IMG/VR virus record: IMGVR_UViG_3300046533_000306
Coordinates: 1-28,084 of that record
DNA length: 28,084 nucleotides
Origin: a virus
Reading direction: 5' to 3' (one strand)
The notes under the pieces are model-generated. The model worked only from the letters and a program-made list of their open reading frames with translations. It ran no database searches and was not told the origin of the DNA. How positions within the stretch are numbered: position 1 is the first letter of the stretch; every line of letters begins with the position of its first letter. Below, in pieces: positions 1 to 28,084 of this stretch. The position numbers were made by a program, and so were the translations under genes.

Positions 1-5
1 CCTTC

Positions 6-131
6 GCGCGCGTTTTCGGGGAGAACGTAATGGGCAATGCCAATAGTGGCCGTCGTCGTCAACCGCTCGCGTTGCGCGCCTTACGGGGGAACCCGAGTAA
101 GACGCGCCTGGGTGCCGAGGTTGCCGCGCCG
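6..131. repeat. Terminal direct repeat, left copy (contig overlap)
   Basis: These 126 bases recur without mismatch at 27959-28084. The repeat covers the upstream region and first 34 codons of the small terminase gene. The five bases before it (1-5) do not match the bases before the right copy. The simplest reading is assembly overlap of a circular or circularly permuted genome of 27,953 bp, not a biological terminal repeat, because it cuts through a gene. Confidence 0.93.
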
Positions 132-452
132 GATGGTCCGGTGGTCACGCCGCCATTGTCGGCCGATGCGGCCCGGGTCTGGCAGGCGTTAGCCCCGGTT
201 TGTCTCGGCCTGGGGACGTTGACTCCGGCCGATGCGCTGGCGTTTGGGACGCTCTGCGAGCTCCAGGCCAGCTTCACGGCGAACGCGCAAGCCCGTGGGG
301 GGCCGGACTATGACGCGGGCCGAGAACGGGCCTTGGCGGCCTCGCTGCGGCCGTTCTACGCCCTCTTCGGGCTTGAGCCGGCGAGCCGGTCCCGGATGGC
401 GACCGCCCCGCCGCGCGAGACGGTAAGTAAGTGGGCGGGTGTCCTGGCGTGA
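30..452 (+). CDS. terS: Terminase small subunit, P27 family
   Basis: The protein of 140 residues matches the P27-type small terminase pattern. A basic N-terminus (GRRRQPLALRALRGNPSK) carries the typical 'LRGNPSK' signature, followed by a helical domain (LSADAARVWQALAP, then LTPADALAFGTLCEL) and a short C-terminal tail. Small terminases bind the phage packaging site and present DNA to the large subunit. The ATG at 30 is preceded by GGGGAGAA at a good distance. Its stop overlaps a GTG that can start terL (GTGA, 449-452), suggesting coupling. The HNH endonuclease lies upstream across the contig junction. Family assignment is by pattern recognition. Confidence 0.92.
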   Translation: MGNANSGRRRQPLALRALRGNPSKTRLGAEVAAPDGPVVTPPLSADAARVWQALAPVCLGLGTLTPADALAFGTLCELQASFTANAQARGGPDYDAGRERALAASLRPFYALFGLEPASRSRMATAPPRETVSKWAGVLA

Positions 453-1990
453 GAGGACGCCTCCAGCACGCGCACCGCGCGATTCGGGTGATCAACAACC
501 TGACGCACACCAAGGGCGTGTTTGCGGGGCAGCCGTTTGCGCTGCGGCCGTGGCAACGCCGCCTCCTCGAGCGACTCTTTCGGACCGGGCTGGATGGCCG
601 TCGCGTCTATCGCCAGTGTTTGTTGATGCTGCCGCGCAAGAACGGGAAGACCGAACTGGCGGCGGCGCTGGCGCTGTACTTTCTGTTGTTCGATGGGGAG
701 ATGGGGGCCGAGGTGTATTCCGCGGCGGCGGACAAGGACCAGGCGGCGCTGGTGTTCCACGTCGCGGCGCAAATGATCCGGAATGATCCCGAGTTACTGG
801 CGCAGTGTGAACTGGTGGATTCGCAGAAGCGGATCGTGCATCGCGCCAGCGGGAGTTTCTATCGGGCGATTTCCGCCGAAGCGTACTCAAAGCACGGCTT
901 CAATGCCTCCGCGGTGATCTATGACGAGTTACACGCGGCGCCGAACCGCGAACTGTGGGACGTGTTGACGACGTCCCAAGGGGCGCGGCGGCATCCGATG
1001 ACACTCGCGATTTCGACCGCAGGGTATGACCGGCATTCGATTCTGTGGGAGCTCTATACGCACGCGCGGAAAGTTCAGGAGTCTCCGGCGATCGATCCGA
1101 CATTCCTGCCCCTGTTGTACGACGCGCCGATCGAGGCGGACTGGACCGACGAGCGGGTCTGGCACAAAGCCAATCCGGCGCTGGGCGACTTCCGCAGCCT
1201 CGAAGAAATGCGGATGGCGTGTGCCCGCGCGAAAGAGATCCCGGCGCAAGAGAACACGTTTCGCCGGCTGTACCTGAACCAGTGGACCGAGCAGGCCTCG
1301 CGGTGGATCGCCCTAGCGGCCTGGGATGCGTGCGCGGTGCCGGCGTTCGACCGGGCGCGGTTGCGGGGCCGACGTTGTTACGTGGGGATGGACTTGAGCT
1401 CGACCCGGGACCTGACGGCGATCGTCGCGCTGTTTCCCGATGAGGAGGGCCCCGGGTTTGACGTCCTGGCGCAGTTCTTCGTGCCGGCGGACAACATGGC
1501 CGAACGCGTGCGCCGGGACCGGGTGCCGTATGACCAGTGGGCCCGCGACGGCTGGCTCGTGGCCACGCCTGGGAACGTGGTCGATTATGAGTACGTCCGC
1601 CAGACCCTCCGCGCCTGGGGGACGGAATTCGACGTGCGCGAAATTGCCTTTGATCCGTGGAATGCCCGGGATCTGGTGACGCGCCTCCAGGAACAGGACG
1701 GGTTCGCGCTCGTGGAGATTCGCCAGGGGTACGCGACGTTGTCGGCCCCGACGAAATCCCTCGAGGCGGCGATTCTCTCGCGGACCTTGCGCCATGACGG
1801 GCACCCGGTCCTGCGCTGGAACATCTCGAACATTGCCGTCGAATCGGATCCGGCGGGGAATCTCAAGCTCTCGAAGAAAGTCTCAACGGAACGGATCGAC
1901 GGCGCGAGCGCGCTGGTGATGGCGTTGCATCGGCGGGATTACATGGCCGCCGAGAAGCGGCCGACGTATTCGATGCTGGTGCTTGGGTAA
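449..1990 (+). CDS. terL: Terminase large subunit (packaging ATPase and nuclease)
   Basis: This is the DNA packaging motor. Numbering from the GTG at 449 (513 residues), the Walker A-like motif PRKNGKT lies at 62-68 and Walker B (VIYDELH) has D159 and E160. The C-terminal RNase H-like nuclease shows GMDLSSTRD with D315 and D321, and FDPWNARD with D402. The segment NLTHTKGVFAGQPF near the N-terminus is typical of HK97-like large terminases. Length is normal for the family. The GTG at 449 overlaps the terS stop; a GTG at 431 is an in-frame alternative adding six residues. The protein docks on the portal encoded at 4847-6226. Confidence 0.96.
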   Translation: MRGRLQHAHRAIRVINNLTHTKGVFAGQPFALRPWQRRLLERLFRTGLDGRRVYRQCLLMLPRKNGKTELAAALALYFLLFDGEMGAEVYSAAADKDQAALVFHVAAQMIRNDPELLAQCELVDSQKRIVHRASGSFYRAISAEAYSKHGFNASAVIYDELHAAPNRELWDVLTTSQGARRHPMTLAISTAGYDRHSILWELYTHARKVQESPAIDPTFLPLLYDAPIEADWTDERVWHKANPALGDFRSLEEMRMACARAKEIPAQENTFRRLYLNQWTEQASRWIALAAWDACAVPAFDRARLRGRRCYVGMDLSSTRDLTAIVALFPDEEGPGFDVLAQFFVPADNMAERVRRDRVPYDQWARDGWLVATPGNVVDYEYVRQTLRAWGTEFDVREIAFDPWNARDLVTRLQEQDGFALVEIRQGYATLSAPTKSLEAAILSRTLRHDGHPVLRWNISNIAVESDPAGNLKLSKKVSTERIDGASALVMALHRRDYMAAEKRPTYSMLVLG

Positions 1991-2005
1991 CGAGAGGTCT
2001 TTCCT

Positions 2006-2221
2006 ATGGCCGATACGAAACGCCCGACGGGCCGCCCGCGGATCTATGACGCGCCGGCCACCAGTTCGATCCGTGTGCGCTGCACCCCGGCGCAACACCT
2101 CGAATTGCGACGGGTGGCGGACGAAAACGGTCAACGGTTGTCGACGATCGTGCGGGAAGCCGTCGACGAATTCGTCGGCGACTACCGCGACGGGCGGGTC
2201 TTTCGCGGGACGAAACGCTAG
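2006..2221 (+). CDS. Small ribbon-helix-helix-like protein
   Basis: The 71-residue protein has a segment SIRVRCTPAQHLELRRVADENGQ followed by LSTIVREAVDEFV. This fits a beta strand followed by two helices, as in CopG/Arc-type ribbon-helix-helix DNA-binding proteins. A GAGAGG ribosome binding site lies upstream at 1991-1996. It sits between terL and the capsid gene, inside the late operon, so it may be a small DNA-binding regulator or packaging accessory. The function is inferred from fold pattern only. Confidence 0.7.
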   Translation: MADTKRPTGRPRIYDAPATSSIRVRCTPAQHLELRRVADENGQRLSTIVREAVDEFVGDYRDGRVFRGTKR

Positions 2222-2244
2222 GGTCCCTTCAACACTTAGGGCGC

Positions 2245-4149
2245 GTGACCCGCGCCTATTCGCTGCTCACCCTCAAAGCCGTTGACGTTGACGCCGAGTC
2301 GGTGACGATCACTGGCATCGCCTCGACGCCGGAACCCGATCGCATGGGCGACGTCGTCGAGCCGCTCGGGATCACCTTCAAAAATCCGCTCCCGTTGCTG
2401 CTCTACCACGACACCAAGCAGCCAGTGGGGACCGTCACGTTCGCGCCGCCGACCGCGGAAGGCCTCCCTTTTACGGGCACCCTGCCGATCATCCGCGCGC
2501 CGGGCGCCCTGCGGACCCGCATTGAGGAGGCCTTGCAGTCGATGCAGGCCGGACTCTTGGCCGGTGTCTCCATTGGGTTTCGCTCGCTCGAGGACGCGTT
2601 CAACAAAGCCACCGGCGGGATCCGGTTTCTGAAAACCGAGATCCTGGAACTCTCGCTCGTCACGATTCCGGCGAACCCGGGCGCGACGATCCACACCGTG
2701 AAAGCGCTCGACCTGGCCGCGACTGGCCGTCATCCGTCCCGCGACAGGGACCCACTGCCGATCGTGCGCGTCGATAAGGGCGCGCGTCCCATGGAACATA
2801 AAACTACCCACGAACAGATCACCGGCTTCGAGAACACCCGTGCCGCCAAGCACGCGCGGATGACGGCCATCATGACGGCGTCGGCCGACGCCGGCACGAC
2901 GCTCGACCAGGCCGAGACCGACGAATACGACGGGCTCGCGAGCGAGCTCAAGGCGATTGACGCGCATCTGGTCCGGCTGCGCGCCCTCGAGGCGACGCTG
3001 GTCACGCGGGCGACGGCGGTGTCGCCGACGACCACGGCGGCCGCGGGGAGTGACCTCCGCAGCAGCAGCGTCCCGATCATCCAGGTTCGATCCCAGCTCC
3101 CCAAGGGCACCGGCTTTGTCCGCTTCGTCCAGGGGCTCGCGGCCTGCAAGGGCAACTTGATGCAGGCGGAACAGTACGCCAAGCAGTGGGACGACTCGAC
3201 GCCAGAAGTCGGCCTCGTGTTCAAGGCGGCGGTGGCCGCCGGCACCACGACGGATGCGACCTGGGCGGGCCCCCTGGCGCCGCTGATGCCGCTCTCGAAT
3301 GAGTTTCTCGCGCTCCTGCGGCCGGCGACCATCCTGGGCAAAGTGCCTGGGTTCAGGCAAGTGCCCTTCAACGTGACGATCGCCAGCCAGACCGGCGGCG
3401 GCACGTATCAATGGGTGGGGCAAGGGGCGCCGAAGCCCGTCGGGAAGCTGCAGTTCGGATCGGTCTCGCTGACGATCACGAAATGCGCCGGGATCATCGT
3501 GATCACGCTCGAGCTCGCGCGCACGTCGACGCCGTCAGCGGAAGCGGTCATCCGGCAAGACATGATCAACGGGATCGCCGCGTTCCTCGACGTCGAATTC
3601 ACCGATCCGAGTAAGGCCCCCGTGGCTGGCGTCTCGCCGGGCTCGGTGACGAACGGCGTCACGCCGATTACCACCGCAGGGCCGACGCCGGCCAACGCGC
3701 GGACCGACATTCAGGCCCTTGCGGCGGCGATGTCGGCCGCCGGGATTCCGATCGGCGGCGCCGTGCTCCTGATGTCGACGACGAATGCGCTGGCGCTCTC
3801 GAACGCGCTCAACGCCCTCGGGCAACCGCTGTTTCCCTCGCTGAGTCTCAACGGCGGGACCGTCATGGGCGGCATCACGGTCATTCCGAGTCAGGCGATG
3901 GGCACGACCGTCGCGCTCGTGCAGCCGGACGCCATCCTCTACGCGGATGACGGCGGCGTGACGATCGACGTGTCCCAAGAGGCCTCGGTACAGATGGATT
4001 CGGCGCCCGACAATCCGGCCCTGGCGACGACGGTCATGACGTCGTTCTGGCAGAACAACCTGGTCGGCCTCCGCGCCGAGCGGTTTATCAACTGGAAGAA
4101 AGCGCGCGCCGGCTGCGTGCAATACACCGTCGCGACCTACACCGCGTAA
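2245..4149 (+). CDS. Fused HK97 prohead protease and major capsid protein
   Basis: This 634-residue polypeptide joins two normally separate proteins. Residues 1-155 are an S78-type prohead protease, with the likely catalytic His55 in LLYHDTKQPVG, Ser109 in GVSIGF, and the family signature ELSLVTIPANP at 135-145. Residues 183-265 are polar and helical, like the scaffolding delta domain. The rest is an HK97-fold major capsid protein, ending with conserved text such as NNLVGLRAERFINWKKA. The start is GTG at 2245 with only a weak ribosome site. An internal ATG at 2791 (Met183) follows AAGGG by ten bases and could give a free capsid subunit of 452 residues. Autocleavage between delta and capsid domains is expected by analogy with HK97. 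Confidence 0.92.
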   Translation: MTRAYSLLTLKAVDVDAESVTITGIASTPEPDRMGDVVEPLGITFKNPLPLLLYHDTKQPVGTVTFAPPTAEGLPFTGTLPIIRAPGALRTRIEEALQSMQAGLLAGVSIGFRSLEDAFNKATGGIRFLKTEILELSLVTIPANPGATIHTVKALDLAATGRHPSRDRDPLPIVRVDKGARPMEHKTTHEQITGFENTRAAKHARMTAIMTASADAGTTLDQAETDEYDGLASELKAIDAHLVRLRALEATLVTRATAVSPTTTAAAGSDLRSSSVPIIQVRSQLPKGTGFVRFVQGLAACKGNLMQAEQYAKQWDDSTPEVGLVFKAAVAAGTTTDATWAGPLAPLMPLSNEFLALLRPATILGKVPGFRQVPFNVTIASQTGGGTYQWVGQGAPKPVGKLQFGSVSLTITKCAGIIVITLELARTSTPSAEAVIRQDMINGIAAFLDVEFTDPSKAPVAGVSPGSVTNGVTPITTAGPTPANARTDIQALAAAMSAAGIPIGGAVLLMSTTNALALSNALNALGQPLFPSLSLNGGTVMGGITVIPSQAMGTTVALVQPDAILYADDGGVTIDVSQEASVQMDSAPDNPALATTVMTSFWQNNLVGLRAERFINWKKARAGCVQYTVATYTA

Positions 4150-4153
4150 CTCG

Positions 4154-4351
4154 ATGGACGATGCAACCCTTCCGCCGCGGGTCACGATGGCCGTGATCCG
4201 CGACGGGTTTTTCGACGGCACCTGGCGCGTGGTCGGCGACCCGATCGACGTCGACGCGTCGATGGTGGAGACGCTCGAGCAGGCCGGCTTTGCGCGGCGG
4301 CACGTCGCCACGCCGCCCCGCGAGACAGGGAGAAAAGCACATGGTCGCTGA
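4154..4351 (+). CDS. Small head-region protein of unknown function
   Basis: The 65-residue protein begins five bases after the capsid stop. Residues 13-50 (IRDGFFDGTWRVVGD, then VETLEQAGFA) form a short module of the pattern hydrophobic strand, GD.I.VD, helix, GF. The next gene carries a similar pattern near its N-terminus, suggesting the two are related. The module resembles small beta proteins found near phage capsid genes, but no function can be assigned. Its 3' end overlaps the next gene by 11 bases. Confidence 0.65.
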   Translation: MDDATLPPRVTMAVIRDGFFDGTWRVVGDPIDVDASMVETLEQAGFARRHVATPPRETGRKAHGR

Positions 4352-4850
4352 CGCACACCGGACACTCGACCACGGCCGCGCCGCGGGCCATGACCGTCTC
4401 CGGCCTGACACCAGGGCGGACGGCGACTCGGTGGACGTGACCGCACGGGTCTACCACACGGAAAACGAGAACATCCATCTTGAAGGCGAGACGTACGCCG
4501 TGACCGATCGCGCGTTGGCGGAAACGCTGCGCGGGATCGGCTTCGTCTCGATTGCCGGCTGGACGGACACCCCGCCCGCGGCCCCCACGATCACGGGCCT
4601 GACGCCCTCGACCGCGCTGGCCGGGACGGCGAGTGTCCCCGTCGTGGTCGCCGGGACCGGCTTCAGCCCTGACAGCGTCATCGTCTGGGAGGGCGCCGAC
4701 CTGGCGACGACGGTGGACTCAGAGACCTCGGCCTCGGCGACCGCGGATCTGACGGCGGCCGGCGCGGGCGTGATCCCCGTCGCGGTGCGCGCGGGCGGCG
4801 TCCTCTCGGCCCCGCAGTCCTTCACGGTGACCGCGGCCCGCCGCCGATGA
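4341..4850 (+). CDS. Head-region protein with Ig-like (IPT/TIG) domain
   Basis: The 169-residue protein starts at ATG 4341 after AGGGAGAA; a longer upstream frame exists without a better ribosome site. Residues 31-72 contain a short module resembling the preceding gene product (EGETYAVTDRALAETLRGIGF). Residues 80-166 read as an IPT/TIG immunoglobulin-like domain, with PTITGLTPSTALAGT, VVVAGTGFSPDSVIVWEG and a closing strand SFTVTA. Such domains often decorate phage virion surfaces, so an outer capsid decoration role is plausible but inferred. The stop overlaps the portal start (ATGA). The first 30 residues are of low quality, so a later start is possible. Confidence 0.75.
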   Translation: MVADAHRTLDHGRAAGHDRLRPDTRADGDSVDVTARVYHTENENIHLEGETYAVTDRALAETLRGIGFVSIAGWTDTPPAAPTITGLTPSTALAGTASVPVVVAGTGFSPDSVIVWEGADLATTVDSETSASATADLTAAGAGVIPVAVRAGGVLSAPQSFTVTAARRR

Positions 4851-6226
4851 CCTTCGGCGTCACGCTGCTCGGCCGGCGCGTCGAGGTCACGGCGAAGACC
4901 TACGCGGCGCCGTACAGCCCGGGCGCGACGAGTGGCGGCGGGTGGTTTCCCCTCGTGGTGCGCGAGCCGTATACCGGCGCGTGGCAAGTCAACGTCGAGG
5001 CCCGCCGCGACCAGGTCGTCGCGTATGCGCCCGTGTTTGCGTGCGTGACGCTCATCGCCCAGGACATCGGCAAGCTGACGTTGCGGCTGGTCGAAGAGAA
5101 CGACGACGGCGTGTGGGAAGAAGCGCAGTCGCCCGCCTTTAGTCCGGTCCTCCGCAAACCGAATCGGTATCAGACCACGCCGAAATTCGTCGAGCAGTGG
5201 ATCACGTCGAAGCTGATGTGGGGCAACACGTACGTGCTGAAAGAGCGCGATGCGCGTGGCGTCGTCGTGGCGCTCTACGTGCTCGACCCGATGCGCGTGC
5301 TTCCGCTGATCGCGCCCGATGGGGGGATCTACTACCAACTCCAGCGGGACAACTTGAGCGGCTCGCTGGTCGACATCCCGGACCCCTTCATTGTGCCGGC
5401 GTCCGAGATTATCCACGACCGGATGGTGTGCTTGTTTCACCCGCTGGTCGGGATGTCGCCGATCTACGCGTGCGCGTCCGCGGCGATGCAAGGCTTGGCG
5501 ATTCAGCAACAGTCCGGCGCGTTCTTCACGAACGGCGCGCGCCCGAGCGGGTTGATCACGGCGCCGGCCGGCATGACCCAGGAACAACTCACGCAAGCGA
5601 AGACCGACTGGAATGCCTTCAACGGGGCTGCCAACGCCGGCAAGGTCGCCGTGATCACGGCCGACATCAAATACACGCAATTGACCATGAACGCGGTCGA
5701 TGCCGAGCTGATCGCCCAACTGGGCTGGACGGCCGCGAACATCTGCAGCGTGTTCCATGTGCCGGCCTGGATGATCGGCGCGGCCGAGATTCCGCGCGGC
5801 GTGCAGCTCGACGCGATGACGCAGCTCTATTACTCGCAGGCCATCCAAGCGTTGACGACCAATTTCGAGACGGTCCTCGATGACGGCCTCGGCCTGGCCG
5901 GGACGGACTACGGCACCGAATTCGACATCGACGATCTGATCTGGATGGACACGGCGACGAAGACGAAAGCCGCGGCCGACGCGATTGGCGCCGGCGCGAT
6001 GTCGCCGGATGAAGCGCGCTTGCGGTACTTCGGCCTCGGCCCGGTCGAGGGCGGCGATACGCCGTACATGCAGCAGCAGATGTTCAGCCTCAAGGCCCTG
6101 GCGCAACGCGACGCGGCGGATCCGTTCAGCGCGCCGGAGCCCGCGCCGATGGCGGCGCCCGCACTCCCGCCGGGGCAGTTGTCGATGCTGGTGACCGACC
6201 TCCTCACGAAGGCGCTGGCCGCATGA
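4847..6226 (+). CDS. Portal protein, HK97 family
   Basis: The 459-residue protein forms the dodecameric ring through which DNA enters the capsid. Recognisable family features are VACVTLIAQDIGKLTLRLVEE-type text near residue 65, a central region with PSGLITAPAGMTQEQLTQAK, and the conserved C-terminal helix region with HVPAWMIGAAEIPRGVQLD and TQLYYSQAIQALTTNFE. Length is typical. Its position downstream of the protease-capsid gene is unusual, since in HK97 the portal precedes the protease. It is coupled by ATGA overlaps at both ends. Confidence 0.95.
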   Translation: MTFGVTLLGRRVEVTAKTYAAPYSPGATSGGGWFPLVVREPYTGAWQVNVEARRDQVVAYAPVFACVTLIAQDIGKLTLRLVEENDDGVWEEAQSPAFSPVLRKPNRYQTTPKFVEQWITSKLMWGNTYVLKERDARGVVVALYVLDPMRVLPLIAPDGGIYYQLQRDNLSGSLVDIPDPFIVPASEIIHDRMVCLFHPLVGMSPIYACASAAMQGLAIQQQSGAFFTNGARPSGLITAPAGMTQEQLTQAKTDWNAFNGAANAGKVAVITADIKYTQLTMNAVDAELIAQLGWTAANICSVFHVPAWMIGAAEIPRGVQLDAMTQLYYSQAIQALTTNFETVLDDGLGLAGTDYGTEFDIDDLIWMDTATKTKAAADAIGAGAMSPDEARLRYFGLGPVEGGDTPYMQQQMFSLKALAQRDAADPFSAPEPAPMAAPALPPGQLSMLVTDLLTKALAA

Positions 6227-6822
6227 CCCCCGAGGAACTCGCGGCCCTCGTCAACGGGATGACCCCCGTGATTCGCGACTATGTCGCGCGCATGGTCGGC
6301 CCGCTCGCGCACCGGATGACGGTCGCCGAAACCCAGCTCGCCGCGGTCGTCACGCAGACCACCGCCGTTGGCCCTTTGCGGGAACGCGTGGCCGTGCTCG
6401 AGACGCTGGCGCCCGTGCCTGGCCCGCCAGGACCCGCCGGCCGTGATGGCGACAACGGGATCGATGGCCTCGGCTTCGAGGACCTCAGTGTCACGCAACG
6501 CGACGAGCGGTCCTTCGTGATTACGGCCGCGCAAGGCCCCCGCGTCAAGGAAATCGGGACGGCGGTATTCCCGGTCGCGCTCTACCGCGGCGTGTGGACC
6601 GACGGGAAGACGTACGACCCCGGCGACAGCGTCACCTGGAGCGGGTCAGAGTGGCACTGCCAGGCGACGACGGCCACGAAACCGGGCGACGGGTCGAAGG
6701 CCTGGACGCTCAAAGTCAAGCGCGGGCGCGATGGCAAGGACGGCAAGGACGGCGGCCCCGGTCCGCAAGGCCCGGCCGGCCGCGACTGGCAACAAGTCTT
6801 TGACGACAACCGGCGGCGGTGA
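6223..6822 (+). CDS. Collagen-like protein with carbohydrate-binding-like module
   Basis: The 199-residue protein has a helical N-terminus (1-60), then a short Gly-X-Y run (PGPPGPAGRDGDNG), a middle region, a module with the pattern YRGVWTDGKTYDPGDSVTWSG followed by W, PG and W, and a second Gly-X-Y run (GRDGKDGKDGGPGPQGPAGR) near the end. The middle module looks like a type 3 chitin-binding or fibronectin-bound CBM5/12 domain. Collagen-like triple helices in phages usually form fibres or surface spikes. It overlaps the portal gene by ATGA and precedes the connector genes, so a virion fibre or neck appendage is likely. Trimerisation is inferred. Confidence 0.8.
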   Translation: MTPEELAALVNGMTPVIRDYVARMVGPLAHRMTVAETQLAAVVTQTTAVGPLRERVAVLETLAPVPGPPGPAGRDGDNGIDGLGFEDLSVTQRDERSFVITAAQGPRVKEIGTAVFPVALYRGVWTDGKTYDPGDSVTWSGSEWHCQATTATKPGDGSKAWTLKVKRGRDGKDGKDGGPGPQGPAGRDWQQVFDDNRRR

Positions 6823-6825
6823 TCC

Positions 6826-7158
6826 GTGGCCATGTTTGTCACGCTCGACCAGGCGAAGCAGCGATTGCGCATTACGACGACCGATGAGGACGTCGACACA
6901 CAGGCGCTCGTCGACCAGGCCGAGGCGCACATCCTGAACTGGTGCTCGGTCACGGCGGCCTCGCGGGCCATCGTCGCGGCCTGGACCCCGGCGACCGTGC
7001 CGCCCGTCGTCGTCGCCGCGATTCTGGTGCAGGTCGGCGAGCTCGATCGGTTTCGCGGGGATGACCTCGACCCGCCGCCGCGCCCCGATACGGACGGCGG
7101 CCCGAGTGTCCTGGTGCGCGAGCTGCTGCGCGCCTATCACGACGTGGCGATGGCATGA
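6826..7158 (+). CDS. Head-tail connector protein (gp6-like)
   Basis: The 110-residue protein has the classic N-terminus of phage connector or DNA-packaging proteins: LDQAKQRLRITTTDEDVDTQALVDQAEAHILNWC. It is largely helical, as expected for the ring beneath the portal. The start is GTG 6826; an ATG at 6832 is an equally plausible start two codons later, and neither has a strong ribosome site. Its position after the portal and before the head closure gene supports the call. The stop overlaps the next start (ATGA). Confidence 0.85.
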   Translation: MAMFVTLDQAKQRLRITTTDEDVDTQALVDQAEAHILNWCSVTAASRAIVAAWTPATVPPVVVAAILVQVGELDRFRGDDLDPPPRPDTDGGPSVLVRELLRAYHDVAMA

Positions 7159-7511
7159 AGGGCACCCCTGGCGCCGGGTCGTATCGCACCGTGGTGACCG
7201 TCCAGGTCCCGGCTGCGGGCACGCCAGACGGCGACGGCGGGTATACCCCGGCATGGCAGGACGCCGATCCGCCGACCTGGTCGGTCAGCCTGACGGCGGC
7301 GCCCGGGCGACGGGGTGGGGGCGGCGAGATGGGGGAAGCGGGCACGGTGATCGCGACCCAGACGCACCTGGCGCGCGGACGGTATCGGGCCGACGTCACG
7401 ACCGCGGTACGGCTCGCGCTGGCGGCGCGGGTGTTCAACATCCTCACGGTGCGGGACCTCGACGAACACCATCGGACGCTCGAGCTCGTGTGTGCGGAGG
7501 TCGTCGCGTGA
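7155..7511 (+). CDS. Head closure / head-tail adaptor protein
   Basis: The 118-residue beta-rich protein starts with GSYRTVVTVQVPAAGTPDGDGGYTPAWQD and continues with a strand-rich region to VFNILTVRDLDEHHRTLELVC. This pattern (short beta barrel, 'G.....VT.Q', and a late 'F.I....D') is shared by head-tail joining proteins of the SPP1 gp16 / HK97 type. The position between the connector and the gp10-like protein agrees. ATGA and GTGA overlaps link it with both neighbours. Confidence 0.82.
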   Translation: MKGTPGAGSYRTVVTVQVPAAGTPDGDGGYTPAWQDADPPTWSVSLTAAPGRRGGGGEMGEAGTVIATQTHLARGRYRADVTTAVRLALAARVFNILTVRDLDEHHRTLELVCAEVVA

Positions 7512-7945
7512 GCAACACCTTCACGTTCACCGGGCTGGAGGAACTCCGCGAGGCGCTGCGGACCTTGCCGGCCGAGCTCGCGGGCGAAGGCGGCGCGGAT
7601 GTGACCGCGGCGGCGCAAGCGGCCGAGGCCGAGATCCGTGAGGAGTACGACGCGCATCGGCACTCGGGCAATCTGGCGCGGGGCCTATCCGTACAGGTGA
7701 CGGCGAATCCCTTCGGGGCCCTCGCCCGGGTCAAGAACACCGCCTTTCATGCCTGGATTTTCGAGAACGGGACACAGGCGCGGCACTGGAAGGGCGGGAA
7801 GAGCACCGGCGCGATGTGGGGCGCGACCGCGCAGCCGCCCAAGCACGTCTTTGTCCGCACCGTGATGAAGCGCCGCAAGCAGATGTTCGAACAACTGCGG
7901 GCCCTGCTCGAGCGGCAAGGCCTGGAGGTCACCGGGGAGCCATGA
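7508..7945 (+). CDS. HK97 gp10-like neck / tail completion protein
   Basis: The 145-residue product from GTG 7508 begins FTGLEELREALRTLPAELAGEG and continues with helices and the family hallmark around HAWIFENGTQARHWKG and PPKHVFVRTVMKRR. This matches the HK97 gp10-like family that connects neck and tail terminator. A longer upstream frame exists, but the GTG overlapping the previous stop (GTGA) fits the tight coupling seen across this operon and the family's usual length. Confidence 0.87.
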   Translation: MSNTFTFTGLEELREALRTLPAELAGEGGADVTAAAQAAEAEIREEYDAHRHSGNLARGLSVQVTANPFGALARVKNTAFHAWIFENGTQARHWKGGKSTGAMWGATAQPPKHVFVRTVMKRRKQMFEQLRALLERQGLEVTGEP

Positions 7946-8382
7946 GCCCGATCACCGTGCCAGATTCGAGTGCCATTGACAACGCTGTGGTCGGCGTGCT
8001 CCTGGCGGATGCGACGCTCGCGAGCCTGATGCCCGACGGCGTGTACTTCGGCGTCGCGAAAGCGAAGGCGACCCGCTTCGTGATCGTGTCCCTCGTGACC
8101 GCTGACGATGAACCGGTGTTTGGCCGCCGCGGCTATGAGGACGTGGTCTACATGATCAAGGCGGTCGCGCTCGAGCGGACGGGCGCCGACGTCAAGGCCG
8201 CGGCGCATCGCATCGATCAACTACTCGAAGATCAACCGCTCACGATTCCCGGCTATGTCCACATGGGGACGTGTCGAGAAGGGCGCTTTCGTTATCCCGA
8301 AGTGGACGAAGTGGACGACACGATTCGCTGGCAACACCGCGGCGGCAACTATCGCGTGCAAGCCTCGATTCCTGGGGCGTAA
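7942..8382 (+). CDS. Tail terminator / tail completion protein (DUF3168-like)
   Basis: The 146-residue protein starts at ATG 7942, overlapping the previous stop, with GGGGA upstream. Its pattern is that of the small alpha/beta tail terminators: an N-terminal helix (AVVGVLLADATLASLMPDGVYFG), a strand (RFVIVSLVT), then YEDVVYMIKAVA and AAHRIDQLLEDQPL, and a C-terminal strand IRWQHRGGNYRVQ. These proteins cap the tail tube and receive the filled head. Genome position just before the major tail protein supports the call. Confidence 0.82.
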   Translation: MSPITVPDSSAIDNAVVGVLLADATLASLMPDGVYFGVAKAKATRFVIVSLVTADDEPVFGRRGYEDVVYMIKAVALERTGADVKAAAHRIDQLLEDQPLTIPGYVHMGTCREGRFRYPEVDEVDDTIRWQHRGGNYRVQASIPGA

Positions 8383-8415
8383 ACGGGGACATCGAACAGA
8401 AAGCAGGGTCACAGC

Positions 8416-8817
8416 ATGGCGATTCTCACGGGACGATACGGCAAAGTCAGTTACGACCCGGCAGGCACCACGCCCGTCGAAGTCATCAGCTTGAACACGT
8501 GGAAAGCCTCCTTTAAGCAGTCGTACGAGGACGTCACCTGTTTCGGTGATGCCAACCTCGTGTACGTGCCGGGCCTCCCTGATGTCTCCGGCAGTCTCGG
8601 GGGCTTTTGGAATTCCGCCGAAACCGTCATCTTTGAAGCCACGAAAGCCCCGACGCCCGGCATGTTGGAGCTCGCGCCCAACAGCACTGAGGCGCTCTTC
8701 AAATGGTCCGGCCTCGCCTATCTCGACGCCGACATCGACTGCTCAGTCAAAGGCGCCCCAAAAATCACGTCCACGTTCAAGGCCGGCGGGCCGTGGACGA
8801 TGGCCGTCGGCCCCTGA
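8416..8817 (+). CDS. Major tail (tube) protein
   Basis: The 133-residue protein has the layout of siphovirus tail tube proteins of the short class. It contains strands in GRYGKVSYDP, the segment SYEDVTCFGDANLVYVPGLPDVSGSLGGF, and a late WTMAVGP. The 'FGD...VPGL.D.SGS..G' pattern is typical of tube subunits. It is preceded by a 33-bp gap with a GCAGGGT-type ribosome site, suggesting strong independent translation. Its location between the tail terminator and the tail chaperones is as expected. Confidence 0.83.
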   Translation: MAILTGRYGKVSYDPAGTTPVEVISLNTWKASFKQSYEDVTCFGDANLVYVPGLPDVSGSLGGFWNSAETVIFEATKAPTPGMLELAPNSTEALFKWSGLAYLDADIDCSVKGAPKITSTFKAGGPWTMAVGP

Positions 8818-8829
8818 TCGGCCCGCGTC

Positions 8830-9108
8830 ATGTTCGACCAGCTGCGGATCCATGGGACCGCGGCGTCGATCCTGTGGGGCTATCGCGCGGCGGTCACGCT
8901 CAAGACGTGGTCGATCGTGCGCGTCAAGGGGCAATGGACGCTCTCCGCGACCATCGAGCGGTGTGAGCCGTTCATGGCGCGACAACGCCCGCTGCTCTTC
9001 ACGGCCCCGCGTGACGGCGCCCGGGACGGCATGTGGGCCTGGGGTGTGCAGTCGATCCAGATCGGCGGGTCGTCCCTCATCGCGCAGTTAGGACCACCGG
9101 AACACTAA
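8830..9108 (+). CDS. Small tail-region protein of unknown function
   Basis: The 92-residue protein (starting MFDQLRIHGTAASILWGYRAAV) is beta-rich and tryptophan-rich. It contains WTLSATIERCEPFMARQRPLLF and ends WAWGVQSIQIGGSSLIAQLG. It was not recognised as any specific family. It lies between the major tail protein and the tail assembly chaperone, where some phages encode a minor tail or tube accessory protein. The ATG at 8830 follows the previous stop by 12 bases with no strong ribosome site. Confidence 0.7.
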   Translation: MFDQLRIHGTAASILWGYRAAVTLKTWSIVRVKGQWTLSATIERCEPFMARQRPLLFTAPRDGARDGMWAWGVQSIQIGGSSLIAQLGPPEH

Positions 9109-9120
9109 GGGGAGGTCGAG

Positions 9121-9555
9121 ATGGGGCGGTGTCGCTTCGTGCAGCCGGAGACCGAACGGCTCACGCTCTCAGACGGGGAGTGGATCGAGGTCAAGCGCGA
9201 ACTCAACGCGGGCGAGCAACGGCACGTGCAAGCCGGCTACTACAAAGACGTCCGGCTCGGCGAGCGGCCGATCGTCGACTTTGAACAATACGGCAAGACC
9301 CGGATGGTCGGCTACCTCACGGCCTGGTCGTTCGTCGGGTTCGATGGGCAGCCCGAGCCCATCGATGAGAGCGGCCTCGATCACCTCGACATGGATACGT
9401 GGTTGGAAATCGATCGCGCCCTCGACGCGCACGAAGCACGGATCAGCGCGCGCCGCGAGGCCCGAAAAAACGCCCAGGATGGCGCGAAGACATCGCCAGC
9501 GATCTCGCCATCGCCTTACGCTGCGGCTGGCGCGTCGAGTGGGTTCGAGCGTTGA
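9121..9555 (+). CDS. Tail assembly chaperone, gpG-like (zero-frame product)
   Basis: The 144-residue protein begins after a strong GGGGAGG site. Residues 1-115 have the look of tail assembly chaperones (RLTLSDGEWIEVKRELNAGE, FDGQPEPIDE, DTWLEIDRALDAHEA). At codons 115-117 lies the heptamer A AAA AAC (9465-9471). A -1 shift there extends the protein into the frame ending at 9617. The zero-frame tail after the heptamer is low-complexity (Ala/Ser/Pro). The protein keeps the tape measure soluble before tube polymerisation and is not part of the virion in lambda-like systems. Confidence 0.87.
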   Translation: MGRCRFVQPETERLTLSDGEWIEVKRELNAGEQRHVQAGYYKDVRLGERPIVDFEQYGKTRMVGYLTAWSFVGFDGQPEPIDESGLDHLDMDTWLEIDRALDAHEARISARREARKNAQDGAKTSPAISPSPYAAAGASSGFER

Positions 9556-9617
9556 GCCTCGATGACTACGAGGTCCTGGTCGAGATGCTAATCGAGCAAC
9601 AGCGCGAGCGAGACTGA
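9121..9617 (+). CDS. Tail assembly chaperone, gpGT-like frameshift product
   Basis: The join is 9121-9471 followed by 9471-9617 in the -1 frame. The first 117 codons are shared with the gpG-like gene, then 48 residues follow: RPGWREDIASDLAIALRC and onward, through LSLDDYEVLVEMLIEQQRE. This tail has the short helical, aromatic look of T domains, which recruit tube subunits. The T part has no good start of its own and ends five bases before the tape measure gene, as expected for a fused gpGT. Total length is 165 residues. Confidence 0.82.
9465..9471 (+). promoter_or_regulatory. Programmed -1 ribosomal frameshift site (A AAA AAC)
   Basis: The heptamer AAAAAAC sits with its zero-frame codons read as xxA AAA AAC, exactly the canonical X XXY YYZ slippery arrangement. 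Slipping back one base joins the gpG-like frame to the T frame. The run of six A residues stands out in this GC-rich gene. A downstream stimulatory structure was not modelled. Confidence 0.85.
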
Positions 9618-9621
9618 CCGC

Positions 9622-11976
9622 ATGGCCCAACTGACTGGCATTTTCAACGCCGATTTCACGTCCTTTACGAAGGCCTGCGAGCAGGGATCCGCCTCGTTGA
9701 AGAGTTTCGAAACCGACGCCGTCAAGACCGCGATCTCACTCGATAAGATGGCGGACTCGATCTCGGGACAAAAGATCGTTCAGCAAGCCCTCCTCGCGAC
9801 CAAGGCCGTCCAAGACGTCGGCGGCGCGGCGGCGCTCACCGAAAAGGAACTCGCCAAGATGTCGGCGCTCGCCGGGGAAGGCGCCGAGAAATTGCGCGCG
9901 ATGGGCCAGGACGTGCCGGCCCAGATGCAAAAGCTCGCGGACGCCACCGGCCAATGGGGATCCGCGCTCTCCACGGCGACGGGGTATCTCTCGGCCCTGG
10001 GCATCAATGCGACGTTTAGTGGCCTGGTGCAATTCACCGAAAGCATCTTTTCGAGCGCGAGCGCGATTCATGACATGGGCGAGCGGTTGGGGATCTCCGC
10101 GGAAGCGGTCCAGGGCTTCAAGTTCGCGGCCGAACAGGCGGGCTCCTCGCTCGATGCCGTCGGCTCGGCGATCACGAAGATGAACAAGAACCTGGCCGAG
10201 GGCGACAAGAGCACCGTCGACGCCTTGAACAAAGCCGGGCTGGAATTCGCGACGATCCGCAACATGAAGCCCGAGGATGCGTTCCTCGCGATCACGGACG
10301 CGATTGCGAAAATCCCCGACCCGATGGAGCGCAGCGACGTCACGTTGAAGCTATTCGGCAAGAGTGCCGCCGAGCTCTTGCCCGCGATCACGGAAGGCTT
10401 CCGGGCGGCGGCCGACGGCGCGCAAAAAATGTCGAATGCCACCGTGGATGCGCTCGAGCGGGCGGAAGACGCCTGGACGAAACTGCGGAACACCGTCGTG
10501 ATTGTGTCCGGGACCATCATCGCGGGCACCATCGACACCACGACGCACATCACATCGAGTTGGCAAAACTTCTGGCAGTTCATGAAGGATTCGGCGTCGA
10601 TGGGCGTCGGCATGGCGGCGGCCCTCGCGACGGCGAACGAACAGATCAAGACCAGCGTCGACGACTTCGTCGGGCCCCTCGAGAAAGGGCTGCATGCGAC
10701 GAAAGCGGAGACCGAGGGCGCGGAGGCGGCGGCGAAGAAGTATGCCGACGCCTGGGCCGAGCTCAGTACGGTCGGCACCTCCTACAAAGACACGGTTGCC
10801 CAGATCAATCCGAAGATCGCCGAGCAGGCCGAGTACTACCTGAAAGCGGGGGCCTCGATCGCCACGGTGGCGGCGGCGTTTCCGCAGCTCTCGGCCGCGC
10901 AAGTCAAGGCCCTTGACGAAATGGTCAAGCAGTACGAGGCCACCTACAAAGCGATTCAGAAGATCGAGGAGAGCCACGTCAAGCAACAGGAGACGAACAT
11001 CTTCGGACTGAGCAAAGCTGAAAACGACGCGTCCCAAAAGAGCATCGAGAACTGGGGGAAGGCGAACGCGGAAATCCAAAAATTGAATCAGGCGCTTACC
11101 GACGACTACAACAAGCAGTCGATGGATCGCTACACCTACCAGGTCATGAAAATCTGGGACGGGGTCGAGCAAGAGATCGCGGCCTTCAAAAAGACCGGCG
11201 TGACGGCGGAACAAGTGACCCAGTATTCCAACGCGCTGTATGAACAAGCGACGGTCAAAATCTCCGAACTCTCCACGGTGACAGTGAAAGCCAGCGAGAC
11301 CGCCGCCGGGCAAATGAAAAGCCTGTGGGAGGGCTTCGACCGCGCGTTATCGTCGGCGAAGGGCAACGCCTCGGCCGTCGCGCAAGAGGCCGCCGCGGCG
11401 CTCAGTAGCACGATGCAGCAGGTGGTCAACATCGCCGCTACCGCCGACGACAACATCACGCAGAACGGGATCGACGCGATGAATCGGTTGCTCGCCGAAG
11501 AACAGCGCGTCACGGACCTCGCCGCCAAAGCGGCGGCGGAAGCGGCGGCCAAACTCAAAGCCGCCAATACCTATCAAGGCGGCGAGAAGCTGCCTGGGTC
11601 CACGACCGTGCAGGAGTTTGGGCAGAATTACATCATCTCCCCGACCGGCGCGCGGGTCCCGATGGGCCCGCACGGCGAGATCCCGAAAAACTTTGACGAC
11701 CTCTACGCAGGGAGATCGTCGTTTCCGCAGTTTGCCGGCGGCGTGCAGAATTTCTCTGGCGGATTGGCGCTGGTCGGCGAGAAGGGCCCGGAGCTCGTCA
11801 ACCTCCCGGGCGGATCCGACGTGATCCCGAATAGCCGGATGGGTGGCGGTGGCGTGTCGATCACGATTCATGTCACGCAACCCTTCGGCACCCCCGAAGC
11901 CATCGCGCGCGCCGTCGCGGATGCCCAAGTCGCCCTCATGCGCGGGCAAGGCGTGCGCCTGCCCTACGGCACATGA
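9622..11976 (+). CDS. Tape measure protein
   Basis: The 784-residue protein has long helical stretches rich in Ala, Lys and Glu. An N-terminal region has LGISAEAVQGFKFAAEQAGSS, common in tape measure proteins, and the C-terminal module NFSGGLALVGEKGPELVNLP occurs in many of them. It spans the tail lumen and sets tail length. At about 0.15 nm per residue it predicts a tail near 115-120 nm. It directly follows the tail chaperones and overlaps the hub gene start (ATGA at 11973). No peptidase or muralytic domain was recognised within it. Confidence 0.93.
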   Translation: MAQLTGIFNADFTSFTKACEQGSASLKSFETDAVKTAISLDKMADSISGQKIVQQALLATKAVQDVGGAAALTEKELAKMSALAGEGAEKLRAMGQDVPAQMQKLADATGQWGSALSTATGYLSALGINATFSGLVQFTESIFSSASAIHDMGERLGISAEAVQGFKFAAEQAGSSLDAVGSAITKMNKNLAEGDKSTVDALNKAGLEFATIRNMKPEDAFLAITDAIAKIPDPMERSDVTLKLFGKSAAELLPAITEGFRAAADGAQKMSNATVDALERAEDAWTKLRNTVVIVSGTIIAGTIDTTTHITSSWQNFWQFMKDSASMGVGMAAALATANEQIKTSVDDFVGPLEKGLHATKAETEGAEAAAKKYADAWAELSTVGTSYKDTVAQINPKIAEQAEYYLKAGASIATVAAAFPQLSAAQVKALDEMVKQYEATYKAIQKIEESHVKQQETNIFGLSKAENDASQKSIENWGKANAEIQKLNQALTDDYNKQSMDRYTYQVMKIWDGVEQEIAAFKKTGVTAEQVTQYSNALYEQATVKISELSTVTVKASETAAGQMKSLWEGFDRALSSAKGNASAVAQEAAAALSSTMQQVVNIAATADDNITQNGIDAMNRLLAEEQRVTDLAAKAAAEAAAKLKAANTYQGGEKLPGSTTVQEFGQNYIISPTGARVPMGPHGEIPKNFDDLYAGRSSFPQFAGGVQNFSGGLALVGEKGPELVNLPGGSDVIPNSRMGGGGVSITIHVTQPFGTPEAIARAVADAQVALMRGQGVRLPYGT

Positions 11977-14900
11977 AGCTGACCAACGCCGTCTCGAATA
12001 TCGCGCGGTCGGGCGCCACGCGGTCCGGGTATCCGGTCCTGCAGGGCGCCAAGGTCCCGCTGTACGCGATCTCGAATATCGCGCGCTCGGGCGCGACCCG
12101 GTCGAATTACACGAGCGCGAAGCCGTTCATCGCGATCGATGGGATTCACCGGGCGTGGGGCCGAATCCCCGGCCAGGGCGTGATCGCCGATTCGGTGACC
12201 AAGTCCGACGCCATCAACAACACGCCGGTCACGCTCGCCTTCACCGCCTACGGCTGGGTGCCGCGCGAGGGCGCCGACGTGATCGTGACGCTCGGATCGA
12301 AGAACAATGCGCAACGGCAATTCGGCGGGACGATCGTCAGCACGCGCCATCGGTACGCCGGGAAGCCCGCCGCGGCCAACATGTTGTTTGACGTCTCGTG
12401 CATCGACTACACGTGGGGCCTCGACCGGCGCAAGGTCTCGGGCAACTACACCGGCGCGAGCGTCGCCGCGATCGCCGCGAGCTTGATGACGTACGCCCCG
12501 GCGGGCTACACGCTGTTAGTCGATCCGGACATCGGCGCCGAGCGGCTCGATCAGATCACCTTCACCGAGCAATCACTCACGGGGGCCTTCGCGCAGCTCG
12601 CGAAGCGCGTCGGCGGGGACTACCTCTGCGACTACAGCAAAGTGGTGCACCTGTTCTTTGAGAATACGACCCTCTCGCCGCCGCGGATCGTGAACGCGGT
12701 GCACCCGACCCTCCAGCGGATCGAGTGGACGCGCGACCTGTCGCAAGTCGCGACGCGCATCCTCGGGAACTTCGGCGGGTCGAACGCGCTCGACCAGATC
12801 GCGCCCGGGGAGACGCTCCTGCCGGTGGAAACGGCGGCCTGGTATCTCGCGGCAGGCGGCGTCGTCCTCGTCGGGCAGCAGCGCGTGACGTATGGCGGGA
12901 TTGATCCGGGCGGCGGCGGATCGCTGGTCGGCCCGGGCGCGTCGCCGACCGGCGCCCCAAACGTGTCGCTGCTCCCTGGGGCGGGCGTTACCGCCGGCGT
13001 GCACGACTACGCCGTGAGTTACAAGACGGCATCGGGGGAGTCACTCGCCGGGCCGCGCGTGACCGTGCCCGTCGGTGTCTTTCTCCCGCCCACGACGGCC
13101 CCCACGCCGGGGACGCCCGGACCCGGGGGCACGGGTCCATCACCGGGCGTCCATGACTATGCGGTCTCGTTTGTGATCAGTAGCGGCGAGACGGTGCCGG
13201 GGCCCCGTGTCTCGGTGAGCAACACGGCCCTGACCCCGGCGCCGACGACCGGACCGACGCCCACGGCGGGCCCCATTGGCGTGGGCCCCGATCCCGGCGT
13301 GCATGACTATGCCGTGGCCTTCCAAACGGCGACCGGGTCGACGCCCCCGGGCCCCATCGGCGGACAGATTGCGGTCGCCAATACCCCACTGCCGGCCCCG
13401 ACGGCCGGCCCGACGACGAATCCCGCGACCGTGGGCGGCAGCGTGGACCTCGGCGATCACTGGTATTCGCTCACCTTCCTGACGGCCTCGGGCGAAACGA
13501 TCGGCGGCCCGGTCACCACAGGAACGGCCCTGCCAATGGCGCCGGTGGCTAATCCCACGTCCCCGCCCGCGACGGGGCTCGGGTCGGGCATGAACAACGT
13601 GACCGGGGGGTGGCTCTACTACTCGTACGCCTATCGCGCCGGGAGCGGGGAAACGCTGCAGTCACCGACCGTCGAAGTCCAGGCGACGCTCGCGGGTATT
13701 TCGTTCCCGAACTATTTCATCAACATGGCCGTGACCGCCTACGCGTCCCCCGACCCGGCGGTGACGTCCATCGTGTTTTACCGCAGTTTTCAATACGGCG
13801 GTCAGGGGCAGAAGCGGGAATGGGCCACGTCCTCGAATGTGACCTCGACGATTGTGGATCCCTGTTCCAATACCAACGGACCCCTGGCCCCCACGGGGGG
13901 GAATACCACGGTCGGGGCCGGGCCGAAGCAAACGATCCCGTTGACGAATATTCAGACCGGACCCGTCGGCACCATCGCGCGGCGCCTCTATCGCTCGCCG
14001 GCGATCGGCGGCGTCGGCGTGCAAAAACTGCTCGCCACGATCAACAACAACTCCACGACCACGTACACCGACACGTTGGCGGACAGTGCGCTGGGCGCCC
14101 AGGTGCCAAGCGGGAACACCGCGTACGTCCTGATGGCCGTGCGCCTGACCAACATTCCTCGGGGGACCGGGAGCAGTACCGCGGTGACCGCGCGGCAGCT
14201 CTATCGCCGATCCGGGGGGGCGGGCCTCCGGTACCTCGCGACGCTGCCGGATAACTCGGCCAGCACCTACGACGACACCACGCCGAATGCCGGCCTGGGC
14301 GCCGCCCCCCCGACGGCGAACACGGCGACCCTGCTGGTGATCCCGCTGACGAAACTCCCCCTCGGGAATAGTCTGGTCATGGGGCGCAACGTGTACCGCA
14401 CCTCCGGCGGCAACGCGGGCGGCCCCCTGTATCGTCTCTTGACGCTCGCGGACAACACGACCACAGACGTGGTCGATACCTTCAGTGATGCCAGCTTGGG
14501 CGCGCCGGCGCTCACCGTCGGCTCCGCGCAAGCGGCGCAGGTGCAACTGTCCGCGATTCCCCTGGGCGCCGCCAGCGTCATCGCCCGCGTGCTCTACCGC
14601 ACCAAGGCGGGACTGACGCCGTTGCAGGTGCTCACCACCCTCGCCGACAACACGACGACGGCGTATCTCGACGTGACGGCCGACGCGGCCCTCGGGGCGA
14701 ATCCGCCGACGAGTGATACGTCGTTGTTGCAACAGCCGACCGGCAACGTCCTCGCCGGCTCGCCGACGCTCCCCTGTGCGACGGTCGCGGCGTTTCGCAC
14801 CACGGGCGGGTGGGCCATCGTCGGCTCACAGAACGTCCGGTATACCGGGATCAGTGGCAACGCACTGCTGGGGATTCCGCCGAGCGGCCCGGGCGCGATC

Positions 14901-15422
14901 ACCGCGACGATCACATACAACACGACCGCCGTCGTCGCCGCGATGCTGACCGGGATTCCGGCCACCGGCCTCGGCGTGATCAAGTACCCGATCCTGAAAG
15001 GCGACCCGGTCAACGTGTTCGTCCAGGTCGATGACCTCGCCGCCCAGGCCGCCGCGCGCCTCCAGCTCCCCGGCAGTGACGGCGTGATCGAAGACGAGAT
15101 CCAAGACGGGCGCTTGTCCTACATCGAAGGCCTGGCGCGGTGTCAGGCGCGGCTCGATCTGCTCGCGGCCCTCGACAGCGAGGGAAAAGTGGGTGTCATC
15201 ACCGTCTCGTACGTGTGCCGCGACATCAACACGCACGCGGGCGCGACGGTCTCCGTCAATCTCGGGCTGCCGGTGAATGTGCGGGGGGACTTCCTGATCC
15301 AACGCGTCGGCGTCGCGCGCTTCAACATTCCGAATCTGAACCCGACGTACACCGTCGAGGCGTCGAGCCTGCGTTTCTCCGCGGAGGAAATGCTGCGCCT
15401 CTTACGACAGGGAGCGTTCTAA
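11973..15422 (+). CDS. Large tail hub / tail tip protein with inserted repeat domains
   Basis: The 1149-residue protein directly follows the tape measure, the usual place for a distal tail or baseplate hub protein. Residues 45-300 and 915-1149 look like parts of a gp27-like hub (ASLMTYAPAGYTLLVDPD; RLSYIEGLARCQARLDLLAAL; GDFLIQRVG). Between them are a region of Fn3-like beta repeats, with GVHDYAVS-type text starting at residues 342, 392 and 442 (50-residue period) plus weaker copies, and four 67-68-residue modules starting near 655, 723, 790 and 857 with LYR and DNTTT-type motifs. The N-terminus repeats SNIARSGATRS at 8-18 and 34-44. It probably forms the tail tip and host-contact surface. 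Domain fold calls are inferred from sequence pattern. Confidence 0.8.
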   Translation: MKLTNAVSNIARSGATRSGYPVLQGAKVPLYAISNIARSGATRSNYTSAKPFIAIDGIHRAWGRIPGQGVIADSVTKSDAINNTPVTLAFTAYGWVPREGADVIVTLGSKNNAQRQFGGTIVSTRHRYAGKPAAANMLFDVSCIDYTWGLDRRKVSGNYTGASVAAIAASLMTYAPAGYTLLVDPDIGAERLDQITFTEQSLTGAFAQLAKRVGGDYLCDYSKVVHLFFENTTLSPPRIVNAVHPTLQRIEWTRDLSQVATRILGNFGGSNALDQIAPGETLLPVETAAWYLAAGGVVLVGQQRVTYGGIDPGGGGSLVGPGASPTGAPNVSLLPGAGVTAGVHDYAVSYKTASGESLAGPRVTVPVGVFLPPTTAPTPGTPGPGGTGPSPGVHDYAVSFVISSGETVPGPRVSVSNTALTPAPTTGPTPTAGPIGVGPDPGVHDYAVAFQTATGSTPPGPIGGQIAVANTPLPAPTAGPTTNPATVGGSVDLGDHWYSLTFLTASGETIGGPVTTGTALPMAPVANPTSPPATGLGSGMNNVTGGWLYYSYAYRAGSGETLQSPTVEVQATLAGISFPNYFINMAVTAYASPDPAVTSIVFYRSFQYGGQGQKREWATSSNVTSTIVDPCSNTNGPLAPTGGNTTVGAGPKQTIPLTNIQTGPVGTIARRLYRSPAIGGVGVQKLLATINNNSTTTYTDTLADSALGAQVPSGNTAYVLMAVRLTNIPRGTGSSTAVTARQLYRRSGGAGLRYLATLPDNSASTYDDTTPNAGLGAAPPTANTATLLVIPLTKLPLGNSLVMGRNVYRTSGGNAGGPLYRLLTLADNTTTDVVDTFSDASLGAPALTVGSAQAAQVQLSAIPLGAASVIARVLYRTKAGLTPLQVLTTLADNTTTAYLDVTADAALGANPPTSDTSLLQQPTGNVLAGSPTLPCATVAAFRTTGGWAIVGSQNVRYTGISGNALLGIPPSGPGAITATITYNTTAVVAAMLTGIPATGLGVIKYPILKGDPVNVFVQVDDLAAQAAARLQLPGSDGVIEDEIQDGRLSYIEGLARCQARLDLLAALDSEGKVGVITVSYVCRDINTHAGATVSVNLGLPVNVRGDFLIQRVGVARFNIPNLNPTYTVEASSLRFSAEEMLRLLRQGAF

Positions 15423-16109
15423 ATGGCGGTCACGATCACGCGTTCTCCTTGGATTGACGACGACGGCAGTGGCACCACAGGGACGGTCATCAACAACGCG
15501 GTCAAAACCGACCTCTACAACCAGATCGATACCGCCCTCGCGAAGGTCGCGCAACTCGCGGGCGGGAATAGTTTCAACGGCACGCAGAGTGTCGTGAATG
15601 GCTCGTTCCTCGTGGGCACGGGGGCCGGCGTCAGCAACAGCATGCTGGGGCTCACCATCGATGGCGCGGTGAATACCGGCCTGGGGGTGCAAAACACTAA
15701 CCCCAGCAATGGGGCCTTCTACCTCGCGTTTTACAACAGCGCCGTGGTCCTGGCGGGGTATATCAATCAGACCGGGGCGACCACCGTCGCGTATACCACG
15801 ACCTCGGATGCCCGCCTCAAGACCGACGACGGCCCCGCCGCGGATCTGGACGCCTTGCGACGGATCGTGGTGCACGACTTCGCGTGGACCGCCGACGGCC
15901 GCCGCGATCGCGGGATCTTCGCGCAAGAGGCGCATGCGCTCTACCCGCGCGCCGTCTTCCCCGGCACCGACGAGACGACCGACTCGGGCGCCCTCGCGCG
16001 GCCGTGGATGACCGACTATTCCAAGTTCGTCCCCGACCTGATCGTCGGCTGGCAACAACACGACGTCGCGATCGCCGAGCTCCGCGCGCAACTCAGAGGA
16101 AAGGATTGA
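15423..16109 (+). CDS. Tail fibre protein with S74 intramolecular chaperone domain
   Basis: The 228-residue protein starts one base after the hub stop. Its N-terminal half is a Gly/Asn/Thr-rich fibre segment. The C-terminal third is a peptidase S74 (intramolecular chaperone) domain, recognised from TTTSDARLKTDDG, then RRIVVHDFAWT and GIFAQEAHALYPRAV. Ser128 and Lys133 have the five-residue spacing of the Ser-Lys dyad in this family. Cleavage before Ser128 would release a chaperone of about 100 residues after trimer folding. It is a short fibre, likely mounted on the tail tip and involved in receptor contact. Confidence 0.9.
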   Translation: MAVTITRSPWIDDDGSGTTGTVINNAVKTDLYNQIDTALAKVAQLAGGNSFNGTQSVVNGSFLVGTGAGVSNSMLGLTIDGAVNTGLGVQNTNPSNGAFYLAFYNSAVVLAGYINQTGATTVAYTTTSDARLKTDDGPAADLDALRRIVVHDFAWTADGRRDRGIFAQEAHALYPRAVFPGTDETTDSGALARPWMTDYSKFVPDLIVGWQQHDVAIAELRAQLRGKD

Positions 16110-16116
16110 ACCCCCG

Positions 16117-16452
16117 ATGAACGACGCATTTACCCAACAGGCCCTCGCCGCCGATCCCCACTTTCACCGCCGGCTGCAAAACGCGCTGACGCAGATCGCG
16201 TGGGAAGTCCTCGAGGAAGACCCCTCGACGCTGTATCACGCCGAACGCGTGGCCTACGCGCAGAAGGTCAACAGCGCCCCGATGTCGACCGCGCAGCAGC
16301 TCGCGCCGTCGTTCGTGAACCGCCCGAACGTGTTCAACTTCCCGACGTCGTACGACTTCACGGTCGGCGCGACGGTGACCGCCTCGGGTGATCCCGACAT
16401 CGAGAGTCAGCTCATGACCGATTGGAACAAGCTCGCGGGCGTGACCGGATGA
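16117..16452 (+). CDS. Tail-region protein of unknown function
   Basis: The 111-residue protein follows AGAGGAAAGG and is the penultimate gene of the late plus-strand block. It is helical at first (FTQQALAADPHFHRRLQNALTQIAWEVLEE), then has a Pro/Asn/Phe segment (NRPNVFNFPTSYDF). The family was not recognised by name. The position behind the fibre gene suggests a late structural or assembly role, but nothing in the sequence proves it. The stop overlaps the next start (ATGA). Confidence 0.78.
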   Translation: MNDAFTQQALAADPHFHRRLQNALTQIAWEVLEEDPSTLYHAERVAYAQKVNSAPMSTAQQLAPSFVNRPNVFNFPTSYDFTVGATVTASGDPDIESQLMTDWNKLAGVTG

Positions 16453-16673
16453 CGCGCACGCTCGCGGCCGCCGACTACTGGAAACTGCGCGCGCGGTGCA
16501 GCGAGGCGCAGCGGTGCGAAGTCCTTGCCCTCCAGGCGCGCACGGCCCTCGCGACCGCGCACCAGCAGCAAACGGCGGCGCTCACCGAGCTCGGCCTCGA
16601 TCCGGCGGCGCCGACGTTCACGCTCGACGATGACACGCTCTCGATCACCGTGCCAGAGCCGGGGCCAGGATAG
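16449..16673 (+). CDS. Small coiled-coil protein, last gene of the late block
   Basis: The 74-residue protein from ATG 16449 overlaps the previous stop; a longer in-frame upstream start exists but lacks that coupling. It is helical (YWKLRARCSEAQRCEVLALQ), then has a short C-terminal strand segment (TFTLDDDTLSITVPEPGPG). The layout resembles small accessory proteins at the end of tail operons. The function is unknown. The stop lies within a hairpin (16660-16678). Confidence 0.7.
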   Translation: MTRTLAAADYWKLRARCSEAQRCEVLALQARTALATAHQQQTAALTELGLDPAAPTFTLDDDTLSITVPEPGPG

Positions 16674-16705
16674 CCCCGAGGACGCGCCAGGATGCCCCAG
16701 GCGCG
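16660..16705. terminator. Hairpin pair between convergent genes, possible terminator
   Basis: Two inverted repeats lie between the late operon and the minus-strand cassette. CGGGGC (16660-16665) pairs with GCCCCG (16673-16678) across a 7-base loop, and CGCGCC (16683-16688) pairs with GGCGCG (16700-16705) across an 11-base loop. Neither is followed by a clear U-tract, so intrinsic termination is uncertain. Position between convergent genes supports it. Confidence 0.45.
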
Positions 16706-16709
16706 GCGT

Positions 16710-16835
16710 TCAGCGCGTCAGCCAATGATACGCCGCCGCGAGCAGGCCGACCACGACGACCCCCGCCAGCAGCAGGATCAGGCAGCCGGCCCCTTCCGCG
16801 TCGGGGTGGATCCGATCGTGGCCCGGGTCAGCCAT
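16710..16835 (-). CDS. Small single-pass membrane protein
   Basis: The 41-residue protein starts MADPGHDRIHPDAEGAG, followed by one strongly hydrophobic segment (residues 18-35: CLILLLAGVVVVGLLAAA) and a short tail YHWLTR. Its ATG overlaps the end of the upstream minus-strand gene by eight bases (ATGGCTGA), which supports coupled translation. A longer frame extends upstream but would include low-quality sequence. It could be a holin-like or superinfection-exclusion peptide; the sequence does not decide. Confidence 0.62.
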   Translation of the reverse strand: MADPGHDRIHPDAEGAGCLILLLAGVVVVGLLAAAYHWLTR

Positions 16836-17076
16836 CGCGGCGCGGGGCCTCGGCTGGCGGCGCCGCGCGCACGGGCCGCGGCCGTCTGGTCGCGATTCGG
16901 AGGCGCGTGAGTCGGCTCGGTTCGGTCGCGAGGAGCGCCTCAAGGAAGCGGTTCAGTCCCGCCGCTTCGTCGGTCGAGCGGTCGGCGAGGCGGCGCACAT
17001 TCTGGATCAGCGCGGCGACCAGGGGAGAGTCTTTCGTGGGCGCCTGGAGCGAGTAAGGCGACGACGGCGAGCGCAT
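16828..17076 (-). CDS. Minus-strand protein of unknown function
   Basis: The 82-residue protein starts at the ATG at 17076 with a strong GGAGG site at 17084-17088, seven bases upstream. It is helical in the middle (SPLVAALIQNVRRLADRST, then LNRFLEALLATEP) and ends with an Arg/Pro/Ala-rich tail. A TTG at 17118 could add 14 residues but lacks the ribosome site. It forms a two-gene cassette with the membrane protein downstream, transcribed against all neighbouring late genes. The family was not recognised. Confidence 0.62.
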   Translation of the reverse strand: MRSPSSPYSLQAPTKDSPLVAALIQNVRRLADRSTDEAAGLNRFLEALLATEPSRLTRLRIATRRPRPVRAAPPAEAPRRDG

Positions 17077-17265
17077 AGAGGAGCCTCCGCCTGACGTCCC
17101 TTGCGGGCCATACCACAAAGGAATTTGTACGCTAGCACACCCGCTGGTGCGAAAGCGTGCAACGTGCCCACAATTTCTTGTGGGGCAACGCGTGCCCAGG
17201 CATACTGCTTGCGGAGATAGTCGTGCTTGCTTGCACGGCTAGCCGGTGTTTCCCATGATCAGCAC
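17077..17265. promoter_or_regulatory. Divergent intergenic control region with inverted repeats
   Basis: This 189-bp gap separates the minus-strand cassette from the plus-strand RHH gene and must hold both promoters. It contains a perfect inverted repeat CCCACAATTTCTTGTGGG (17167-17184) and a weaker one, ACAAAGGAATTTGT, near 17115. A plus-strand promoter candidate is TTGTGG, 17 bases, CATACT (-35 from 17178, -10 from 17201). Its -35 overlaps the right arm of the main inverted repeat, which would make that repeat an operator. These are sequence patterns only. Confidence 0.5.
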
Positions 17266-17529
17266 ATGTCCATGTCGCTGTCCCGCAAACCGCGGCGCTT
17301 CGCGCGGAAGCCCTCCGCGCAGCTAAATCTCCGCGTGGATCCGCCGACCGTGATCCTGACCAAGGACTTGTGTGCGCTGTGGAAGCGCACGCAGGGCGAG
17401 GTTGTCCGCGATGCGCTCGAGGCGCGGCGCGCGCAGATGTCCCTCGAGGAGCGCCGGCTGCTGGAAGAAGTGAGCCGCAATCGGCAGGATGGCAAGCCAC
17501 GCGCCCGGCGTGGCCCCGAGACGGACTAG
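17266..17529 (+). CDS. Ribbon-helix-helix-like DNA-binding protein
   Basis: The 87-residue protein from ATG 17266 has a basic N-terminus (RKPRRFARKPSA), a strand with LNLRVDPPTVIL, a helix KDLCALWKRTQGEVVRDALEA and a charged C-terminal helix (LEERRLLEEVSRNRQ). This is the ribbon-helix-helix layout of Arc/CopG-type repressors. It lies beside inverted repeats at 17167-17184 that could be its own operator. It is convergent with the XRE repressor, with a 15-bp gap. Other start codons exist upstream and at 17272. Confidence 0.7.
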   Translation: MSMSLSRKPRRFARKPSAQLNLRVDPPTVILTKDLCALWKRTQGEVVRDALEARRAQMSLEERRLLEEVSRNRQDGKPRARRGPETD

Positions 17530-17544
17530 ATCACCAGGCGGGGA

Positions 17545-17922
17545 TCAGCCGTGCGAGGCCTTGCGTTTTTTGAGCGGCAGGGCGCGCGGCGCATCGGGCG
17601 CGGCGATCCGGAGTAACTGCATCAGCCCGTCCAGGGTCCCGTGGCGTCGGCGGAGCTCCTCGAGCACCCGTAATTCCTGCGGGGTCATCTCCGCGCAGAA
17701 CTCCAAGCCGTGGTCACGCACGGCCTCACTGATCCGCAAGCTAACGCCGAAGCAGAGCGCCTCGAGATCATCCACCGTCAGCACGGTCTCCCCGTTGAGG
17801 ACTTTCGAGACCTTGCTTTGGGTCCAGCCAATCAGCCCCGCTAAGTCCGCTTGATTCAGGGCGAGCCGCTGCATTTCAGTGCGGACGCGCTCGCACGCGC
17901 GCCGGGAGGCAGACTCTGTCAT
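17545..17922 (-). CDS. XRE-family repressor, CI-like position
   Basis: The 125-residue protein carries a helix-turn-helix at about residues 20-58 (LALNQADLAGLIGWTQSKVSKVLNG). The remaining half is helical with basic and acidic segments (TPQELRVLEELRRRHG) and a Lys-rich end. It is divergent from the Cro-like gene at 18132, in the usual repressor position of temperate phages. It has no S24/LexA-type C-terminal peptidase domain, so classic RecA-stimulated self-cleavage is unlikely. A promoter candidate with a palindrome in its spacer lies just upstream, giving a leader of only about seven bases. Confidence 0.82.
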   Translation of the reverse strand: MTESASRRACERVRTEMQRLALNQADLAGLIGWTQSKVSKVLNGETVLTVDDLEALCFGVSLRISEAVRDHGLEFCAEMTPQELRVLEELRRRHGTLDGLMQLLRIAAPDAPRALPLKKRKASHG

Positions 17923-17936
17923 TTATGTCAGATAGG

Positions 17937-17965
17937 AATGTAACGCACCCACGCGTGGGATGCAA
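17937..17965 (-). promoter_or_regulatory. Putative repressor promoter (minus strand)
   Basis: Read on the minus strand, TTGCAT (17960-17965) is followed by exactly 17 bases and TACATT (17937-17942), a fair sigma70-type match. Transcription would begin near 17930, about seven bases before the repressor ATG at 17922. The whole spacer region is occupied by the palindrome at 17948-17959. Confidence 0.6.
17948..17959. promoter_or_regulatory. 12-bp palindrome CCCACGCGTGGG, operator candidate
   Basis: The sequence is a perfect palindrome lying between the -35 and -10 of the repressor promoter, where bound protein would block RNA polymerase. It shares the half-site CCCAC with the inverted repeat at 17167-17184. 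It could be the target of the repressor itself, the Cro-like protein or the RHH protein. Confidence 0.55.
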
Positions 17966-17978
17966 GCCGGGCCATAGA

Positions 17979-18008
17979 GGGGCACACCGGGGCGCATCGG
18001 GGCGCACT
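17979..18008. repeat. Three tandem 10-bp repeats in the switch region
   Basis: Three consecutive units, GGGGCACACC, GGGGCGCATC and GGGGCGCACT, have a period of 10 bp, close to one helical turn. They lie midway between the divergent repressor and Cro-like promoters. Such phased direct repeats suit cooperative binding along one face of DNA. Confidence 0.6.
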
Positions 18009-18088
18009 GGGCCTAGAGATATTAGATCGGCGACACGGCATGGCTCACACGGACATGACACGCACGGAGCGGCCTTCCAGACCGGCGC

Positions 18089-18116
18089 TTGACAAATCTC
18101 TTGAAAGGAATATTCT
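18089..18116 (+). promoter_or_regulatory. Putative early promoter for the Cro-like gene
   Basis: A perfect TTGACA (18089-18094) is followed by 16 bases and TATTCT (18111-18116). The predicted start near 18124 leaves a leader of about eight bases before the ATG at 18132, with no clear Shine-Dalgarno sequence. The -10 overlaps the palindrome GAATATTC (18108-18115), and CTTGA repeats at 18088 and 18100 lie 12 bases apart. Confidence 0.7.
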
Positions 18117-18131
18117 AGGCACGATTTTGTC

Positions 18132-18350
18132 ATGAAAAGCAACCGCATCTATCCGACGCTCAAGGCCTGGCGGCTCGGGGCACGCCTCAACCAGGCCGAG
18201 GCCGCGCGCATTCTGGGCGTGAGCCAGGGCTTCTACAGCAAGCTCGAACGCGGGAAAGGCTATCCGGACCGGCGCAACGCCAAAGCCATCAGCGAGAAGG
18301 CGGGCGTGCCGCTCGAGACGGTCTTAGGGCTGGAGGCGTATTCGAAATGA
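18132..18350 (+). CDS. Cro-like XRE-family regulator
   Basis: The 72-residue protein is almost entirely one helix-turn-helix domain: LNQAEAARILGVSQGFYSKLERGKG followed by a helix AKAISEKAGVPLETVLGL. Small size, divergent position opposite the repressor gene and location at the head of the early operon match Cro. It is expected to bind operators in 17923-18131. Its stop overlaps the next start (ATGA). The ATG is preceded by a strong promoter but no good ribosome site, so the message may be nearly leaderless. Confidence 0.85.
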   Translation: MKSNRIYPTLKAWRLGARLNQAEAARILGVSQGFYSKLERGKGYPDRRNAKAISEKAGVPLETVLGLEAYSK

Positions 18351-18694
18351 GCGATTTTCCACAGCCTCGCAAAACACCAACTGCTGATATATTCCAAGAA
18401 GACATTGAGTCTGATAATGGATGCTATGTATCTCTGTCTTGTCTGGAATATTTAGTCGGGCTGGTTGGCGCCTGGGGGAAGTCGTGGCGCCGAGGGCGGG
18501 CGGGCGGCCTGGGGCGGTCCGCCGCGCGCCCCGTGGCCCCTATTATACCGCGCGCGTCTCGGGCTCCATCTCTGACGGCCGCGCGCCCGTCGGGGGCCCC
18601 TACGGACGGGATGCCGCGGCCCATGCTCACGCGGCAAGAATATTCTCGCCTTCTTTCCTTTCCTGACACGACCGCCGGGAGACGGGGGCGGTGA
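18347..18694 (+). CDS. Early protein of unknown function
   Basis: The 115-residue frame starts at an ATGA overlap with the Cro-like gene and ends at a GTGA overlap with the next, which supports it being translated. The first 40 residues come from unusually AT-rich DNA (18355-18460) and read like a normal protein (QPRKTPTADIFQEDIES). The rest is Arg/Ala/Pro/Gly-rich and disordered-looking. No family was recognised. The gene region also contains three GAATATT-type motifs that could be regulatory, so a purely non-coding role is possible. Confidence 0.55.
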   Translation: MSDFPQPRKTPTADIFQEDIESDNGCYVSLSCLEYLVGLVGAWGKSWRRGRAGGLGRSAARPVAPIIPRASRAPSLTAARPSGAPTDGMPRPMLTRQEYSRLLSFPDTTAGRRGR

Positions 18695-18966
18695 GGCGCG
18701 AGGCTGACGACGGGGTGACCGCCAGTGTCGAGCGCCGGATCCACGTCTTGGCCGGGAGTCTCTACTACTGCGCCCAGCTCAATGACGGGTACACGACGGA
18801 CCGGGTGTTCGAGGCGCTCCCCCACGTCGATCAGTTGTTTTTTGAGAGCTTGGCCCGTGGGGCGCTCGAGGCCGCGACGCACTGGCGTGAGCATGAAGAC
18901 CGGGTGATGCCTCCGCCGCCGCCACGGCTCGTGTTGCAGGGCCTTAAGAAGCGGGTGGCGCGATGA
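18691..18966 (+). CDS. Small early protein of unknown function
   Basis: The 91-residue protein starts at GTG 18691 in a GTGA overlap. The middle part is well formed (RRIHVLAGSLYYCAQLNDGYTTD, then LPHVDQLFFESLARGALEAA) and probably helical. The C-terminus is basic. No family was recognised. It belongs to a run of six genes each overlapping the next by four bases. Confidence 0.7.
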   Translation: MRREADDGVTASVERRIHVLAGSLYYCAQLNDGYTTDRVFEALPHVDQLFFESLARGALEAATHWREHEDRVMPPPPPRLVLQGLKKRVAR

Positions 18967-19106
18967 CGCTGACCTGGTGGCGGACGTGGCTCGGCCGCTG
19001 GCGTGCGTGGCGGACGGCGCGGTTTCAGCGGGACGTGATCAGCGATCTCCAGGTCTCGCAGGAATGGCAACGCCGGTTCTCGCGTCGAGGGGGCGGCCTC
19101 CGATGA
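18963..19106 (+). CDS. Very small basic, Trp-rich early protein
   Basis: The 47-residue frame lies between two ATGA overlaps (18963 and 19103). It begins MTLTWWRTWLGRWRAWRTAR and continues with a helix containing DVISDLQVSQEWQRRF. Trp and Arg dominate the first half. The exact fit between neighbouring stops and starts is the main evidence that it is a gene. Function is unknown; an amphipathic nucleic acid- or membrane-binding peptide is conceivable. Confidence 0.55.
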   Translation: MTLTWWRTWLGRWRAWRTARFQRDVISDLQVSQEWQRRFSRRGGGLR

Positions 19107-19339
19107 CGGCGCTGCGGACCTTGCGCACGCGGCGCGGCTGGACGCAAGAAGACTTGTGTCGACGCAGCCGGATTCCGCAGAACAGCATCTCCCGCCTGGA
19201 ACGCGACCGATCCGCCCGGCCCCGGTTCGAAACGGTGCGGGCGCTGGCGAAGGCGTTCGCCGTCGATCCGGTGTCGATTGCCTTCGGGCCGCCCCGGCGC
19301 AAGCCGCGCGTGGCGTCGGTCAACGGGGGGCCACGATGA
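19103..19339 (+). CDS. Second Cro-like XRE-family protein
   Basis: The 78-residue product from ATG 19103 carries a clear helix-turn-helix: LRTLRTRRGWTQEDLCRRSR followed by IPQNSISRLERDR and a helix VRALAKAFAVDPVSIAFG. It is the third XRE-type regulator in the window, 750 bases downstream of the Cro-like gene in the same operon. Longer upstream frames exist but the ATGA overlap with the preceding small gene fixes the start. It may control delayed early genes. Confidence 0.82.
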   Translation: MTALRTLRTRRGWTQEDLCRRSRIPQNSISRLERDRSARPRFETVRALAKAFAVDPVSIAFGPPRRKPRVASVNGGPR

Positions 19340-19530
19340 CGTTTGCTGAAGCGATCCGCAATCGGCGCCAGGATGATGGCCGGACGACGGTCACCGTCGA
19401 GTGCACCTGGTGTGCCTATCGCTGGCAGATGACGACCGACGCCGAGCGTCCCCAGGAGATCGCGACGTTTCTGGGGGCGCGCGTCGCGGAACATCTGGCC
19501 AATCAGCATCCGGAGCGGGCCGCGTCATGA
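19336..19530 (+). CDS. Small putative zinc-binding early protein
   Basis: The 64-residue protein from ATG 19336 contains VECTWCAYRWQM and, later, RVAEHLANQHPE. This gives Cys-x2-Cys and His-x4-His, spaced as in a zinc finger-like fold. No named family was recognised. The stop and start overlaps on both sides place it inside the early chain. Metal binding is an inference from the motif. Confidence 0.68.
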   Translation: MTFAEAIRNRRQDDGRTTVTVECTWCAYRWQMTTDAERPQEIATFLGARVAEHLANQHPERAAS

Positions 19531-19787
19531 CGCATGTGCCGCGGAGCGTCTACGAATACGGCGATCCCGTGGCCGAGCAGATCGCGCGGGACGAACGCCG
19601 CGATCACCTCTGGGCGCAGGCCCGCGGGGAGCGCCTCGCGGCCCTGACGCGGCAGATCCTCACCGCGCTCGATGGGCACGGGTTACTCGTCGACGGCGAC
19701 CGCGCGACGCCGATCGTGTTTTCCGTCCTCGCGGATGCCCTCGAGGGGAATCGCGCGATCGATCTCCCGCGAAAGGAGTCTGTGTAA
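19527..19787 (+). CDS. Small early protein of unknown function
   Basis: The 86-residue product from ATG 19527 is charged and helical (DPVAEQIARDERRDHLWAQ, then LAALTRQILTALDGHG). It ends with FSVLADALEGNRAIDLPRKES. No family was recognised. It overlaps the preceding gene by ATGA and is preceded, at its own 3' end, by AAAGGAG (19774-19780), which serves the next gene. The longer frame starting at 19401 is less likely. Confidence 0.7.
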   Translation: MTHVPRSVYEYGDPVAEQIARDERRDHLWAQARGERLAALTRQILTALDGHGLLVDGDRATPIVFSVLADALEGNRAIDLPRKESV

Positions 19788-20770
19788 TGACGATGACCGA
19801 CTACGTCGCGCACCCGAGCAATGCCCTCGTCCTCGATCGCGGCCTGCAGACCAGTGAAGTCGTGGCCCGCGTGCGCAAGGTCCAGGAAATCATGACCACG
19901 CTCATGCAGGAGAACGTCCACTACGGCAAGGTGCCCGGCACGCAGAAGCCGTCGCTCTGGAAGCCCGGCGCCGAGCTCCTCCTGCTGACCTTTCGCGTGG
20001 GCACGCGCCTCGAGGTCGAGGACCTGGCGACGAGCGACGCCGTGCGCTATCGCGTCAAGGTCGTCGGCTTCAGCCAGGTGACGGGCGAGATTCTCGGGGA
20101 AGGCATCGGGGAAGCCTCGACGTCGGAAGAACGCTGGCGCTGGCGTGCGACGGTCCACGAGAAGGAATGGGCCGCCACCGATCCCGATCACCGCCGCATC
20201 AAGTACGACCGGCAAGGGGCGGAAACGAAGCAGGTCCGCACCTCGCCGACGGATCTGGCGAACACCGTCTTGATGATGGCCGCCAAGCGCGGCATGGTCG
20301 CGATGGTGCGCATCGTCACGGCGTGCTCGGACATCTTCGACCAGGACCTCGAGGATCTGCCGACGGATCTGGCGAGTGAAGTCGCCAGCGGACCACGCGA
20401 GCGGCCGACGGTCAAGCGCGCCTCGGAGACGAAGCCGGCGCCCACTGCGGCGGCGACGGTCACCGACGCCCGGCGTGTCAAAGATGTGCGCGGCGCTGGC
20501 AAGGACAAAGCGAAGCCGTCCTTCTGGGTGCTCCTCCTCGAGGGCGACGCCACCGAGTACACGACGAAGGATCAGCACCAGGCGCTCGCGCTCGAACAGT
20601 TCAAACAGACCGATCACCTGGTCCGCGTCACCTACGAGAGCCGCGAGTACAACGGCCGCACGTATCACAACATCGTCAGTCTGGCCGTGGTCGAGGCGGA
20701 GCCGGCCCCGGCGCCCCAGTCGCCCACCGCAGCGCCGCTGACGAGTGGTGAGATTCCCTTCGGACGCTAG
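19787..20770 (+). CDS. Putative ssDNA-binding or recombination accessory protein
   Basis: The 327-residue protein has an N-terminal domain with the recognisable phage motif HYGKVPGTQKPSLWKPGAELL (residues 45-65, about), a linker rich in Thr/Ala/Pro (200-230), and a beta-rich C-terminal domain (245-305) with FWVLLLEGDATEYTT and SREYNGRTYHNIVSLAVVEAE, compatible with an OB fold. It ends in EIPF (322-325) plus two residues, reminiscent of the DIPF tail with which SSB proteins recruit partners. The next gene is a PD-(D/E)XK nuclease, so a role in DNA repair or recombination is likely. The name is an inference. Confidence 0.68.
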   Translation: MTMTDYVAHPSNALVLDRGLQTSEVVARVRKVQEIMTTLMQENVHYGKVPGTQKPSLWKPGAELLLLTFRVGTRLEVEDLATSDAVRYRVKVVGFSQVTGEILGEGIGEASTSEERWRWRATVHEKEWAATDPDHRRIKYDRQGAETKQVRTSPTDLANTVLMMAAKRGMVAMVRIVTACSDIFDQDLEDLPTDLASEVASGPRERPTVKRASETKPAPTAAATVTDARRVKDVRGAGKDKAKPSFWVLLLEGDATEYTTKDQHQALALEQFKQTDHLVRVTYESREYNGRTYHNIVSLAVVEAEPAPAPQSPTAAPLTSGEIPFGR

Positions 20771-20773
20771 GTC

Positions 20774-21430
20774 ATGATGCTCACGTTCGATCACGCCGCG
20801 CATCGCTACGCCCTGGAGGGCGTGATCGTGCCGTCGGTCACGCAGATCCTCAAGGCCTCCGGCCTGATCGACTTCTCGGGCATCCCCGTCGGCACCCTGA
20901 ATGCCGCGCTGGAACGCGGCACTGTCGTCCACGAAGCCATTCACTTTTTCAACGACGGCGATCTCGACCTCGATCAGTTTCGCGAGGACTTCCCGGCGTA
21001 TGTCGGCTATCTCGAGGGCTGGCTCTCGTTCTGCGATCAGCGGCACTTCGTGCCGGTGCTCAATGAACATCGCGTGGCCTCGCCGCGGCACCTGGTGGCC
21101 GGCACGCTCGATTCCTTGGGCCTGCTGGACGGCCAGGCCGTGCTGCTGGACTTTGCCACTGGCCGGCCCTCGGACGTCTGCAAATGGCTGCAGACCGCCG
21201 CCTATGAATTGCTCGCGCGCGAGTGGGCCGCAGAAGACCCGGCGCTGGCGGCCTTCTTCGACGCGCACGGGTTTGTCAAACGCTATGCGGTGGCCTTGCG
21301 TCGCGATGGGACCTTCCGCCTCGAAGGCTACACGGCCCCGTCAGACGCGCGAGAATTCCTGGCCCTGCTGACGGCCTTTCGCATCGTCGAGAAATATCGC
21401 GGCGAACGCCCGACCGAGGCCGCCGCATGA
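20774..21430 (+). CDS. PD-(D/E)XK nuclease-like protein (RecB/Cas4 type)
   Basis: The 218-residue protein has the RecB-like order of motifs. RGTVVHEAIH has His53, LNEHRV has Glu98, AGTLDSLG has Asp113, the core strand VLLDFATG has Asp126, and LQTAAYE has Gln140 and Tyr144. In most relatives the core reads D.KTG, but here residue 128 is Ala, so the usual catalytic lysine is missing; Lys137 is the nearest substitute. It follows the ssDNA-binding-like gene by three bases. It may be a recombination exonuclease with an altered site or an inactive form. Confidence 0.8.
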   Translation: MMLTFDHAAHRYALEGVIVPSVTQILKASGLIDFSGIPVGTLNAALERGTVVHEAIHFFNDGDLDLDQFREDFPAYVGYLEGWLSFCDQRHFVPVLNEHRVASPRHLVAGTLDSLGLLDGQAVLLDFATGRPSDVCKWLQTAAYELLAREWAAEDPALAAFFDAHGFVKRYAVALRRDGTFRLEGYTAPSDAREFLALLTAFRIVEKYRGERPTEAAA

Positions 21431-21449
21431 GGAATGGAGAGACCGAGCT

Positions 21450-22019
21450 ATGAAAGGCGCCGCTGTCGCTGTCCGAACACCGTCACAGGTGGCGCGCCCA
21501 CTTACGGTGTTAGTCCCGCTGATTCGAGAGGAAATCGCCGACGGCAATAGCGCCGGGCTCGAGCATTATCGCCAGGCTGGCGAGCTCTTACTAGAAGCGC
21601 GCGAGCAGGTTGCAGAATTCAAATGGGGACACTGGCTAAAAGCGAATTTTGCCCTTCACCGGACGACCGCTTACGACTATATGACGCTCGCTGAAAAGAT
21701 CCGTGAACACCCCGAGCTCGTAGGGACGTCCCTACGCATGTTTGAAATCGTCCATCCCGACAAACATCGACAACGGAAAAACCAGCGCCAGGCGTTTCAT
21801 ACCAAAAAACCCATTGACATTTTCGACGCGACCCGACAAGCCCGCACTGAAGAAACACGCCTACTGCGAATGCTGGCCGTGGAGCTTGTCGACATCGGAT
21901 TCAAAGCGCTGGCGACGCGCCTGCATCCGGACCACGGCGGATCAGAACAAGCCATGCGGCGATTGAACCGTGTCCGTCGTGAACTTAAATCTGTCGCCAA
22001 GACGAGGAGGTTTGAATGA
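21450..22019 (+). CDS. DUF3102-like protein with C-terminal J-domain-like HPD motif
   Basis: The 189-residue protein has an N-terminal half with HYRQAGELLLEAREQVAEFKW, then WLKANFALHRTTAYDYMTLAE, the pattern of DUF3102-type phage and plasmid proteins. The C-terminal part reads LATRLHPDHGGSEQAMRRLN, with the HPD triplet at 159-161 as in J-domains, and another HPDK lies at 102-105. J-domains stimulate DnaK-type chaperones, so host chaperone recruitment is possible. The gene is visibly less GC-rich than its neighbours, suggesting transfer. The stop overlaps the next start (ATGA) behind GAGGAGG. Confidence 0.75.
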   Translation: MKGAAVAVRTPSQVARPLTVLVPLIREEIADGNSAGLEHYRQAGELLLEAREQVAEFKWGHWLKANFALHRTTAYDYMTLAEKIREHPELVGTSLRMFEIVHPDKHRQRKNQRQAFHTKKPIDIFDATRQARTEETRLLRMLAVELVDIGFKALATRLHPDHGGSEQAMRRLNRVRRELKSVAKTRRFE

Positions 22020-22264
22020 CGACGACCGCGATCGGAAAGGCTGAAAAGACCGGACTCCGGAGAGTGTCCAAGGCAACGAACCTGATGGACAGGCGCATTC
22101 AACATGCTCGGCAATTGTTCAACGAGCGCATCGCGCGCGCGGAGTCCGAGTATCACGATTCGATGCGGCGAGCCGTCACCGCCGAGTATGAGGAGGCCGC
22201 CACGTCGGCCGATCAGCAGACCGACACGGCACCGCTATCGACTGGAGTGGAAGGAACCGTCTGA
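22016..22264 (+). CDS. Small charged helical protein of unknown function
   Basis: The 82-residue protein has a strong GAGGAGG site and an ATGA overlap with the preceding gene. It is dominated by a long charged helix (MDRRIQHARQLFNERIARAE and the residues after it), ending in a disordered tail. It shares the lower-GC composition of 21450-22830. No family was recognised. A hairpin follows its stop at 22274-22305. Confidence 0.72.
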   Translation: MTTTAIGKAEKTGLRRVSKATNLMDRRIQHARQLFNERIARAESEYHDSMRRAVTAEYEEAATSADQQTDTAPLSTGVEGTV

Positions 22265-22273
22265 CCAACCACG

Positions 22274-22305
22274 CAAGGACGGCCCGCGGGAACGGGCCGT
22301 CCTTG
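22274..22305. terminator. Strong hairpin, possible terminator or attenuator
   Basis: A perfect 13-bp stem, CAAGGACGGCCCG (22274-22286) with CGGGCCGTCCTTG (22293-22305), encloses a 6-base loop. It sits in the 58-bp gap between plus-strand genes. No run of T follows, so it may act as an attenuator, RNA stabiliser or processing site rather than a classical terminator. The next ribosome site (GGAGG, 22311-22315) starts six bases after the stem. Confidence 0.6.
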
Positions 22306-22322
22306 TCCCGGAGGTTTTCATT

Positions 22323-22490
22323 ATGACAGATGAAGAAAACCGGCAACTCGACGAGGAGATTATCGACCATGACCAGCAAGCCCAAATTGCCGGAACTCGC
22401 CGCGGCTGTCTTATCCGCCTTGGATGTTACGCGCCAAGTGGACCCCTGGGAAGTAGACAACGATCCCGCGCTGGCGCCTTGGGAGAATGA
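22323..22490 (+). CDS. Possible short protein overlapping the next gene
   Basis: A frame of 55 codons starts at ATG 22323, eight bases after GGAGG. The first 20 residues (MTDEENRQLDEEIIDHDQQA) look like ordinary acidic protein sequence, but the remainder is Arg/Gly/Ser-rich and resembles out-of-frame translation of the next gene, with which it overlaps by 122 bases. It may be a leader peptide, a decayed gene, or the former N-terminus of the next gene separated by a frameshift. Confidence 0.35.
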   Translation: MTDEENRQLDEEIIDHDQQAQIAGTRRGCLIRLGCYAPSGPLGSRQRSRAGALGE

Positions 22491-22830
22491 CCACCCAGCA
22501 ACCAGCGTGACGGTTGCGAGCCACGACGCTGAACTAATGGCGCTGGGCTGGCCCCCATGGTTGGCGAAAGCCGCTGGCGATCCCTTCATGTATGCCATCG
22601 GTTTACGCACCGGCTTAACGCTGACGTTCACCGAAGCCGAGCGAATCGACGGGGCGCCCACGTGGGTGAGACTCCGAGGCGTCGCGCAATACACGTTTCC
22701 ATTTTCCAAAACGATCGGCGTGGATGACGCGCCTCTTCGTGTTCACGAAGCGCCGTACACGTTTGCACGCGGCCTCGAGGTACGGCTCACCGATATTTTG
22801 TGGGTGGCTGACGCGCCCTTCGGAACTTAA
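22369..22830 (+). CDS. Protein of unknown function
   Basis: The 153-residue product from ATG 22369 follows GAGGAG at 11 bases. An in-frame ATG at 22330 would add 13 residues. The protein has a helical N-terminus (KPKLPELAAAVLSALD), the segment LMALGWPPWLAKAAGDPF and a beta-rich C-terminal half (GLTLTFTEAERIDGAPTWVR). No family was recognised. It shares the lower GC content of this segment and was perhaps acquired with the two genes upstream. Confidence 0.68.
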   Translation: MTSKPKLPELAAAVLSALDVTRQVDPWEVDNDPALAPWENDHPATSVTVASHDAELMALGWPPWLAKAAGDPFMYAIGLRTGLTLTFTEAERIDGAPTWVRLRGVAQYTFPFSKTIGVDDAPLRVHEAPYTFARGLEVRLTDILWVADAPFGT

Positions 22831-22834
22831 TCGA

Positions 22835-23512
22835 ATGAGTACCCCCACAGCGCCCGCGCTCGCCGCCCCGGCCGACACGCTGGCGATCGCCGAGCTCGAG
22901 CGGCGCGCCGCCCTGGCCTTCGTCGAGGCCAATCGGATCGAGGTCTGCGACCTCCTGACCCTCACGCGCGCCGGCACGGTGCGCACCGCGATCGGCGAGA
23001 AGGTCAAGGCGATCACCGCGAAGCTCGCCGCGCCGAAGGCCGCCGCCTTCGCCTTGCACCGCTGGATCTGCGGCCTCGAAGCCGCGGCCCTCGCGCCCTA
23101 CGAGCTCCTCGACGCCTACGAGCGCGAACAGATCCGCACCTTCCACGACGCGCAGAGCCGCGCCCGCCAGCAGCGTGAGCGCGAGCTCGCCGAGCAACGC
23201 CGCCGGGAGGACGAAGCGCGCGCGACCGCCGAGGCCGCCGCCCTCGAACAGGCCGGCGAACACGCCCTGGCCGATGCGGTCATGGAGGAAGCGATCGCGG
23301 CACCGCTGCCGGTCGTCGTCCTGGCGGATGACGTGAAAGCGATTCAGAAGTTTCGGCGGTCGTGGAAGTGGCGGCTCGTGAAGCCGGAGCTCGTGCCGCG
23401 CGAATTCCTGATCGTCGATACGGTGCGCCTGAACAAATACGCGACGGCGATGCGCGAGAGCGCCCAGGTGCCCGGCGTGGAGTTCTATCCGGTGGATGAG
23501 CCGATCCGATGA
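22835..23512 (+). CDS. Coiled-coil phage protein near recombination genes
   Basis: The 225-residue product from ATG 22835 returns to the high GC of the main genome. It has an N-terminal alpha-helical domain, a long Arg/Glu/Ala coiled coil near residues 100-145 (QQRERELAEQRRREDEARA) and a C-terminal domain with RRSWKWRLVKPELVPREFL and VPGVEFYPVDEPI. That C-terminal signature (W.....D...VPRE.., then IPGV...) recurs in phage proteins encoded near SSB and recombinase genes. Its molecular role is unknown. The stop overlaps the next start (ATGA). Confidence 0.75.
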   Translation: MSTPTAPALAAPADTLAIAELERRAALAFVEANRIEVCDLLTLTRAGTVRTAIGEKVKAITAKLAAPKAAAFALHRWICGLEAAALAPYELLDAYEREQIRTFHDAQSRARQQRERELAEQRRREDEARATAEAAALEQAGEHALADAVMEEAIAAPLPVVVLADDVKAIQKFRRSWKWRLVKPELVPREFLIVDTVRLNKYATAMRESAQVPGVEFYPVDEPIR

Positions 23513-23658
23513 GTAAACGCGCGACCCTCGCGGACAAACTGCTGCAACGGATCAACGCGAAGATCGACGCGCTCGTCGCGGCGCGAGAGGAACTCCTCGA
23601 GGAGATCGAAGTGACGCGGCCGAAGACGAAGACGACGAACACGACCGCGGCGAAGTGA
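23509..23658 (+). CDS. Very small coiled-coil protein
   Basis: The 49-residue frame begins at an ATGA overlap with the previous gene. It consists of one helix (LADKLLQRINAKIDALVAAR, continuing to EELLEEIEVTR) and a Thr/Lys/Asn tail. Heptad-like spacing of Leu and Ile suggests a dimeric coiled coil. The overlap and the ordinary protein-like sequence support a real gene, although it is short. Confidence 0.6.
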   Translation: MSKRATLADKLLQRINAKIDALVAAREELLEEIEVTRPKTKTTNTTAAK

Positions 23659-23664
23659 TACGCG

Positions 23665-24030
23665 ATGTGGGCCCGACTCGATGACGAACTGCTCGACCAC
23701 CCAAAGATTTTGGCCGCCGGCCAGCGCCTCGGGGCGAACGGGGCCGGCCTCGCCCTGGCGCTCTATGCCATCGGCCTCATGTACTCCAATCGCCACCTAA
23801 CGGACGGATTTTTGCCGATGTCGACGATTCAAAGCTTCCCGCATCTCACCAAACCGGCGGCCGTCGCTGACGCGCTCGTGTCCGCCGGACTCTGGGAGAA
23901 AGTCACGGGCGGCTTCAAGATTCACGACTTCGCCGATCACAATCCGTCGGCCACGGTGATCAAACGCAAGCGGCGAGACGATCGGAACCGGAAACGCGAG
24001 GACCGCGCGAAAGGCAACGGCCATGCGTAG
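23665..24030 (+). CDS. Winged-helix replication initiator-like protein
   Basis: The 121-residue protein starts MWARLDDELLDHPKILAAG and continues with LALALYAIGLMYSNRHLTDGF, a helical region, LVSAGLWEKVTGGFKIHDFAD and a basic tail (KRKRRDDRNRKREDRAK). This matches the N-terminal winged-helix domain common in phage replication initiation proteins of the DnaD or replisome organiser type, here without a C-terminal domain. It lies immediately upstream of the non-coding origin candidate and of a helicase-loader-like gene, which supports the role. Confidence 0.72.
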   Translation: MWARLDDELLDHPKILAAGQRLGANGAGLALALYAIGLMYSNRHLTDGFLPMSTIQSFPHLTKPAAVADALVSAGLWEKVTGGFKIHDFADHNPSATVIKRKRRDDRNRKREDRAKGNGHA

Positions 24031-24242
24031 TTAGACCAACGGCACATTCTCTGCTTACTGGTCGTTGTCCGAGATTTGTCCGCGCGGACATTTTTCGGAC
24101 GGAACGCGCCGCCTCGCGCGCGCGATCGCGATCCGGATCCAGATCCTTAAGAGAGATCTGGGTATTTTGAAAGATCTATGCAGGGCGCGCGGCGGCGCCT
24201 TCAGCGCCAGAGCGCAAGCCCGGTGGTGAATTGAGAGATCCG
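24031..24242. other. Non-coding segment with nested repeats, candidate replication origin
   Basis: This is the longest gene-free stretch in the window. It holds the 14-bp palindrome TGTCCGCGCGGACA (24077-24090) nested inside GTCCG (24067-24071) and CGGAC (24096-24100). It also holds a cluster of GATC tetramers from 24124 to 24176, including an inverted repeat CCAGATC / GATCTGG (24139-24145 and 24155-24161) around TTAAG. The locally AT-rich part lies between two replication genes. No initiator-binding experiment can be inferred from sequence alone. Confidence 0.5.
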
Positions 24243-24824
24243 ATGTTTGAGAGCGACTCCGGCACCTTCGATCGCGCTTTTAGGCGCGTCTGCGGTGCCT
24301 ATCGCCTGAAACTGAATAAAGCCGAGGCGGAGGAATTGAGTAAGACGTATTTCAAAGTCCTCGAGGCGTGGCCGCTCGACCAGGTGTTGGCCGCCGGCAA
24401 ACAGGTCATGGCCACCTGTAAACGCTTTCCTGTCCTCGCCGACTGGATCGCCGAACTGCCGACGCCGCCGTCAGGACGCGCGCTGATGGATTCGCGGTAT
24501 ATGACCGTGCGCGAGATGGACGACCACGACCAGGCCGCCGCGATGCGCTACGTGGGGGATCCGTGTGGGTGTGCGGACTGTGTGGACGCGGGCATCCAGA
24601 CGCGGCCGATCCGGTTCATTTTAGGGGATGACGGCGCCAGGGCGTTTCACTCGCGGCGGAACCAGATTGAACCCCTGGGGCATTGGGCGCATGGCGCCGA
24701 GCTCGCGCGGTGGTATGCGGCCCGGGATCACTTCTTCTCGCTCGGCGAGACCAAGCCGCGGATCCGACGCTTGTTGTCCCTCGTGCATGCGGTGCTCGAG
24801 CGTGAACCGGGGATGGAGGGCTGA
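24243..24824 (+). CDS. Putative helicase loader / replication accessory protein
   Basis: The 193-residue product from ATG 24243 (a TTG at 24231 would add four residues) has an N-terminal helical domain: FDRAFRRVCGAYRLKLNKAE, then YFKVLEAWPLDQVLAAGKQVM and KRFPVLADWIAELP. That order (helices, 'FP...DW') matches small phage helicase-loader type domains. A Cys cluster CGCADC follows near residue 105 and may bind zinc. The C-terminal part is helical. Position behind the initiator-like gene and the repeat-rich gap supports replication. The specific role is inferred. Confidence 0.62.
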   Translation: MFESDSGTFDRAFRRVCGAYRLKLNKAEAEELSKTYFKVLEAWPLDQVLAAGKQVMATCKRFPVLADWIAELPTPPSGRALMDSRYMTVREMDDHDQAAAMRYVGDPCGCADCVDAGIQTRPIRFILGDDGARAFHSRRNQIEPLGHWAHGAELARWYAARDHFFSLGETKPRIRRLLSLVHAVLEREPGMEG

Positions 24825-25054
24825 TGTGGATTTACCAGGACTCCGTCTACCCTGGCCGTTGCCGCGGCTGTGGCCGGGCGATTGTCTGGGCCGAAACGCG
24901 CGCGGGCGCGAAGCACCCCTTCGACGAGACGCCGATCCCGGTCACGACTCAACCCGATTTATTCAGCGGGCGCATACTGGCCGAGATCGACACGACGATC
25001 ACGCTGTCCCACTTTGCCACCTGTGCCCGCGCACAGGATTTTCGATCGTCATGA
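24824..25054 (+). CDS. Small zinc-ribbon-like protein
   Basis: The 76-residue protein has CRGCGRAIVWAET at residues 13-25, GAKHPFDETPIP, and a final HFATCARAQ. These give Cys-x2-Cys and His-x3-Cys ligands, typical of the small zinc ribbons seen in phage replication regions. The start overlaps the preceding stop by one base (TGATG) and the stop overlaps the next start (ATGA). Function beyond likely zinc binding is unknown. Confidence 0.75.
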   Translation: MWIYQDSVYPGRCRGCGRAIVWAETRAGAKHPFDETPIPVTTQPDLFSGRILAEIDTTITLSHFATCARAQDFRSS

Positions 25055-25272
25055 CGCCGACCCGCAAGCGTGCCGAGGCCCTCAAGGCAACTCGCCACAC
25101 GGCGTACTGGATCGTCGTGAGTTATCAGGACGGTCTCGATCTGCTCGCGGGTATCGTGCCGCGGGCTGTGCGTCAGCAGCTCTTGCCGGAGATCAAGCGG
25201 GCGAAGGCCGAAAGCGCCGACGAGTATGCGGCCCGGATCGCCCAAGCGACCCCGCGCCGACGGCGGGCCTGA
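25051..25272 (+). CDS. Small protein of unknown function
   Basis: The 73-residue product from ATG 25051 has a basic start (TPTRKRAEALKATRHT), a hydrophobic strand AYWIVVSYQDGLDLLAGIV, a helix LPEIKRAKAESADEYAARI and an Arg-rich end. The ATGA overlap with the zinc-ribbon gene fixes the start against longer alternatives. No family was recognised. Confidence 0.68.
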   Translation: MTPTRKRAEALKATRHTAYWIVVSYQDGLDLLAGIVPRAVRQQLLPEIKRAKAESADEYAARIAQATPRRRRA

Positions 25273-25285
25273 TGGGAGGACGGAC

Positions 25286-25462
25286 ATGGATCTGATCGTG
25301 CTCGTCGTCGTGCTCGTGTTGATCGGGTTCCTGGTGTGGGTCTTGACGAATAGCGTCCCGATGCCGCCGCTGTGGGCGCGCGCGATTCAAGTACTGGCGT
25401 TGATCCTCGTGATCCTCTACCTGTTGACGCGGGTCGTGTCGATCCCGAACGTGCTCCGATGA
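25286..25462 (+). CDS. Small two-pass membrane protein, Thivi_2564-like
   Basis: The 58-residue protein has two hydrophobic segments (LIVLVVVLVLIGFLVWVL at 3-20 and IQVLALILVILYLL at about 34-47) separated by TNSVPMPPLWARA. This matches small two-helix membrane proteins of the Thivi_2564 type, some of which sit near phage lysis genes. The strong GGGAGGA site upstream predicts good expression. It is the best holin candidate in the window, but no endolysin is next to it. Confidence 0.72.
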   Translation: MDLIVLVVVLVLIGFLVWVLTNSVPMPPLWARAIQVLALILVILYLLTRVVSIPNVLR

Positions 25463-25560
25463 TGCCGCGCCGGTGGGTCGATCACTGGATTGCGGTGACG
25501 CCGTGGATCGGGCTCGCGGGCCTGTGCCTGCTCTCGGCCTGGTGTGGAGGCGGACGATGA
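25459..25560 (+). CDS. Very small single-pass membrane peptide
   Basis: The 33-residue frame starts at an ATGA overlap and ends at an ATGA overlap. It begins MMPRRWVDHWIAVTPW, followed by a hydrophobic stretch IGLAGLCLLSAW and CGGGR. Its exact fit between neighbouring genes supports translation. Together with the preceding gene it could form a pair of small membrane proteins, as seen in some holin and antiholin sets. That is an inference. Confidence 0.5.
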   Translation: MMPRRWVDHWIAVTPWIGLAGLCLLSAWCGGGR

Positions 25561-25694
25561 ACGATACCGATCAGCAACGGTGGCGGACCATTCTCCTGCT
25601 CTTGACGCGGATCGCGGACGCGCTCGAGAAACTCGCCGAGGAGGCGCACGCGTTGCGCGTGCTCGAAGAGACGCAACACGGCGATTACCCATGA
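25557..25694 (+). CDS. Small helical protein of unknown function
   Basis: The 45-residue product from ATG 25557 is one long helix (RWRTILLLLTRIADALEKLA, then EEAHALRVLEE). It has heptad-like Leu spacing and a short tail. Both ends overlap neighbours by ATGA. No family was recognised. Confidence 0.55.
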   Translation: MNDTDQQRWRTILLLLTRIADALEKLAEEAHALRVLEETQHGDYP

Positions 25695-26437
25695 AGATTC
25701 TCAACCGATGGACGGACGTGGTGTTGTGGGAAGGTGAAGCCGGCACGGTCGCCGAGGCGGTGTATGCCGCGCTGAAGAGTCGCGCGAACCTCCGTGACGC
25801 GAACCTCGGTGACGCGAACCTCGGTGGCGCGGACCTCCGTGGCGCGAACCTCGGTGGCGCGAACCTCGGTGACGCGAACCTCCGTGGCGCGGACCTCCGT
25901 GGCGCGAACCTCGGTGGCGCGGACCTCCGTGGCGCGAACCTCCGTGGCGCGGACCTCCGTGACGCGAACCTCGGTGGCGCGGACCTCCGTGGCGCGAACC
26001 TCCGTGGCGCGAACCTCCGTGACGCGAACCTCCGTGGCGCGGACCTCCGTGACGCGGACCTCCGTGGCGCGAACCTCCGTGGCGCGAACCTCCGTGGCGC
26101 GGACCTCGCACCCATCCGTGATGACCTATGGGCCGTGTTGAGCGCCTCGCCGGCGGAAGTGCCAGGCTTACTCACGGCCATCCGAGAAGGGCGCATTGAC
26201 GGATCTACCTACGAAGGCGAATGCGCGTGTCTGGTCGGTACACTCGAGCACGTCGCCGGCGCGCCGCACAACAGTTTACCCATACTCAAAGCGAACAGCT
26301 CACGACCCGCCGAGATGTTCTTTCTCTCGATCAACCGCGGGGACACGCCAGACACCAATCAGTTCTCGCAGTTGGCCGCGACGTGGATCGAGGACTGGCT
26401 GACACGAATGCGTGCAACGTTCGGAGCGGCGGCGTGA
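25691..26437 (+). CDS. Pentapeptide repeat protein
   Basis: The 248-residue product from ATG 25691 has a short N-terminal segment (ILNRWTDVVLWEGEAGTVAEA), then 21 consecutive pentapeptides of the form A(N/D)L(R/G)(G/D) (residues 32-136) plus a final ADLAP, and a C-terminal domain with IRDDLWAVLSASPAEVPGLL, ECACLVGTLEHVAGAP and FFLSINRGDTP. Pentapeptide repeats fold as a square right-handed beta helix; about 22 repeats make roughly five to six coils. Some such proteins mimic DNA and bind gyrase, but that is not shown here. The ATG overlaps the previous stop. Confidence 0.92.
   Translation: MKILNRWTDVVLWEGEAGTVAEAVYAALKSRANLRDANLGDANLGGADLRGANLGGANLGDANLRGADLRGANLGGADLRGANLRGADLRDANLGGADLRGANLRGANLRDANLRGADLRDADLRGANLRGANLRGADLAPIRDDLWAVLSASPAEVPGLLTAIREGRIDGSTYEGECACLVGTLEHVAGAPHNSLPILKANSSRPAEMFFLSINRGDTPDTNQFSQLAATWIEDWLTRMRATFGAAA
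25784..26098 (+). repeat. 21-unit 15-bp tandem repeat array
   Basis: Units follow the pattern GCG(A/G)ACCTC(C/G)GTG(G/A)C without interruption. Only three positions vary, each between two bases, and all three change the amino acid (Asn/Asp, Arg/Gly, Gly/Asp). All other bases, including synonymous positions, are constant in every unit. This points to recent expansion or homogenisation at the DNA level. Confidence 0.95.
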
Positions 26438-26910
26438 CTTTGGAATTCCGCGTGGTGGGCGTGGCGCAGCAGATGGGCAGCAAGCGTGCCTTCGTGCCGC
26501 GCGGCTGGACGCGGCCGGTCATCACCGACAGCAACCGGAACTTGAAATCCTGGCAGACGCTCGTGGCCGAGGGCGCCAGTCACGCGATCCAACAACTGCC
26601 CGCGAGTGAACGGACGCTGTTGACCGACGGCGTGCGCTTGACCGTCGCATTTTACCTACCGCGGCCGAAGACGTTGCCGAAGCGCGTCACCGCGCATACG
26701 AAAGCGCCCGATGTCGACAAGCTGGCGAGGAGTTTAGGCGACGCGCTCACGCGCATCGTGTATCGGGACGACGCGCAGATCGTGGATCTGCTGGCGATGA
26801 AACGCTACGCCCCCCCTGGGCAGTCGCCGTATGTCGAGATTCGCGTGGAGCCGACGGCCGGCGTGGTGCCGCTCGCGCACGATCAGCCACTCTTTGCCCT
26901 GGCCCGATAA
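26434..26910 (+). CDS. rusA: RusA-like Holliday junction resolvase
   Basis: The 158-residue product from GTG 26434 (GTGA overlap with the pentapeptide gene) shows the RusA layout. VAFYLPRPKTLPK is followed by APDVDKLARSLGDAL, with Asp93, Asp95 and Asp103, and IVYRDDAQIVDL, with Asp112 and Asp113. The Asp residues match the metal-binding set of RusA. RusA dimers cleave four-way junctions and tidy branched DNA before packaging. Length is slightly above the E. coli protein. A short basic N-terminus (QQMGSKRAFVPRG) is also typical of phage versions. Confidence 0.9.
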   Translation: MTLEFRVVGVAQQMGSKRAFVPRGWTRPVITDSNRNLKSWQTLVAEGASHAIQQLPASERTLLTDGVRLTVAFYLPRPKTLPKRVTAHTKAPDVDKLARSLGDALTRIVYRDDAQIVDLLAMKRYAPPGQSPYVEIRVEPTAGVVPLAHDQPLFALAR

Positions 26911-26925
26911 CCCGAAGGAGACGAC

Positions 26926-27570
26926 ATGAGTTTTCCGTATTACGACGAAGTGGTTCGCGCGCACGCCGAACTGGTGGACGAGGGCAAAATCAAACCCCGT
27001 CACAATCAGGAGGAGGTCGAGCAAGATAAGGGCCTACTGACTCGCCGGGCCGGGTACTACGTCTGCGCGCTGCACGATCCGACCATCGGCCTGCTTGAGA
27101 AGGCCGAGGGCAATAACAGCCTCGGCTACAGCGTCGACCTCCTGCTGCGGCGCCTCGATGGCACGTTCTGGGATGTGGCGACCGACCAGAACGGCCTGGC
27201 GCAGCCGCTCAACGGCGGGCCGAGTGGCCCGGATCCGGAGCTGATCCCGCGTTGGCGCAAGCCCACCGCGGAACTCGCGCAGGTCACACCGGACGACGCG
27301 GGCCAGGACCTCACGAGCCTCGCGCCGCCCTACAACGAGGAGTATTCGGTGGCGTTCGGGACGGCCTGTAACGAGACGTATGTCGAGGCCAATGCGACGC
27401 CGGACGGCGGCATGATTGCGGTGCACAGCATGCGCTGCGCGTATGACTTCTATGTGGCGGGCTTGCCGTGGGACGAGTGTTACGTCAAGCATGTCGACGA
27501 GTTTCGGAAAGAGTACGGCTTGCCGCCGCTCGGGGCGGCCGGCGAGGCGGCGCGTGCGGTGACGGGGTAA
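26926..27570 (+). CDS. Protein of unknown function, expressed from a strong ribosome site
   Basis: The 214-residue protein is preceded by GAAGGAG. Its N-terminal third contains RAGYYVCALHDPTIGLLEKA followed by GYSVDLLLRRLDGTFWDVATD. The middle is Pro/Asp-rich and the C-terminal region contains VAFGTACNETYVEANATPD and SMRCAYDFYVAGLPWDECY, with three Cys. No signal peptide or membrane segment was seen, and no known lysin motif was recognised. It sits between the resolvase and the HNH gene, just before the packaging genes, where some phages encode lysis or late functions. Confidence 0.75.
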   Translation: MSFPYYDEVVRAHAELVDEGKIKPRHNQEEVEQDKGLLTRRAGYYVCALHDPTIGLLEKAEGNNSLGYSVDLLLRRLDGTFWDVATDQNGLAQPLNGGPSGPDPELIPRWRKPTAELAQVTPDDAGQDLTSLAPPYNEEYSVAFGTACNETYVEANATPDGGMIAVHSMRCAYDFYVAGLPWDECYVKHVDEFRKEYGLPPLGAAGEAARAVTG

Positions 27571-27576
27571 CGGGCG

Positions 27577-27894
27577 ATGCCGATCGCCCCGCCTCGGGCG
27601 TGCGCGACCTGTGGGCAGGCTGGGTGTGTGCAGCACCGCCGGCCTGCGTGGGGCCACGCGCAGCCCGTCGCGCGCGTGCGTGGGCGGCGGCTGCAACGGT
27701 TGCGTCACCAGTTGTTTCGAGGGCAACCGTTCTGTGCGCGCTGTCACGTTGAGGTCGCGACGATCCGCGATCATGTGGTGCCGTTGGCCGAAGGCGGCCT
27801 CGATGCCGAGTCCAATGTGCAAGCGTTATGTCAGCAGTGCAGTGATGCCAAAACCCAGGACGAATCGAAACGCGGCATACAGCGGAGTCGGTGA
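27577..27894 (+). CDS. HNH endonuclease
   Basis: The 105-residue protein has the HNH core. FCARC carries Cys53 and Cys56, IRDHVVPLAEGG carries the Asp65-His66 pair, Asn80 follows in ESNVQALC, and LCQQC carries Cys85 and Cys88 as the zinc pair. A second Cys/His group (CATCGQAGCVQH) lies at residues 9-20. HNH proteins encoded beside the terminase genes assist large terminase cutting in HK97-like cos phages. The stop is 88 bases before the terS start on the closed genome, the expected packaging-site region. Confidence 0.9.
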   Translation: MPIAPPRACATCGQAGCVQHRRPAWGHAQPVARVRGRRLQRLRHQLFRGQPFCARCHVEVATIRDHVVPLAEGGLDAESNVQALCQQCSDAKTQDESKRGIQRSR

Positions 27895-27982
27895 TGCAGA
27901 CCAGGGGGGGTAGGCAAAGCCCAGGGCGCGCGAGGCCGGGAAACCGCCTGGCAGGCAGGCGCGCGTTTTCGGGGAGAACGTA
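27895..27982 (+). other. HNH-terS intergenic gap, candidate packaging (cos) region
   Basis: The 88-base gap between the HNH stop and the terS start holds a run of seven G residues (27904-27910), GC-rich repeats such as GGCAGGCAGGCGCGCG, and the terS ribosome site GGGGAGAA (27971-27978). In HNH-assisted phages cos usually lies next to this gene pair. No definite cut site can be read from sequence alone. Confidence 0.4.
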
Positions 27983-28084
27983 ATGGGCAATGCCAATAGT
28001 GGCCGTCGTCGTCAACCGCTCGCGTTGCGCGCCTTACGGGGGAACCCGAGTAAGACGCGCCTGGGTGCCGAGGTTGCCGCGCCG
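27959..28084. repeat. Terminal direct repeat, right copy (contig overlap)
   Basis: Exact copy of bases 6-131 with an offset of 27,953. It contains the start codon (27983) and first 34 codons of the small terminase gene, which is complete only at the left end. The HNH gene at 27577-27894 thus lies directly upstream of the terminase genes on the closed molecule. Confidence 0.93.
27983..28084 (+). CDS. terS: Terminase small subunit, 5' fragment (duplicate of the gene at 30-452)
   Basis: The reading frame is identical to the first 34 codons of the gene at 30-452 and runs off the end of the window. It is the same gene seen again through the terminal overlap, not a second copy. It shows that the HNH gene is followed by terS with an 88-bp non-coding gap. 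Confidence 0.9.
   Translation, partial: MGNANSGRRRQPLALRALRGNPSKTRLGAEVAAP

Follow-up and report, generated by a model that had tools for sequence, protein, structure and literature searches.

This locus raises the question of how a single viral open reading frame can carry long repeats of two lengths inside a conserved protein. The window, that is, the whole stretch of 28,084 nucleotides that was analysed and a separate IMG/VR virus record in itself, contains at 11973-15422 (+ strand, ATG start) an ORF for a protein of 1149 amino acids, P0001, which appears to be the tail-tip protein of a soil phage. Within this single ORF, a repeat block separates an N part from a C part, both of them conserved. 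The reading preferred here, with a probability of about 0.8, is that of a tail hub (baseplate hub/Tal-type) of a siphophage-like virus, with a core interrupted by five nested Ig/Fn3-like domains that grew by repeated insertion.

Genomic setting and hub core

The gene lies within a head-tail module (terminase, capsid/protease, portal and TMP). Its 5' neighbour is a TMP-like ORF at 9622-11976, which overlaps the start of P0001 by 4 bases, and 3' of it lies a small ORF, fibre-like in character, that carries a Peptidase_S74 chaperone domain. A position in the tail module, directly after the tape-measure gene, fits a tail hub. The whole protein gave zero matches against Pfam and, by phmmer, against the PDB, and no match by tblastn to 50,697 phage records at 1e-5. 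A single, weak PHROG match (phrog_511, E=0.0005) fell on one of the longer repeat units, and a pattern scan of genome contigs gave 41 matches with 0 confirmed. The two conserved parts are as follows:

11973..12788, + strand: hub core N part, residues 1-272, two gp27/gp44/VgrG-like hub domains (VIA-align, hhalign)
14985..15419, + strand: hub core C part, residues 1005-1149, strongly conserved in relatives and matched by hhalign to a hub free of the repeats

Structural comparison was performed on an AlphaFold2 model of P0001 (27-row alignment, pLDDT 69.7, pTM 0.37) and on one of a relative, L043 (pTM 0.29), with long-range placement unreliable in both. The N part of P0001 matched Mu gp44 (1wru), 3cdd and 3d37 with VIA-align Z of about 9-13, and residues ~50-240 resembled Mu gp44, the MuSo2 43 kDa protein, VgrG and other hubs (VIA Z 7-11; aligned ranges in VIA are given by first and last residue only). 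The L043 model matched the same hubs (Mu gp44, MuSo2 43 kDa, VgrG) at VIA Z 8-13, and Foldseek on the hub N part reached E values as low as 2e-7. The hub fold of the N part is thus strongly supported, and its two-domain N-terminal arrangement is shared with Mu gp44, T4 gp27, VgrG and siphophage hubs. VIA rows spanning 32-1016 and 41-1016 (GTA and phage Chi) were set aside as unreliable, with an rmsd of about 15, and two protease matches of the N-core profile in the PDB were rejected as weak. The C-core profile found nothing useful in the PDB.

A tblastn search with the N part matched, at 1e-6, Tsac_2848 of phage THSA-485A, a protein of 433 aa that PHROGs groups with tail families and, weakly, with baseplate-hub families. 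In profile comparison (hhalign) against this hub and two 478-residue relatives, all free of the repeats, P0001 53-272 aligned onto THSA hub 3-212 with E=4.9e-18, and the C part aligned onto 309-397 with E=2.7e-5 and a probability of 74%. The match stops at residue 272 and restarts near 1008. Since the N and C parts match the THSA hub on both sides of one site, the core is split by an insert, which in P0001 amounts to ~735 residues of nested domains of the same type, compared with ~95 residues at the same place in THSA-485A. The alignment suggests that the insert sits after hub domain II. Residues 1016-1149 have pLDDT <50 in the model, so the packing of the hub ends cannot be read from it; that they pack together is supported only by homology to the continuous hub. 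The initial annotation had proposed hub-like N and C parts around an inserted or duplicated block with Fn3-like repeats, and an expanded, variable Fn3/Ig-like insert within a hub agrees with these data: the N part is supported by fold, and both parts by the profile match to phage hubs free of the repeats.

Repeat units and the domain they form

Iterated HMMs, seeded from P0001 itself, resolved the insert into units in the order AAAAABBBBB, five of each kind. The A unit (consensus G-HDYAV-TASGET-GP) has about 50 aa and about three strands in the model, and the B unit (consensus L--IP-G---AR-LYR---L-TI-DNTTT-Y-D---LG) about 67 aa and about four, which gives seven strands per A+B pair. The units are listed below with the domain to which each would belong in a nested arrangement:

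12951..13100, + strand: A1, putative front half of domain 1 (outermost); HMM 338-365, E=3e-15
13101..13250, + strand: A2, putative front half of domain 2; HMM 388-415, E=1e-16
13251..13400, + strand: A3, putative front half of domain 3; HMM 438-467, E=3e-14
13401..13565, + strand: A4, putative front half of domain 4; HMM 491-516, E=6e-12
13566..13697, + strand: A5, putative front half of domain 5 (innermost, tip); HMM 544-566, E=9e-3
13698..13907, + strand: B1, putative back half of domain 5 (tip), diverged; HMM 594-634, E=0.02, SPO1 match together with A5
13908..14111, + strand: B2, putative back half of domain 4; HMM 654-712, E=5e-24
14112..14312, + strand: B3, putative back half of domain 3; HMM 723-780, E=4e-24
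14313..14516, + strand: B4, putative back half of domain 2; HMM 790-846, E=5e-21
14517..14717, + strand: B5, putative back half of domain 1 (outermost); HMM 856-912, E=3e-27

Every A-A and B-B pair outscored 500/500 shuffles, with z from 6 to 20. The motif GVHDYAV recurs at residues 342, 392 and 442, so that the exact period of 50 residues noted initially holds, and the longer modules begin near residues 654, 723, 790 and 856. These three A units and four longer modules had been recognized in the initial annotation, while A units at 491-516 and 544-566 and the diverged B unit at 594-634 had been missed. No DNA-level tandem repeats of note were detected within the ORF, and the A and B copies are therefore probably old.

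The A and B units had been taken for two different repeat types, but the structural matches join them. The central uninterrupted A5-B1 stretch of P0001 matched a domain of SPO1 (9vel_A 280-399) with Z 10.0, an rmsd of 2.6 and 104 aligned residues (VIA). The same SPO1 domain (9vel_A 286-401) was matched by residues 301-533 of L043, a two-level relative, with Z 9.6, an rmsd of 2.7 and 102 aligned residues. The aligned L043 range consists of A1 and B2, separated by about 130 residues of inner domain, and both stretches belong to the confident part of the model (pLDDT about 60-87); B2 of L043 is the equivalent of B5 of P0001. That outer A and outer B of L043 are packed as one domain is strongly supported by its predicted structure, and it is likewise strongly supported that a contiguous AB is one domain, with a seven-strand sandwich fold matching that of a phage Ig/Fn3-like domain.

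A profile built from 14 AB domains that are contiguous in nature found PDB 8jov_A 117-218 at E=1.1e-4 and SPO1 Gp6.1 308-388 at E=0.24. Neither P0001 nor these 14 domains matched the curated Pfam Fn3/Ig models, profiles that divergent members may escape. Antibody VH chains, which appeared among the PDB matches of the full-alignment profile at 0.003 to 5, were rejected as resembling Ig strands by chance. The best explanation of the two repeat types is that the A units supply the front halves, and the B units the back halves, of one set of five domains. Units of 50 and 67 residues each behave as half of a domain, most likely in nested order. Apparent repeat types can be the halves of one split domain, which a tandem-repeat annotation would miss.

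Pairing, number and order of units among relatives

The pairing of A with B units was studied from their co-divergence by level, after core divergence was regressed out. For the residual divergence in 15 five-level proteins, nested pairing ranked 2/120 and parallel pairing 105/120, and nested pairing beat parallel pairing in 298/300 bootstraps. When cells of equal sequence separation were compared, the nested ones gave.63,.63 and.64 versus means of.49,.32 and.39 for the others. In the five four-level proteins, nested pairing ranked first of 24.

In the relative L015, the third-level domain is uninterrupted, and its A and B best match the level-3 A and B together in 14/24 proteins, where those halves lie apart with the inner domains between them. 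Its outermost pair best matches (1,1) in 24/24 proteins, whereas level matching of the inner pairs of L037 was uninformative. The level of the extra unit, compared over pairs of proteins that are not independent, agreed in 63/75 four-versus-five pairs, 27/60 five-versus-six pairs and 8/20 four-versus-six pairs. Matching of three-level proteins to larger ones agreed in 2/24 pairs, again not independent, and across very different copy numbers the method is uninformative. We infer that the same pairing (A1-B5, A2-B4 and so on) applies at every level of P0001, in whose model only the innermost, uninterrupted pair is seen as one domain. From outer to inner, identity between relatives is.70,.69,.60,.45 and.32 for the A units and.74,.60,.61,.54 and.29 for the B units. 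It drops symmetrically inward, and variability is greatest at the centre of the insert.

Units were counted by HMM only in 45 complete family members, P0001 of the window included, excluding matches in the last 160 residues. The numbers of A and B units were equal in 35/45, differed by one in 10/45 and by more in 0/45 (r=0.96). When B counts were shuffled among proteins 10,000 times, equality was reached in 11.4 proteins on average and in 23 at most. Rows left out as cut ORFs, for a missing start, as near-copies, or as hubs without an A/B match or outside the family were L011, L069, L075, L077, L081, L084, L086, L089, L090, L092, L093 and L094. The cut genes L016 and L017 and repeats of the same contigs, e.g. 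L020-L029 and L044-L053, were not counted either. One weak B match in L082 falls within the excluded last 160 residues.

The comparison with relatives proposed at the outset showed a repeat number that varies from 0 to 6, with levels of 0, 2, 3, 4, 5 and 6. Written as brackets, the unit order formed balanced words of 2 to 6 levels in 28/28 complete proteins from the first set, counting 10 A and 9 B units, diverged halves at the centre that were assigned by eye. An HMM scan of 13 centre segments was mixed, with scores often no better than those of shuffles, so the diverged tip halves rest on eye and alignment. L015 (AAABABBB) and L037 are balanced yet branched, and L090/L091 would be balanced with the inclusion of an A close to residue 263 that the HMM missed. 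On a core tree built by a quick method, with unit numbers partly assigned by eye, there were at least 12 architecture changes, including at least 10 in copy number, all of which were balanced as annotated. The parity and order of A and B units are strongly supported by these data.

Growth of the insert and comparison with known systems

Proteins are usually lengthened by domains added in a row. In this viral family, a loop seems to become longer as each new domain is placed inside the last one: a complete AB domain would insert into the A/B loop of an existing one, usually the innermost, so that the next domain in its entirety lies between an A half and the B half that follows. Every domain but the innermost would then be split, the chain leading outward along the A halves and returning along the B halves, with neighbouring domains joined by two strands in a doubly connected arm and the uninterrupted A5-B1 as its tip. 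Both ends would remain at the base. Since an insert in a hub needs both ends at the base, a nested rod suits a hub loop at any depth, which a tandem rod cannot do. Because relatives with 0, 2, 3, 4, 5 and 6 levels coexist, the stepwise growth of nested proteins can be traced. We consider it probable, with less assurance than for the architecture itself, that phage tail-tip arms do grow by recursive self-insertion of one Ig-like domain. Such growth would yield arms of between two and six domains joined by double connections, some of them branched, with a tip that changes fast and the hub core kept in frame. If so, nesting depth would be an evolving quantitative trait, readable from sequence as a balanced bracket word.

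The insert is bordered by two similar segments:

12804..12941, + strand: flank module F1, residues 278-323, aligned to F2
14739..14972, + strand: flank module F2, residues 923-1000, aligned to F1

Their alignment (segments about 300 and 950) scored 71 against a shuffle mean of 28.5, reached by 0/2000 shuffles, which bears out the likeness of flanking segments noticed initially. The similarity may reflect two copies of one module serving as an insertion platform. In L043, a range ending in the F2 part matched 9n71_A 104-178 with Z 9.1. Another relative, L073, 56% identical to L043 in the best segment, lacks all A and B units and carries TSPDGITWT repeats (residues about 295-588, by eye) inside a single flank module, the first half of which resembles F1 and the second half F2. 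Judged by eye from the sequence, this replacement block would consist of propeller-like repeats; phmmer gave no solid match in the PDB. Adjacent ends are common to a propeller and a nested arm.

It is possible, though we think it unlikely, that the nesting is real but that copies were spread by whole-block recombination between phages, in which case depth would say little on growth order. L032 and L035 have a core identity of 0.96 yet very different inserts, so blocks are exchanged between phages, and the extra unit in five-versus-six pairs is often not the innermost level. Exchange, however, moves existing nests, and the ladder of 2, 3, 4, 5 and 6 levels still requires insertions.

For an arm grown by insertion, a host-facing role is plausible since variability peaks in the middle of the sequence: the arm may project from the tail tip, with the variable innermost domain distal and contacting the host surface, although this is a weaker claim than the nesting. 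We regard it as rather doubtful that the arm is instead an internal plug, or a brace between the hub and neighbouring tail proteins. A plug and brace contacts are described for the T5 and lambda hub inserts (PMC10721106), but the variable centre of the insert and the swap of the whole block for propeller-like repeats in L073 both suit an outward, exchangeable module better. Quite improbable are two independent arrays inside the hub, five A hairpins followed by five self-sufficient B sandwiches grown separately, which would account for the regular 50- and 67-residue spacing and the likeness of the A units but not for A and B counts that match or differ by one across 45 family members, at least 10 copy-number changes all balanced as annotated, a solved domain matched by A+B and not by B alone, three strands that alone make no sandwich, or the uninterrupted AB of L015.

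P0001 shares with other phage hubs its gene order after the tape-measure gene, and to either side of the insert its core matches a phage hub. In lambda gpJ (FNIII-A) and T5 pb3 (plug), an extra Ig/Fn3-like or plug domain lies within the inserted hub domain (HDII-insertion), a two-level nesting (PMC10721106). The plug domain inserted in the T5 hub closes the tube. Compared with the one extra domain described there, the P0001 family carries the same domain at two to six levels, in a number that varies between relatives, and probably elsewhere in the hub, where the alignment places it behind the second hub domain. SI3 of cyanobacterial RNA polymerase is built by recursive insertion to six levels, partly of a single domain type, and its nodes can bifurcate (PMC13114784); SI3 belongs to a cellular enzyme and has a hybrid-motif/HABAS fold, whereas P0001 is a tail hub of a virus, its units are Ig-like, and its family shows a ladder of depths. 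Deep nesting is known in SI3, and two-level insertion of an Ig-like domain in the lambda hub. No report of deep same-domain nesting in a phage hub was found in a literature search confined largely to sources other than subscription journals and bioRxiv preprints.

The Ig-like domain of SPO1 Gp6.1 (PDB 9vel) and the virion protein 8jov are related to contiguous AB by fold and a weak sequence match. There, the domain is single and uninterrupted, on another virion protein, while in P0001 it would be nested. A free-standing AB domain is also present in THSA-485A, in Tsac_2845, another gene of the tail region.

Probable insert exchange between phages

The inserts of two relatives of the hub P0001, L032 and L035, are very different despite a core identity of 96%, and this contrast between their sequences suggests that phages exchange the insert as a whole.

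Other hub architectures

In L073 (3027-5258), the hub core is that of the P0001 family, with the block of A and B units (front and back halves of one Ig/Fn3-like domain) swapped for about five or six TSPDGITWT repeats, which are housed within one flank module and look propeller-like by eye. L075, a cut copy of this ORF, likewise carries them in place of the block.

The Syntrophomonadaceae phage protein L065 (2729-5104) is weakly similar to the P0001 N-terminal part and has a different N-terminal extension ahead of the hub domains.

The L090/L091 ORF starting at 4995 encodes a distant hub (29% to L018) with a branched unit order, read by eye as AAAABBBABB; its first A was missed by the HMM.

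Other ORFs of the window

15423-16109, after the hub ORF: Peptidase_S74 chaperone domain at its end; the product is probably a small fibre or spike of the tail
Downstream of the tail module:
18977-19339, repressor-like
20774-21430, exonuclease-like
26221-26910, RusA-like

Follow-up and report, generated by a model that had tools for sequence, protein, structure and literature searches.

The virus described here is probably a temperate tailed phage of Acidobacteria (Vicinamibacteria-like) that has no integrase of its own and would use the XerC/XerD recombinases of its host, with one regulator shared between its lysis-lysogeny switch and its attachment site; the probability assigned to this reading is about 0.72. 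The DNA analysed, called the window throughout, is the whole stretch of 28,084 nucleotides of IMG/VR virus record IMGVR_UViG_3300046533_000306, and its relevant features are collected in Table 1.

A dif-like site, the candidate attP, is found about 50 bases past the Cro-like gene of a divergent repressor/Cro-like pair. Its XerC arm and centre (GAGTCTGATAA-TGGATG) are identical at 17 of 17 positions to the dif of Vicinamibacteria-like Acidobacteria, and the site as a whole agrees at 22 of 28. The XerD arm is degenerate, with CTATGTATCTC in the window matching the dif arm TTATGTTAACT at 5 of 11 positions.

Table 1. Positions in the window of the switch, the candidate attachment site and the motifs around them.
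Feature	Position	Strand	Remarks
Repressor-like HTH protein, 125 aa	17545-17922	-	Pfam HTH_31 2.3e-8, HTH_3 7e-5
GGAATGT	17935-17941	+	one-mismatch form of GGAATAT, over the -10 of the putative repressor promoter
Putative repressor promoter, TTGCAT-17-TACATT	17937-17965	-	7/12, chance level on its own; TTGCAT 17965-17960, TACATT 17942-17937
Perfect 12-bp palindrome CCCACGCGTGGG	17948-17959		in the spacer of the putative repressor promoter; not conserved in L003
3.3 x 10-bp tandem GGGGCGCACC	17979-18011	+	also a G-quadruplex motif; not conserved in L003
Cro promoter, TTGACA-16-TATTCT	18089-18116	+	10/12 matches; TTGACA 18089-18094, TATTCT 18111-18116
GGAATAT	18107-18113	+	overlaps the Cro -10
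Cro-like HTH protein, 72 aa	18132-18350	+	Pfam HTH_3 3.3e-11
Left inverted-repeat arm ATATTCCA	18389-18396	-	GGAATAT motif, minus strand
dif-like candidate attP core	18407-18434	+	similar to acidobacterial dif
XerC arm GAGTCTGATAA	18407-18417	+	part of the core
Centre TGGATG	18418-18423	+	part of the core
Degenerate XerD arm CTATGTATCTC	18424-18434	+	part of the core
Right inverted-repeat arm TGGAATAT	18444-18451	+	GGAATAT motif

The host sequence was identified from bacterial genomes, in which the pattern GTCTGATAATGGATNTTATG occurs 48 times against about 2 estimated by chance. The matches in Acidobacteria read GTCTGATAATGGATGTTATGTTAAC, and the GC-rich ones among them have the layout of a standard dif: the XerC arm, then TGGATG or TGGATA, then TTATGTTAACT or TTATGTAAACT. 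Exactly one copy of the 14-mer is present in 11 of the 12 dif-bearing genomes searched. Most of these genomes fall in the class of genome G001, where 46 of 193 genomes carry dif as GTCYGATAAT(R)NATNTTATGTTA with varying centres. Two genomes of this class are titled 'gp6', and group 6 corresponds to Vicinamibacteria. Full dif-like sites are also found in 95 IMG/VR stretches (L175-L269), mostly marine-looking with GC of 0.43-0.46 and the sequence GTCCGATAATGTATATTATGTTAACTTTCA, and one 61.9-kb contig carries two of them (L175, L202). None of the 95 lies in the GC range of the window's phage group.

The position of the site is retained among relatives of the window. Proteins related to the repressor were found in other viral contigs (none in named phages), with identities of 64% in L003, 49% in L123, 52% in L002 (best segment only) and 46% in L124/L125, which have the same sequence, and all of their genes are transcribed divergently from one for a Cro-like protein. 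L003 is the closest relative found, and the recognition-helix segment of its repressor, TQSKVSKVLNGE, is identical to that of the window. An identical 15-mer, GTCTGATAATGGATG, is common to the window, L003 and L002 and is located about 60-160 bases past the Cro stop codon. L124 carries a dif variant, GAGTCCGATAATAGATG, just after its Cro gene, and natural dif sites in the class of G001 vary in the same way; L123 has a weaker dif match at the same place, its core being a poor one. In all relatives the XerD arm is degenerate, with the XerC arm and centre matching host dif. The 15-mer also follows the Cro gene in a second Cro lineage (L032, L035, L040, L054, L055). In members of this second lineage (L013, L032, L035, L040, L055) a hairpin-forming ACATTGAG/CTCAATGT-like repeat precedes the candidate attP, which is itself flanked by GTAAAC/GTTTAC.

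Two other explanations of the 15-mer were considered and set aside. As a chance word it would be unremarkable in number, the 54 viral matches in total being close to the chance estimate, yet several of the GC-rich ones adjoin Cro-like genes. The reading frame at 18347-18694 (FQEDIESDNGC...) was rejected as a conserved gene behind the 15-mer: it has no family match, and a comparison of the window with L003 around the core gave equal conservation at the three codon positions, which indicates non-coding DNA.

Searches for tyrosine and serine recombinases (PF00589, PF00239) found none in the window and none in 11 other records bearing the candidate attP (up to 54 kb). Since the window is classed as a virus record and has no exact end repeat that could be found, an integrase could lie outside it. 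Its right end holds an HNH gene (27577-27894) and its left end (1-452) the first part of the terminase cluster. Joined together, the ends would give the usual HNH-TerS-TerL order, so little of the genome may be missing from the record.

What integration at dif without an integrase might look like can be seen in G009, a metagenome-assembled genome of Acidobacteria. Its two dif copies point the same way at a distance of 35.8 kb; the right-hand copy is a full dif, and the left-hand copy is degenerate in its right half. The DNA they enclose encodes a terminase, portal, major head and decoration proteins, an endolysin and a ParB-like protein, and gave no match to PF00589. In this arrangement the element is what one would expect of a tailed prophage that had entered dif by the XerCD route. 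It is unrelated to the window phage, and sampling of the class to which G009 belongs yielded no second dif-flanked prophage. Among the genomes of the G001 class, double dif copies within one contig were absent, the repressor of the window group was present in 0 of 193 genomes, and at the genome dif loci read there was no Cro-like gene beside dif.

The lack of an integrated copy of the window phage group in those 193 genomes would also be expected if the dif-like site served to resolve dimers, as cer/psi do, of a prophage kept as a plasmid. Host XerCD also use dif-like sites on plasmids, and some plasmid prophages carry Xer-type recombinases (PMC8026635). Such a role is unlikely here, given that the attachment sites of TLC-phi and of the gonococcal island likewise join a dif-like XerC arm and centre to a divergent XerD arm (reviewed in PMC5357621), that the window proteins scanned gave no sign of a partition gene, and that the G009 element provides an example of a tailed prophage at dif. 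Integration at the host dif is the reading preferred for the site.

The switch beside the site is in itself of an ordinary type, a divergent pair of HTH genes for a repressor and a Cro-like protein of the lysis-lysogeny kind, separated by 209 bp. The profile of the Cro-like protein also matches 434 repressor chains. In the 125-aa repressor the Pfam search returned HTH families only, with no C-terminal S24 autocleavage domain. A second HTH protein (HTH_31 1.9e-14) is encoded downstream of the Cro-like gene at 18977-19339. Both regulators had been proposed in a preliminary description of this DNA, as had a consensus TTGACA promoter for the Cro-like gene, and both proposals hold: TTGAC(A/T) is found 36-45 nt upstream of the ATG in 5 of 5 relatives (L003, L123, L002, L124/L125). 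This position leaves room for only a few leader bases, so that the Cro mRNA probably has little or no leader. The repressor promoter that had been described with exactly 17-base spacing is present as hexamers and spacing, but its 7 matches of 12 occur about as often as by chance (3 matches of this grade in the window, 3.3 expected), and a consensus promoter scan did not list it. L003 has TTGCGC-17-TATATT at the equivalent place.

The same description had drawn attention to a palindrome and helically phased repeats in the gap, and to the absence of the three dyad operators of lambda. The last point is correct. A search for inverted repeats between the genes (arms of at least 6 bases, gap of at most 12) gave just one, and three similar dyads are absent. 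The palindrome and the tandem are present as letters, but their abundance is at or near chance and L003 has neither. The window holds 16 perfect 12-bp palindromes where 16.9 are expected, near copies of CCCACGCGTGGG are no commoner than chance, and the probability of at least one perfect 12-bp palindrome in a 209-bp gap is about 0.05. Tandem Repeats Finder (TRF) gave the tandem a period of 10, 3.3 copies, 82% match and a score of 45; with any period of 6-15 allowed its probability is about 0.03. L003 shares no 8-mer of either element with the window. Elsewhere in the window a 15-bp tandem array of 21.7 copies (25782-26107, within 25544-26437) encodes a pentapeptide-repeat-like protein (GANLRGADLRDANL...).

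Could these elements nevertheless be the real operators of a new type of switch? Both fall in the same short gap, each with a probability of only about 0.03-0.05, the palindrome lies between the presumed -35 and -10, and in L123 the spacer of the Cro promoter contains another 12-bp palindrome of different sequence. Against this, L003 has an identical recognition-helix segment in its repressor yet shares neither element, and the counts of the palindrome and its near copies are those of chance. Palindrome and tandem were therefore rejected as conserved operators, the proposal that they work as such is not borne out, and the suggestion of a new switch design is quite improbable. The tandem might alternatively act as nucleic acid structure and not as a protein site, its G-runs (GGGG-6-GGGG-6-GGGG-6-GGG, spaced 10 bp) forming a G-quadruplex that tunes transcription. 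The runs fit the canonical motif, but two such motifs in 28 kb compare with 1.65 expected and L003 is without it, so that a function of this kind is very improbable. The other of the two is at 18494-18514, just downstream of the candidate attP.

A better candidate for an operator is a short motif that recurs at the switch and around the candidate attP. The 28 kb of the window contain just three copies of GGAATAT, all of them in the Cro promoter or the attP arms; in L003 both copies are so placed, one in the repressor promoter and one in the right attP arm. Where the window has GGAATGT over the repressor -10, L003 has TTCCAATTAGGAATATA. The two 8-bp arms in the window, ATATTCCA and TGGAATAT, are symmetric about the centre of the core (midpoint 18420.0 as compared with 18420.5), and L003 has the arms TATTCCAA/TTGGAATA at the same place. 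When a two-segment template was slid over the rest of the sequence, an equal score was reached at 2 of 1059 places in the window and 0 of 310 in L003. L123, L124 and L002 behave alike with another word: when about 3,300-3,700 gapped words of one shape were ranked by their clustering at switch and attP, CTGANTC came first in each. The division into a GGAATAT group and a CTGANTC group follows a division of the regulators into two recognition-helix types.

These motifs were first chosen by eye. Part of the recurrence of GGAATAT could reflect promoter sequence, because the motif overlaps -10 hexamers. In a test based on exact match lengths the repeat across the attP core was significant (combined p 0.0004, the loci not being independent), and the sharing between switch and attP was not (combined p 0.13), so a regulator common to the two is likely but unproven.

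The mechanism proposed starts from the attP as a mimic of the host dif. XerC and XerD of the host would join the 28-mer of the window to the host site GAGTCTGATAATGGATGTTATGTTAACT, taking circular phage DNA into dif and leaving one intact dif behind. One protein of the switch would probably bind the shared motif, GGAATAT in the window, at the switch promoters and at both attP arms, and in doing so could tie the choice between lytic and lysogenic growth to integration or excision. A broader version is offered tentatively and falls well short of even odds: a family of tailed phages would have dropped the integrase and let the repressor or Cro itself control host XerCD at promoters and attP arms, one protein deciding both lysis or lysogeny and integration or excision, and operator and attP core would follow changes in the regulator and the host dif.

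If these proposals are true, dif-mimic sites would be a direct way to recognise temperate phages that seem lytic for want of an integrase. They would also point to the hosts, whose dif can be read from the attP core. A regulator that serves the attachment site as well would be a compact coupling of decision to recombination.

The systems to which this one can be compared resemble it in different parts. Lambda-type cI/cro switches also have a divergent HTH repressor and a small Cro-like protein with opposed promoters; unlike them, the switch in the window has no S24 autocleavage domain that was found and no three-dyad operator, and its candidate attP adjoins cro instead of int/xis. The closest likeness of the site itself is to the IMEX TLC-phi and gonococcal genomic island, in which attP agrees with host dif in its XerC arm and central region and diverges in its XerD arm, no integrase is encoded, and one intact dif is expected after integration. 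Those elements are a satellite of filamentous phage and a genomic island, whereas the window would represent a tailed phage whose attP adjoins a cI/cro-type switch, and integration at dif is known for them and predicted from sequence here.

No tailed phage that enters dif without an integrase of its own was described in the literature searched, although papers outside the searched set may exist. Filamentous phages and microviruses (PMC3091885) are reported to use host XerCD at dif, and the same is suspected of some tailless phages (PMC11630473); these are small ssDNA or tailless phages, and a repressor/Cro operator motif around attP was not reported for them in the literature examined. A phage protein that acts at recombination sites also has precedents. 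Cox of phage P2 is a repressor that doubles as directionality factor and acts at control sites as well. The satellite phage TLC-phi encodes its own Xer activation factor, XafT (cited in PMC9765430). With Cox and XafT the likeness lies in the idea of such a protein, and on the side of the window in the shared DNA motif alone. Hijacking of Xer is already known; the notable part of the present system is a dif-mimic attP with operator-like arms beside the switch.
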